From positions 1 to 28,272 of the IMG/VR virus record IMGVR_UViG_3300024520_000389: a stretch of DNA of 28,272 bases; one strand, 5' to 3'. The DNA comes from a virus. Of the stretch, positions 1 to 28,272 are shown one piece after another; the first letter of the stretch is position 1; each line of letters opens with the position of its first letter. The position numbers and the translations under genes were made by a program. The notes beneath the pieces are model-generated. The model was not told the origin of the DNA, made no database searches, and was given only the letters and a program-made list of their open reading frames with translations.

Positions 1-58
1 GGTCCCCATGCGGGCCCTGTTCACTCCGACGAGGAAGAACAGGGCCCGCATGGGGACC
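1..58. repeat. Perfect 22-bp inverted repeat at the window edge
   Basis: Bases 1-22 are exactly reverse-complementary to bases 37-58, with a 14-base loop. The repeat lies inside an open reading frame and has no T-run, so it does not look like a terminator. A perfect fold-back at the first base could be an amplification or assembly artefact, or a natural hairpin. Confidence 0.8.
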
Positions 59-135
59 ATGATCCCCTCGACTATATGGTAGGCAGCCAGATCCCCGAGG
101 CTCTTGAACTTGTCGTGGGTGGTCTCCGGGGGCAT
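1..135 (-). CDS. Unknown protein, N-terminal 45 codons only
   Basis: An ATG lies 4 bases downstream of the stop codon of the nuclease gene, and the frame stays open to the edge of the window. The visible residues begin MPPETTHDKFKSLGDLAAY and continue into a hydrophobic stretch (about residues 26-38) that could be a membrane segment or a buried helix. I do not recognise a family. The last visible codons fall inside a perfect inverted repeat, so the sequence nearest the window edge could be an assembly fold-back rather than true coding sequence. Position behind the nuclease suggests it belongs to the same leftward operon. Confidence 0.55.
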   Translation of the reverse strand, partial: MPPETTHDKFKSLGDLAAYHIVEGIMVPMRALFFLVGVNRARMGT

Positions 136-139
136 GGCG

Positions 140-1669
140 CTACGCCTCCAACTGCGACCAGAAGCTAGTGGCCTCGAGGGCTGCGAGCATGGCCACCTCG
201 TCGGGGGTGAGCTGGCTGCGGTAGAGAAGGTACCGCGTGCCCGTCAGCCAGCGCGCGGCGAGCTCCTCGCGGTGCTCCTGCCAGAAATCCCGCACCGCGA
301 AGACGTCCAGCTTGCCCGACTCCCGAGCCAGGTCGAGCTCGGAGGCGACGATCACGCTGAGGCGCCGGACGACGGCAGGGTCGGGGGAGTTGGGGTCGTC
401 GACCGTCACCCGGCAGGTCCAGCCGGGGGCCTCCGGCGTCGGGCCGAGGTCGACGGGGGGCTCGGCGCCCGGGAGACCCGCCGCCTCGAGGTCATTCAAG
501 GCCTCCAGGATGGCGGCCTTCGTCTTGGCGTCCGGGAGACCGGCCGTGGGGGGCTCGGGCTCCTTCGTCCCCGTGACCGTCTCGTTGGGGCCCAGCTCCT
601 CCTGGGCCAGGGCGAGGGCCTCCAGGGGGCTGGCGGCCTCGACCTCCTTCGTGCCTGCGGTCGTCTCGACCGTGACCGTGGCTGTCTGGTTGACCGAGTC
701 GAACGCCTCGGCGATCGACTCCTTCACGTCCTTCATAAACTGATTCTGAGCCTCCGAGGGCTCCTTCTTCTTGCGGGCCTCGCGTAGCTGCTTCATGAAA
801 TCCATGGAATCCTCCTCCTTCTCCAGCTGGCTTGCGACCAGCTCCTCAATGGTGATTTCGTGTTCGCAGACGCGGGCGTAGGGGCAGCCCCCGTACTTCC
901 CGCAGGTCCGCTCGTCTGCTGGGCCGGCCACTCGCTCGAATTGCTCGGGCTGGAGGGCCTTGGCGAAGGCTGCAGTGGTGGTCATGTCGGCGGCGGTCGC
1001 CTCGAGCGCTTGGAAGCCGACGGCAGCATCAAGACGGCTGACCTCGGACTCGACCACGTCCACCGATCGCGGGGAGCGGGTGAGCTGGATGTGACGGATC
1101 GTGAGAGAACTCTCCAACTCCTCGTAGGTGCGGTCGTCCTCGGCGTAGGCGTAAAGGAGCATTTGGGGGTCGAGCTTGAGCTTCTTCCCCGTCTTGCGCA
1201 TGTAGTTCCGATTGCGGCCGGTCTTCCAGTCCACCACGACACCGGGGGTCGGGATCCAGTCCACGAAGCCGTGCCAGATCGTGCGATGGGGGGAGAAGAC
1301 CGTGTCGGACTCCTGCTCGGGGTCCTCCGTGACCCCCCAGATCTCGTGCTCCACGAGGGCGCCTGGCGCGCGGTAGATCAGGCCCCGGGCGATCAGCTGG
1401 TCGAGGAACCAGCGGATCGTGTCGGCGTCCTTGCCGTGGAGCTCCCGGTCCCAGCCCTCGGGGAAGGGGTCGCGGTCTCGGAGCCAGGCCTCCATGACCC
1501 CATGGGTGACGTGGCCGAAGACGTTCCCCGCGGACATGAGACTGCCGTCCTTGGCGGTGCGGGTCTCGTTCTTGTCGCGGGTGTATATCCCCCACACATG
1601 AGGGAAGACGTACTTGCGGGGGCAGTCGCGGTAGGTGGTGATCTTGGATACTGACACTCGAATGGTCAT
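140..1669 (-). CDS. Cas4/RecB-like PD-(D/E)XK nuclease with Fe-S cysteines
   Basis: Predicted single-strand DNA exonuclease of the RecB/Cas4/AddB type, probably working in phage replication or recombination. With the ATG at 1669 the protein has 509 residues. Visible motifs are Cys16 in TYRDCPRKY, a G-H pair near 52-56, GFVDW (134-138, Asp137), VVDWKTG (145-151, Asp147 and Lys149), QMLLYAY (169-175, the Q-x3-Y motif), and Cys256, Cys262 and Cys268. One N-terminal plus three C-terminal cysteines is the 4Fe-4S pattern of this family. The nuclease part ends near residue 300. About 200 further residues, with an acidic Pro/Glu-rich linker, have no recognised domain. The start is chosen because its ATG overlaps the upstream stop in an ATGA junction; an in-frame extension 26 codons upstream would cover the neighbouring gene. 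Confidence 0.88.
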   Translation of the reverse strand: MTIRVSVSKITTYRDCPRKYVFPHVWGIYTRDKNETRTAKDGSLMSAGNVFGHVTHGVMEAWLRDRDPFPEGWDRELHGKDADTIRWFLDQLIARGLIYRAPGALVEHEIWGVTEDPEQESDTVFSPHRTIWHGFVDWIPTPGVVVDWKTGRNRNYMRKTGKKLKLDPQMLLYAYAEDDRTYEELESSLTIRHIQLTRSPRSVDVVESEVSRLDAAVGFQALEATAADMTTTAAFAKALQPEQFERVAGPADERTCGKYGGCPYARVCEHEITIEELVASQLEKEEDSMDFMKQLREARKKKEPSEAQNQFMKDVKESIAEAFDSVNQTATVTVETTAGTKEVEAASPLEALALAQEELGPNETVTGTKEPEPPTAGLPDAKTKAAILEALNDLEAAGLPGAEPPVDLGPTPEAPGWTCRVTVDDPNSPDPAVVRRLSVIVASELDLARESGKLDVFAVRDFWQEHREELAARWLTGTRYLLYRSQLTPDEVAMLAALEATSFWSQLEA

Positions 1670-1851
1670 AGGGCGGCCTCGACTCGTTCCCAGAACTCTA
1701 GTGGCATGCTGATTCCTCGCTTCATTGCTTTCGTGATATCGTCCCACTCGTCCTCGCCCATGGGGAGGTCCCGGGCCTCAAGGGTGCTGGGGGAGTAGCC
1801 GTGCTCATAGGCGAAGGCTAGGAGGACGGGTGCGGGGCGGTCGGCGCGCAC
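1666..1851 (-). CDS. Small unknown protein, GTG start
   Basis: A 61-residue protein ending in EFWERVEAAL. The frame extends further upstream, but that part is arginine/proline-rich and overlaps the preceding gene out of frame, so it looks like a shadow. The GTG shares one base with the upstream stop codon (TAGTG), and the stop overlaps the nuclease ATG (ATGA), which fits translational coupling on both sides. The visible protein is mildly acidic and probably helical. No family is recognised. Confidence 0.65.
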   Translation of the reverse strand: MRADRPAPVLLAFAYEHGYSPSTLEARDLPMGEDEWDDITKAMKRGISMPLEFWERVEAAL

Positions 1852-2159
1852 TACTCGAGGTCCGCTAGCTCGGCGAGCAGGGTGCCCAGCTCGGCGTTCT
1901 CCTGCAGCCAGCGGAGCACTGCGATCAGATTGAAGACGCCCTCGGGGGCGTTGACCTGGGTGGTCTGGACATCGCTCACGGCGAGCTGGGCCACGGTCAT
2001 GACCTCCTCGTCGTCCATGCTGAGGGCGATCCCGAGGCCCTCCACAATGGCACCGTAGCCCACGCACGCCATGGCCGAGCGGAAGGCGATCCGCCGGAGG
2101 ACGTCCGCCGCGTCCTCGTCTTCGCTGGGGCGTATGTAGACGTTGTTGTCTTCGGTCAT
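1851..2159 (-). CDS. Unknown 102-aa acidic protein
   Basis: The ATG at 2159 overlaps the stop of the upstream gene (ATGA) and is preferred over an ATG six codons earlier. The protein begins MTEDNNVYIRPSEDEDAADV and continues with helical, alanine/leucine-rich segments ending ELADLE. It has a central hydrophobic stretch (CVGYGAIVEGLGIAL) too polar for a confident membrane call. No catalytic motif is seen. It sits between two other small unknowns in the cluster between primase and nuclease, so a role as a replication accessory factor is possible but unproven. Confidence 0.7.
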   Translation of the reverse strand: MTEDNNVYIRPSEDEDAADVLRRIAFRSAMACVGYGAIVEGLGIALSMDDEEVMTVAQLAVSDVQTTQVNAPEGVFNLIAVLRWLQENAELGTLLAELADLE

Positions 2160-2383
2160 GCGAGCCACAGGAGCCACCAGCGGCGTGGGCGCGTGCGGGT
2201 GAGCGTCACGGCGTAGTAGTGCTTCTCGGTAGAGACGTGATTGAACGACTCCGGCCGGTGGGCCAAAACTCTGTCAGCCGTTTGGTGGATAACGATGTAG
2301 GGGCCGTAGCCAGCCACTTTGATCCACACGAGTTCCCCGGGCTCGAAGGGGATTGGATCCCCGATTGCCTTGCTCTTGGTCAT
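2156..2383 (-). CDS. Unknown 75-aa protein, possible small beta-barrel
   Basis: The start at 2383 forms an ATGA overlap with the upstream stop. Residues resembling a small SH3-like or KOW-like barrel are visible (PFEPGELVWIKVAGYGPYIV, then alternating hydrophobic strands), and the C-terminus is unusual, with RPRRWWLLWLA. The Trp/Leu-rich tail may contact a membrane or a partner. No named family is recognised, and the barrel idea rests only on the strand-like pattern. Confidence 0.65.
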   Translation of the reverse strand: MTKSKAIGDPIPFEPGELVWIKVAGYGPYIVIHQTADRVLAHRPESFNHVSTEKHYYAVTLTRTRPRRWWLLWLA

Positions 2384-2547
2384 TTCTTGCACCCCAGGAG
2401 ACGCTTCACGTCCTCGAGCTGCAGGACAATCGTGCGGAGTTGGCGAGCCAGATCGCCCTCGTTCCAGCTCTCCGCGAGGTCAGCGTCCGACCGCATGACC
2501 CGCAGGGCCGCCTCAACCCGCAGGGCCATCTTCGCTTTCCGCTTCAT
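2380..2547 (-). CDS. Small basic helical protein
   Basis: A 55-residue protein beginning MKRKAKMALRVEAALRVMRS and ending LLGCKK. The sequence is predicted helical, with heptad-like spacing of leucine, valine and isoleucine in the C-terminal half (RQLRTIVLQLEDVKRLL), so a short coiled coil is likely. The ATG at 2547 overlaps the upstream stop (ATGA). The frame is open for another 60 codons upstream, but that part is a proline/arginine-rich shadow of the neighbouring gene. No function is recognised. Confidence 0.6.
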   Translation of the reverse strand: MKRKAKMALRVEAALRVMRSDADLAESWNEGDLARQLRTIVLQLEDVKRLLGCKK

Positions 2548-2765
2548 TCCGGCCTCGCGTCCAAGCTGGTGTAGCCGTCCACGAGGACCCGGGGGTGCGG
2601 GAGAATGTCCAGCTCGAGGTTCCCCCAGGGTGTGGCGACCCCCCCGAACCAGAGGGCCGTGAGCACGAAGATCAGGATCGTGGCGTTGCAGCACCACCTC
2701 GGGATTGAAACCGCCAAAGTGATACACGTCATCGTGGCGCTGTCGCTGTCGCTGCTGCTACTCAT
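2544..2765 (-). CDS. Small single-span membrane protein
   Basis: A 73-residue protein with a serine/aspartate-rich N-terminus and one hydrophobic segment at about residues 24-44 (CCNATILIFVLTALWFGGVA), followed by a polar C-terminal tail. This arrangement fits a single-pass inner-membrane protein. Its start overlaps the stop of the primase-helicase gene (ATGA). Family and function are not recognised; its place in the replication cluster, away from the lysis genes, argues against a holin. Confidence 0.6.
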   Translation of the reverse strand: MSSSSDSDSATMTCITLAVSIPRWCCNATILIFVLTALWFGGVATPWGNLELDILPHPRVLVDGYTSLDARPE

Positions 2766-5215
2766 TCGTTCCCCTCCTCAGGTGGATTGAAATCTGCTCC
2801 CAGTTCCTCCGCAAGGGTAGCTGCTCGATCCATGCGGATCAAGCGCCAACGGACCTTCCGGGGGGGTTTCCCGAGGCGGAAGGACGAGCGCGGGGCGGGG
2901 CCTACGACCTCACCCAGGGCGTCCATGACCTCAGCGGTGGTGAGTCGGTAGCCCGACTCCTTCACGCGCTCCAGGATCCCCTGGGGGGCGAGGTAGAGCG
3001 CTCCGCCGGGGCCTGGCTGCACGTAGGGCGAGCGGGAATTGAGAGCTTGGAGCAAGAGAAGACCGACCTCCGTCACGCCCGCTTGGCTGAGGGTCAGCTT
3101 CTCGCGGAGGCTCGCGTCGAGGTCCCCGTCCATGAGGAGGAGGCCTCGGCCCTGGGTGCGGTCGATCGTCTTGTGGAGCCAGAGGAAGTGTCGCGCCAGC
3201 GCGCGGTCGGAGTCCGGGCCCACCCAGGTCATGGCGAGAGTCTCTCCCCCGTGAGCGGCCAGCCAGCGCTCGCCGCCGCTCCCGAGCGCGCGGTGGAAGA
3301 TCCGGCGGGCGAGGGCTTGGATCCCGTCCTCCCCCACCACCCGGGAGACGAGGTCCATGACCATGCGGGTGTCGTTGGCGGTCATGAGCATGCGCACGCG
3401 GTTCTGCATGGCGTAGGAGGGGTGGCCCTTTGGGTTGATTCGGAGGGAGCCTCCCCCCACCACGCGTCGGAAGGCGTCCGCGCAGACGTTCGAGCCGCCC
3501 ACCATACCCTCGTCGATCACGAGGAGGGGGCTCTTCTCCAGCTCGCTCTGGAACTCCCCGGTGAGCTCGTGAGCGGAGGCGAAGCGCCGGCTCGAGAAGC
3601 AGTCCGCGAGGGCCTGGGCCAGGAGGCCCTTCCCGGCGCCCGAGGCGGCCGTGAGGCTCAGGGCGCAGACCATGCCCTCCTCGATCGCCAGGGCGCAGGA
3701 GACCCAGCGGGCGATCTCGTCGTAGTGCTTCCCCCAGAAAGCATGGAGGTACTCGTCGATCACGGGATCGAAGCACGGGGGGTCGTCCGCCCGGGTGTAG
3801 GCGGAAATGATCAGTCTTCCCATCGGATCAAGGAAGCCACCTTCCGGTAGACCCGGGCGCGCTTCCAGATCCACGTACACCGCTGCGTCAGCGACAACTT
3901 CGTCCGCGGTGCGACGACGCAAGGCGGTTGGGTCCCGGGGGTTTGGTCCGAAGGCGGGGACAAAGAGTCGCATGCCGATCTGATCAGCGAAAGACACCAC
4001 AGCGTGCTTAGAGAGGGGAACAGCTTCATACTTACCTCGGGGGTTCAGGACGTAGTGGTGCCTAGCTGAGGGGTCCCGGACTACGAGGTGCCGGCGGAGC
4101 CAGTCCTCGTCCGCATGCGGCGCCCATGTGCGCGCGCCGTCGAGGACCTGCTCGAGGAGGTCGACCTTGGCCTCGGCGTCCGCGGTGCGGCGGGCGTGGG
4201 CCAAGTGGGCCTTCATGTCGTCCTTGGCGCGGTAGGCCAAGCAGGCCTTCCACAGCTCATGGGGGAGACTGCGGCGGTTTGCAGGGTCGTCCTGGTCGAC
4301 AGCTGCCAGGATCGCCGGCATGAGCAGGGCCCATACGTGTTCTGGCGTCGTGGGCTCAGATTCAACGCGCCGTAGGCGGGTCGAGGCGGAGCCGACGGCG
4401 CGTTGAATCGCCTCGTTGCGGCTGGGGTGCAGAGAAGAAAGGGGCTTGTCTTGGAAGGCTACGGGGAAGAAGACGGAGCTGCGGCTCAGCTTGCGGGCCT
4501 CCGTGTACCAGTCCGACTGCACGGTGCGGTTGCCGGCGCCAGCGGTTTCCAGGAGGGCCTGGGCCTCGCGGGCGCTCGGGAGCGGCCGGCGTGGGGCGGG
4601 GGCGTCGACTCCCGTGGCCACGGAACCCGGCACGATCTTCCCCCAGTCAAGTAGGGGGCCGGGGCCGTGGGGAGTGAGGTCGGCGCGGAGGTGGACGCCG
4701 TGGACGGTCTTCGGGGTCGACGGGAGGCGCATGAGGCGGGTCCAGTCGCAGAGGTGGTCGGGGCTGAAGCCCGCTCGGGTCCAGTCGCGCACGAGACCCG
4801 CCAGGAGGCCCTCGACGCGGGCGAGGGGGGCTGGGCGGTCGAGGACGTAGACCGCACGGCAGCCCCTCGGGGTCCAGTAGAACCAGGTGGGGTCGAGCTC
4901 GGGGGGGAGGAGCTCCGCGAGCTGCTCGGTAAAGGCCGCTCGGGTCTCGGGGGTCCAGGGGTCGTGTTGAGGGGAGTCCTGGTCAATGGCCACCACGGGG
5001 AACTCGAGCTCGGCCTGGGCCTCGTGCCCTTTCCGCACCCGGGGCCACTCAGGGCGCCCGGGGAACGTGTAGAAGGCGAAGTGGGCGTCGGTGTCCCAGT
5101 GGTGGGAGAGGGCCTCCGAGAGGGGGAGGACCCTGGCCAGCCGGCGGTCGTCGGCGTGCGAGAGAGCGCCCTCCTCGTAGGCGCTCGGGAGGACTGTGAC
5201 GCGGGGGTCGATCAC
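2762..5215 (-). CDS. Primase (AEP-like) fused to SF3 helicase
   Basis: A 817-residue replication protein expected to open the phage origin and prime DNA synthesis. The N-terminal part resembles an archaeo-eukaryotic-type primase: an Asp pair in VVAIDQD (Asp78, Asp80), a beta-rich FYWTPRGCRAVYVLD segment (112-126) and CDWTRLMRLPSTPK (156-169). The C-terminal part is a superfamily 3 helicase of the D5 type, with Walker A ASGAGKG (524-530), Walker B LLVIDEG (564-570), a sensor in RMLMTAND (608-615) and a basic ARR (636-638). The start codon is GTG in a GTGA overlap with the upstream stop. The helicase call is firm; the primase call is less so because the motifs are divergent. No DNA polymerase is seen nearby. 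Confidence 0.88.
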   Translation of the reverse strand: MIDPRVTVLPSAYEEGALSHADDRRLARVLPLSEALSHHWDTDAHFAFYTFPGRPEWPRVRKGHEAQAELEFPVVAIDQDSPQHDPWTPETRAAFTEQLAELLPPELDPTWFYWTPRGCRAVYVLDRPAPLARVEGLLAGLVRDWTRAGFSPDHLCDWTRLMRLPSTPKTVHGVHLRADLTPHGPGPLLDWGKIVPGSVATGVDAPAPRRPLPSAREAQALLETAGAGNRTVQSDWYTEARKLSRSSVFFPVAFQDKPLSSLHPSRNEAIQRAVGSASTRLRRVESEPTTPEHVWALLMPAILAAVDQDDPANRRSLPHELWKACLAYRAKDDMKAHLAHARRTADAEAKVDLLEQVLDGARTWAPHADEDWLRRHLVVRDPSARHHYVLNPRGKYEAVPLSKHAVVSFADQIGMRLFVPAFGPNPRDPTALRRRTADEVVADAAVYVDLEARPGLPEGGFLDPMGRLIISAYTRADDPPCFDPVIDEYLHAFWGKHYDEIARWVSCALAIEEGMVCALSLTAASGAGKGLLAQALADCFSSRRFASAHELTGEFQSELEKSPLLVIDEGMVGGSNVCADAFRRVVGGGSLRINPKGHPSYAMQNRVRMLMTANDTRMVMDLVSRVVGEDGIQALARRIFHRALGSGGERWLAAHGGETLAMTWVGPDSDRALARHFLWLHKTIDRTQGRGLLLMDGDLDASLREKLTLSQAGVTEVGLLLLQALNSRSPYVQPGPGGALYLAPQGILERVKESGYRLTTAEVMDALGEVVGPAPRSSFRLGKPPRKVRWRLIRMDRAATLAEELGADFNPPEEGNE

Positions 5216-5556
5216 GCGGGCTCCGGGAAGTAGGTGGCCCAGCAGCGCTCAGTCTCGTTTGCGGTGGCCCAGTCGAGCCCGAAGGGGAAGCGGTCCTGGA
5301 AGACCTTCGCTGCAGCTCGACCCCAGGGGCCGGGGCGGGCCTGGATCTCCCCTGCTTGGGTGCGGACGGTCTCGGGGTTGGGGCGAAGGCCCCCGGGCGC
5401 ACGACGGGCCTTGAGGACCCGTCGCGGGTGGGGGGTGTCTACGTAGAACCAGGGGCTCCCCGCATTGTAGGCGTTATCGTAGGCCTCCTCGTCCGCCCGG
5501 AGCCACTCGACCGGGCCGTCGGGCTCCGTGATCTGGCCGATTTCGTAGCGGATCAT
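5212..5556 (-). CDS. Unknown 114-aa protein upstream of the primase
   Basis: The ATG at 5556 overlaps the preceding stop (ATGA), and its own stop overlaps the GTG of the primase-helicase gene (GTGA). The protein begins MIRYEIGQITEPDG and ends ATYFPEPA, with aromatic residues throughout (WFYVDTPHPRRVL). No transmembrane segment, metal cluster or nucleotide-binding motif is visible. Tight coupling suggests it acts together with, or in fixed proportion to, the primase. Function is unknown. Confidence 0.7.
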   Translation of the reverse strand: MIRYEIGQITEPDGPVEWLRADEEAYDNAYNAGSPWFYVDTPHPRRVLKARRAPGGLRPNPETVRTQAGEIQARPGPWGRAAAKVFQDRFPFGLDWATANETERCWATYFPEPA

Positions 5557-5828
5557 GGGGAGGTCTCCCGGCGTAGGGTGCGGAGGTGGTGGGCGGCGTG
5601 GATGGGGCAGGAGGCGCGGAGGCCCGTGGCGTAAAGGCTAGAGAAGTGGGTGACCTCGCGACGGCTGAATACCGACGGCTGGAACACCCGCAGGACCCGG
5701 GGCGCCGGGGCGCCCCGGAGGGCCCACATGGCCCGGACGTGGAAGAGGGCCTCGATCTCGTCGGGATCGAGCCCGCTGGGGTCCGGCCAGCGGGCGGCGT
5801 CGTAGACCGTGGCCTCGTAGTCGTTCAC
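5553..5828 (-). CDS. Unknown 91-aa protein, GTG start
   Basis: The GTG at 5828 overlaps the methyltransferase stop (GTGA); sequence further upstream in this frame is an arginine-rich shadow. The protein begins NDYEATVYDAARWPDPSG after the start residue, contains a helical DPDEIEALFHVRAMWALRG segment, and ends with a histidine-rich stretch (CPIHAAHHLRTLRRE). A single Cys and several His residues could bind metal but do not match a known motif. It lies between the methyltransferase and the primase-linked gene. Confidence 0.68.
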   Translation of the reverse strand: MNDYEATVYDAARWPDPSGLDPDEIEALFHVRAMWALRGAPAPRVLRVFQPSVFSRREVTHFSSLYATGLRASCPIHAAHHLRTLRRETSP

Positions 5829-6343
5829 GAGGGCTTCCGGATCGAGAAGACACCGGTGCCTTCGCGGGTGACGCGGCCGACTTCCAAGGTCGCGAGGAGG
5901 CGCTTGGGGAAGCGGCTGTTCAGGAAGAACTTCTGGAATGTGCCGGTGCTGGTGATCCAGCCGTCGGCCTTCTGGAACCAGCCCTTCCGCTTGTGCTCGG
6001 GCGGGAGGTCCGTGCGCACGGCCACCACGAGGTAGCCACCCGGCCGCACGGCGGCCCAGGCGAGCTCGAGGGCGCGCTCGCGCTGGGTGGGGCATTCGAT
6101 CACGTTGAGGACGTAGGCCAGCTGGACCACGTCGTAGGCCAAGGGCGAGGGGCCCTTGTTGGGGTGCCAGTGGGGGTCCCAGCCGTAGGCGTCGTGGGTA
6201 ATGCAGAGGGCGCGGACGTCGTCGCCACGGCCGCAGCCGTAGTCGAAGAACTTTCCCCCGGGGGGGAGAAGGCGGAGGGAGACACGGCCAGGGCGGGAGA
6301 GCTGCCGGCGGGAAATTGCCGTCCGGTGGGAGAGGGCGCTCAC
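5825..6343 (-). CDS. DNA-phosphorothioation-associated-type methyltransferase
   Basis: A 172-residue SAM-dependent methyltransferase-like protein. It opens SALSHRTAISRRQLSRP, then has the SAM motif FFDYGCGRGDDV (32-43), GWDPHWHPN (54-62), YVLNVIE (77-83) and TGTFQKFF (133-140). This order and wording match, from memory, the N-terminal domain of the putative methyltransferases annotated next to Dnd DNA-phosphorothioation clusters, although the substrate of that family is not established. Only one domain is present, so it is shorter than the usual host protein. The start is GTG in a GTGA overlap with the 30-aa peptide upstream; longer in-frame sequence is a shadow. No DndA-E homologue is visible in the window. 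Confidence 0.78.
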   Translation of the reverse strand: MSALSHRTAISRRQLSRPGRVSLRLLPPGGKFFDYGCGRGDDVRALCITHDAYGWDPHWHPNKGPSPLAYDVVQLAYVLNVIECPTQRERALELAWAAVRPGGYLVVAVRTDLPPEHKRKGWFQKADGWITSTGTFQKFFLNSRFPKRLLATLEVGRVTREGTGVFSIRKPS

Positions 6344-6432
6344 GAGAGGAGGCCGCGGAACACGAGGGCGGCGACGGCCAGGAAGAGCGCGCCGCCGATC
6401 GGGAGCCAGTCGTCTCGGGTGGCGGGGGTCAT
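6340..6432 (-). CDS. 30-aa single-span membrane peptide
   Basis: A very short gene: MTPATRDDWLPIGGALFLAV followed by AALVFRGLLS. It has a polar N-terminus, about 18 hydrophobic residues and an arginine near the end, fitting a membrane-spanning peptide. The ATG is 2 bases after the stop of the upstream gene, and its TGA overlaps the GTG of the methyltransferase (GTGA). This double fit to the operon is the main support; function is unknown. Confidence 0.55.
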   Translation of the reverse strand: MTPATRDDWLPIGGALFLAVAALVFRGLLS

Positions 6433-6434
6433 AG

Positions 6435-6707
6435 CTACCCCGCCCGGAATTCGCGGAGGATGACGCCCGGACGGGACGGGAAGAGCGCGAGGCAGGTGGA
6501 CTGCTCAGGGTCGAGCCAGACCGCACCCCCCTCGTCGCCGCAGCGGTCAGCGGCGAAGGCGCGGGCGCGGTTGCGGTCGACGGCGCAGATAACGAACCCC
6601 TCGACGGTGTCGTAGCCGAGGAGGGGGGCGGTCGCCATGGGTGCCAGGACCCAGAGGGCGAGGTGTTTGGGGTGCGGCATGAGGGCGCTGAGTTCGTCGG
6701 GGTTCAT
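6435..6707 (-). CDS. Conserved-looking 90-aa phage protein
   Basis: The ATG at 6707 overlaps the recombinase stop (ATGA). The protein reads as a small alpha/beta domain: GYDTVEGFVICAVDRNRARA, then FAADRCGDEGGAVWLDPEQS and a C-terminal GVILREFRAG. This pattern (a GFVVRA strand, a helix, GDEG, a WLDP-x-x-S-x-C turn, and an ending like xxFNAG) is one I associate with short uncharacterised proteins in many phages of high-GC hosts. Its biochemical role is unknown. It separates the recombinase from the membrane peptide. Confidence 0.72.
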   Translation of the reverse strand: MNPDELSALMPHPKHLALWVLAPMATAPLLGYDTVEGFVICAVDRNRARAFAADRCGDEGGAVWLDPEQSTCLALFPSRPGVILREFRAG

Positions 6708-7462
6708 GGGGTCGACTCCAGATTCTCGGCGCGGTGCTCGTGAGCGAGGAGGACGCATGCGCCGTGAAGTTTAGCGTCGCCCTCGAGAGTTTTCAAGACT
6801 GCAGACACCCACCAGTGCAAGTAGGGTTTCCCCTTGCGGTTGCGGTAGCCCATCTGTGTGAGCTGGTGGGCGGTGGCTTTGAGGGTGAGGCCCTCTTGGC
6901 GGAGAATGGAAGCGTAGCCCAGGGCCAGGCGCTCCTCGGGGTGCGGGACCATTTCCCCCAGGTGATAGCGCCAGCCAAGAGGAGGCGCGCCGATCTGCTC
7001 GCCGCGGGCGCGCTTGGCCGCTAGGGCGTCGCGGGTGCGCTGAGAGATCAAGGCGCGCTCGAACTCAGCGCACGCCGCGAGCATGGTGAAGCAGCACCGG
7101 CCGATCGGGGAGGCGAGGTCCATGCTCGCGCCGCCGAGGTCTACTATATGGAGGGCCGTGCCCCGGGCGGTCCACGCTTCGATCGTGGCCAGGGCGTCGC
7201 AGCTCGAGCGGAATGCGCGGTCCAGTTTGGCGACGAGAATCGTCACGGGGGGGCCGGATTCGGTCAGCCGGTAGAGTCGGCTGCCTTGGGGTCGATCCCG
7301 AAGGGGGGTCGCTCCCGAGCCAACGTCAGTAAACAAATGGACGATTTCGAGCTGACGGGAGTTGGCGTACCCGGTCAGGGTCGCAGATTGAGACTCGAGT
7401 CCCAGACCCGAGTCGTCCTGTTCTCTTGTGGATACCCGGGTATACGCGACAGCGGGTTGCAT
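6704..7462 (-). CDS. Serine recombinase (resolvase/invertase type)
   Basis: A 252-residue site-specific recombinase. The catalytic serine is Ser11 in YTRVSTREQ, with Arg9; the LDR motif is AKLDRAFRS (79-86 region), and the dimer helix includes GRCCFTMLAACAEFERALIS (121-140) followed by QRTRDALAAKRARGE. After the catalytic domain comes a short DNA-binding region (APPLGWRY, then a helix-turn-helix-like LTLKATAHQLTQMGYRNRKG). It is far shorter than large serine integrases, so resolution of multimers or DNA inversion is more likely than attP integration, though this is inference. The ATG has a good ribosome site (AAAGGAA, about 7 bases upstream). It is the first gene of the left operon, next to a region rich in short palindromes. 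Confidence 0.93.
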   Translation of the reverse strand: MQPAVAYTRVSTREQDDSGLGLESQSATLTGYANSRQLEIVHLFTDVGSGATPLRDRPQGSRLYRLTESGPPVTILVAKLDRAFRSSCDALATIEAWTARGTALHIVDLGGASMDLASPIGRCCFTMLAACAEFERALISQRTRDALAAKRARGEQIGAPPLGWRYHLGEMVPHPEERLALGYASILRQEGLTLKATAHQLTQMGYRNRKGKPYLHWWVSAVLKTLEGDAKLHGACVLLAHEHRAENLESTP

Positions 7463-7779
7463 TTCGTATTCCTTTCAAAAGGGAGTGCAGGTGGACCACG
7501 CGGACCAGCTGGACCAGGTCAACTTGAGTATACCTGGTCCAGATAAGCTGCGATCCGCCAGCGGGTTACAAGAGGTGGACCAGCTGGACCAGTACTTTTG
7601 GGGTTGCTGATGGGACCGATGTACGGTCAGGAACAGGGGAATCTATACACAAGGTGGAAACGGGGAAGTGCGGTCCACCTCTGTTGTAAGTAGCATATGG
7701 GGGAAGGTTTTAAGGGTGGACCAGGGGGGTGGGCCACCCCTTGGTCCGGGGCACGTGATACACTAGCCAGCGTAGCTGG
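7463..7779. promoter_or_regulatory. Control region with ten GGWCC sites
   Basis: A gene-free spacer upstream of the left operon. GGACC or GGTCC begins at 7493, 7502, 7511, 7536, 7577, 7586, 7613, 7672, 7718 and 7743. Several lie inside the odd palindrome CTGGWCCAG, and two clusters (7493/7502/7511 and 7577/7586) have exact 9-bp steps. This fits a binding array for a replication initiator, repressor or the adjacent recombinase. A TATACT box is present on the minus strand near 7527-7532 but lacks a convincing -35 partner. Confidence 0.6.
7718..7747. repeat. GC-rich imperfect hairpin
   Basis: A GGACCAGGGGGGTGG arm faces CCACCCCTTGGTCC with one mismatch and one bulge. Its outer ends are two of the GGWCC sites. 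There is no adjacent T-run, so an operator or RNA structure is more likely than an intrinsic terminator. Confidence 0.6.
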
Positions 7780-7782
7780 CTA
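7764..7782. repeat. Perfect 8-bp inverted repeat over a stop codon
   Basis: TAGCCAGC and GCTGGCTA flank a 3-base loop. The repeat includes the stop codon of the minus-strand gene ending at 7780. It could slow or end transcription of that gene, but no T-tract follows on the minus strand. Confidence 0.65.
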
Positions 7783-8016
7783 ACCCTGGCGACGGCGGTT
7801 GGCCCGGCTGAGTCGCTGGCTGAGGCGGGCGTGGTAGGCCAGCAGACGCTCAGCGCGGCTCACCAGGCGATCCAAACGGTAGGCCGCCTGGGATTCCTCC
7901 TCCTGGGGGATCGAGACCAGCAGGCGGGCCCCTGTGGCGTGCACGACGGCCACGTAGCCTGTGTCGCATTTCTCGACACGCTGAGTCAGGGGGTCGACGT
8001 CTCGCCAGGAGATCAA
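7780..8016 (-). CDS. Unknown 78-aa protein, TTG start
   Basis: The TTG at 8016 overlaps the stop of the upstream gene (TTGATC), and the coding-looking part begins exactly there with ISWRDVDPLTQRVEKCDTGY. A beta-rich first half (VAVVHATGARLLVSI) is followed by a helical, basic C-terminus (LVSRAERLLAYHARLSQRLS, then RANRRRQG). The basic tail could bind nucleic acid. Upstream in-frame sequence is a proline/glycine-rich shadow. It is the last gene of the second leftward group. No family is recognised. Confidence 0.6.
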   Translation of the reverse strand: MISWRDVDPLTQRVEKCDTGYVAVVHATGARLLVSIPQEEESQAAYRLDRLVSRAERLLAYHARLSQRLSRANRRRQG

Positions 8017-8264
8017 TTGGACCCTGCTTGTCCGACTGCGGTGCCCAGCGAGCGGACCGCCCGGGGATTGTCCAGCCAGTGGACCTTGCACAGGCAGACC
8101 ACCCCGCCCCGTGAGGGGAAATCGGGCCCGGAAATCTGCTCGGAGGGCACCGGGCACGGGTGGGACGAGCGGCCATGAGGCTTGAAGCGGAACGACTGCA
8201 CGTCACTCCGCGAGGGGAAGGGGCCGATCAGGATACCGGCTTGGGTGAGGAGGGCGTACGCCAT
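8013..8264 (-). CDS. Unknown 83-aa protein
   Basis: The ATG at 8264 follows a leader shared with other genes of this group. The protein begins MAYALLTQAGILIGPFPSRS and has a beta-strand-like N-terminus, three cysteines (one in HPCPVPSE, two in VVCLCKVHW) and no membrane span. The two close cysteines and nearby histidines could form a metal site, but no recognised motif is complete. It is coupled to the next gene by a TTGA overlap. Confidence 0.6.
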   Translation of the reverse strand: MAYALLTQAGILIGPFPSRSDVQSFRFKPHGRSSHPCPVPSEQISGPDFPSRGGVVCLCKVHWLDNPRAVRSLGTAVGQAGSN

Positions 8265-8301
8265 GGGGAGGCCTCAGGGGTTCGGGGTTCAAGAATCGGA
8301 G
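8265..8301 (-). promoter_or_regulatory. Shared leader upstream of the 83-aa gene
   Basis: On the minus strand this leader reads CTCCGATTCTTGAACCCCGA then ACCCCTGAGG and CCTCCCC before ATG. It shares the GA-TTC-(C/T)TGAACCCCGAAC block with the leader at 9314-9353. A weak Shine-Dalgarno-like GAGG is present. Confidence 0.55.
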
Positions 8302-8351
8302 AGCTACCCCCGGATTTGCACCAGGGGCGGGCGCCAGGCTAGGCGGTAGCT
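8302..8351 (-). ncRNA. tRNA-like acceptor/T-arm element 3
   Basis: On the minus strand, AGCTACC at the 5' end pairs perfectly with GGTAGCT at the 3' end (7 bp). The 3' arm is joined directly to a T-arm-like hairpin: CCTGG, loop TGCAAAT, CCGGG. The loop fits the tRNA T-loop pattern except for the second base. A 19-base insert replaces the D and anticodon arms. The 5' arm starts inside the stop codon of the 46-aa gene. It is too short to be a functional tRNA; a processing signal or tRNA mimic is inferred. Confidence 0.5.
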
Positions 8352-8490
8352 AGTCTTCCTGCCAGCGGCGTAGGCCCTCCCGGGCCCGCCGCTTTCCTTG
8401 GGCCCGACGGAGCTTGGCCGTCTGGCGCTTGATGGGCCGGCGGACGTGCCGGGCCCATTCTCCGTTGAGTTTAGCGTTCGGTGCGCTCAA
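8350..8490 (-). CDS. Small, very basic protein, TTG start
   Basis: A 46-residue protein, SAPNAKLNGEWARHVRRPIK followed by a run rich in Arg, Lys and Gln (RQTAKLRRAQGKRRAREG). Its TTG at 8490 overlaps the stop of the cysteine-rich gene (TTGA). The high positive charge suggests binding to DNA, RNA or a nucleoprotein. Upstream in-frame sequence lies over the previous gene and looks like a shadow. The stop codon is part of the tRNA-like element that follows. Confidence 0.55.
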   Translation of the reverse strand: MSAPNAKLNGEWARHVRRPIKRQTAKLRRAQGKRRAREGLRRWQED

Positions 8491-9170
8491 TTCGCCGCCT
8501 TCCTGGCCCGGGGCCCGTGCTCGAGGAAGAGGATCGCCCGAAGGCTCTTGCCCCACGCGGGGTTTGTGGGATCGCAAAGAAGACACTGGTTGCACGTTTT
8601 CGTGCGCCCCTTGCGCTCCGCGGCTTGCGCCGGGCAGAGTCGGGCCCCCACGGCGGCGAGTCGGGCAAGGTCCTCGTCCGTTGTGTTGTAGGGGATGATC
8701 CCGGCGGGACGCCATCCCGCGGCCTCGGCCTCCGCCAGCTGCGACAGGTCGTCACAGCTCGCCATCAGGTTCCGGCGATACGTAGGGGAGCGGAGCTTGC
8801 GCCAATGGTGAGTGTACCCCACGATTCGGAGTCCGCGCGCCGTGGCCTCACGACGGATCCAAGCCAGCATGCGGACACCGAGAGCACTAGGGTCGCCGAG
8901 AGCCCCGAGGCGGCAACCCCGGGCATACGGGTGAGCCTGATCCAAGGCCTCGGCGGGGTTGGTCGGGTTGCGCTTGAACTTGGAGCGGACCATGGACATG
9001 AAACCCATGAACGGGGTTCCGTACTGTGCGTAGCAGACCTTGTCCCGCAAGAGCGGGCACCCCTCGCACGTGGCCCGGCATTCCTCGACGGTGCTGCCGA
9101 CGTACACGGTGGGCATAGGGCCAGTTTTGGTGTTTGCGGGTCGGGGGACCCACCGGGGAAGGGGCTTCAC
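8487..9170 (-). CDS. Cysteine-rich phage protein of unknown function
   Basis: A 227-residue protein starting at a GTG that overlaps the preceding stop (GTGA), with GAGGG 5 bases upstream. It opens with RPANTKTGPMPTVYV and a cysteine cluster at 31, 35, 38 and 46 (ECRATCEGCPLLRDKVCYA). A second cluster follows near the C-terminus (LCPAQ, then TCNQCLLC), before a conserved-looking ILFLEHG. This pairing recalls a group of uncharacterised phage proteins with TCPxxCPxxxxxCYA near the start and a CxxCxxC plus HG ending. Two metal or Fe-S sites are likely. It is not a radical SAM enzyme by motif: no CxxxCxxC of the usual spacing and context is convincing. Function is unknown. Confidence 0.75.
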   Translation of the reverse strand: MKPLPRWVPRPANTKTGPMPTVYVGSTVEECRATCEGCPLLRDKVCYAQYGTPFMGFMSMVRSKFKRNPTNPAEALDQAHPYARGCRLGALGDPSALGVRMLAWIRREATARGLRIVGYTHHWRKLRSPTYRRNLMASCDDLSQLAEAEAAGWRPAGIIPYNTTDEDLARLAAVGARLCPAQAAERKGRTKTCNQCLLCDPTNPAWGKSLRAILFLEHGPRARKAAN

Positions 9171-9313
9171 TTGGACCCTCGCAAGACTACCCAGTGGGTG
9201 GGCAAGCGGTGGAGCACGATCCAAGCGTGCCCGCCCCAGCGACGCGCCTTGAAGCCCTTGGCGAGCGGGTAGGTATCCCAGGGTCCTCCAACGGAATCGA
9301 TATAGGTCGTCAA
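9167..9313 (-). CDS. Unknown 48-aa protein, TTG start
   Basis: The TTG at 9313 lies 5 bases after GAAAGCAGG-C, the leader motif found before other genes in this group, so it is preferred over an in-frame ATG 21 codons upstream that lies inside the tRNA-like region. The product reads TTYIDSVGGPWDTYPLAKGF then KARRWGGHAWIVLHRLPTHW and VVLRGSK, rich in Trp and basic residues and probably a small beta fold. The stop overlaps the GTG of the cysteine-rich gene (GTGA), suggesting coupling. Confidence 0.6.
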   Translation of the reverse strand: MTTYIDSVGGPWDTYPLAKGFKARRWGGHAWIVLHRLPTHWVVLRGSK

Positions 9314-9353
9314 TCTGGCCTGCTTTCTGCGTTCGGGGTTCAGGATTCGAGAA
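9314..9353 (-). promoter_or_regulatory. Shared leader upstream of the 48-aa gene
   Basis: The minus strand has CGAATCCTGAACCCCGAAC, then GCA and GAAAGCAGG, just before the TTG start. The first block recurs at 8281-8300 and the GAAAGCAGG block at 10123-10140 and 10675-10685. It may combine a ribosome site with a promoter or protein-binding element. Confidence 0.6.
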
Positions 9354-9382
9354 TGGCCCCAGTGGAATCGGACCACTGGCCA
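9354..9382 (-). ncRNA. tRNA-like T-arm element 2
   Basis: On the minus strand, AGTGG, loop TCCGATT, CCACT forms a T-arm-like hairpin whose loop matches the tRNA pattern except for the second base. TGGCC directly before it pairs with GGCCA after it, leaving GG bulged. A longer alternative pairs TGGCTC at 9413-9418 with GGGCCA, giving a 65-base element. Neither contains a credible anticodon loop. Confidence 0.45.
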
Positions 9383-9398
9383 GGCTCCCGGGGGAGCC
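9383..9398. repeat. Perfect 7-bp inverted repeat next to element 2
   Basis: GGCTCCC and GGGAGCC flank a 2-base centre, immediately 5' (minus strand) of the T-arm-like element. In the longer folding model this hairpin takes the place of the anticodon arm, but it has no normal anticodon loop. Confidence 0.6.
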
Positions 9399-9429
9399 CG
9401 ACGCTGCCAAGCGAGCCAGCCGGGGAGGA

Positions 9430-9567
9430 CTAGGGGAGGGGTACTTCGTCCAGAGCGCGGTCTTGCGCGCTCTCAGGGTCCTCGCCCTGGCTGATATAGA
9501 AGTCTGCGAGCCGCTTAACCTGGGTCAGGAATCCCGCGCGGTTGGTAGTCTCTCGCTTCGTGCTCAT
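9430..9567 (-). CDS. Small 45-aa protein
   Basis: The ATG overlaps the stop of the zinc-ribbon-like gene (ATGA). The product reads MSTKRETTNRAGFLTQVKRL then ADFYISQGEDPESAQDRALD and EVPLP. It has a short amphipathic helix (FLTQVKRLADFYI) and an acidic C-terminal half. No family is recognised. It ends a coupled block of three genes, and a gap with a tRNA-like element follows. Confidence 0.62.
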   Translation of the reverse strand: MSTKRETTNRAGFLTQVKRLADFYISQGEDPESAQDRALDEVPLP

Positions 9568-9935
9568 GCGTCCGCCCAAGCGGGTCCGTCGAGGTCGCCG
9601 TCCCAGTCGTTGTCGTCGTCACCGTAGGGGAGAATGGGCTCGGGACAGCAGATCTCCACCGTGCCCATCTCGTCCAAGGTCTCCAGAGTGGCCACGCAAT
9701 CTTCGGGCTCGTCATGGGAGTGCTTGTGGCCGTAGGCCATGGCCGAGACCGCGCAGGGGAGGCAGGAGGGCTCGACGCTGAGCCCGTAGTGAGTGGCGGG
9801 CTCGCCGCAATCCACGCAGTAAGCGTGGCCAGAGGCGAGGGAGAGCGGGTGGAGGGGGGTCTGACTCTGGGGTCCGCGGTAGACACGTCCGGCGGCGTCG
9901 CGAAGGGAGGTCCCGTGGGGGGCGGGGCCAGCCAT
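9564..9935 (-). CDS. Zinc-ribbon-like protein, 123 aa
   Basis: The ATG at 9935 is one base after the stop of the upstream gene. The protein has a C-x2-C pair (Cys40, Cys43, in YCVDCGEP) and a second C-x2-C pair (Cys58, Cys61, in SCLPC), spaced as in a zinc ribbon. A His-rich stretch (GHKHSHDEPEDC) and a very acidic C-terminal tail (GDDDNDWDGDLDG) follow. Such small ribbons often bind nucleic acid or proteins, but no specific family is recognised. The stop overlaps the start of the 45-aa gene. Confidence 0.7.
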   Translation of the reverse strand: MAGPAPHGTSLRDAAGRVYRGPQSQTPLHPLSLASGHAYCVDCGEPATHYGLSVEPSCLPCAVSAMAYGHKHSHDEPEDCVATLETLDEMGTVEICCPEPILPYGDDDNDWDGDLDGPAWADA

Positions 9936-9936
9936 G

Positions 9937-10122
9937 CTAGCACTCCTCAACGCGATTGCGGACGTCGGCCCAGCGGAGCGCGGTGGCCACGTCCTTGACG
10001 GAGGGCTTGAACCCGCCGCGCTCGATCCACTCCTTCAGGTTGTCGAAGTGGTCCTCTGCGTCGTTCAGGTTTCCAGAGGCAAGCGCCTCAATCAGGTTGG
10101 TCGCGGTGGTCGTGGGGTCCAT
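9937..10122 (-). CDS. Small 61-aa helical protein
   Basis: The ATG at 10122 lies 8 bases after the leader motif GAAAGCAGG-A. The product begins MDPTTTATNLIEALASGNLN and continues DAEDHFDNLKEWIERGGFKP, a helical hairpin-like pattern with a conserved-looking Leu-x-x-Trp-x-x-x-Gly-Gly turn. I associate this kind of sequence with small uncharacterised phage proteins. It is the first gene of a three-gene coupled block, preceded by tRNA-like element 1. Confidence 0.68.
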   Translation of the reverse strand: MDPTTTATNLIEALASGNLNDAEDHFDNLKEWIERGGFKPSVKDVATALRWADVRNRVEEC

Positions 10123-10167
10123 GGCCGTGTCCTGCTTTCGTGCTTTCGTGCGTTCGGCGGTCGTGAG
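10123..10167 (-). promoter_or_regulatory. Shared leader upstream of the 61-aa gene
   Basis: The minus strand has CCGAACGCAC, then GAAAGCAC and GAAAGCAGG repeated in tandem, then an ATG. It shares GAACGCA and GAAAGCAGG with the leader at 9314-9353. The last AGG is the likely ribosome-binding part. Confidence 0.55.
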
Positions 10168-10206
10168 AGCCGCTGCAGGAGTCGAACCTGCGCCCCCGGG
10201 GCGGCT
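10168..10206 (-). ncRNA. tRNA-like acceptor/T-arm element 1
   Basis: On the minus strand the order is AGCCGC, CCCGGGGGC, GCAGG, loop TTCGACT, CCTGC, A, GCGGCT. The loop is a fully canonical tRNA T-loop (TTCRANY) closed by a G-C pair on a perfect 5-bp stem, and the outer arms pair over 6 bp like an acceptor stem. Only 9 bases replace the D and anticodon arms. No D-arm or anticodon arm can be found upstream, where the end of a coding region lies. A degenerate tRNA or att remnant is an alternative. Confidence 0.55.
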
Positions 10207-10213
10207 AGGGAGG

Positions 10214-10672
10214 CTACTTGGCGCGGCGGGCCCGGGAGACGTGGACAATGGGGCCAGAGGCAATCCAATTGTGCGTCGCAGGCTGAATCCAAGCGAGGTC
10301 ACAGCCCCCCTCCTGCGTGGCCCTAAGCGCCTCTCTCTTAGCGGCTGTGATCGACTCGCAAGCTTCCACGTAGTAGGGGAGCTGCATATGGTGAGCGTTG
10401 GTACCGGGATCGGTGGCGTTGCCCATTCCGACGGAGTAGACGAGGAAGAGAGAAGCCTTGGGGGCGCTTAGGGCCACGATAGCGTCCCGCAACTCGTCAA
10501 CCGTTCCCTTGCAGAACGACTCACCTTTGGTGGTGTAGACGTAGAGGAAGATCTCTCCGCCTGACCCGAACGACGCGGACGGAGAGATCTTGAACTCTCC
10601 GTCGAACGCTTTGAGACCGAACGTCTCAGGGAAGCTCTTGATTGCGGTGTCGATCTGGTCTTGGGTGGCCAT
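10214..10672 (-). CDS. Unknown 152-aa protein, first gene of second left group
   Basis: The ATG at 10672 lies about 5 bases after GAAAGCAGG-A. The protein begins MATQDQIDTAIKSFPETFGL and contains a beta-rich region (GGEIFLYVYTTKGESFCKGT) followed by helices, a HHMQLPYYVEACES segment and a basic end (VHVSRARRAK). No catalytic motif or membrane span is recognised. As the first gene next to the divergent control region it is probably expressed early, and may be a regulator or host-takeover factor, but that is only positional inference. Confidence 0.75.
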   Translation of the reverse strand: MATQDQIDTAIKSFPETFGLKAFDGEFKISPSASFGSGGEIFLYVYTTKGESFCKGTVDELRDAIVALSAPKASLFLVYSVGMGNATDPGTNAHHMQLPYYVEACESITAAKREALRATQEGGCDLAWIQPATHNWIASGPIVHVSRARRAK

Positions 10673-10704
10673 GAGTCCTGCTTTCGGTGTTCGTTATTCG
10701 TATG
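10673..10704 (-). promoter_or_regulatory. Leader of the 152-aa gene
   Basis: The minus strand reads CATACGAATAACGAACACC then GAAAGCAGGACTC before ATG. It shares CGAAT, GAAC-x-CC and GAAAGCAGG with the other leaders of this gene group. A hairpin at 10705-10726 precedes it, but that hairpin has no T-loop. Confidence 0.5.
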
Positions 10705-10726
10705 ACTGACGGGCTGAGCCCTCAGT
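10705..10726. repeat. Imperfect inverted repeat before the 152-aa gene
   Basis: ACTGA-C-GGGCT and AGCCC-TCAGT pair around a single central G, with one unpaired C. It lies 32 bases upstream of the start codon and could be an operator. Confidence 0.55.
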
Positions 10727-10930
10727 CTGACCCCGGCTCGGAGGAAAAGCAAGAGGAATTCGGGAATGACTCGGGAATACCTCTAAGTTCAATGGGGGCA
10801 AGGGGCTTTGAGTCGAGGAAATTCGGAGGGCGGGGGGCCCGAGGCGGGGGGATCGGAGGAATCGGAGGGCTCCAAGCGGGCCAGAGTGAACTCCGAGGGA
10901 GAGGGGGGCTTGACCGATCGGCCAGTAAGC

Positions 10931-10946
10931 ATGACCTCTAGGTCAT
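10931..10946. repeat. 16-bp near-perfect palindrome
   Basis: ATGACCT and AGGTCAT flank a central CT. The short symmetric form is typical of a dimeric repressor site. Confidence 0.6.
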
Positions 10947-11019
10947 GGTGCTTCGGTCACAGTTCACAGCTAGCAGGGCTCGCCAGCGCGCGCGCCGAAA
11001 CCCTGTCTCCTCGGCCGAA

Positions 11020-11049
11020 ACTCGGCTCTATCGGTCGTCAGAGCCGAGT
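11020..11049. repeat. Perfect 10-bp inverted repeat
   Basis: ACTCGGCTCT and AGAGCCGAGT flank a 10-base loop. It would form a stable hairpin in DNA or RNA. No T-run follows. Confidence 0.75.
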
Positions 11050-11075
11050 CCCATACAAGGAAACGCGCGCGCAGG

Positions 11076-11100
11076 GGGCTCTCAAAGGACTTAAGAGCCC
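11076..11100. repeat. Perfect 7-bp inverted repeat
   Basis: GGGCTCT and AGAGCCC flank an 11-base loop. The arms share GGCTCT/AGAGCC with the repeat at 11020-11049, so both could be bound by the same factor. Confidence 0.6.
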
Positions 11101-11172
11101 GGACGACTCAGACCCCCCGGGTCCACTAGGAACCGGACGAACTGGACCACCCGGGCCCCCTCCCCCCAAGAG

Positions 11173-11188
11173 CCAGGGCGTGCCCTGG
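11173..11188. repeat. Perfect 7-bp inverted repeat
   Basis: CCAGGGC and GCCCTGG flank a central GT, 16 bases before the first copy of the 19-bp direct repeat. Confidence 0.6.
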
Positions 11189-11204
11189 ATCTTAGTCCCC
11201 CCCA

Positions 11205-11223
11205 GATTTTTACAGAATTCCGC
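11205..11223 (+). repeat. 19-bp direct repeat, copy 1
   Basis: GATTTTTACAGAATTCCGC, identical to the copy at 11329-11347. It is conspicuously A/T-rich in a very GC-rich setting. No paired -10 box is evident at normal spacing, so an activator or phage polymerase site is as likely as a sigma-70 promoter. Confidence 0.85.
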
Positions 11224-11248
11224 TCCCAAGGTGAACCGGGTACAGAAC

Positions 11249-11276
11249 GGGGCCCCCGACGGCAATCGGGGGCCCC
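11249..11276. repeat. Perfect 11-bp GC-rich hairpin
   Basis: GGGGCCCCCGA and TCGGGGGCCCC flank a 6-base loop (CGGCAA). It lies between the two 19-bp repeats. It is stable enough to be a terminator stem, but neither side has a T-run. Confidence 0.8.
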
Positions 11277-11328
11277 TGCTACAACGTCGAGGTTTCGCGA
11301 CCCTGGGATCATAGCACTCCCCGAGGCC

Positions 11329-11347
11329 GATTTTTACAGAATTCCGC
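11329..11347 (+). repeat. 19-bp direct repeat, copy 2
   Basis: Exact second copy of the 11205-11223 sequence, ending 51 bases upstream of the first rightward start codon. This position fits a promoter or activator site for the structural operon. Confidence 0.85.
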
Positions 11348-11398
11348 CTTTTCCCCAAACCGCCCCCCCTCGTGCTACCATGCCGCCGAGGAGGGCAC

Positions 11399-12094
11399 AT
11401 GATCAATCACGAGGTGAACCCCGGTCGGGTCACGCTGACCGCCTACCTGATCCCCCTGATCCAGTCCACGCGCATGAGCATGGGCTCGGGCATGCACGCG
11501 GGGCCGAACCTCTTCCTGGTGCCGATCCCCGGGGACGACCCCAACCCCCCCGGCGCGACGGTCCGCCAGACGCCCACCCTCATGGGCGCCCTGACCTACT
11601 ACGCCAAGAGTGACGGCGACCAGGCCCGCAGCTCCTCCTGGGTCCCCGGTGACGCCGCGGAGCGCCTCTTCGCCCTCGCAGACCCCGTCGCGTACATGAG
11701 GTTCAAATCGGGCCCCCTGCCCCAGATTCAGCCCCCGGAGCCGCCGACCGAGCCCCCGCCCCCCTCCTCTCCCAGGGGGCCCGACTCGGACGGCTCCGGG
11801 GCGCTGTCCCCGGAGGCGGACAAGACCGGCGCCGTCTTCCTGGACGAGTTCGCCTCGCTCCCCGCGCCCCCCGTCAACGGCTCCGGCACCGAGGAAGCCA
11901 AAGCCGCCGTCGAAGCCTACCTGGGGGAAGAAGCCCGCGCCAAGGACCTCCCCGCCCCCCAGCCCCCCGTCCAGCTCGAGCTCTTCGGCGATCCCAAGGT
12001 AGACCCCGAGGCCGACACGACGGAGTGGGAGACCCCGAAGCCGCCCCCCGAGCTCGGCCCCAACGAGTTCCGAGTGGAGGTGCCCGGTGAGTGA
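11399..12094 (+). CDS. Proline-rich protein, first gene of the structural operon
   Basis: The ATG follows a strong ribosome site (GAGGAGG). The 231-residue protein has an N-terminal globular region (MINHEVNPGRVTLTAYLIPL through about residue 105), then a proline/serine/glycine-rich disordered linker with PPEPPTEPPPPSSPRG, and an acidic C-terminal part including a short VQLELFGDP segment. LELFGD resembles short linear motifs used to bind a sliding clamp or another partner, but this is speculative. No enzyme motif is seen. It overlaps the next gene by 8 bases. Confidence 0.78.
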   Translation: MINHEVNPGRVTLTAYLIPLIQSTRMSMGSGMHAGPNLFLVPIPGDDPNPPGATVRQTPTLMGALTYYAKSDGDQARSSSWVPGDAAERLFALADPVAYMRFKSGPLPQIQPPEPPTEPPPPSSPRGPDSDGSGALSPEADKTGAVFLDEFASLPAPPVNGSGTEEAKAAVEAYLGEEARAKDLPAPQPPVQLELFGDPKVDPEADTTEWETPKPPPELGPNEFRVEVPGE

Positions 12095-12632
12095 GCTAGA
12101 CGATCTCATGGGCCTGGCGGCCTACAAGGAGCGCGCTGAGGTCGTCTTCGCCGAGCAGCGCGCCGAGATCGACCACCTCCAGAAGGAGATCCAGAAGGCC
12201 AAGGATCACGCCCGCGGGACGGAGCGCGACCTCCGCGCCAAGATCGCGGTCCTCGAGCCCCAACACGACAGCCTCAGCTTCGCCCAGGAGGTCGCCTTCA
12301 CGCACCTCGGCTACACGATCGAGTTCAAGGAAGCCTCCCGCGGGTCCCGCACCGTCCGAATTCGCGACCGGGGAGGGCGCGTCCTGGCCCGCGTGCACCA
12401 GAGCCCCGAGGACGTCCTCGCCAACGGCCCCGCGCCCCTCCTGAAGACGGCGGCCTGGCGGGTCGAGAACCCCGACACCTGGAAAGCCATGGAGGAGGAG
12501 GCCCGCCGCCAGGCGGACGCCAAGAAGCAAGCGGCCCAGCGGGCCTTCGACGCCAACGTCCGCAAGCGCGCCAATGCCAAACGGGCCCTGAAGGAGAGGA
12601 TCCATGCCCAAGGCAACGAGAAGGCCTCCTAG
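12087..12632 (+). CDS. Coiled-coil protein upstream of the terminase
   Basis: A 181-residue protein starting at GTG within the end of the previous gene, with GGAGG upstream. Residues about 15-60 form a coiled coil (AEQRAEIDHLQKEIQKAKDH), followed by a beta-rich middle (YTIEFKEASRGSRTVRIRDR) and a long basic/alanine-rich helix near the C-terminus. A role in packaging or head assembly is possible from position. It is not recognisably a small terminase, although coiled coils and basic helices do occur in such proteins. Confidence 0.75.
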   Translation: MSELDDLMGLAAYKERAEVVFAEQRAEIDHLQKEIQKAKDHARGTERDLRAKIAVLEPQHDSLSFAQEVAFTHLGYTIEFKEASRGSRTVRIRDRGGRVLARVHQSPEDVLANGPAPLLKTAAWRVENPDTWKAMEEEARRQADAKKQAAQRAFDANVRKRANAKRALKERIHAQGNEKAS

Positions 12633-12900
12633 CACCCGCCACGGGAAGACCGCACCCCCGGGCCCTCCTTCCCCCCCAACCGGGGAGAGTGAGCGCCTCG
12701 CGATCCTGGCGGAGAAGGTTGTCGCGTATCTCGAGGACGGATTGAAGGTGGCCCTTGGCACGCAAGGCAACGAAGAAATCGTCTCCAAGACGCTCTCGCA
12801 AATCGAGCGCGCCCTCGCAACCCTTCAAAGTGCCCGTGGCGGACTGGGGACACGATCTCCTCACCCGGGAATGGACCGGGACTCTTGGCAGCCCGACTAA
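12604..12900 (+). CDS. 98-aa protein overlapping the terminase start
   Basis: The ATG has a good ribosome site (GGAGAGG) and overlaps the previous gene by 29 bases. After a basic, proline-rich N-terminus, a helical domain follows (SERLAILAEKVVAYLEDGLK, then NEEIVSKTLSQIERALATLQ). It overlaps the terminase frame for 146 bases. Codon third positions remain mostly G or C, which supports real coding until near the end. Its place suggests a small terminase-like packaging factor, but no DNA-binding motif is recognised. If the terminase starts later, the overlap shrinks. Confidence 0.55.
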   Translation: MPKATRRPPSTRHGKTAPPGPPSPPTGESERLAILAEKVVAYLEDGLKVALGTQGNEEIVSKTLSQIERALATLQSARGGLGTRSPHPGMDRDSWQPD

Positions 12901-14761
12901 GTGGACCGCCCCCGGGGACACTCCGTCGCCGGGTCTCGAGTTCGCCGTCCGCGTCTTCTCCTGGATGGAGCGCTTCTGCAAGATCCGGGTGAAGGAGGAG
13001 CTGCAGGTCTGGGACGAGGAACGCGGGATCACCAAGAACGTGAAGGTGGTCCCCTTCCGCTTCAACACTGTGCAAATGATAATGGCACAGTACGTAGCCT
13101 GGTGCTGGCACCTCGGCGTTCCCGTGAAGCTCTGGCTCCCGAAGGGCAGACAGCAGGGCTCGAGCACATGGTGGCAGCTCCTCCTCTTCGCCATGTGCGA
13201 GCTGCGCCCGGGCTACAAGGTCGCGACAGTCGCGCACGTCGAGAAGAGCAGCAACGAGATCTTCGGCAAGAGCCGGACTGCATACCGCAACATAGCACCC
13301 TACCAGATCTACCTCCGTGTCGAGCAGGGGGGCTACTACGAGTGGGATCACGAGTCCTCCCTCCACGTTGACACGATCAAGAGTGCTGACGCCTTGGGTC
13401 GTGGCCTCACCCTTGACGCGATCCACTTCTCGGAGCCGGGGAGTTACGCCGACCGGGGAATCGACGCCACCAACGCAGCGGCTGCGATCATGCAGGCCGT
13501 GGCGGACCACCGCTGGACGATCATAGTCCGGGAGTCCACGGCCAAGGGCCGTGACAAGTTCTTCTTCGCTGGCTGCATGAAGGCGATCGACCCGTCCTCA
13601 CCCTCGGTCGACCGGCTGATCTTCCTGCCTTGGTTCCTGGACGCGGGCTACACGCGGACGTGGGAGCGCCACCGCAACGAGCTCCTGCAGGCCGGGAAGA
13701 ACGACCCGGGGCCTCGCTTCGTGCCGACGGCGGACGAGTCGGCCCTGCGGGAGAAGCTCGCCACCACGATCGTCCCGCGGGCGGATCGCTGGCACCGCTA
13801 CTGCCACGAGCTGACGGACGAGCAGCTGATCTGGTTCCGCTGGGCCCTGGAGGCCAAGTGCTCCGGGAAGGAGAAGATCCGCAAGCGCGCCTATCCCTCT
13901 TTCCTGGAGGAGGCCTTCGAGGGGAGTACTCAGGGCTTCTTCGAGGAGACCTCGATCCAGAAGATCCGCGACCAGGCTCGTCCCCCCTTCCTACGGGGGA
14001 AGCTCGTGGAGGTCGACAACCGGATCACCCTCTCCCCGAACCCGAAGGGAATGACCAGGATCTGGAAGCCCCCCGCGCCCGACGGGCGGAAGTACGTGAT
14101 CTCTGCGGACATTGGCGGGGAGAAGGCCCGCATGGATCCCTTCTCCGCCTACGTCTTCGACGACGCCCGCCTCGAGGTCGTGGCGCAGGTCCACGGGAAC
14201 ATGCACTGGGAGAAGTTCGTCGATCAGCTAGTTCTCCTGGGCGCCTACTACCACTGGGCCCTGATCGTGCCCGAGAACAACCACAACCCCGCCGTCGCCG
14301 GCCGGATCCACGACCTCCACTACCCGAGGCTCTACTACCAGACCGACGCCCGCACGGGGACCGGGGGCAAGACCCCAGGCTTCAACACGAACAAGAAGAC
14401 GCGCCCTGAGATCCTGAACATGATCGAGCAGGTCACCCGCCAGGGCCTCCTGACCTGCCCCGACGCCCAGTTCTCCGTGGAAATGGAGAACTTCGTCTTC
14501 CATGCCATGCCGAGCGACCCCAGCCGGGGAGTGTACAAGGCCGCCTCAGGCGCCTACGACGACCGGATCATGGCCGCCGCGATCGGGGTCTCCCAGTGCT
14601 CTGGTAGACTGGAACACCTGAATGAGTCCCGACTCGAGGAGAGTTCGGCGACCAGCGCGACCTACCGGATCTACGAGCGCCTGCGCGAGCGGGGAGTAAA
14701 GGGGGGCCCAGTGAGACAGAGTTCGATCAGCCTCGCCCCAGGAGCCCGACGTGGGCCGTAA
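12755..14761 (+). CDS. terL: Terminase large subunit
   Basis: Motor and nuclease that packages phage DNA into the prohead. The ATPase part has a Walker A-like PKGRQQGSST (129-138), Walker B LDAIHFSE (220-227, with the catalytic Glu) and a coupling-like IVRESTAKG segment (257-265). The C-terminal RNase-H-type nuclease has Asp452 in YVISADIGG, Glu507 in LIVPENNHN and the Asp pair at 602-603 in YDDRIMAAA. At 668 residues it is somewhat longer than many TerL proteins. The start given is TTG with GAAGGTGG nearby; a GTG at 12830 is a plausible alternative because the first 25 residues are only basic and low-complexity. It overlaps the portal gene by 11 bases. Confidence 0.93.
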   Translation: MARKATKKSSPRRSRKSSAPSQPFKVPVADWGHDLLTREWTGTLGSPTKWTAPGDTPSPGLEFAVRVFSWMERFCKIRVKEELQVWDEERGITKNVKVVPFRFNTVQMIMAQYVAWCWHLGVPVKLWLPKGRQQGSSTWWQLLLFAMCELRPGYKVATVAHVEKSSNEIFGKSRTAYRNIAPYQIYLRVEQGGYYEWDHESSLHVDTIKSADALGRGLTLDAIHFSEPGSYADRGIDATNAAAAIMQAVADHRWTIIVRESTAKGRDKFFFAGCMKAIDPSSPSVDRLIFLPWFLDAGYTRTWERHRNELLQAGKNDPGPRFVPTADESALREKLATTIVPRADRWHRYCHELTDEQLIWFRWALEAKCSGKEKIRKRAYPSFLEEAFEGSTQGFFEETSIQKIRDQARPPFLRGKLVEVDNRITLSPNPKGMTRIWKPPAPDGRKYVISADIGGEKARMDPFSAYVFDDARLEVVAQVHGNMHWEKFVDQLVLLGAYYHWALIVPENNHNPAVAGRIHDLHYPRLYYQTDARTGTGGKTPGFNTNKKTRPEILNMIEQVTRQGLLTCPDAQFSVEMENFVFHAMPSDPSRGVYKAASGAYDDRIMAAAIGVSQCSGRLEHLNESRLEESSATSATYRIYERLRERGVKGGPVRQSSISLAPGARRGP

Positions 14762-16895
14762 GCGCAAGCGGAAGCGCAACCGCGGACCCCGACTCGACGC
14801 CCCCCAGGCCACCCGTGGCGCCTCGAACGCCGAGGCCAACAAGTGGCTAGCGGATTTCTGGTCGTGCCGGATCCGAGCGGGTCTCGAGGCCCAGAAGGCA
14901 TACCGCGAGCGGGCCGAAGAGGTCATGGAGTTCTTCAAGAGCGACCACTCGGGCGCGCTCTTCGAGGACGAGGGGATCGCTGAGGGCCACCTCGACTTTG
15001 CGGGGACGACCACGGCCTCCGTGCCGCTGGTGGCCCGCATGCACGCCGCCCTGGTCCCCCGCCTGAATATCTACAAGCCCACCCGCACGGTTAACGCCGA
15101 CTCCACGGACACGGTCGTCCTGGCGTGGACCCGCGTGCTGGAGACCTACCTCAAGAAGAGCGTCAACGAGACCAAGCACAGTAAGGAAATGAGGGCCTGG
15201 ATCTCCGACGCCACCCTCCGCGGCCGGGGAGTCATGCGGACGGGCTGGGACCCCGATCACGAAATGGTGACGAGCTGGGGGATCCACTCCCTGGATTTCG
15301 TGACCGACCCCGATTTCACGAACATGAAGGACGCCCAGTGGATCGCATGGCGCGTCCGCGAGCCCCTCTGGCGGATCAAGCGGCGCTATCCGAAGGACAA
15401 GACCAAGGACCTCTCCGACGGGCGCTCGGGCCCCCAGCGGTCCACCGAGATCCTCGACGAGTCCAGGATCCCGAAGGAGACCGACTCCGGGCGGACCTCA
15501 GACCAGCTCGAGGTTTGGGTGATCTACTCCAAAATGGGGAAGGGCTTCCGGGGTGGCCAGGCGGGCGAGGACGAGAAGTACCGCCGCCGGGACAAGGAGG
15601 ACTTTGTCAGGGTTGAGGTCGTGATCGACCACAGCACCCCCCTCGAGGTGGGGGAGTGGGACATTCCGTACTACGAGGACAACGACTGGCCGATCACTCT
15701 CGTCGAGTTCATTGAGCTCGACGACGAGCCCTACCCCGACTCGATCTTCGGTCAGGTGGTCTCGAGCCAGAAGGCGATCGACCTGATCACGACTCAGCGG
15801 CTGCACTCGTGCAAGAACCGCGACCGGACGGTGGTCGTCTACGACACCGCCCGCTTGAGCCCCGACGGCGCCCACCAGCTGACTCACGGCACCCTGGGGG
15901 ACGCGATCCCCGTCGAGAGCACTGGGAACCAGAATCTGAAGGACGTGGTCCACGTCGTCGACTTCGGAGCAGGGGACCTCGAGGGCCTCAACGAGCGGCA
16001 GTTCCACCTTGAGCAAATGGAGCAGACCACAGGCGTCACTCCAGCTCTTCATGGGGGAGACGAGGGCGGCGCCAAGGATCGCTCGGCGACTGCAACCCAG
16101 CTCCGCCAGGGCGCGGCTGCTACCCGTGTGGGGGAGTTGAAGAACCGGGTTCACGAGGCCGCAGAGGAGGTCGCCCGCAAGGAGGCCCTTTCGGTGGTGC
16201 TGGACGTCGGGCCCGAGGAGCTCGATCTCTTCGTGAAGCCGCACCATATCGGCATGTTCTACGTCCGGGTCGAGCTCCCGGGCGGCGAGCTCCCCGTCCG
16301 TTCACCCCGAGGGGAGAAGGAGGCCCCGCTCTCCCAGGACGAGGAGGCCATGCTGCCCCTCTCGCTGGAGGAGATCACGCCCGAGGCCTCGCGCTACTTC
16401 GAGGCCCCCGAGGAGTCGCTCATGGCTGCCCAGCAGCTCTGGGCCGATCTCCAGGAGCAGGCCGCCGAGGGCAACACCCGGGTGATCTCGATCGTGGACG
16501 GCCTGGTGAAGGACGGGATCGACTCCATGGACCAGCTCCCGGTCGGGATCGACTACCTCGCCGAGGTGACGGCCTCCCGTGTCATGGAGGACCTCGCGAG
16601 CCGCGAGCTGCGGGAGGTCTTCCGGGAGACCAGCTACGAGGTCACGGTGGGCAAGGGGATCAAGATCGACCAGGAACAGCTCGCGAAGCACGCGAGCGAT
16701 CAGATCGCCGCCCTAGGCCCGATCCTCATGCAGGCCGGTCCCGAGGGGATCGTGGCCCTCAACGGACTCCTGGCCCGCCAGGACGCCGCCAACGACGTCC
16801 CGCTCGACGAGCGGGTTCAGATTCCGATCCCGCCGCCCATGCCCCCACCGGGGGAAGAGGGCGGCGGAGGTCAACCGCCTGAGGAGGGGGAGTAG
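14751..16895 (+). CDS. Portal protein
   Basis: A 714-residue protein directly after the terminase, in the usual place and size range for a portal, the dodecameric ring through which DNA enters and leaves the head. The N-terminus is very basic (GRKRKRKRNRGPRLD). A helical region with GHLDFAGTTTASVPLVARMH, a stem/wing segment, and a long helical C-terminal part with acidic residues follow, ending with a proline/glycine tail (PPPMPPPGEEGGGGQPPEEG). I recognise no catalytic motif, as expected. The GTG start has AGGAG 6 bases upstream. Its stop overlaps the next start by one base. Confidence 0.85.
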   Translation: MGRKRKRKRNRGPRLDAPQATRGASNAEANKWLADFWSCRIRAGLEAQKAYRERAEEVMEFFKSDHSGALFEDEGIAEGHLDFAGTTTASVPLVARMHAALVPRLNIYKPTRTVNADSTDTVVLAWTRVLETYLKKSVNETKHSKEMRAWISDATLRGRGVMRTGWDPDHEMVTSWGIHSLDFVTDPDFTNMKDAQWIAWRVREPLWRIKRRYPKDKTKDLSDGRSGPQRSTEILDESRIPKETDSGRTSDQLEVWVIYSKMGKGFRGGQAGEDEKYRRRDKEDFVRVEVVIDHSTPLEVGEWDIPYYEDNDWPITLVEFIELDDEPYPDSIFGQVVSSQKAIDLITTQRLHSCKNRDRTVVVYDTARLSPDGAHQLTHGTLGDAIPVESTGNQNLKDVVHVVDFGAGDLEGLNERQFHLEQMEQTTGVTPALHGGDEGGAKDRSATATQLRQGAAATRVGELKNRVHEAAEEVARKEALSVVLDVGPEELDLFVKPHHIGMFYVRVELPGGELPVRSPRGEKEAPLSQDEEAMLPLSLEEITPEASRYFEAPEESLMAAQQLWADLQEQAAEGNTRVISIVDGLVKDGIDSMDQLPVGIDYLAEVTASRVMEDLASRELREVFRETSYEVTVGKGIKIDQEQLAKHASDQIAALGPILMQAGPEGIVALNGLLARQDAANDVPLDERVQIPIPPPMPPPGEEGGGGQPPEEGE

Positions 16896-17002
16896 TGAGC
16901 GAGAAGGGCATCGGCGATTTCTGGCGCATTGCGATCGAGTTTCCGGCAGAGTGGCTGGCCTTGGCCCATGAGATCGCCGCTGAGCCCGACGTGGAGGTCT
17001 GA
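16895..17002 (+). CDS. 35-aa peptide after the portal
   Basis: A short gene with a strong ribosome site (GAGGAGG) and a GTG that shares a base with the portal stop (TAGTG). The product reads SEKGIGDFWRIAIEFPAEWL then ALAHEIAAEPDVEV, an amphipathic helix pattern with an acidic end. The next gene's GTG follows its stop directly. The good signals make it a probable gene; no function is recognised. Confidence 0.6.
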   Translation: MSEKGIGDFWRIAIEFPAEWLALAHEIAAEPDVEV

Positions 17003-17386
17003 GTGCCGATCTACGTCTACAAGTGCGCGCCCTGCGACCGGGAGTGGCGGGCTCTCGTGCCCTACGGCGACCGGGACGCGGTCAAGTGCTCCTGCCGCCG
17101 GGGAGCTGTCCTCCAAATGTCCTCCCCCACGGGTAGGCTCGGGAGGCTCTGCAAGGACGGCGCCGAGTACCAGCCCGGCATGGCGAGGTTCCCCGGGGAC
17201 CCGAACGCCATGGTGACGAGCCGGCGCGACCGGGAGAAGAAGATCGACAACCTCAAGCGGGACGGCTACCAGGTCAAGCCCGTAGGGGACTGTTCAGGGG
17301 AGAGTCGGCTTCCGACGAAGCCGATCAATCTAATGAGGATCGCGGCACGCGAGAAGCGCAAGCTCGCCGCGCAGGGGCTGGAGTAG
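17003..17386 (+). CDS. FmdB-type zinc-ribbon protein
   Basis: A 127-residue protein whose start matches the FmdB-type zinc ribbon: PIYVYKCAPCDREWRALVPY, with Cys8 and Cys11, then Cys29 and Cys31 in KCSCRRG. The family is a small ribbon of uncertain biochemical role, common in bacteria and occasionally in phages. A C-terminal part rich in Lys/Arg (SRRDREKKIDNLKRDGYQVK and AAREKRKLAAQGLE) may bind nucleic acid or a virion partner. It begins at GTG with GGAGG upstream, between portal and scaffold, which suggests a structural or assembly role. Confidence 0.78.
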   Translation: MPIYVYKCAPCDREWRALVPYGDRDAVKCSCRRGAVLQMSSPTGRLGRLCKDGAEYQPGMARFPGDPNAMVTSRRDREKKIDNLKRDGYQVKPVGDCSGESRLPTKPINLMRIAAREKRKLAAQGLE

Positions 17387-17389
17387 GGC

Positions 17390-18427
17390 ATGGAACTCAA
17401 CGAGACGATCGCGAACATTCTGAGCCAAGGGATCCAGGAGACTGAGGAAGCTCTGGAATCCGGGGATCAGGAGGAAGAGTCCTCAGGCCTCGACGACGAG
17501 TCGAGCGAGCAGGAGGACGAAGACTCCGAGGATCCCGAAGAGGACGGTGAGGACGAGGAGTCCGAGGAAGAGACCGACGAGGCCGAGGATAGCTCAGGCG
17601 CCCAGGGTGCTGACTCCGAGGCCGAAGCGGAGGAAGCCGAGGAGGAGACGCCCCCGCAGGCTGACCCGGAGGTCGCCACCCTCAAGGTCGAGACCCAGAG
17701 GCTCCAGGAGGAGCTGAAGGTCGCGACCGAACTCCTCAAGGTCAAGCAGCAGCCGCAGTCGGCACCCGCCGCCCCGCAGCAGCGACTCTCCCCGGGGACC
17801 GTAGCCCTCTTCAAGCTCGGTTTCCAGGGGGAGCAGCCGCAGGGGGTGGACCTGCAGGACTACGTCGACAGGTTCCCGCCCGAGGATCGCTCCCAAGCGG
17901 AAGCGCTCGTCAGGCGGGCCCGGGAGATCGACACAGCGCGCATGCTTGACCCGGCGGCCCACTTCCGGAGCGAGATCCTGCCCTTCGTGGAGCAGGTGGT
18001 CTCGGCTCGGTTGGCGGAGCGGATCGCCCCTCTCCAGGCTCGGGCCGACAAGGCCCGGGCTGACGAGAGCCTACAGCCCGTCCTGGACGCCTTTCCGGAC
18101 GCCAAGCGCGGAGACGACGTGTGGGGGGAGGTGTCGACCGAACTCGACGCCATGGGCTGCAACGGGGGGCTCCCGGAGAAGGCTCAAGCGGCCATGCTAC
18201 GATACGCGGTGCAAGTGGTCAAGGATCGGCGGGAGGGATCTCGTCAACCCGCGGCCAAGGCGAAGAAGCAGGACCCAGGGAAGGAGCGACGGCGCAAGCG
18301 GGGTGGTCGGAGATCGGCCAGCCCCTCGAAGACCCGGGACACCGGCAAGAAGAAGTCGGGATTCGGGGTCAGGAACGGCGGGGGGTTGGACCTCCTGGCG
18401 TATGCGGCGCAGCTCTCCAAGGAGTAG
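17390..18427 (+). CDS. Capsid scaffolding protein
   Basis: A 345-residue protein directly before the major capsid protein, the usual place of the scaffold that guides shell assembly and then leaves. Residues about 18-90 are extremely Glu/Asp-rich (EEDGEDEESEEETDEAEDSS is typical), followed by a coiled coil (VATLKVETQRLQEELKVATE) and a helical middle. The C-terminus is strongly basic (KERRRKRGGRRSASPSKTRD), the part that in known scaffolds contacts the capsid protein. Identification rests on position, charge pattern and predicted helices. Confidence 0.83.
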   Translation: MELNETIANILSQGIQETEEALESGDQEEESSGLDDESSEQEDEDSEDPEEDGEDEESEEETDEAEDSSGAQGADSEAEAEEAEEETPPQADPEVATLKVETQRLQEELKVATELLKVKQQPQSAPAAPQQRLSPGTVALFKLGFQGEQPQGVDLQDYVDRFPPEDRSQAEALVRRAREIDTARMLDPAAHFRSEILPFVEQVVSARLAERIAPLQARADKARADESLQPVLDAFPDAKRGDDVWGEVSTELDAMGCNGGLPEKAQAAMLRYAVQVVKDRREGSRQPAAKAKKQDPGKERRRKRGGRRSASPSKTRDTGKKKSGFGVRNGGGLDLLAYAAQLSKE

Positions 18428-18430
18428 AAC

Positions 18431-19525
18431 ATGGCTCAGTCATATGGATCGGTGGGCGTCTCCCAGCGTGTTGCCGAGACCACGATCAGCGAGTGGGCCC
18501 GGGAGGTCTCCGAGGAGACCTCCGGTAACTTCGTCGTGCTGGCGAAGCTGAAGGCCCGCGGCCGAATCGAGAAGGACTGCCACGGGGTCAACTTCCGCTG
18601 GCCCGTCCGCAACCGCCGGCACACGCTCAAGGGCTTCCAGGACAACGTCGCCCTGGATTTCACCCGCAAGAACACGAAGACCCGGGCCTACCTGGACTGG
18701 GCTGGCTACTACTCCACCGAGGCGATCACCCTCCGGGAGAAGGCCGAGAACGGCGGCAAGGAGGCCTTCCTGAAGGTCTTCCAGGGCCGCGAGGAGCTGG
18801 TCCGCCAGGGCCTCATGGAGGAGCTCGCCGGGGAGTTCTACCAGGACGGCACCGCCTACACTGACGTCCCGACCCCTTGGACCGGGCTCGAGGCCATGAT
18901 GGGCTACTCGACCCAGACGGCCACGGACCACCTCGCCTCGATCCCCTCGGACACCTACGCGGGCCTGAGCACGATCCTCGGCACCGTCGGCGGCTCGACG
19001 ACCGACTCGGTTCTCAAGCGGCTCTGGACCCCCGCGATCGTCAACTGCGTCTACAACCCCGGCGCGGGGGTGCGCTCCTGGGCGAACTACGGGGACGAGC
19101 ACATTCGTCACCTCGTGACCCACACCCGCTGGGGGAAGAAGGCCACGACCGACTTGGTGCTCTGTGACAAGGACTCCTTCGAGGACCTCAAGAACCTCCT
19201 CGACGACAAGGAGCAGATCCGGATCACGCGCGGTGAGGACCTCGAGACGGTCAAGCTCGGCTTCAAGGACTTCATTGGCCTCGACGGCGTCGAGATCGGC
19301 TGGGACGAGGCCTGCCCGATCACGGACGGGACCCGAGTGGTCCACGGCTACGGCTTCGCTTGCGACAAAATGAAGCTGAAGCTCCTCGGCCAGAGCCAGA
19401 TCTGGCTCGCCGATATCGACTGGAACAACAGCATGCAGGCCGACGAGATCGCGCTGATCCACCAGGGCCAGCTGCAGTTCGAGTCCCCGCGCTGCTTCGG
19501 CGCCCTCAAGGAACTCACCCCCTAA
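18431..19525 (+). CDS. Major capsid protein
   Basis: A 364-residue protein after the scaffold, with a strong ribosome site (AAGGAG). It opens MAQSYGSVGVSQRVAETTIS and contains a region like the E-loop and spine helix of HK97-fold capsid proteins (FQGREELVRQGLMEELAGEF), then beta-rich P-domain segments. A late DLVLCDKDSFEDLKNLLDDK segment resembles text often seen in phage capsid proteins. No single signature motif proves the fold; order, length and composition make the call. Confidence 0.87.
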   Translation: MAQSYGSVGVSQRVAETTISEWAREVSEETSGNFVVLAKLKARGRIEKDCHGVNFRWPVRNRRHTLKGFQDNVALDFTRKNTKTRAYLDWAGYYSTEAITLREKAENGGKEAFLKVFQGREELVRQGLMEELAGEFYQDGTAYTDVPTPWTGLEAMMGYSTQTATDHLASIPSDTYAGLSTILGTVGGSTTDSVLKRLWTPAIVNCVYNPGAGVRSWANYGDEHIRHLVTHTRWGKKATTDLVLCDKDSFEDLKNLLDDKEQIRITRGEDLETVKLGFKDFIGLDGVEIGWDEACPITDGTRVVHGYGFACDKMKLKLLGQSQIWLADIDWNNSMQADEIALIHQGQLQFESPRCFGALKELTP

Positions 19526-19549
19526 GCCGGGAAGGCTGAGGAACACTAC

Positions 19550-20065
19550 ATGAGCAGACAACCGATCTTCGCCTTCCCGAAGGACGAGACCGTCCCGACG
19601 GCCTTCTCGACCACCTACGACCCCCAGCTCGGCCAGCGCGTGATCGACGGCGCCGGGAACGTCTGGCGGCTCTGCGAGAGCAAGAACGCCGTCACCGACC
19701 CCAGCCGGAAGCTGTTCCACCGGGACACCGAGGGCGACAACTGGATCGTCGAGATCACCGAGGCCGCCGCCGACCCGGTGGTCGGGGTGGCACACCAGAA
19801 CCTCACCACGGCCCTCGCGGTCGGCGACTACTTCTGGCTCCAGACCTTCGGCAACACCGAGGTCGAGGGTGACGCCGCCGCGACCAGCGTGACCCTCGGG
19901 CACTACATGGGACCCTCGGCGGCCGGCGGCGCTTCGGACGGCCGCATGGTCACCACGGGCGCTCTCACTCATACGCCGCTCTCCCCGCTTCGGGCCACCA
20001 CGGCCTACACGACCCCGGCCGCGGGCACGGCGATCACGGTTCGGATCGACCGGGAACTGAGCTAG
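19550..20065 (+). CDS. Probable capsid decoration protein
   Basis: A 171-residue protein 24 bases after the capsid gene, with a ribosome site GAGGA. It is beta-rich with many Gly, Thr and Ala residues and no helix-forming stretches. Segments such as YDPQLGQRVIDGAGNVWRLC and VGVAHQNLTTALAVGDYFWL have the look of small virion surface proteins. Its position directly after the major capsid protein supports a decoration or stabilising role. A tail or head-closure protein is an alternative. Confidence 0.68.
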   Translation: MSRQPIFAFPKDETVPTAFSTTYDPQLGQRVIDGAGNVWRLCESKNAVTDPSRKLFHRDTEGDNWIVEITEAAADPVVGVAHQNLTTALAVGDYFWLQTFGNTEVEGDAAATSVTLGHYMGPSAAGGASDGRMVTTGALTHTPLSPLRATTAYTTPAAGTAITVRIDRELS

Positions 20066-20068
20066 GCC

Positions 20069-20278
20069 ATGACGGTCCTCAGCGAGCCGGGCGACAGCCG
20101 AGACAGGAACGGACTCCACAACGAGGCCTTGGCCATGGCCCGGGCCCTGCGCCTGGACATGATCGAGCTCCTCGCGAAGCTCGACAGCGACGGCGGGGTC
20201 ACCGACACGAACTACACGGCCCTGGTGGCAGCCACCAGCGCCCTGGACGCCTCGGGGACCGGCACCTTCCGAGCGTAG
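20069..20278 (+). CDS. Small 69-aa helical protein
   Basis: Begins three bases after the previous stop and ends just before the terminator. The product is MTVLSEPGDSRDRNGLHNEA then helical LAMARALRLDMIELLAKLDS, with a Thr/Ala-rich end. It has no strong ribosome site, so it may be translated by coupling from the decoration gene. No family is recognised; small virion or head-completion proteins are common at this position. Confidence 0.68.
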   Translation: MTVLSEPGDSRDRNGLHNEALAMARALRLDMIELLAKLDSDGGVTDTNYTALVAATSALDASGTGTFRA

Positions 20279-20294
20279 ACTCGCCCGGAGACCG

Positions 20295-20329
20295 AAGGCC
20301 CCGGGCTCAGGCTCGGGGCCTTTCTCCTT
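20295..20329 (+). terminator. Rho-independent terminator after the capsid block
   Basis: AAGGCCCCG pairs perfectly with CGGGGCCTT around a 10-base loop, followed by the T-rich TTTCTCCTT. It is the clearest intrinsic terminator in the window. Ending transcripts here would keep capsid expression higher than that of the tail genes, which begin 12 bases later. Confidence 0.88.
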
Positions 20330-20340
20330 GAGAGGGGAAC

Positions 20341-21276
20341 ATGGCGATCACGCTCGGCGACCTTCGGACCTACTGCCGGGAGGAGGTCTCCCCGGACGCT
20401 TCCGACGGGAAGGCCGAACGCAGTTTCATGAACTGGATCAACATGGCTCTCTCGGAGCTGTGGTCCAGGCGGGTCTGGGACCATGCGCGGGCGCGCTACC
20501 AGAGCTACCTCCCCGCTCCCACTGCGGGGTCGAACCTCGACACGACCCTCGGGAGCACGCGCTTCACGCTCTCCTCGGGGACCTTCACCTCGACCTGGCT
20601 CGAGGAGAACGGCTTCGTGATCCACACGAGCGGCGACGACCGGACCTTCGAGTTCACCTCGATCGACGCCGGGGGAACCTTCGGTGACGTCCTCGGCGGC
20701 CAAGAGTGGACCCTGGCCTCGGCCACGGGGCTCACGTTCAAGGTCTTCAAGGAGAAGTACGACCTCCCCGACAACGCCCAGCGGATCGAATGGGTCCGTC
20801 TCCACCAGTCTCGGACGCTCGTGGCCCACCAGGTCCCGGGCGTCTTCGACCTGAACCGCCAGCAGAGCCCCACCACCAACTCCTCGGAGCCCCAGTTCTA
20901 CACGATCCGCGACGGGCGCATGGAGATCTACCCAGTCCCCGAGACTGCCCGGACGCTCGAGATCACCTACGTCAAGGGCCCGCCTCAGTATCTGGCCGCC
21001 GACGCCGACGCCACCGAGGTCGACTGGCCGGACCAGTTCAAGGTCCTTCTGCAGTGGGCCATTGCTCTCCAGGGGACGGCCCAGCAGGGCCCCGACCGCG
21101 CGGTTCTCCAGATCGACCATGTGAACGCCATGCTGGCTCGGGCCTACTCCGCGGTCGCGCAGGCCGACCATTCCCGTGCCCAGGGCCCCGGCCCGCTCGG
21201 GGTCCGCCTGCCCCGCACCCGGGGAAGGCGCAGCTGGCGAGCCCAACGTAGGACGGGATCCTACGTTGACGAGTAG
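20341..21276 (+). CDS. Head-to-tail adaptor-like protein
   Basis: A 311-residue protein with a good ribosome site (GAGAGGGGA). The helical N-terminus (LGDLRTYCREEV, then FMNWINMALSELWSRRVWDH) is of the kind found in head-completion and adaptor proteins. A beta-rich middle follows, then YDLPDNAQRIEWVRLHQSRT and a helical C-terminal region, ending in a basic tail (RTRGRRSWRAQRRTG). Position after the capsid block and before the nozzle-like gene supports an adaptor joining portal to tail. The family cannot be fixed by eye. Confidence 0.7.
   Translation: MAITLGDLRTYCREEVSPDASDGKAERSFMNWINMALSELWSRRVWDHARARYQSYLPAPTAGSNLDTTLGSTRFTLSSGTFTSTWLEENGFVIHTSGDDRTFEFTSIDAGGTFGDVLGGQEWTLASATGLTFKVFKEKYDLPDNAQRIEWVRLHQSRTLVAHQVPGVFDLNRQQSPTTNSSEPQFYTIRDGRMEIYPVPETARTLEITYVKGPPQYLAADADATEVDWPDQFKVLLQWAIALQGTAQQGPDRAVLQIDHVNAMLARAYSAVAQADHSRAQGPGPLGVRLPRTRGRRSWRAQRRTGSYVDE
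21244..21268 (+). promoter_or_regulatory. Hairpin covering the ribosome site and TTG start
   Basis: CAACGTAGGA and TCCTACGTTG are perfect 10-bp arms around a 5-base loop. The 3' arm ends exactly with the TTG start of the next gene, and the 5' arm contains its only nearby GUAGGA-like ribosome site. The hairpin is inside the end of the adaptor gene, so ribosomes finishing that gene could open it. Confidence 0.7.
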
Positions 21277-21643
21277 GCTCGAGCGCACGTCGGAGTTCCA
21301 GGGCCGGGCTGGGGACGCCCACAGGAGCAAGCTCCCGCCCGGAGTCTTCCAGGAGGACGTCAACGGGGACCGCTTCTCCCAGGGGAGCTGGAAGCGCCGC
21401 CGTGGTATGATTCACGCCGACATACCGGTCCTGACGACCGTGTCGGAGACGATCTTCGGGTTCGAGATTCCCGGTGGCGAGTATGGCCTCGTGTTCGGGG
21501 GGACTACCGTTGTCCAGGGTGCCGTCGGAGTCGGGGAGCAGACCTTCCCTCCGCCGCCGCCTGACGAGGGCGACGAAATGGGAGGCTTCGGTGAGGACTA
21601 CGGAGAAGGAGGGGACGGCGAAGGGGAAGGCTACGGCGAGTAG
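21266..21643 (+). CDS. Small virion protein with acidic Gly-rich tail
   Basis: A 125-residue protein with a TTG start 11 bases inside the end of the adaptor gene. The open frame extends upstream but there it is a shadow of that gene. Residues 1-50 are basic and polar (SRLERTSEFQGRAGDAHRSK), followed by a beta-rich segment (VLTTVSETIFGFEIPGGEYG) and a tail of Gly, Glu and Asp (GFGEDYGEGGDGEGEGYGE). A tail-connector or fibre-attachment role is possible. Its start is predicted to be controlled by a hairpin; the next gene overlaps it by 53 bases. Confidence 0.6.
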   Translation: MTSRLERTSEFQGRAGDAHRSKLPPGVFQEDVNGDRFSQGSWKRRRGMIHADIPVLTTVSETIFGFEIPGGEYGLVFGGTTVVQGAVGVGEQTFPPPPPDEGDEMGGFGEDYGEGGDGEGEGYGE

Positions 21644-22898
21644 CCACCTGATCGCCCTGGGGCTGCTGCTGTTCCTGCTGCTGGCCCCGGCGGTCTACGC
21701 GGCCAAGGGCCTGGTCACGGTCCTCTCGGTGGTCAACAACGGCGGGTCCCCGTCCACCTACACCGTGACCCTCTCGGTCGCAGAGACGGCCAGTATCTCG
21801 ACCAGCGACCACTTCGGCGCACGCTACGACGGTGACGAGGTCACGATCGGGACGAGCACCCGAGAGCCTGGTGGCGTCTGGCTCGTCACGGCCATTTCCC
21901 CCGCAACAGGGGAGGTGACGCTCGAGGACTCTCTCACGGACGAGCACGGCGGGGAGTTCGGCGTCCCCGAGGCCGGCGTGGGCTGGTATAGCACCCCGAA
22001 CGGCTCGATCTCTCTGGTCCCATTCCGCGCTCGAGCGGCCGACGGCGCCCTCCGCAGGAACGACTACCTCGGGACGGGGCTCGGCCCCGCTTCGGCCGTC
22101 GTGATCACGGGGGGCTCGATCACGGGTCTGGACACCTTCAGCGTGACCGACGGCACGGGGGTCAACGCCACAATGAGCGTGGTCGAGGCCGACGCCGGGG
22201 AGAAGGCCTTCGTGGTGGTCGACTCTGGCACCGGGGGGAACAGCACGATCTCCTTCAGGACCCTGGGGTCCGAGCAGGCCTTCGCATGGTTCGTGGAGGG
22301 GTCCTCCCAGCTCCGCGTCGGCGGGGGGACGGGGATCAGCTACGCCGCCTACTCCAACGGGAACCCCCGCATGACGATCCTCTCCGGGGGAAACGTGGGC
22401 TTCCACAACTCCTCCCCCGGCTACAACGTCGATATCACGGGGAATCTGAACGTCAGCGGCACGATCTCCAAGGGTGGCGGATCCTTCCAGATCGACCACC
22501 CGAGCGACCCATACAACAAGATCCTCCGGCACTCCTTCCTCGAGTGCCCCGAGCAGAAGAACTTCTACGACGGGATCGCCATGGTGGGCTCCGACGGCAC
22601 GGTGTCCGTCCCCCTCCCCTCGTACTTCGAGGACCTCAACGAGACGTTCCGTTACCAGCTCACGCCAGTCGGGGGCTGGGCCACGGTCTACGTCTCCACG
22701 GAGATCACGGAGGGCAGCTTTGAGATCACGGCCACTGAGGGCGCGGCGGCAGCGGGGACGAGGATCTCATGGGCGGTCACCGGAATCCGGAAGGACCCCT
22801 GGGCCGTCCAGAACCCCATGGTCTCTGAGGAAACCAAGGGCCAGGGAAATCCCTACACCCCGGGAGTCCTGATTCACCCGTCCGCCTACGGGGAGTAG
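21591..22898 (+). CDS. Fibre-like protein with signal peptide
   Basis: A 435-residue protein from a GTG with GGGAGG upstream. It begins with a basic region, then a hydrophobic core (LIALGLLLFLLLAPAVYA, residues 20-37) and a likely cleavage at VYA-A, a typical Sec signal peptide. A beta-rich repetitive middle follows. Residues about 268-330 read like a fibre repeat (GGNVGFHNSSPGYNVDITGN), and from 301 comes IDHPSDPYNKILRHSFLECP, then a domain with FEDLNETFRYQLTPVGGWAT and ISWAVTGIRKDPWAV. This C-terminal domain closely resembles one common in secreted bacterial proteins. A virion receptor-binding fibre or an exported protein are both possible. Confidence 0.75.
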   Translation: MRTTEKEGTAKGKATASSHLIALGLLLFLLLAPAVYAAKGLVTVLSVVNNGGSPSTYTVTLSVAETASISTSDHFGARYDGDEVTIGTSTREPGGVWLVTAISPATGEVTLEDSLTDEHGGEFGVPEAGVGWYSTPNGSISLVPFRARAADGALRRNDYLGTGLGPASAVVITGGSITGLDTFSVTDGTGVNATMSVVEADAGEKAFVVVDSGTGGNSTISFRTLGSEQAFAWFVEGSSQLRVGGGTGISYAAYSNGNPRMTILSGGNVGFHNSSPGYNVDITGNLNVSGTISKGGGSFQIDHPSDPYNKILRHSFLECPEQKNFYDGIAMVGSDGTVSVPLPSYFEDLNETFRYQLTPVGGWATVYVSTEITEGSFEITATEGAAAAGTRISWAVTGIRKDPWAVQNPMVSEETKGQGNPYTPGVLIHPSAYGE

Positions 22899-22901
22899 TC
22901 C

Positions 22902-24992
22902 GTGACCGGCCTCTCCACCCTCGAGTTCGCGAAGAGCGCCGCCCACCGGCACACTCCGGCGGAGTACCGGCGCTACGTCTACCTCTCGAACGGCTGGGGG
23001 AGAATGCAGCGCTGGGACGGCACGTCCACGACGCTCGAGGACGCCGGGATCTCTCCCCCCTCCCCGACTGCCGGAGATTGGGCACCCGCCCCCACGGAGG
23101 CCGCAGGCGACTGCGTGGTCGGGACCCACGTCGTCCGCTACCGCTACAAGGACTCGCGCACGGGCTACGTGAGCGACCCCAGCAACGAGGCCGAGATCGT
23201 CGTCACGTCGACCAACGGGGAGCTCACCTTCCCAATCAGCACGACGACCGCCACGAACATGATCCGCTCCTTGGACTCCAAGGTGGACAAGATCGTCCTG
23301 GAAATGTCCGTCGTGGGCCAGACGGGGACCGCCGGTGCCCAGTTCTTCGTGGCCGCCGAGGGCCTGCAGTCGGCGGCCACGCTGGTTGTGGACCTCTCGG
23401 ACGACGTCCTAACTCAAAAACTTTTACCCTACGACTCCGACGGCCACCGGGTCCCGCCCGTCGCGAAGCACGTCCTCAGCCACGCCGATCACCTCTGGCT
23501 CTTCGGCCAGGTCCAGCACTCCACGGGGACGGCGGACTTCACGAACGGCTCGAGCGACGTGGACGAGGCCACGGACCCCGACTGGCGCACGGACGTCCTG
23601 GGGACCTCCACCGTCCGTCCGGACGTGACGTGGCTGATCCGCCGCAGCGGGGACGTGGCGGTCTACGAGGTCGACTACTACGACTCGGGGAACTCCAAGA
23701 TCGTCCTGAAGGACACCTACGGGGGAGTCTCGGGGACCGGGCTGGGCTACACCCTGTTCTCGGTGTCCAACGACATTTGGGTCTCCCGGCCGAACTACCC
23801 CGAGAGCTTCATTGTGGAGTCCCGGCTCTCAGGGCCCTCCTCCGAGCACGCGGGTGAAATCACGGGCGCGATCGGCTACGGGAACAGCGTCCTCGTCTTC
23901 ACGGAGCGCGCGAGCTTCAAGATCCTCTGGGACCGCGGGCCGACGGTGGACGCCGGGATCTTCCCCGTTGCAGCGGGGAGGGGAGCGATCGGCCAGCGGG
24001 TGATCCAGCAAGTGGAGGGCGTGGTCTACGTCATGGACCGCCTGGGGATCTACGCCTTCAACGGGACCCAGGAGGTCGAGCACCTCTCCCGGGCGGTCGA
24101 GGACGTCTTCCAGGACCAGATCGACTTTGCCCTCGCGGCCAAGTTCTCCTCGGTCTACATGCCGAAGCTCCGGGCGATCCGGTGGTATGTCCAGTTCCTC
24201 GAGGACGAGCTCCTCTACCCGCAGCGCTACCTCCAGCTCGACCTCGACACTCAGACCTGGGGGACGGGGAAGCACCAGCAGGGAGTCGCGGACGTGGCCC
24301 TCGTGCCCACCGAGGACGGCCTGGCCCCGATCATGTCCGACGATCAAGGACACGTCTGGTTCCTGGACAGGGGAAACTCCGACGGCTGCTCGGACGAGAC
24401 CTCGCACCCCGTGGCGACCTCGGGCTCCACGACCACCGTGGTCCAGTTCTCGACGGTCCTGCCCACGACTGGGGCGGGCTACGACGGCTGCTACCTCTAC
24501 GACCCCGAGCAGGAGGAGTACCGCCGGATCACCGCCAACACCTCCTCAGAGATCACGGTGGCGACGGCCTTCACGGTTCCGCCGGCCGACGGGGACACGC
24601 TCTGGGTGGGGGCCTTCGAGTCCGAGCTCAAGTCGAAGGCCTACATTGCACCACGATCTGTGGGGCACAAGCGTCGGGGGGCCTACTACTGGTTGGGGTA
24701 TCACCCCACGGAGAGTTCCCGTGACGTTGAGGTTCGAGCCTTCGAGGACTACTCGACCACGTCGAAGACGTGGACGGCGAACCGCAACGACCTCACGGGT
24801 CTCACTTGGCCTGTGCTGGCCTCGGATCCCTGGAAGGCTGACTCCTCCTACTCGCAGGGCAGTGTCGGGATTCCGGTGGGGTCCAACTGGAAGCGGGCGC
24901 TGGAGTTGCAGGTCAAGGTGATCGAGCCCGACTGCCCGCTGGAGATCTTCTCGCTCGAGCTGGACGGGGAGTCTCGGCGGGAGGCCGGGTAG
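22902..24992 (+). CDS. Tail tubular/nozzle-like protein
   Basis: A 696-residue, beta-rich protein with a GTG start and GGGGAG upstream. It has the length and composition of nozzle-type proteins (T7 gp12-like or P22 gp10-like) that close the tail tube of short-tailed phages. Segments such as YKDSRTGYVSDPSNEAEIVV, HADHLWLFGQ, ITGAIGYGNSVLVFTERASF and DRLGIYAFNGTQEVEHLSRA resemble the propeller blades of this group. No catalytic motif is evident. This gene is the main reason for suggesting a short tail. Confidence 0.73.
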   Translation: MTGLSTLEFAKSAAHRHTPAEYRRYVYLSNGWGRMQRWDGTSTTLEDAGISPPSPTAGDWAPAPTEAAGDCVVGTHVVRYRYKDSRTGYVSDPSNEAEIVVTSTNGELTFPISTTTATNMIRSLDSKVDKIVLEMSVVGQTGTAGAQFFVAAEGLQSAATLVVDLSDDVLTQKLLPYDSDGHRVPPVAKHVLSHADHLWLFGQVQHSTGTADFTNGSSDVDEATDPDWRTDVLGTSTVRPDVTWLIRRSGDVAVYEVDYYDSGNSKIVLKDTYGGVSGTGLGYTLFSVSNDIWVSRPNYPESFIVESRLSGPSSEHAGEITGAIGYGNSVLVFTERASFKILWDRGPTVDAGIFPVAAGRGAIGQRVIQQVEGVVYVMDRLGIYAFNGTQEVEHLSRAVEDVFQDQIDFALAAKFSSVYMPKLRAIRWYVQFLEDELLYPQRYLQLDLDTQTWGTGKHQQGVADVALVPTEDGLAPIMSDDQGHVWFLDRGNSDGCSDETSHPVATSGSTTTVVQFSTVLPTTGAGYDGCYLYDPEQEEYRRITANTSSEITVATAFTVPPADGDTLWVGAFESELKSKAYIAPRSVGHKRRGAYYWLGYHPTESSRDVEVRAFEDYSTTSKTWTANRNDLTGLTWPVLASDPWKADSSYSQGSVGIPVGSNWKRALELQVKVIEPDCPLEIFSLELDGESRREAG

Positions 24993-25855
24993 TGCCCCCT
25001 CGCTTCCACGAGACCTGGAAGGCGGACTCGAAGACCAACCGGGCCGAGATCCACGAGACTGCCCTTCTGCAGTCCCGGGCGATCCAGGACCTCCGCGAGC
25101 GGGTAGCGGTCCTCGAGAACGTCGACAACCCGCGGCCGATCCCCCTGAAGCCCTTCTACGGGTTCCCGACGGGCTTGGAGTCAGTGGACATTCACGGGGA
25201 CGAGCCCAACTCCTACGACCTCTCGGACGACGGGGCGACTCGGAAGTTCGCCACCCTGGTCCACTGGTCAGACGGGGCTGACCAGGCGGTCATGGGGCGC
25301 TGCTCGTTCGCTCACGTGAAGCAAGCGGCCGGGGGAGGGAAGGAGAAGATCACTGAGGAGGGCGGGCGCTACTCCGGCCCCGCTGCGGGGGCTTACACGC
25401 CAGCAGGTATCGAGTGCCCTCGGGTCCAGTGGACCTTTCAGAACTCCCAAGACGCCGGGGGAACGGGGACCGATTCCCAGCTGATCAGGATTGTGACGGC
25501 CCTCCCTCAGAACTTCAGGAGTTGGAGATCCCGGGGGATCCGTATGGCCGTCCGGATCTACGGGAACGGCTTCGACGCCGGGGGCGCGGACGCCTTCACG
25601 GCCCAGCTCAAGGTCGCCAAGCCTGACGATCTGGAGGGCTCCGATCTCGCGGTCAGCTCCTTGATAGGGGAGGAGGCCACGGCGGCGTCCACGACCTACG
25701 ACACCGGCTGGGAGGTGCTTCAGATCTCCGGGGACAGCCTGGGAAAGAACTGGGGCCCGAGGTATCCTCTGGTGCTGGAGCTGGCGGCGGTGACTCCGGA
25801 GCACCATAACGACCTCTGGCTGTTCGTGTCCTTCCTCGAATTCGACTGGAGATAG
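24992..25855 (+). CDS. Virion-associated protein with N-terminal coiled coil
   Basis: A 287-residue protein whose GTG shares a base with the previous stop (TAGTG). Residues about 14-45 form a coiled coil (RAEIHETALLQSRAIQDLRE), as in proteins that trimerise at the tail. The rest is beta-rich, with a jelly-roll-like flavour (RGIRMAVRIYGNGFDAGGAD, then YPLVLELAAVTPEHHNDLWL). A fibre, spike or tail-tip protein is the likely role. No enzyme motif is seen. Confidence 0.68.
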   Translation: MPPRFHETWKADSKTNRAEIHETALLQSRAIQDLRERVAVLENVDNPRPIPLKPFYGFPTGLESVDIHGDEPNSYDLSDDGATRKFATLVHWSDGADQAVMGRCSFAHVKQAAGGGKEKITEEGGRYSGPAAGAYTPAGIECPRVQWTFQNSQDAGGTGTDSQLIRIVTALPQNFRSWRSRGIRMAVRIYGNGFDAGGADAFTAQLKVAKPDDLEGSDLAVSSLIGEEATAASTTYDTGWEVLQISGDSLGKNWGPRYPLVLELAAVTPEHHNDLWLFVSFLEFDWR

Positions 25856-25857
25856 CC

Positions 25858-26124
25858 GTGCCCGAAGAGACCGCAGCCCCGCCCGTCGTGATCTCCAAGG
25901 CCACCGGGGTCACGTTCGGCCTGCTGCTGGGGGTGGTGGCGGTCCTCGGGATCTTCGTCGGTTGGATGGACTCCCAGTTCGACGATCTGGGCAACCGCCT
26001 GGAGAAGATCGAGACCCGCCTCGAGGCCGCCGACAAGGACCGCTTCGGTGCCGGGGACATGCGGCTGTGGGTCGCGGAGTTCCGGGGGGCCAACGCGGCC
26101 CTGAGTGTCCCGGAGCCCCGGTAG
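25858..26124 (+). CDS. Membrane protein with coiled coil, lysis cassette
   Basis: An 88-residue protein with a GTG start. A single transmembrane segment (about 16-36, GVTFGLLLGVVAVLGIFVGW) is followed by a coiled coil (FDDLGNRLEKIETRLEAADK) and a short tail, DRFGAGDMRLWVAEFRGANA, ending in VPEPR. The D-R-F-x-G-x-D-M-R-x-W tail resembles small uncharacterised phage proteins I have seen beside lysis genes. It could be a holin, antiholin or other lysis regulator. Confidence 0.62.
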   Translation: MPEETAAPPVVISKATGVTFGLLLGVVAVLGIFVGWMDSQFDDLGNRLEKIETRLEAADKDRFGAGDMRLWVAEFRGANAALSVPEPR

Positions 26125-26153
26125 GGTATACTGCGTGGGAGAACGGAGGGACC

Positions 26154-26396
26154 GTGTTCAAGGCATTCATGGCCAATCTGGCCGGGTCGAAGAAGCTTCA
26201 GGCGCTCGTCCTCGGGCTGCTGGCTGCTGTGGGCGTTGCGATCGCGAACGCCATGGGCCAGGACCCCGAGGCGGCCAAGGTGCTCGTGGACCAGGTCTTC
26301 AAGACCGTGGTGCTGCCTCTCTCGGCATACATGGGTGGGCAGGGTCTGGCGGACCTCGGCAAGGAGAAGGAGCGGGTCGCCCGCAAGGTGGAGTAG
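26154..26396 (+). CDS. Putative holin
   Basis: An 80-residue protein beginning at a GTG 4 bases after GGAGGG. It has a basic N-terminus, a first hydrophobic segment (ALVLGLLAAVGVAIANAM), a short acidic loop, and a second hydrophobic segment (VFKTVVLPLSAYMGGQGLAD), ending with a charged tail (KEKERVARKVE). Two spans and a charged C-terminus fit a holin, which would let lysis proteins act. The frame extends upstream but the earlier part is a shadow. It abuts the spanin genes directly. Confidence 0.68.
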   Translation: MFKAFMANLAGSKKLQALVLGLLAAVGVAIANAMGQDPEAAKVLVDQVFKTVVLPLSAYMGGQGLADLGKEKERVARKVE

Positions 26397-26639
26397 GTGA
26401 CCACCTACGTCCTTCTGGGCGTAGGGCTGCTGGTGGGCCTGGGTCTCGTTGTTCCGTGGCTCTTCCTGTCCCGGGCGAAGAATCAGGGGATCAAGACGGA
26501 GCTGGGACATGCGAAGCGCGACCGAGACCAGAACAAGGAAATGGCGGATCTGGTCGTCCGTAGCGAGTCTGAGCTTGCTGACGCTGACCTCGGCCGGCTG
26601 CTGGACGGCCCCCCCGCGCCCCACTCTCCCCGGGGGTGA
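26397..26639 (+). CDS. Inner-membrane spanin-like protein (Rz type)
   Basis: An 80-residue protein whose GTG follows the holin stop without a gap. One N-terminal membrane anchor (VLLGVGLLVGLGLVVPWLFL) is followed by a charged, coiled-coil-prone region (RAKNQGIKTELGHAKRDRDQ, then NKEMADLVVRSESELAD). This is the plan of the inner spanin that pairs with an outer-membrane lipoprotein to fuse the two membranes at lysis. It is shorter than lambda Rz. The overlapping lipoprotein gene in the next frame strengthens the call. Confidence 0.66.
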   Translation: MTTYVLLGVGLLVGLGLVVPWLFLSRAKNQGIKTELGHAKRDRDQNKEMADLVVRSESELADADLGRLLDGPPAPHSPRG

Positions 26640-26808
26640 GCCCGCCCGGGCGCTCGAGATCGACATGGACTCCTGGACCGTGCCCGCCACCGGGGACGCG
26701 ACCCTCCCCCGGGCCGACCTCTACAAGATCCTCCGCAACAGGTGGCGCTGGATCACCTACGCAGACGTCCTGAAGCTGGCAGGGTTCCAGCTCCCCGAAG
26801 AGGAGTAG
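26509..26808 (+). CDS. Outer-membrane spanin-like lipoprotein (Rz1 type)
   Basis: Begins at an ATG (GGAG upstream) inside the Rz-like gene, in the +1 frame, and extends past its end; total 99 residues. A basic n-region (RTRKWRIW), a short hydrophobic core (SVASLSLLTLT) and a lipobox-like SAGC with the modified Cys at 31 suggest lipoprotein export. A proline-rich stretch follows (TAPPRPTLPG), as in Rz1. The C-terminal 50 residues, with LPRADLYKILRNRWRWITYA, are unusual for Rz1 and may be an added domain. The -3 residue of the lipobox is Ser rather than the usual Leu. Confidence 0.65.
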   Translation: MRSATETRTRKWRIWSSVASLSLLTLTSAGCWTAPPRPTLPGGEPARALEIDMDSWTVPATGDATLPRADLYKILRNRWRWITYADVLKLAGFQLPEEE

Positions 26809-26811
26809 TCC

Positions 26812-28272
26812 ATGCCAGTCCCCGCCTACCTCTACCAGCAGCACCCCGACGCCCGCTTCCGGCACCACAGCAACAAGCCCTTCCCCGGGGAAGATCCCCG
26901 GCAGGCCCAGGCCCGCATGGAGCGGGAGTGGGTCGAGCGCGGCCAGCAGGGCCTCGACCCCAAGTTCGACGCCCAGAACGCCGGGGGCCCCGCCGGCCCG
27001 CCCCTCCCGAACGCTCTCATGGGCGCGGGCCCCGGGCGCCCGGGCGCGTCCTACCAGTCGGCCGGCGGCCAGGTCACCCTCGACCAAGGGGGATACCTCC
27101 CCCAGGGGCAGGGCGCCTTCGACCCCCAGGGCGCTATGCAGGGCCAGGCCCCCCAGATCCAGTCGGGCATGACCACGGTCCCGGGGTCCGTGCCGATCCA
27201 GCACTCCGCCCCCCCGGGCGCGGGCGGGCCAGGCGCCTACGGCGGCATGGGCGGCCCGACTCAGATCACGGGCCGGGGAGACGAGGCCCTCGACCAGGGG
27301 AGGACGGCAGCCTTCGGCCGGCTCCACGACATGCGGACCTACTACGAGGGCCAGCAGCAGCAGGACCTCCTGGGCCAAATGCAGGCCGCCGCCGCGGGCG
27401 TCGACGTCCCCTACACGCAGGACGTGATCAACTCCGAGCTCGCCACGGTGTCGGACTCGGTGGCCGCCGCCGAAGCGTCGAACATGGATCTGATCGACCA
27501 GAACTACGCCGCCCGGGGCCAGGGCCAGAGCGGCGGGGCCATGGCCGCGAAGCTCACGAACCGCCGGAAGCACCAGGCCGAGGGCCGCATGGGCCGCAAG
27601 AACGTGCGCCAGAACGCGAGCCAGCGGAACACTGAGCGCCGGATCCAGGCCCAGCAGCAGGTCGCCGGGCAGTTCCAGCAGGCCGCAGCGCAGCAGGCCC
27701 AGTCGAACCTCGCCGAAGTCAACATGCTCATGCAGGCCGAGAACGTGCAGAGCGACGAGCGCCAGGCCGCCCTCCTCGCTGGGGGCATGGCGAACTTCGG
27801 CGCCGGCGCAGCCAACCGGCAGGCCGCCCCCATGGGTGCCCTGGCCGGCGGCGGCCGGGCTCTCGGGAACCTGAGCGGCGGCGACGAGTCTTCCTACGGG
27901 GGAGTGACTCGGATCGACGGCATGAACGCCCAGCCCTGGAAGGCCGGGGGTAAGAGTTCCGGGACTCAGTATCCGCAAATGGGTCTCGGGGGCGCCGCGG
28001 GTCCCATGGGCGCCGTGGAGCGGGCCCACGACCGGAGCACCGACCGCAAGTACGATCAGGGCTACTACTCAGGGGGGAAGAAGGAGACCGGCGCCGCGGA
28101 CTGGCTCCAGGGAGGGGGAGCCTTCGGGCAGACCTCGAGTCCCTACCCCGGGGCGGCCGGGAGTCCGGCTCCTGGGGTCACGACTCCTCCGGGGGGGTCC
28201 ACCGGCGCCGCGGACTGGCTCCAGGGAGGGGGCGCCTTTGGGCAGAGCTCAAGCCCCTTCTCTCTTGGGACT
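26812..28272 (+). CDS. Large Gln/Gly/Ala-rich virion protein, incomplete
   Basis: An ATG with GAGGAG upstream opens a frame that runs to the window edge (487 codons so far). The N-terminus is polar (MPVPAYLYQQHPDARFRHHS), followed by Gly/Pro-rich and then helical Gln/Ala-rich segments (EGQQQQDLLGQMQAAAAGVD; NTERRIQAQQQVAGQFQQAA). The composition recalls internal virion or ejection proteins of short-tailed phages. The end of the window has a tandem repeat of TGAADWLQGGGAFGQ. No enzyme domain, such as a peptidoglycan hydrolase, is visible in this part. Confidence 0.7.
   Translation, partial: MPVPAYLYQQHPDARFRHHSNKPFPGEDPRQAQARMEREWVERGQQGLDPKFDAQNAGGPAGPPLPNALMGAGPGRPGASYQSAGGQVTLDQGGYLPQGQGAFDPQGAMQGQAPQIQSGMTTVPGSVPIQHSAPPGAGGPGAYGGMGGPTQITGRGDEALDQGRTAAFGRLHDMRTYYEGQQQQDLLGQMQAAAAGVDVPYTQDVINSELATVSDSVAAAEASNMDLIDQNYAARGQGQSGGAMAAKLTNRRKHQAEGRMGRKNVRQNASQRNTERRIQAQQQVAGQFQQAAAQQAQSNLAEVNMLMQAENVQSDERQAALLAGGMANFGAGAANRQAAPMGALAGGGRALGNLSGGDESSYGGVTRIDGMNAQPWKAGGKSSGTQYPQMGLGGAAGPMGAVERAHDRSTDRKYDQGYYSGGKKETGAADWLQGGGAFGQTSSPYPGAAGSPAPGVTTPPGGSTGAADWLQGGGAFGQSSSPFSLGT
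28087..28258 (+). repeat. 114-bp-spaced repeat in the last gene
   Basis: ACCGGCGCCGCGGACTGGCT begins at 28087 and again at 28201, followed by nearly identical sequence coding for TGAADWLQGGGAFGQ(T/S)SSP. The spacing is 114 bases (38 codons), so the protein repeats in frame. More copies may lie beyond the window edge. Confidence 0.85.

Follow-up and report, generated by a model that had tools for sequence, protein, structure and literature searches.

Each of the three internal gaps of a small-gene operon in a virus record of 28,272 bases (the whole stretch that was analysed, hereafter the window) contains a tRNA-like RNA element; the three are here named E1, E2 and E3. They are very probably functional mimics of the tRNA elbow that occupy an intergenic slot. 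The fuller explanation, in which they are cis-acting tRNA-like RNA elements that punctuate the operon and are probably cut by RNase P, is in our judgement evenly balanced between right and wrong. Many unrelated phages have such elements in this slot, hundreds in all, and this suggests a widespread marking or cutting of messages between genes.

The operon, of which a DUF7227 gene is a member, lies on the minus strand (Table 1). No close relatives of the window phage were found in phage records with megablast and blastn; queries with the terminase, portal and DUF7227 proteins returned no close relative from IMG/VR, and the major head protein query returned nothing from phage records. Neither sigma-70 promoters nor terminators were found in the window gaps.

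The T-arms were located with a strict motif of five pairs, with G52G53/C61C62 closing the stem and a TNCRANY loop, which corresponds to the box-B/T-arm consensus of textbooks. It matches the window, with both strands considered, at exactly three sites, all on the minus strand and all within the three operon gaps, one per gap, as the first-pass annotation had claimed. First-order Markov shuffles gave an expectation of 0.07 matches per strand of the window (0.025 once the motif also included a 7-nt acceptor with 6 or more pairs) and of 0.0017 for the three gaps together, against 3 observed; the motif was not fitted to the window data, though it had been chosen in the first-pass annotation after the sequence was seen. 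The earlier judgement that three such motifs are improbable by chance is thus upheld. The folding energies of the whole gaps are ordinary (folded with their gaps, E1 to E3 are not more stable than shuffles), as chance matches in GC-rich gaps would be, but the excess over expectation and the recurrence of the same slot in many phages refute that reading, to which we give practically no credence.

Table 1. Positions of the tRNA-like elements, their T-arms and leaders, and the surrounding genes in the window.
Feature	Positions	Strand	Description
E1	8302..8351	minus	Acceptor-like AGCTACC (8351-8345)/GGTAGCT (8308-8302), 7/7 paired; 19-nt middle with a small hairpin; T-arm
T-arm of E1	8309..8325	minus	CCTGG-TGCAAAT-CCGGG
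Leader from E1 to start codon	8265..8301	minus	37 nt, TTGAACCCCGAACCCC...
E2	9354..9418	minus	Mini-cloverleaf; 6-bp acceptor TGGCTC/GGGCCA, 6/6 paired
T-arm of E2	9361..9377	minus	AGTGG-TCCGATT-CCACT
Leader from E2 to TTG start	9314..9353	minus	40 nt, CCTGAACCCCGAACGCAGAAAGCAGG
E3	10168..10206	minus	Acceptor-like AGCCGCC/AGCGGCT, 6/7 paired; 8-nt middle CCGGGGGC; T-arm
T-arm of E3	10175..10191	minus	GCAGG-TTCGACT-CCTGC (box-B-perfect GGTTCGACTCC)
Leader from E3 to ATG start	10123..10167	minus	45 nt, CCGAACGCACGAAAGCACGAAAGCAGG
Small-gene operon	7780..10672	minus	Three internal gaps with E3, E2 and E1
Primase-like gene, exonuclease-like gene, resolvase-type recombinase		minus	
Structural genes	from 12.7 kb	plus	Terminase, portal, major head

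In all three elements the 3' strand of the T-stem runs without a spacer into the acceptor strand, and the outer arms pair like acceptor stems, in agreement with the earlier description. The resulting coaxial stack has 12 pairs in E1 (7+5), 12 in E2 (6+6) and 11 pairs over 12 positions in E3 (6/7 plus 5). The D and anticodon arms had been described as replaced by 19, 0 (or about 33) and 9 bases; this count stands for E1, whereas the middle of E3 has 8 nt, and the claim fails for E2, in which a middle of about 34 nt completes a mini-cloverleaf with a 3-bp D-like arm (loop TGGC), a 10-bp arm and a 6-bp T-arm. Folded alone, E2 adopts the small cloverleaf as its minimum-energy structure (-37.3 kcal/mol), and the best fold of E1 retains the T-arm. 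The lowest-energy fold of E3 (-20.7) differs from the T-arm fold (-16.0); an element of Streptomyces phage phiHau3 whose structure is supported by covariation likewise misfolds in the energy model, so the energy result for E3 is weak evidence either way. The middles contain AG (E1), GG (E2) and GG (E3); by inspection, the GG of E3 can pair with CT of the loop through one wobble, and E1 and E2 have no clear partner.

The wider class was reached through a loose pattern scan, which brought in IMG/VR contigs in which T-arms were then read. Many T-arm matches of this first scan were set aside as real tRNAs or as T-arms resembling the 3' part of tRNAs at attachment sites, and coding chance matches of a second scan were also discarded (e.g. 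L122, L129 and L146). A strict leader pattern, GAACCCCGAAC..GAAAGCAGG, had no matches. All operon gaps of one contig, L043, contain such a hairpin, CCCTG-ACTAGCAGGCA-TCCAGG-TGCAAGC-CCTGGA-CAGGG-ACGA, followed downstream by a second hairpin, GAGGAGG and ATG. A targeted pattern recovered more contigs of this type, and a descriptor matched 111 copies in L043-type loci, whereas other loci, about 1.1 Mb in total, contained 10; ACGA was required by both the search pattern and the descriptor and is therefore biased in that set. Further contigs of the same first batch carry one element in each of five gaps (L071) or one each (L112, L072 and L057). Matches to the L071 element lie in gaps without annotation in cultured phages of Streptomyces and Mycobacterium: the Streptomyces phages phiHau3 and GreenWeasel and Mycobacterium phage Send513 have an element in most gaps of the early operon, in nearly all cases 37-58 nt upstream of the next annotated start. 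Successive gaps of single operons are occupied in L043, L071, L127, phiHau3, GreenWeasel and Send513. The carriers also include more than 100 metagenomic phage contigs, as well as bacterial contigs, among them Streptomyces, Amycolatopsis, Kribbella, Capnocytophaga and one Gemmatimonadota genome, in which we infer the copies to belong to prophages.

The class element (5/11/6 form) is 40 nt long, with two stems that stack to 11 coaxial pairs, a T-loop and an 11-nt D-loop-like middle strand. In 50 ungapped 42-nt copies, 96.5% of the cells of the named structure are paired, against 71.6% in shuffles, 12 of the 15 pairs have changed on both sides, and the covariation score is 0.608 against 0.131 in shuffles and is lost when the partners are slid; these copies were chosen for paired stems, so that the stem counts lean towards the structure, while the loop-to-middle pairs were unselected. 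The compensatory changes that the first-pass annotation had proposed to look for were thus found in the wider class, but for the window phage itself no close relative was available. The tRNA elbow includes the contacts G18-Psi55 and G19-C56, and both have counterparts in the class. Middle base 5 is always G, opposite the invariant loop C (the C was required by the scan), as in G19-C56. Middle base 4 is G if loop position 2 is T, as in G18-Psi55, and A if it is G, with no exceptions in the first 58 copies. Middle bases 9-10 pair with loop bases 6-7 in 50/50 copies, as GC, AU, CG and UA pairs and a single GU. In an independent scan without constraints on the outer stem, base 9 or loop base 7, 218 copies were obtained; the outer stem is paired throughout in 206 of them, and bases 9-10 are the exact complement of the loop bases in 212.

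Over all loci there are 350 distinct copies, which are related to each other, so that the class counts are not independent trials. Both loop-middle pairs are formed in 346 of these, GG occurs with TTC or AG with TGC in 347 (partly fixed by the search pattern), a purine-C follows directly 3' of the stem in 336, and a T-run follows the element in 3. The 11-nt middle strand behaves as a D-loop. Signals acting at the DNA level, such as recombination boundaries of gene cassettes, protein-binding sites or terminators, would suit elements that mark cassette borders and contain inverted repeats, but pairing is kept while the stem sequence varies and the non-helical elbow contacts covary, which points to RNA; the scarcity of T-runs speaks against terminators in particular, and the window region yielded no site resembling a terminator. 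We regard a DNA-level role as very improbable.

A same-strand stop lies closely upstream of 172/184 distinct copies (54% of random positions), and an ATG frame lies downstream of 127/184 (39% at random), with class medians of 9 nt from stop to element and 41 nt from element to ATG. All copies are on a single strand in 74/74 loci with two or more copies. The significant model matches in whole records are likewise all on one strand and in most records clustered within a few kb, with 10 matches in Send513 and 6 in phiHau3. E1 to E3 occupy this slot: each follows a stop (at -2, 11 and 7 nt, respectively) and precedes the next start by 37, 40 and 45 nt, on one strand, the 37-45 bases previously claimed being exact. 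Viruses are known in general to mimic tRNAs, and the many copies per genome, up to the 10 in Send513, would fit trans-acting tRNA decoys, excised or whole, directed for example at a host enzyme or an anti-phage tRNA nuclease. However, nearly all copies are without an anticodon arm, and the strict placement in operon gaps before starts argues for a role in cis; decoys are an improbable explanation.

The relationship of E1 to E3 to the class is one of design. A covariance model of the 5/11/6 form (R1), with which other phages score 27-67 bits, gave non-significant partial hits of 10.5 bits for E3 and 9.6 for E1 (E about 2-3) and nothing for E2. E1 to E3 have the 12-position form. This form recurs outside tRNA calls, and in the same slot, in other phages, and the operons that carry it often carry the tight 5/11/6 form too: L071 has one 7/18/5 form beside four 5/11/6 forms, and four successive gaps of L186 contain a cloverleaf-like element, two elements with 11-nt middles (5-6/11/6) and one 7/14/5 element. 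The 3' strand of the L186 cloverleaf-like element, AGCGGCT-CTCC, compares with AGCGGCT-CTCA in E3, and the loop of the 7/14/5 element, TCCGATT, is that of E2. Different forms thus occupy one slot, and E1 to E3 are assigned to it by architecture and position, and not by demonstrated sequence homology.

The same elements bear on the idea that these are decayed tRNA genes from a phage tRNA array, now without the D and anticodon arms. A cloverleaf-like shape persists in E2 and in the first L186 element, the T-arms fit box B, and in E1 to E3 the T-arm with its TNCRANY loop adjoins an acceptor stem, as in a canonical tRNA gene. On the other hand, a cloverleaf with an anticodon arm was not detected (ARAGORN, 0 genes in the window), no tRNA was called, and Rfam matches to the window with E values of up to 10 included no tRNA. 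Decay would moreover not be expected to preserve acceptor and T-stem pairing in hundreds of copies that stand one to a gap and show compensatory changes, and we consider it a distinctly improbable origin.

As to mechanism, RNase P cleavage is our best guess at the function of the elements, by analogy with its known substrates and held tentatively. Since there is one element per gap, 3' of a stop and about 40 nt before a start, the single operon transcript would carry them as punctuation. They would copy the part of tRNA that processing enzymes read, namely a 12-position acceptor/T-stem stack, a T-loop and a D-loop-like strand touching it. The transcript could then be cut at each element by the RNase P of the host, perhaps together with a 3' tRNA nuclease. 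Every downstream gene block would thereby acquire a structured and protected 5' end beside its ribosome-binding site, and neighbouring blocks would decay independently of each other. Phage T7 uses RNase III for cutting its messages, in an analogous manner. For bacterial RNase P, acceptor/T-stem/T-loop constructs serve as substrates and are cut at the natural site, with a ruler of ~12 bp from the T-loop; the enzyme stacks on the elbow, is sensitive at G19, G53 and A58, reads G19/C56, and its RNA pairs with the RCC of the tail (PMC11143913). The class keeps the elbow, the stack (one pair below the ruler of 12), the GG/CC closing pairs and the R-C tail, in which the purine-C resembles R73-C74 of the RCCA contact. 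E1 to E3 have the stack of about 12 bp with a T-loop, but the tails 3' of their stems (CTCC, TTCT and CTCA) lack the purine-C and hence the RCC(A) contact. Of the earlier proposal of processing signals, tRNA-like punctuation is strongly supported by the slot, strand, compensatory changes and elbow contacts of the wider class, and RNase P is plausible by analogy, while the purine-C tail is absent from the window.

The strongest competitor, although we consider it unlikely, is that the elements stay uncut, as folded 5' or 3' mRNA elements to which the ribosome or a protein of phage or host binds and which steer translation or stability of the next gene. The constant spacing of about 40 nt from the start codon would suit such a role, as would the Shine-Dalgarno sequence that follows 108 of the 111 copies in L043-type loci, often with a second hairpin in between; the start-associated sequences of cluster K phages, whose function is unknown, provide a precedent (PMC3203893). 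It would leave unexplained the joint retention of the elbow contacts, the coaxial acceptor stem and the purine-C tail. Cleavage remains our preferred reading. Somewhat short of an even balance, we propose that, in phages of Actinobacteria, Bacteroidetes and other groups, widespread minimal tRNA-elbow RNAs punctuate the early operons and recruit a host tRNA-processing enzyme to cut the messages.

If this is true, a single RNA device is common to many phages, in which it makes a message cutter of an essential host enzyme, and the device is unannotated even in well-studied laboratory phages. The class is also a natural minimal tRNA elbow, in which the G18-Psi55 and G19-C56 contacts survive without a D-stem or an anticodon arm, and its recurrent A18/G55 variant amounts to a mutational test, made by nature, of what elbow-reading enzymes need. 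The cultured carriers phiHau3 (Streptomyces) and Send513 (M. smegmatis) make the device directly testable.

No Rfam family reached its threshold on the window or on the L043-type, L071-type and cultured-phage elements, and no description of the class was found in the open-licence papers that were searched, which bounds the claim of novelty; this suggests that the class is undescribed, including in cultured laboratory phages. The t-elements of plant mitochondria are tRNA-like structures in mRNA that are thought to be cut by tRNA enzymes; they lie mostly at transcript ends, whereas E1 to E3 and the class stand one per operon gap, as putative processing sites. That intergenic structures can be RNase P substrates is known from the mRNAs of bacteria and phages (polycistronic operons, T4 gene 32 and C4 RNA), but those sites are not presented as forming a repeated family with a tRNA elbow (PMC11143913). 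The SAS/ESAS of cluster K mycobacteriophages are, like the class, repeated upstream of many start codons, and they consist of a 13-bp GGGATAGGAGCCC adjoining the start codon plus 17-bp inverted repeats; a T-loop or elbow is not described for them (PMC3203893). On reading the three window leaders, the 13-bp sequence was not noticed in them. The tRNA-like domain of tmRNA and tRNA minihelices likewise combine an acceptor stem and T-arm, with a D-loop without a full D-stem, but the elements lack a CCA end and an mRNA-like domain and lie inside an operon. The nearest Rfam family is the DUF2693-FD RNA (RF02926), which shares the outer stem, a small hairpin and a 5-bp hairpin with a 7-nt loop (AGCGAGA) adjoining the outer stem. 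Elements with an AGCGAG-type loop in L043, L127 and L133 score 23.0-23.4 bits to it, below its gathering score of 44.5, whereas the window elements have no match to it, and it leaves out the T-loop forms TGCRAGC and TTCRANN. The DUF2693-FD RNA is probably one branch of the class.

tRNA-Pyl (CUA) genes were called by ARAGORN in three related contigs (L134, L144 and L147). The call in L134 shares positions with the elbow element at 9397 and is therefore probably spurious; elbow elements are the tRNA-like RNAs of phage operon gaps that combine a T-arm, an acceptor-like stem and a D-loop-like strand.

Additional features in the window and the scanned loci
Feature	Location	Strand	Basis
tRNA-Pyl (CUA)	L134:9354-9438		ARAGORN
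Two copies of GGAATTCTGTAAAAATC	window 11180-11360	-	sequence
Long gap with repeated TGGTCCACC/TGGTCCAGC words	window 7463-7779	-	sequence
Three elbow-like elements	L168:4091-4361	-	spacing ~116 nt
GOLLD RNA	L161:11206-11666 (Mycobacterium phage Send513)	+	match at 180 bits
tmRNA-like RNA gene, 91 nt	L127:4177-4267	+	tmRNA match 55.2 bits, above threshold

Upstream of the small-gene operon of the window, each GGAATTCTGTAAAAATC copy has a box resembling TATGAT/TAAGAT ~17 nt after it, with a strong GC hairpin beyond the box; these repeats may be phage promoters in tandem or units encoding small RNAs. The long gap lies upstream of a resolvase-type recombinase gene, and its repeated words could be binding sites for the recombinase or a repressor.

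The elements of L168, from a bacterial metagenome bin (ADurb.Bin236), resemble a tandem array. Send513 carries both elbow elements and a GOLLD RNA, the latter in the long gap separating genes 68 and 69. The gaps of L043 and L127, two contigs with tRNA-like elements, often contain a second hairpin between the element and the ribosome-binding site, formed by TTGACA-N-TGTCAA or by unrelated sequence of the same shape. L127 has further copies of the TTGACA palindrome at other places.

In the tmRNA-like gene of L127, which was missed by ARAGORN, the match covers both ends, including a CCA end, and the mRNA-like part is absent. The gene may be a tmRNA of which just the tRNA-like domain is left; the alternative is an attachment site.
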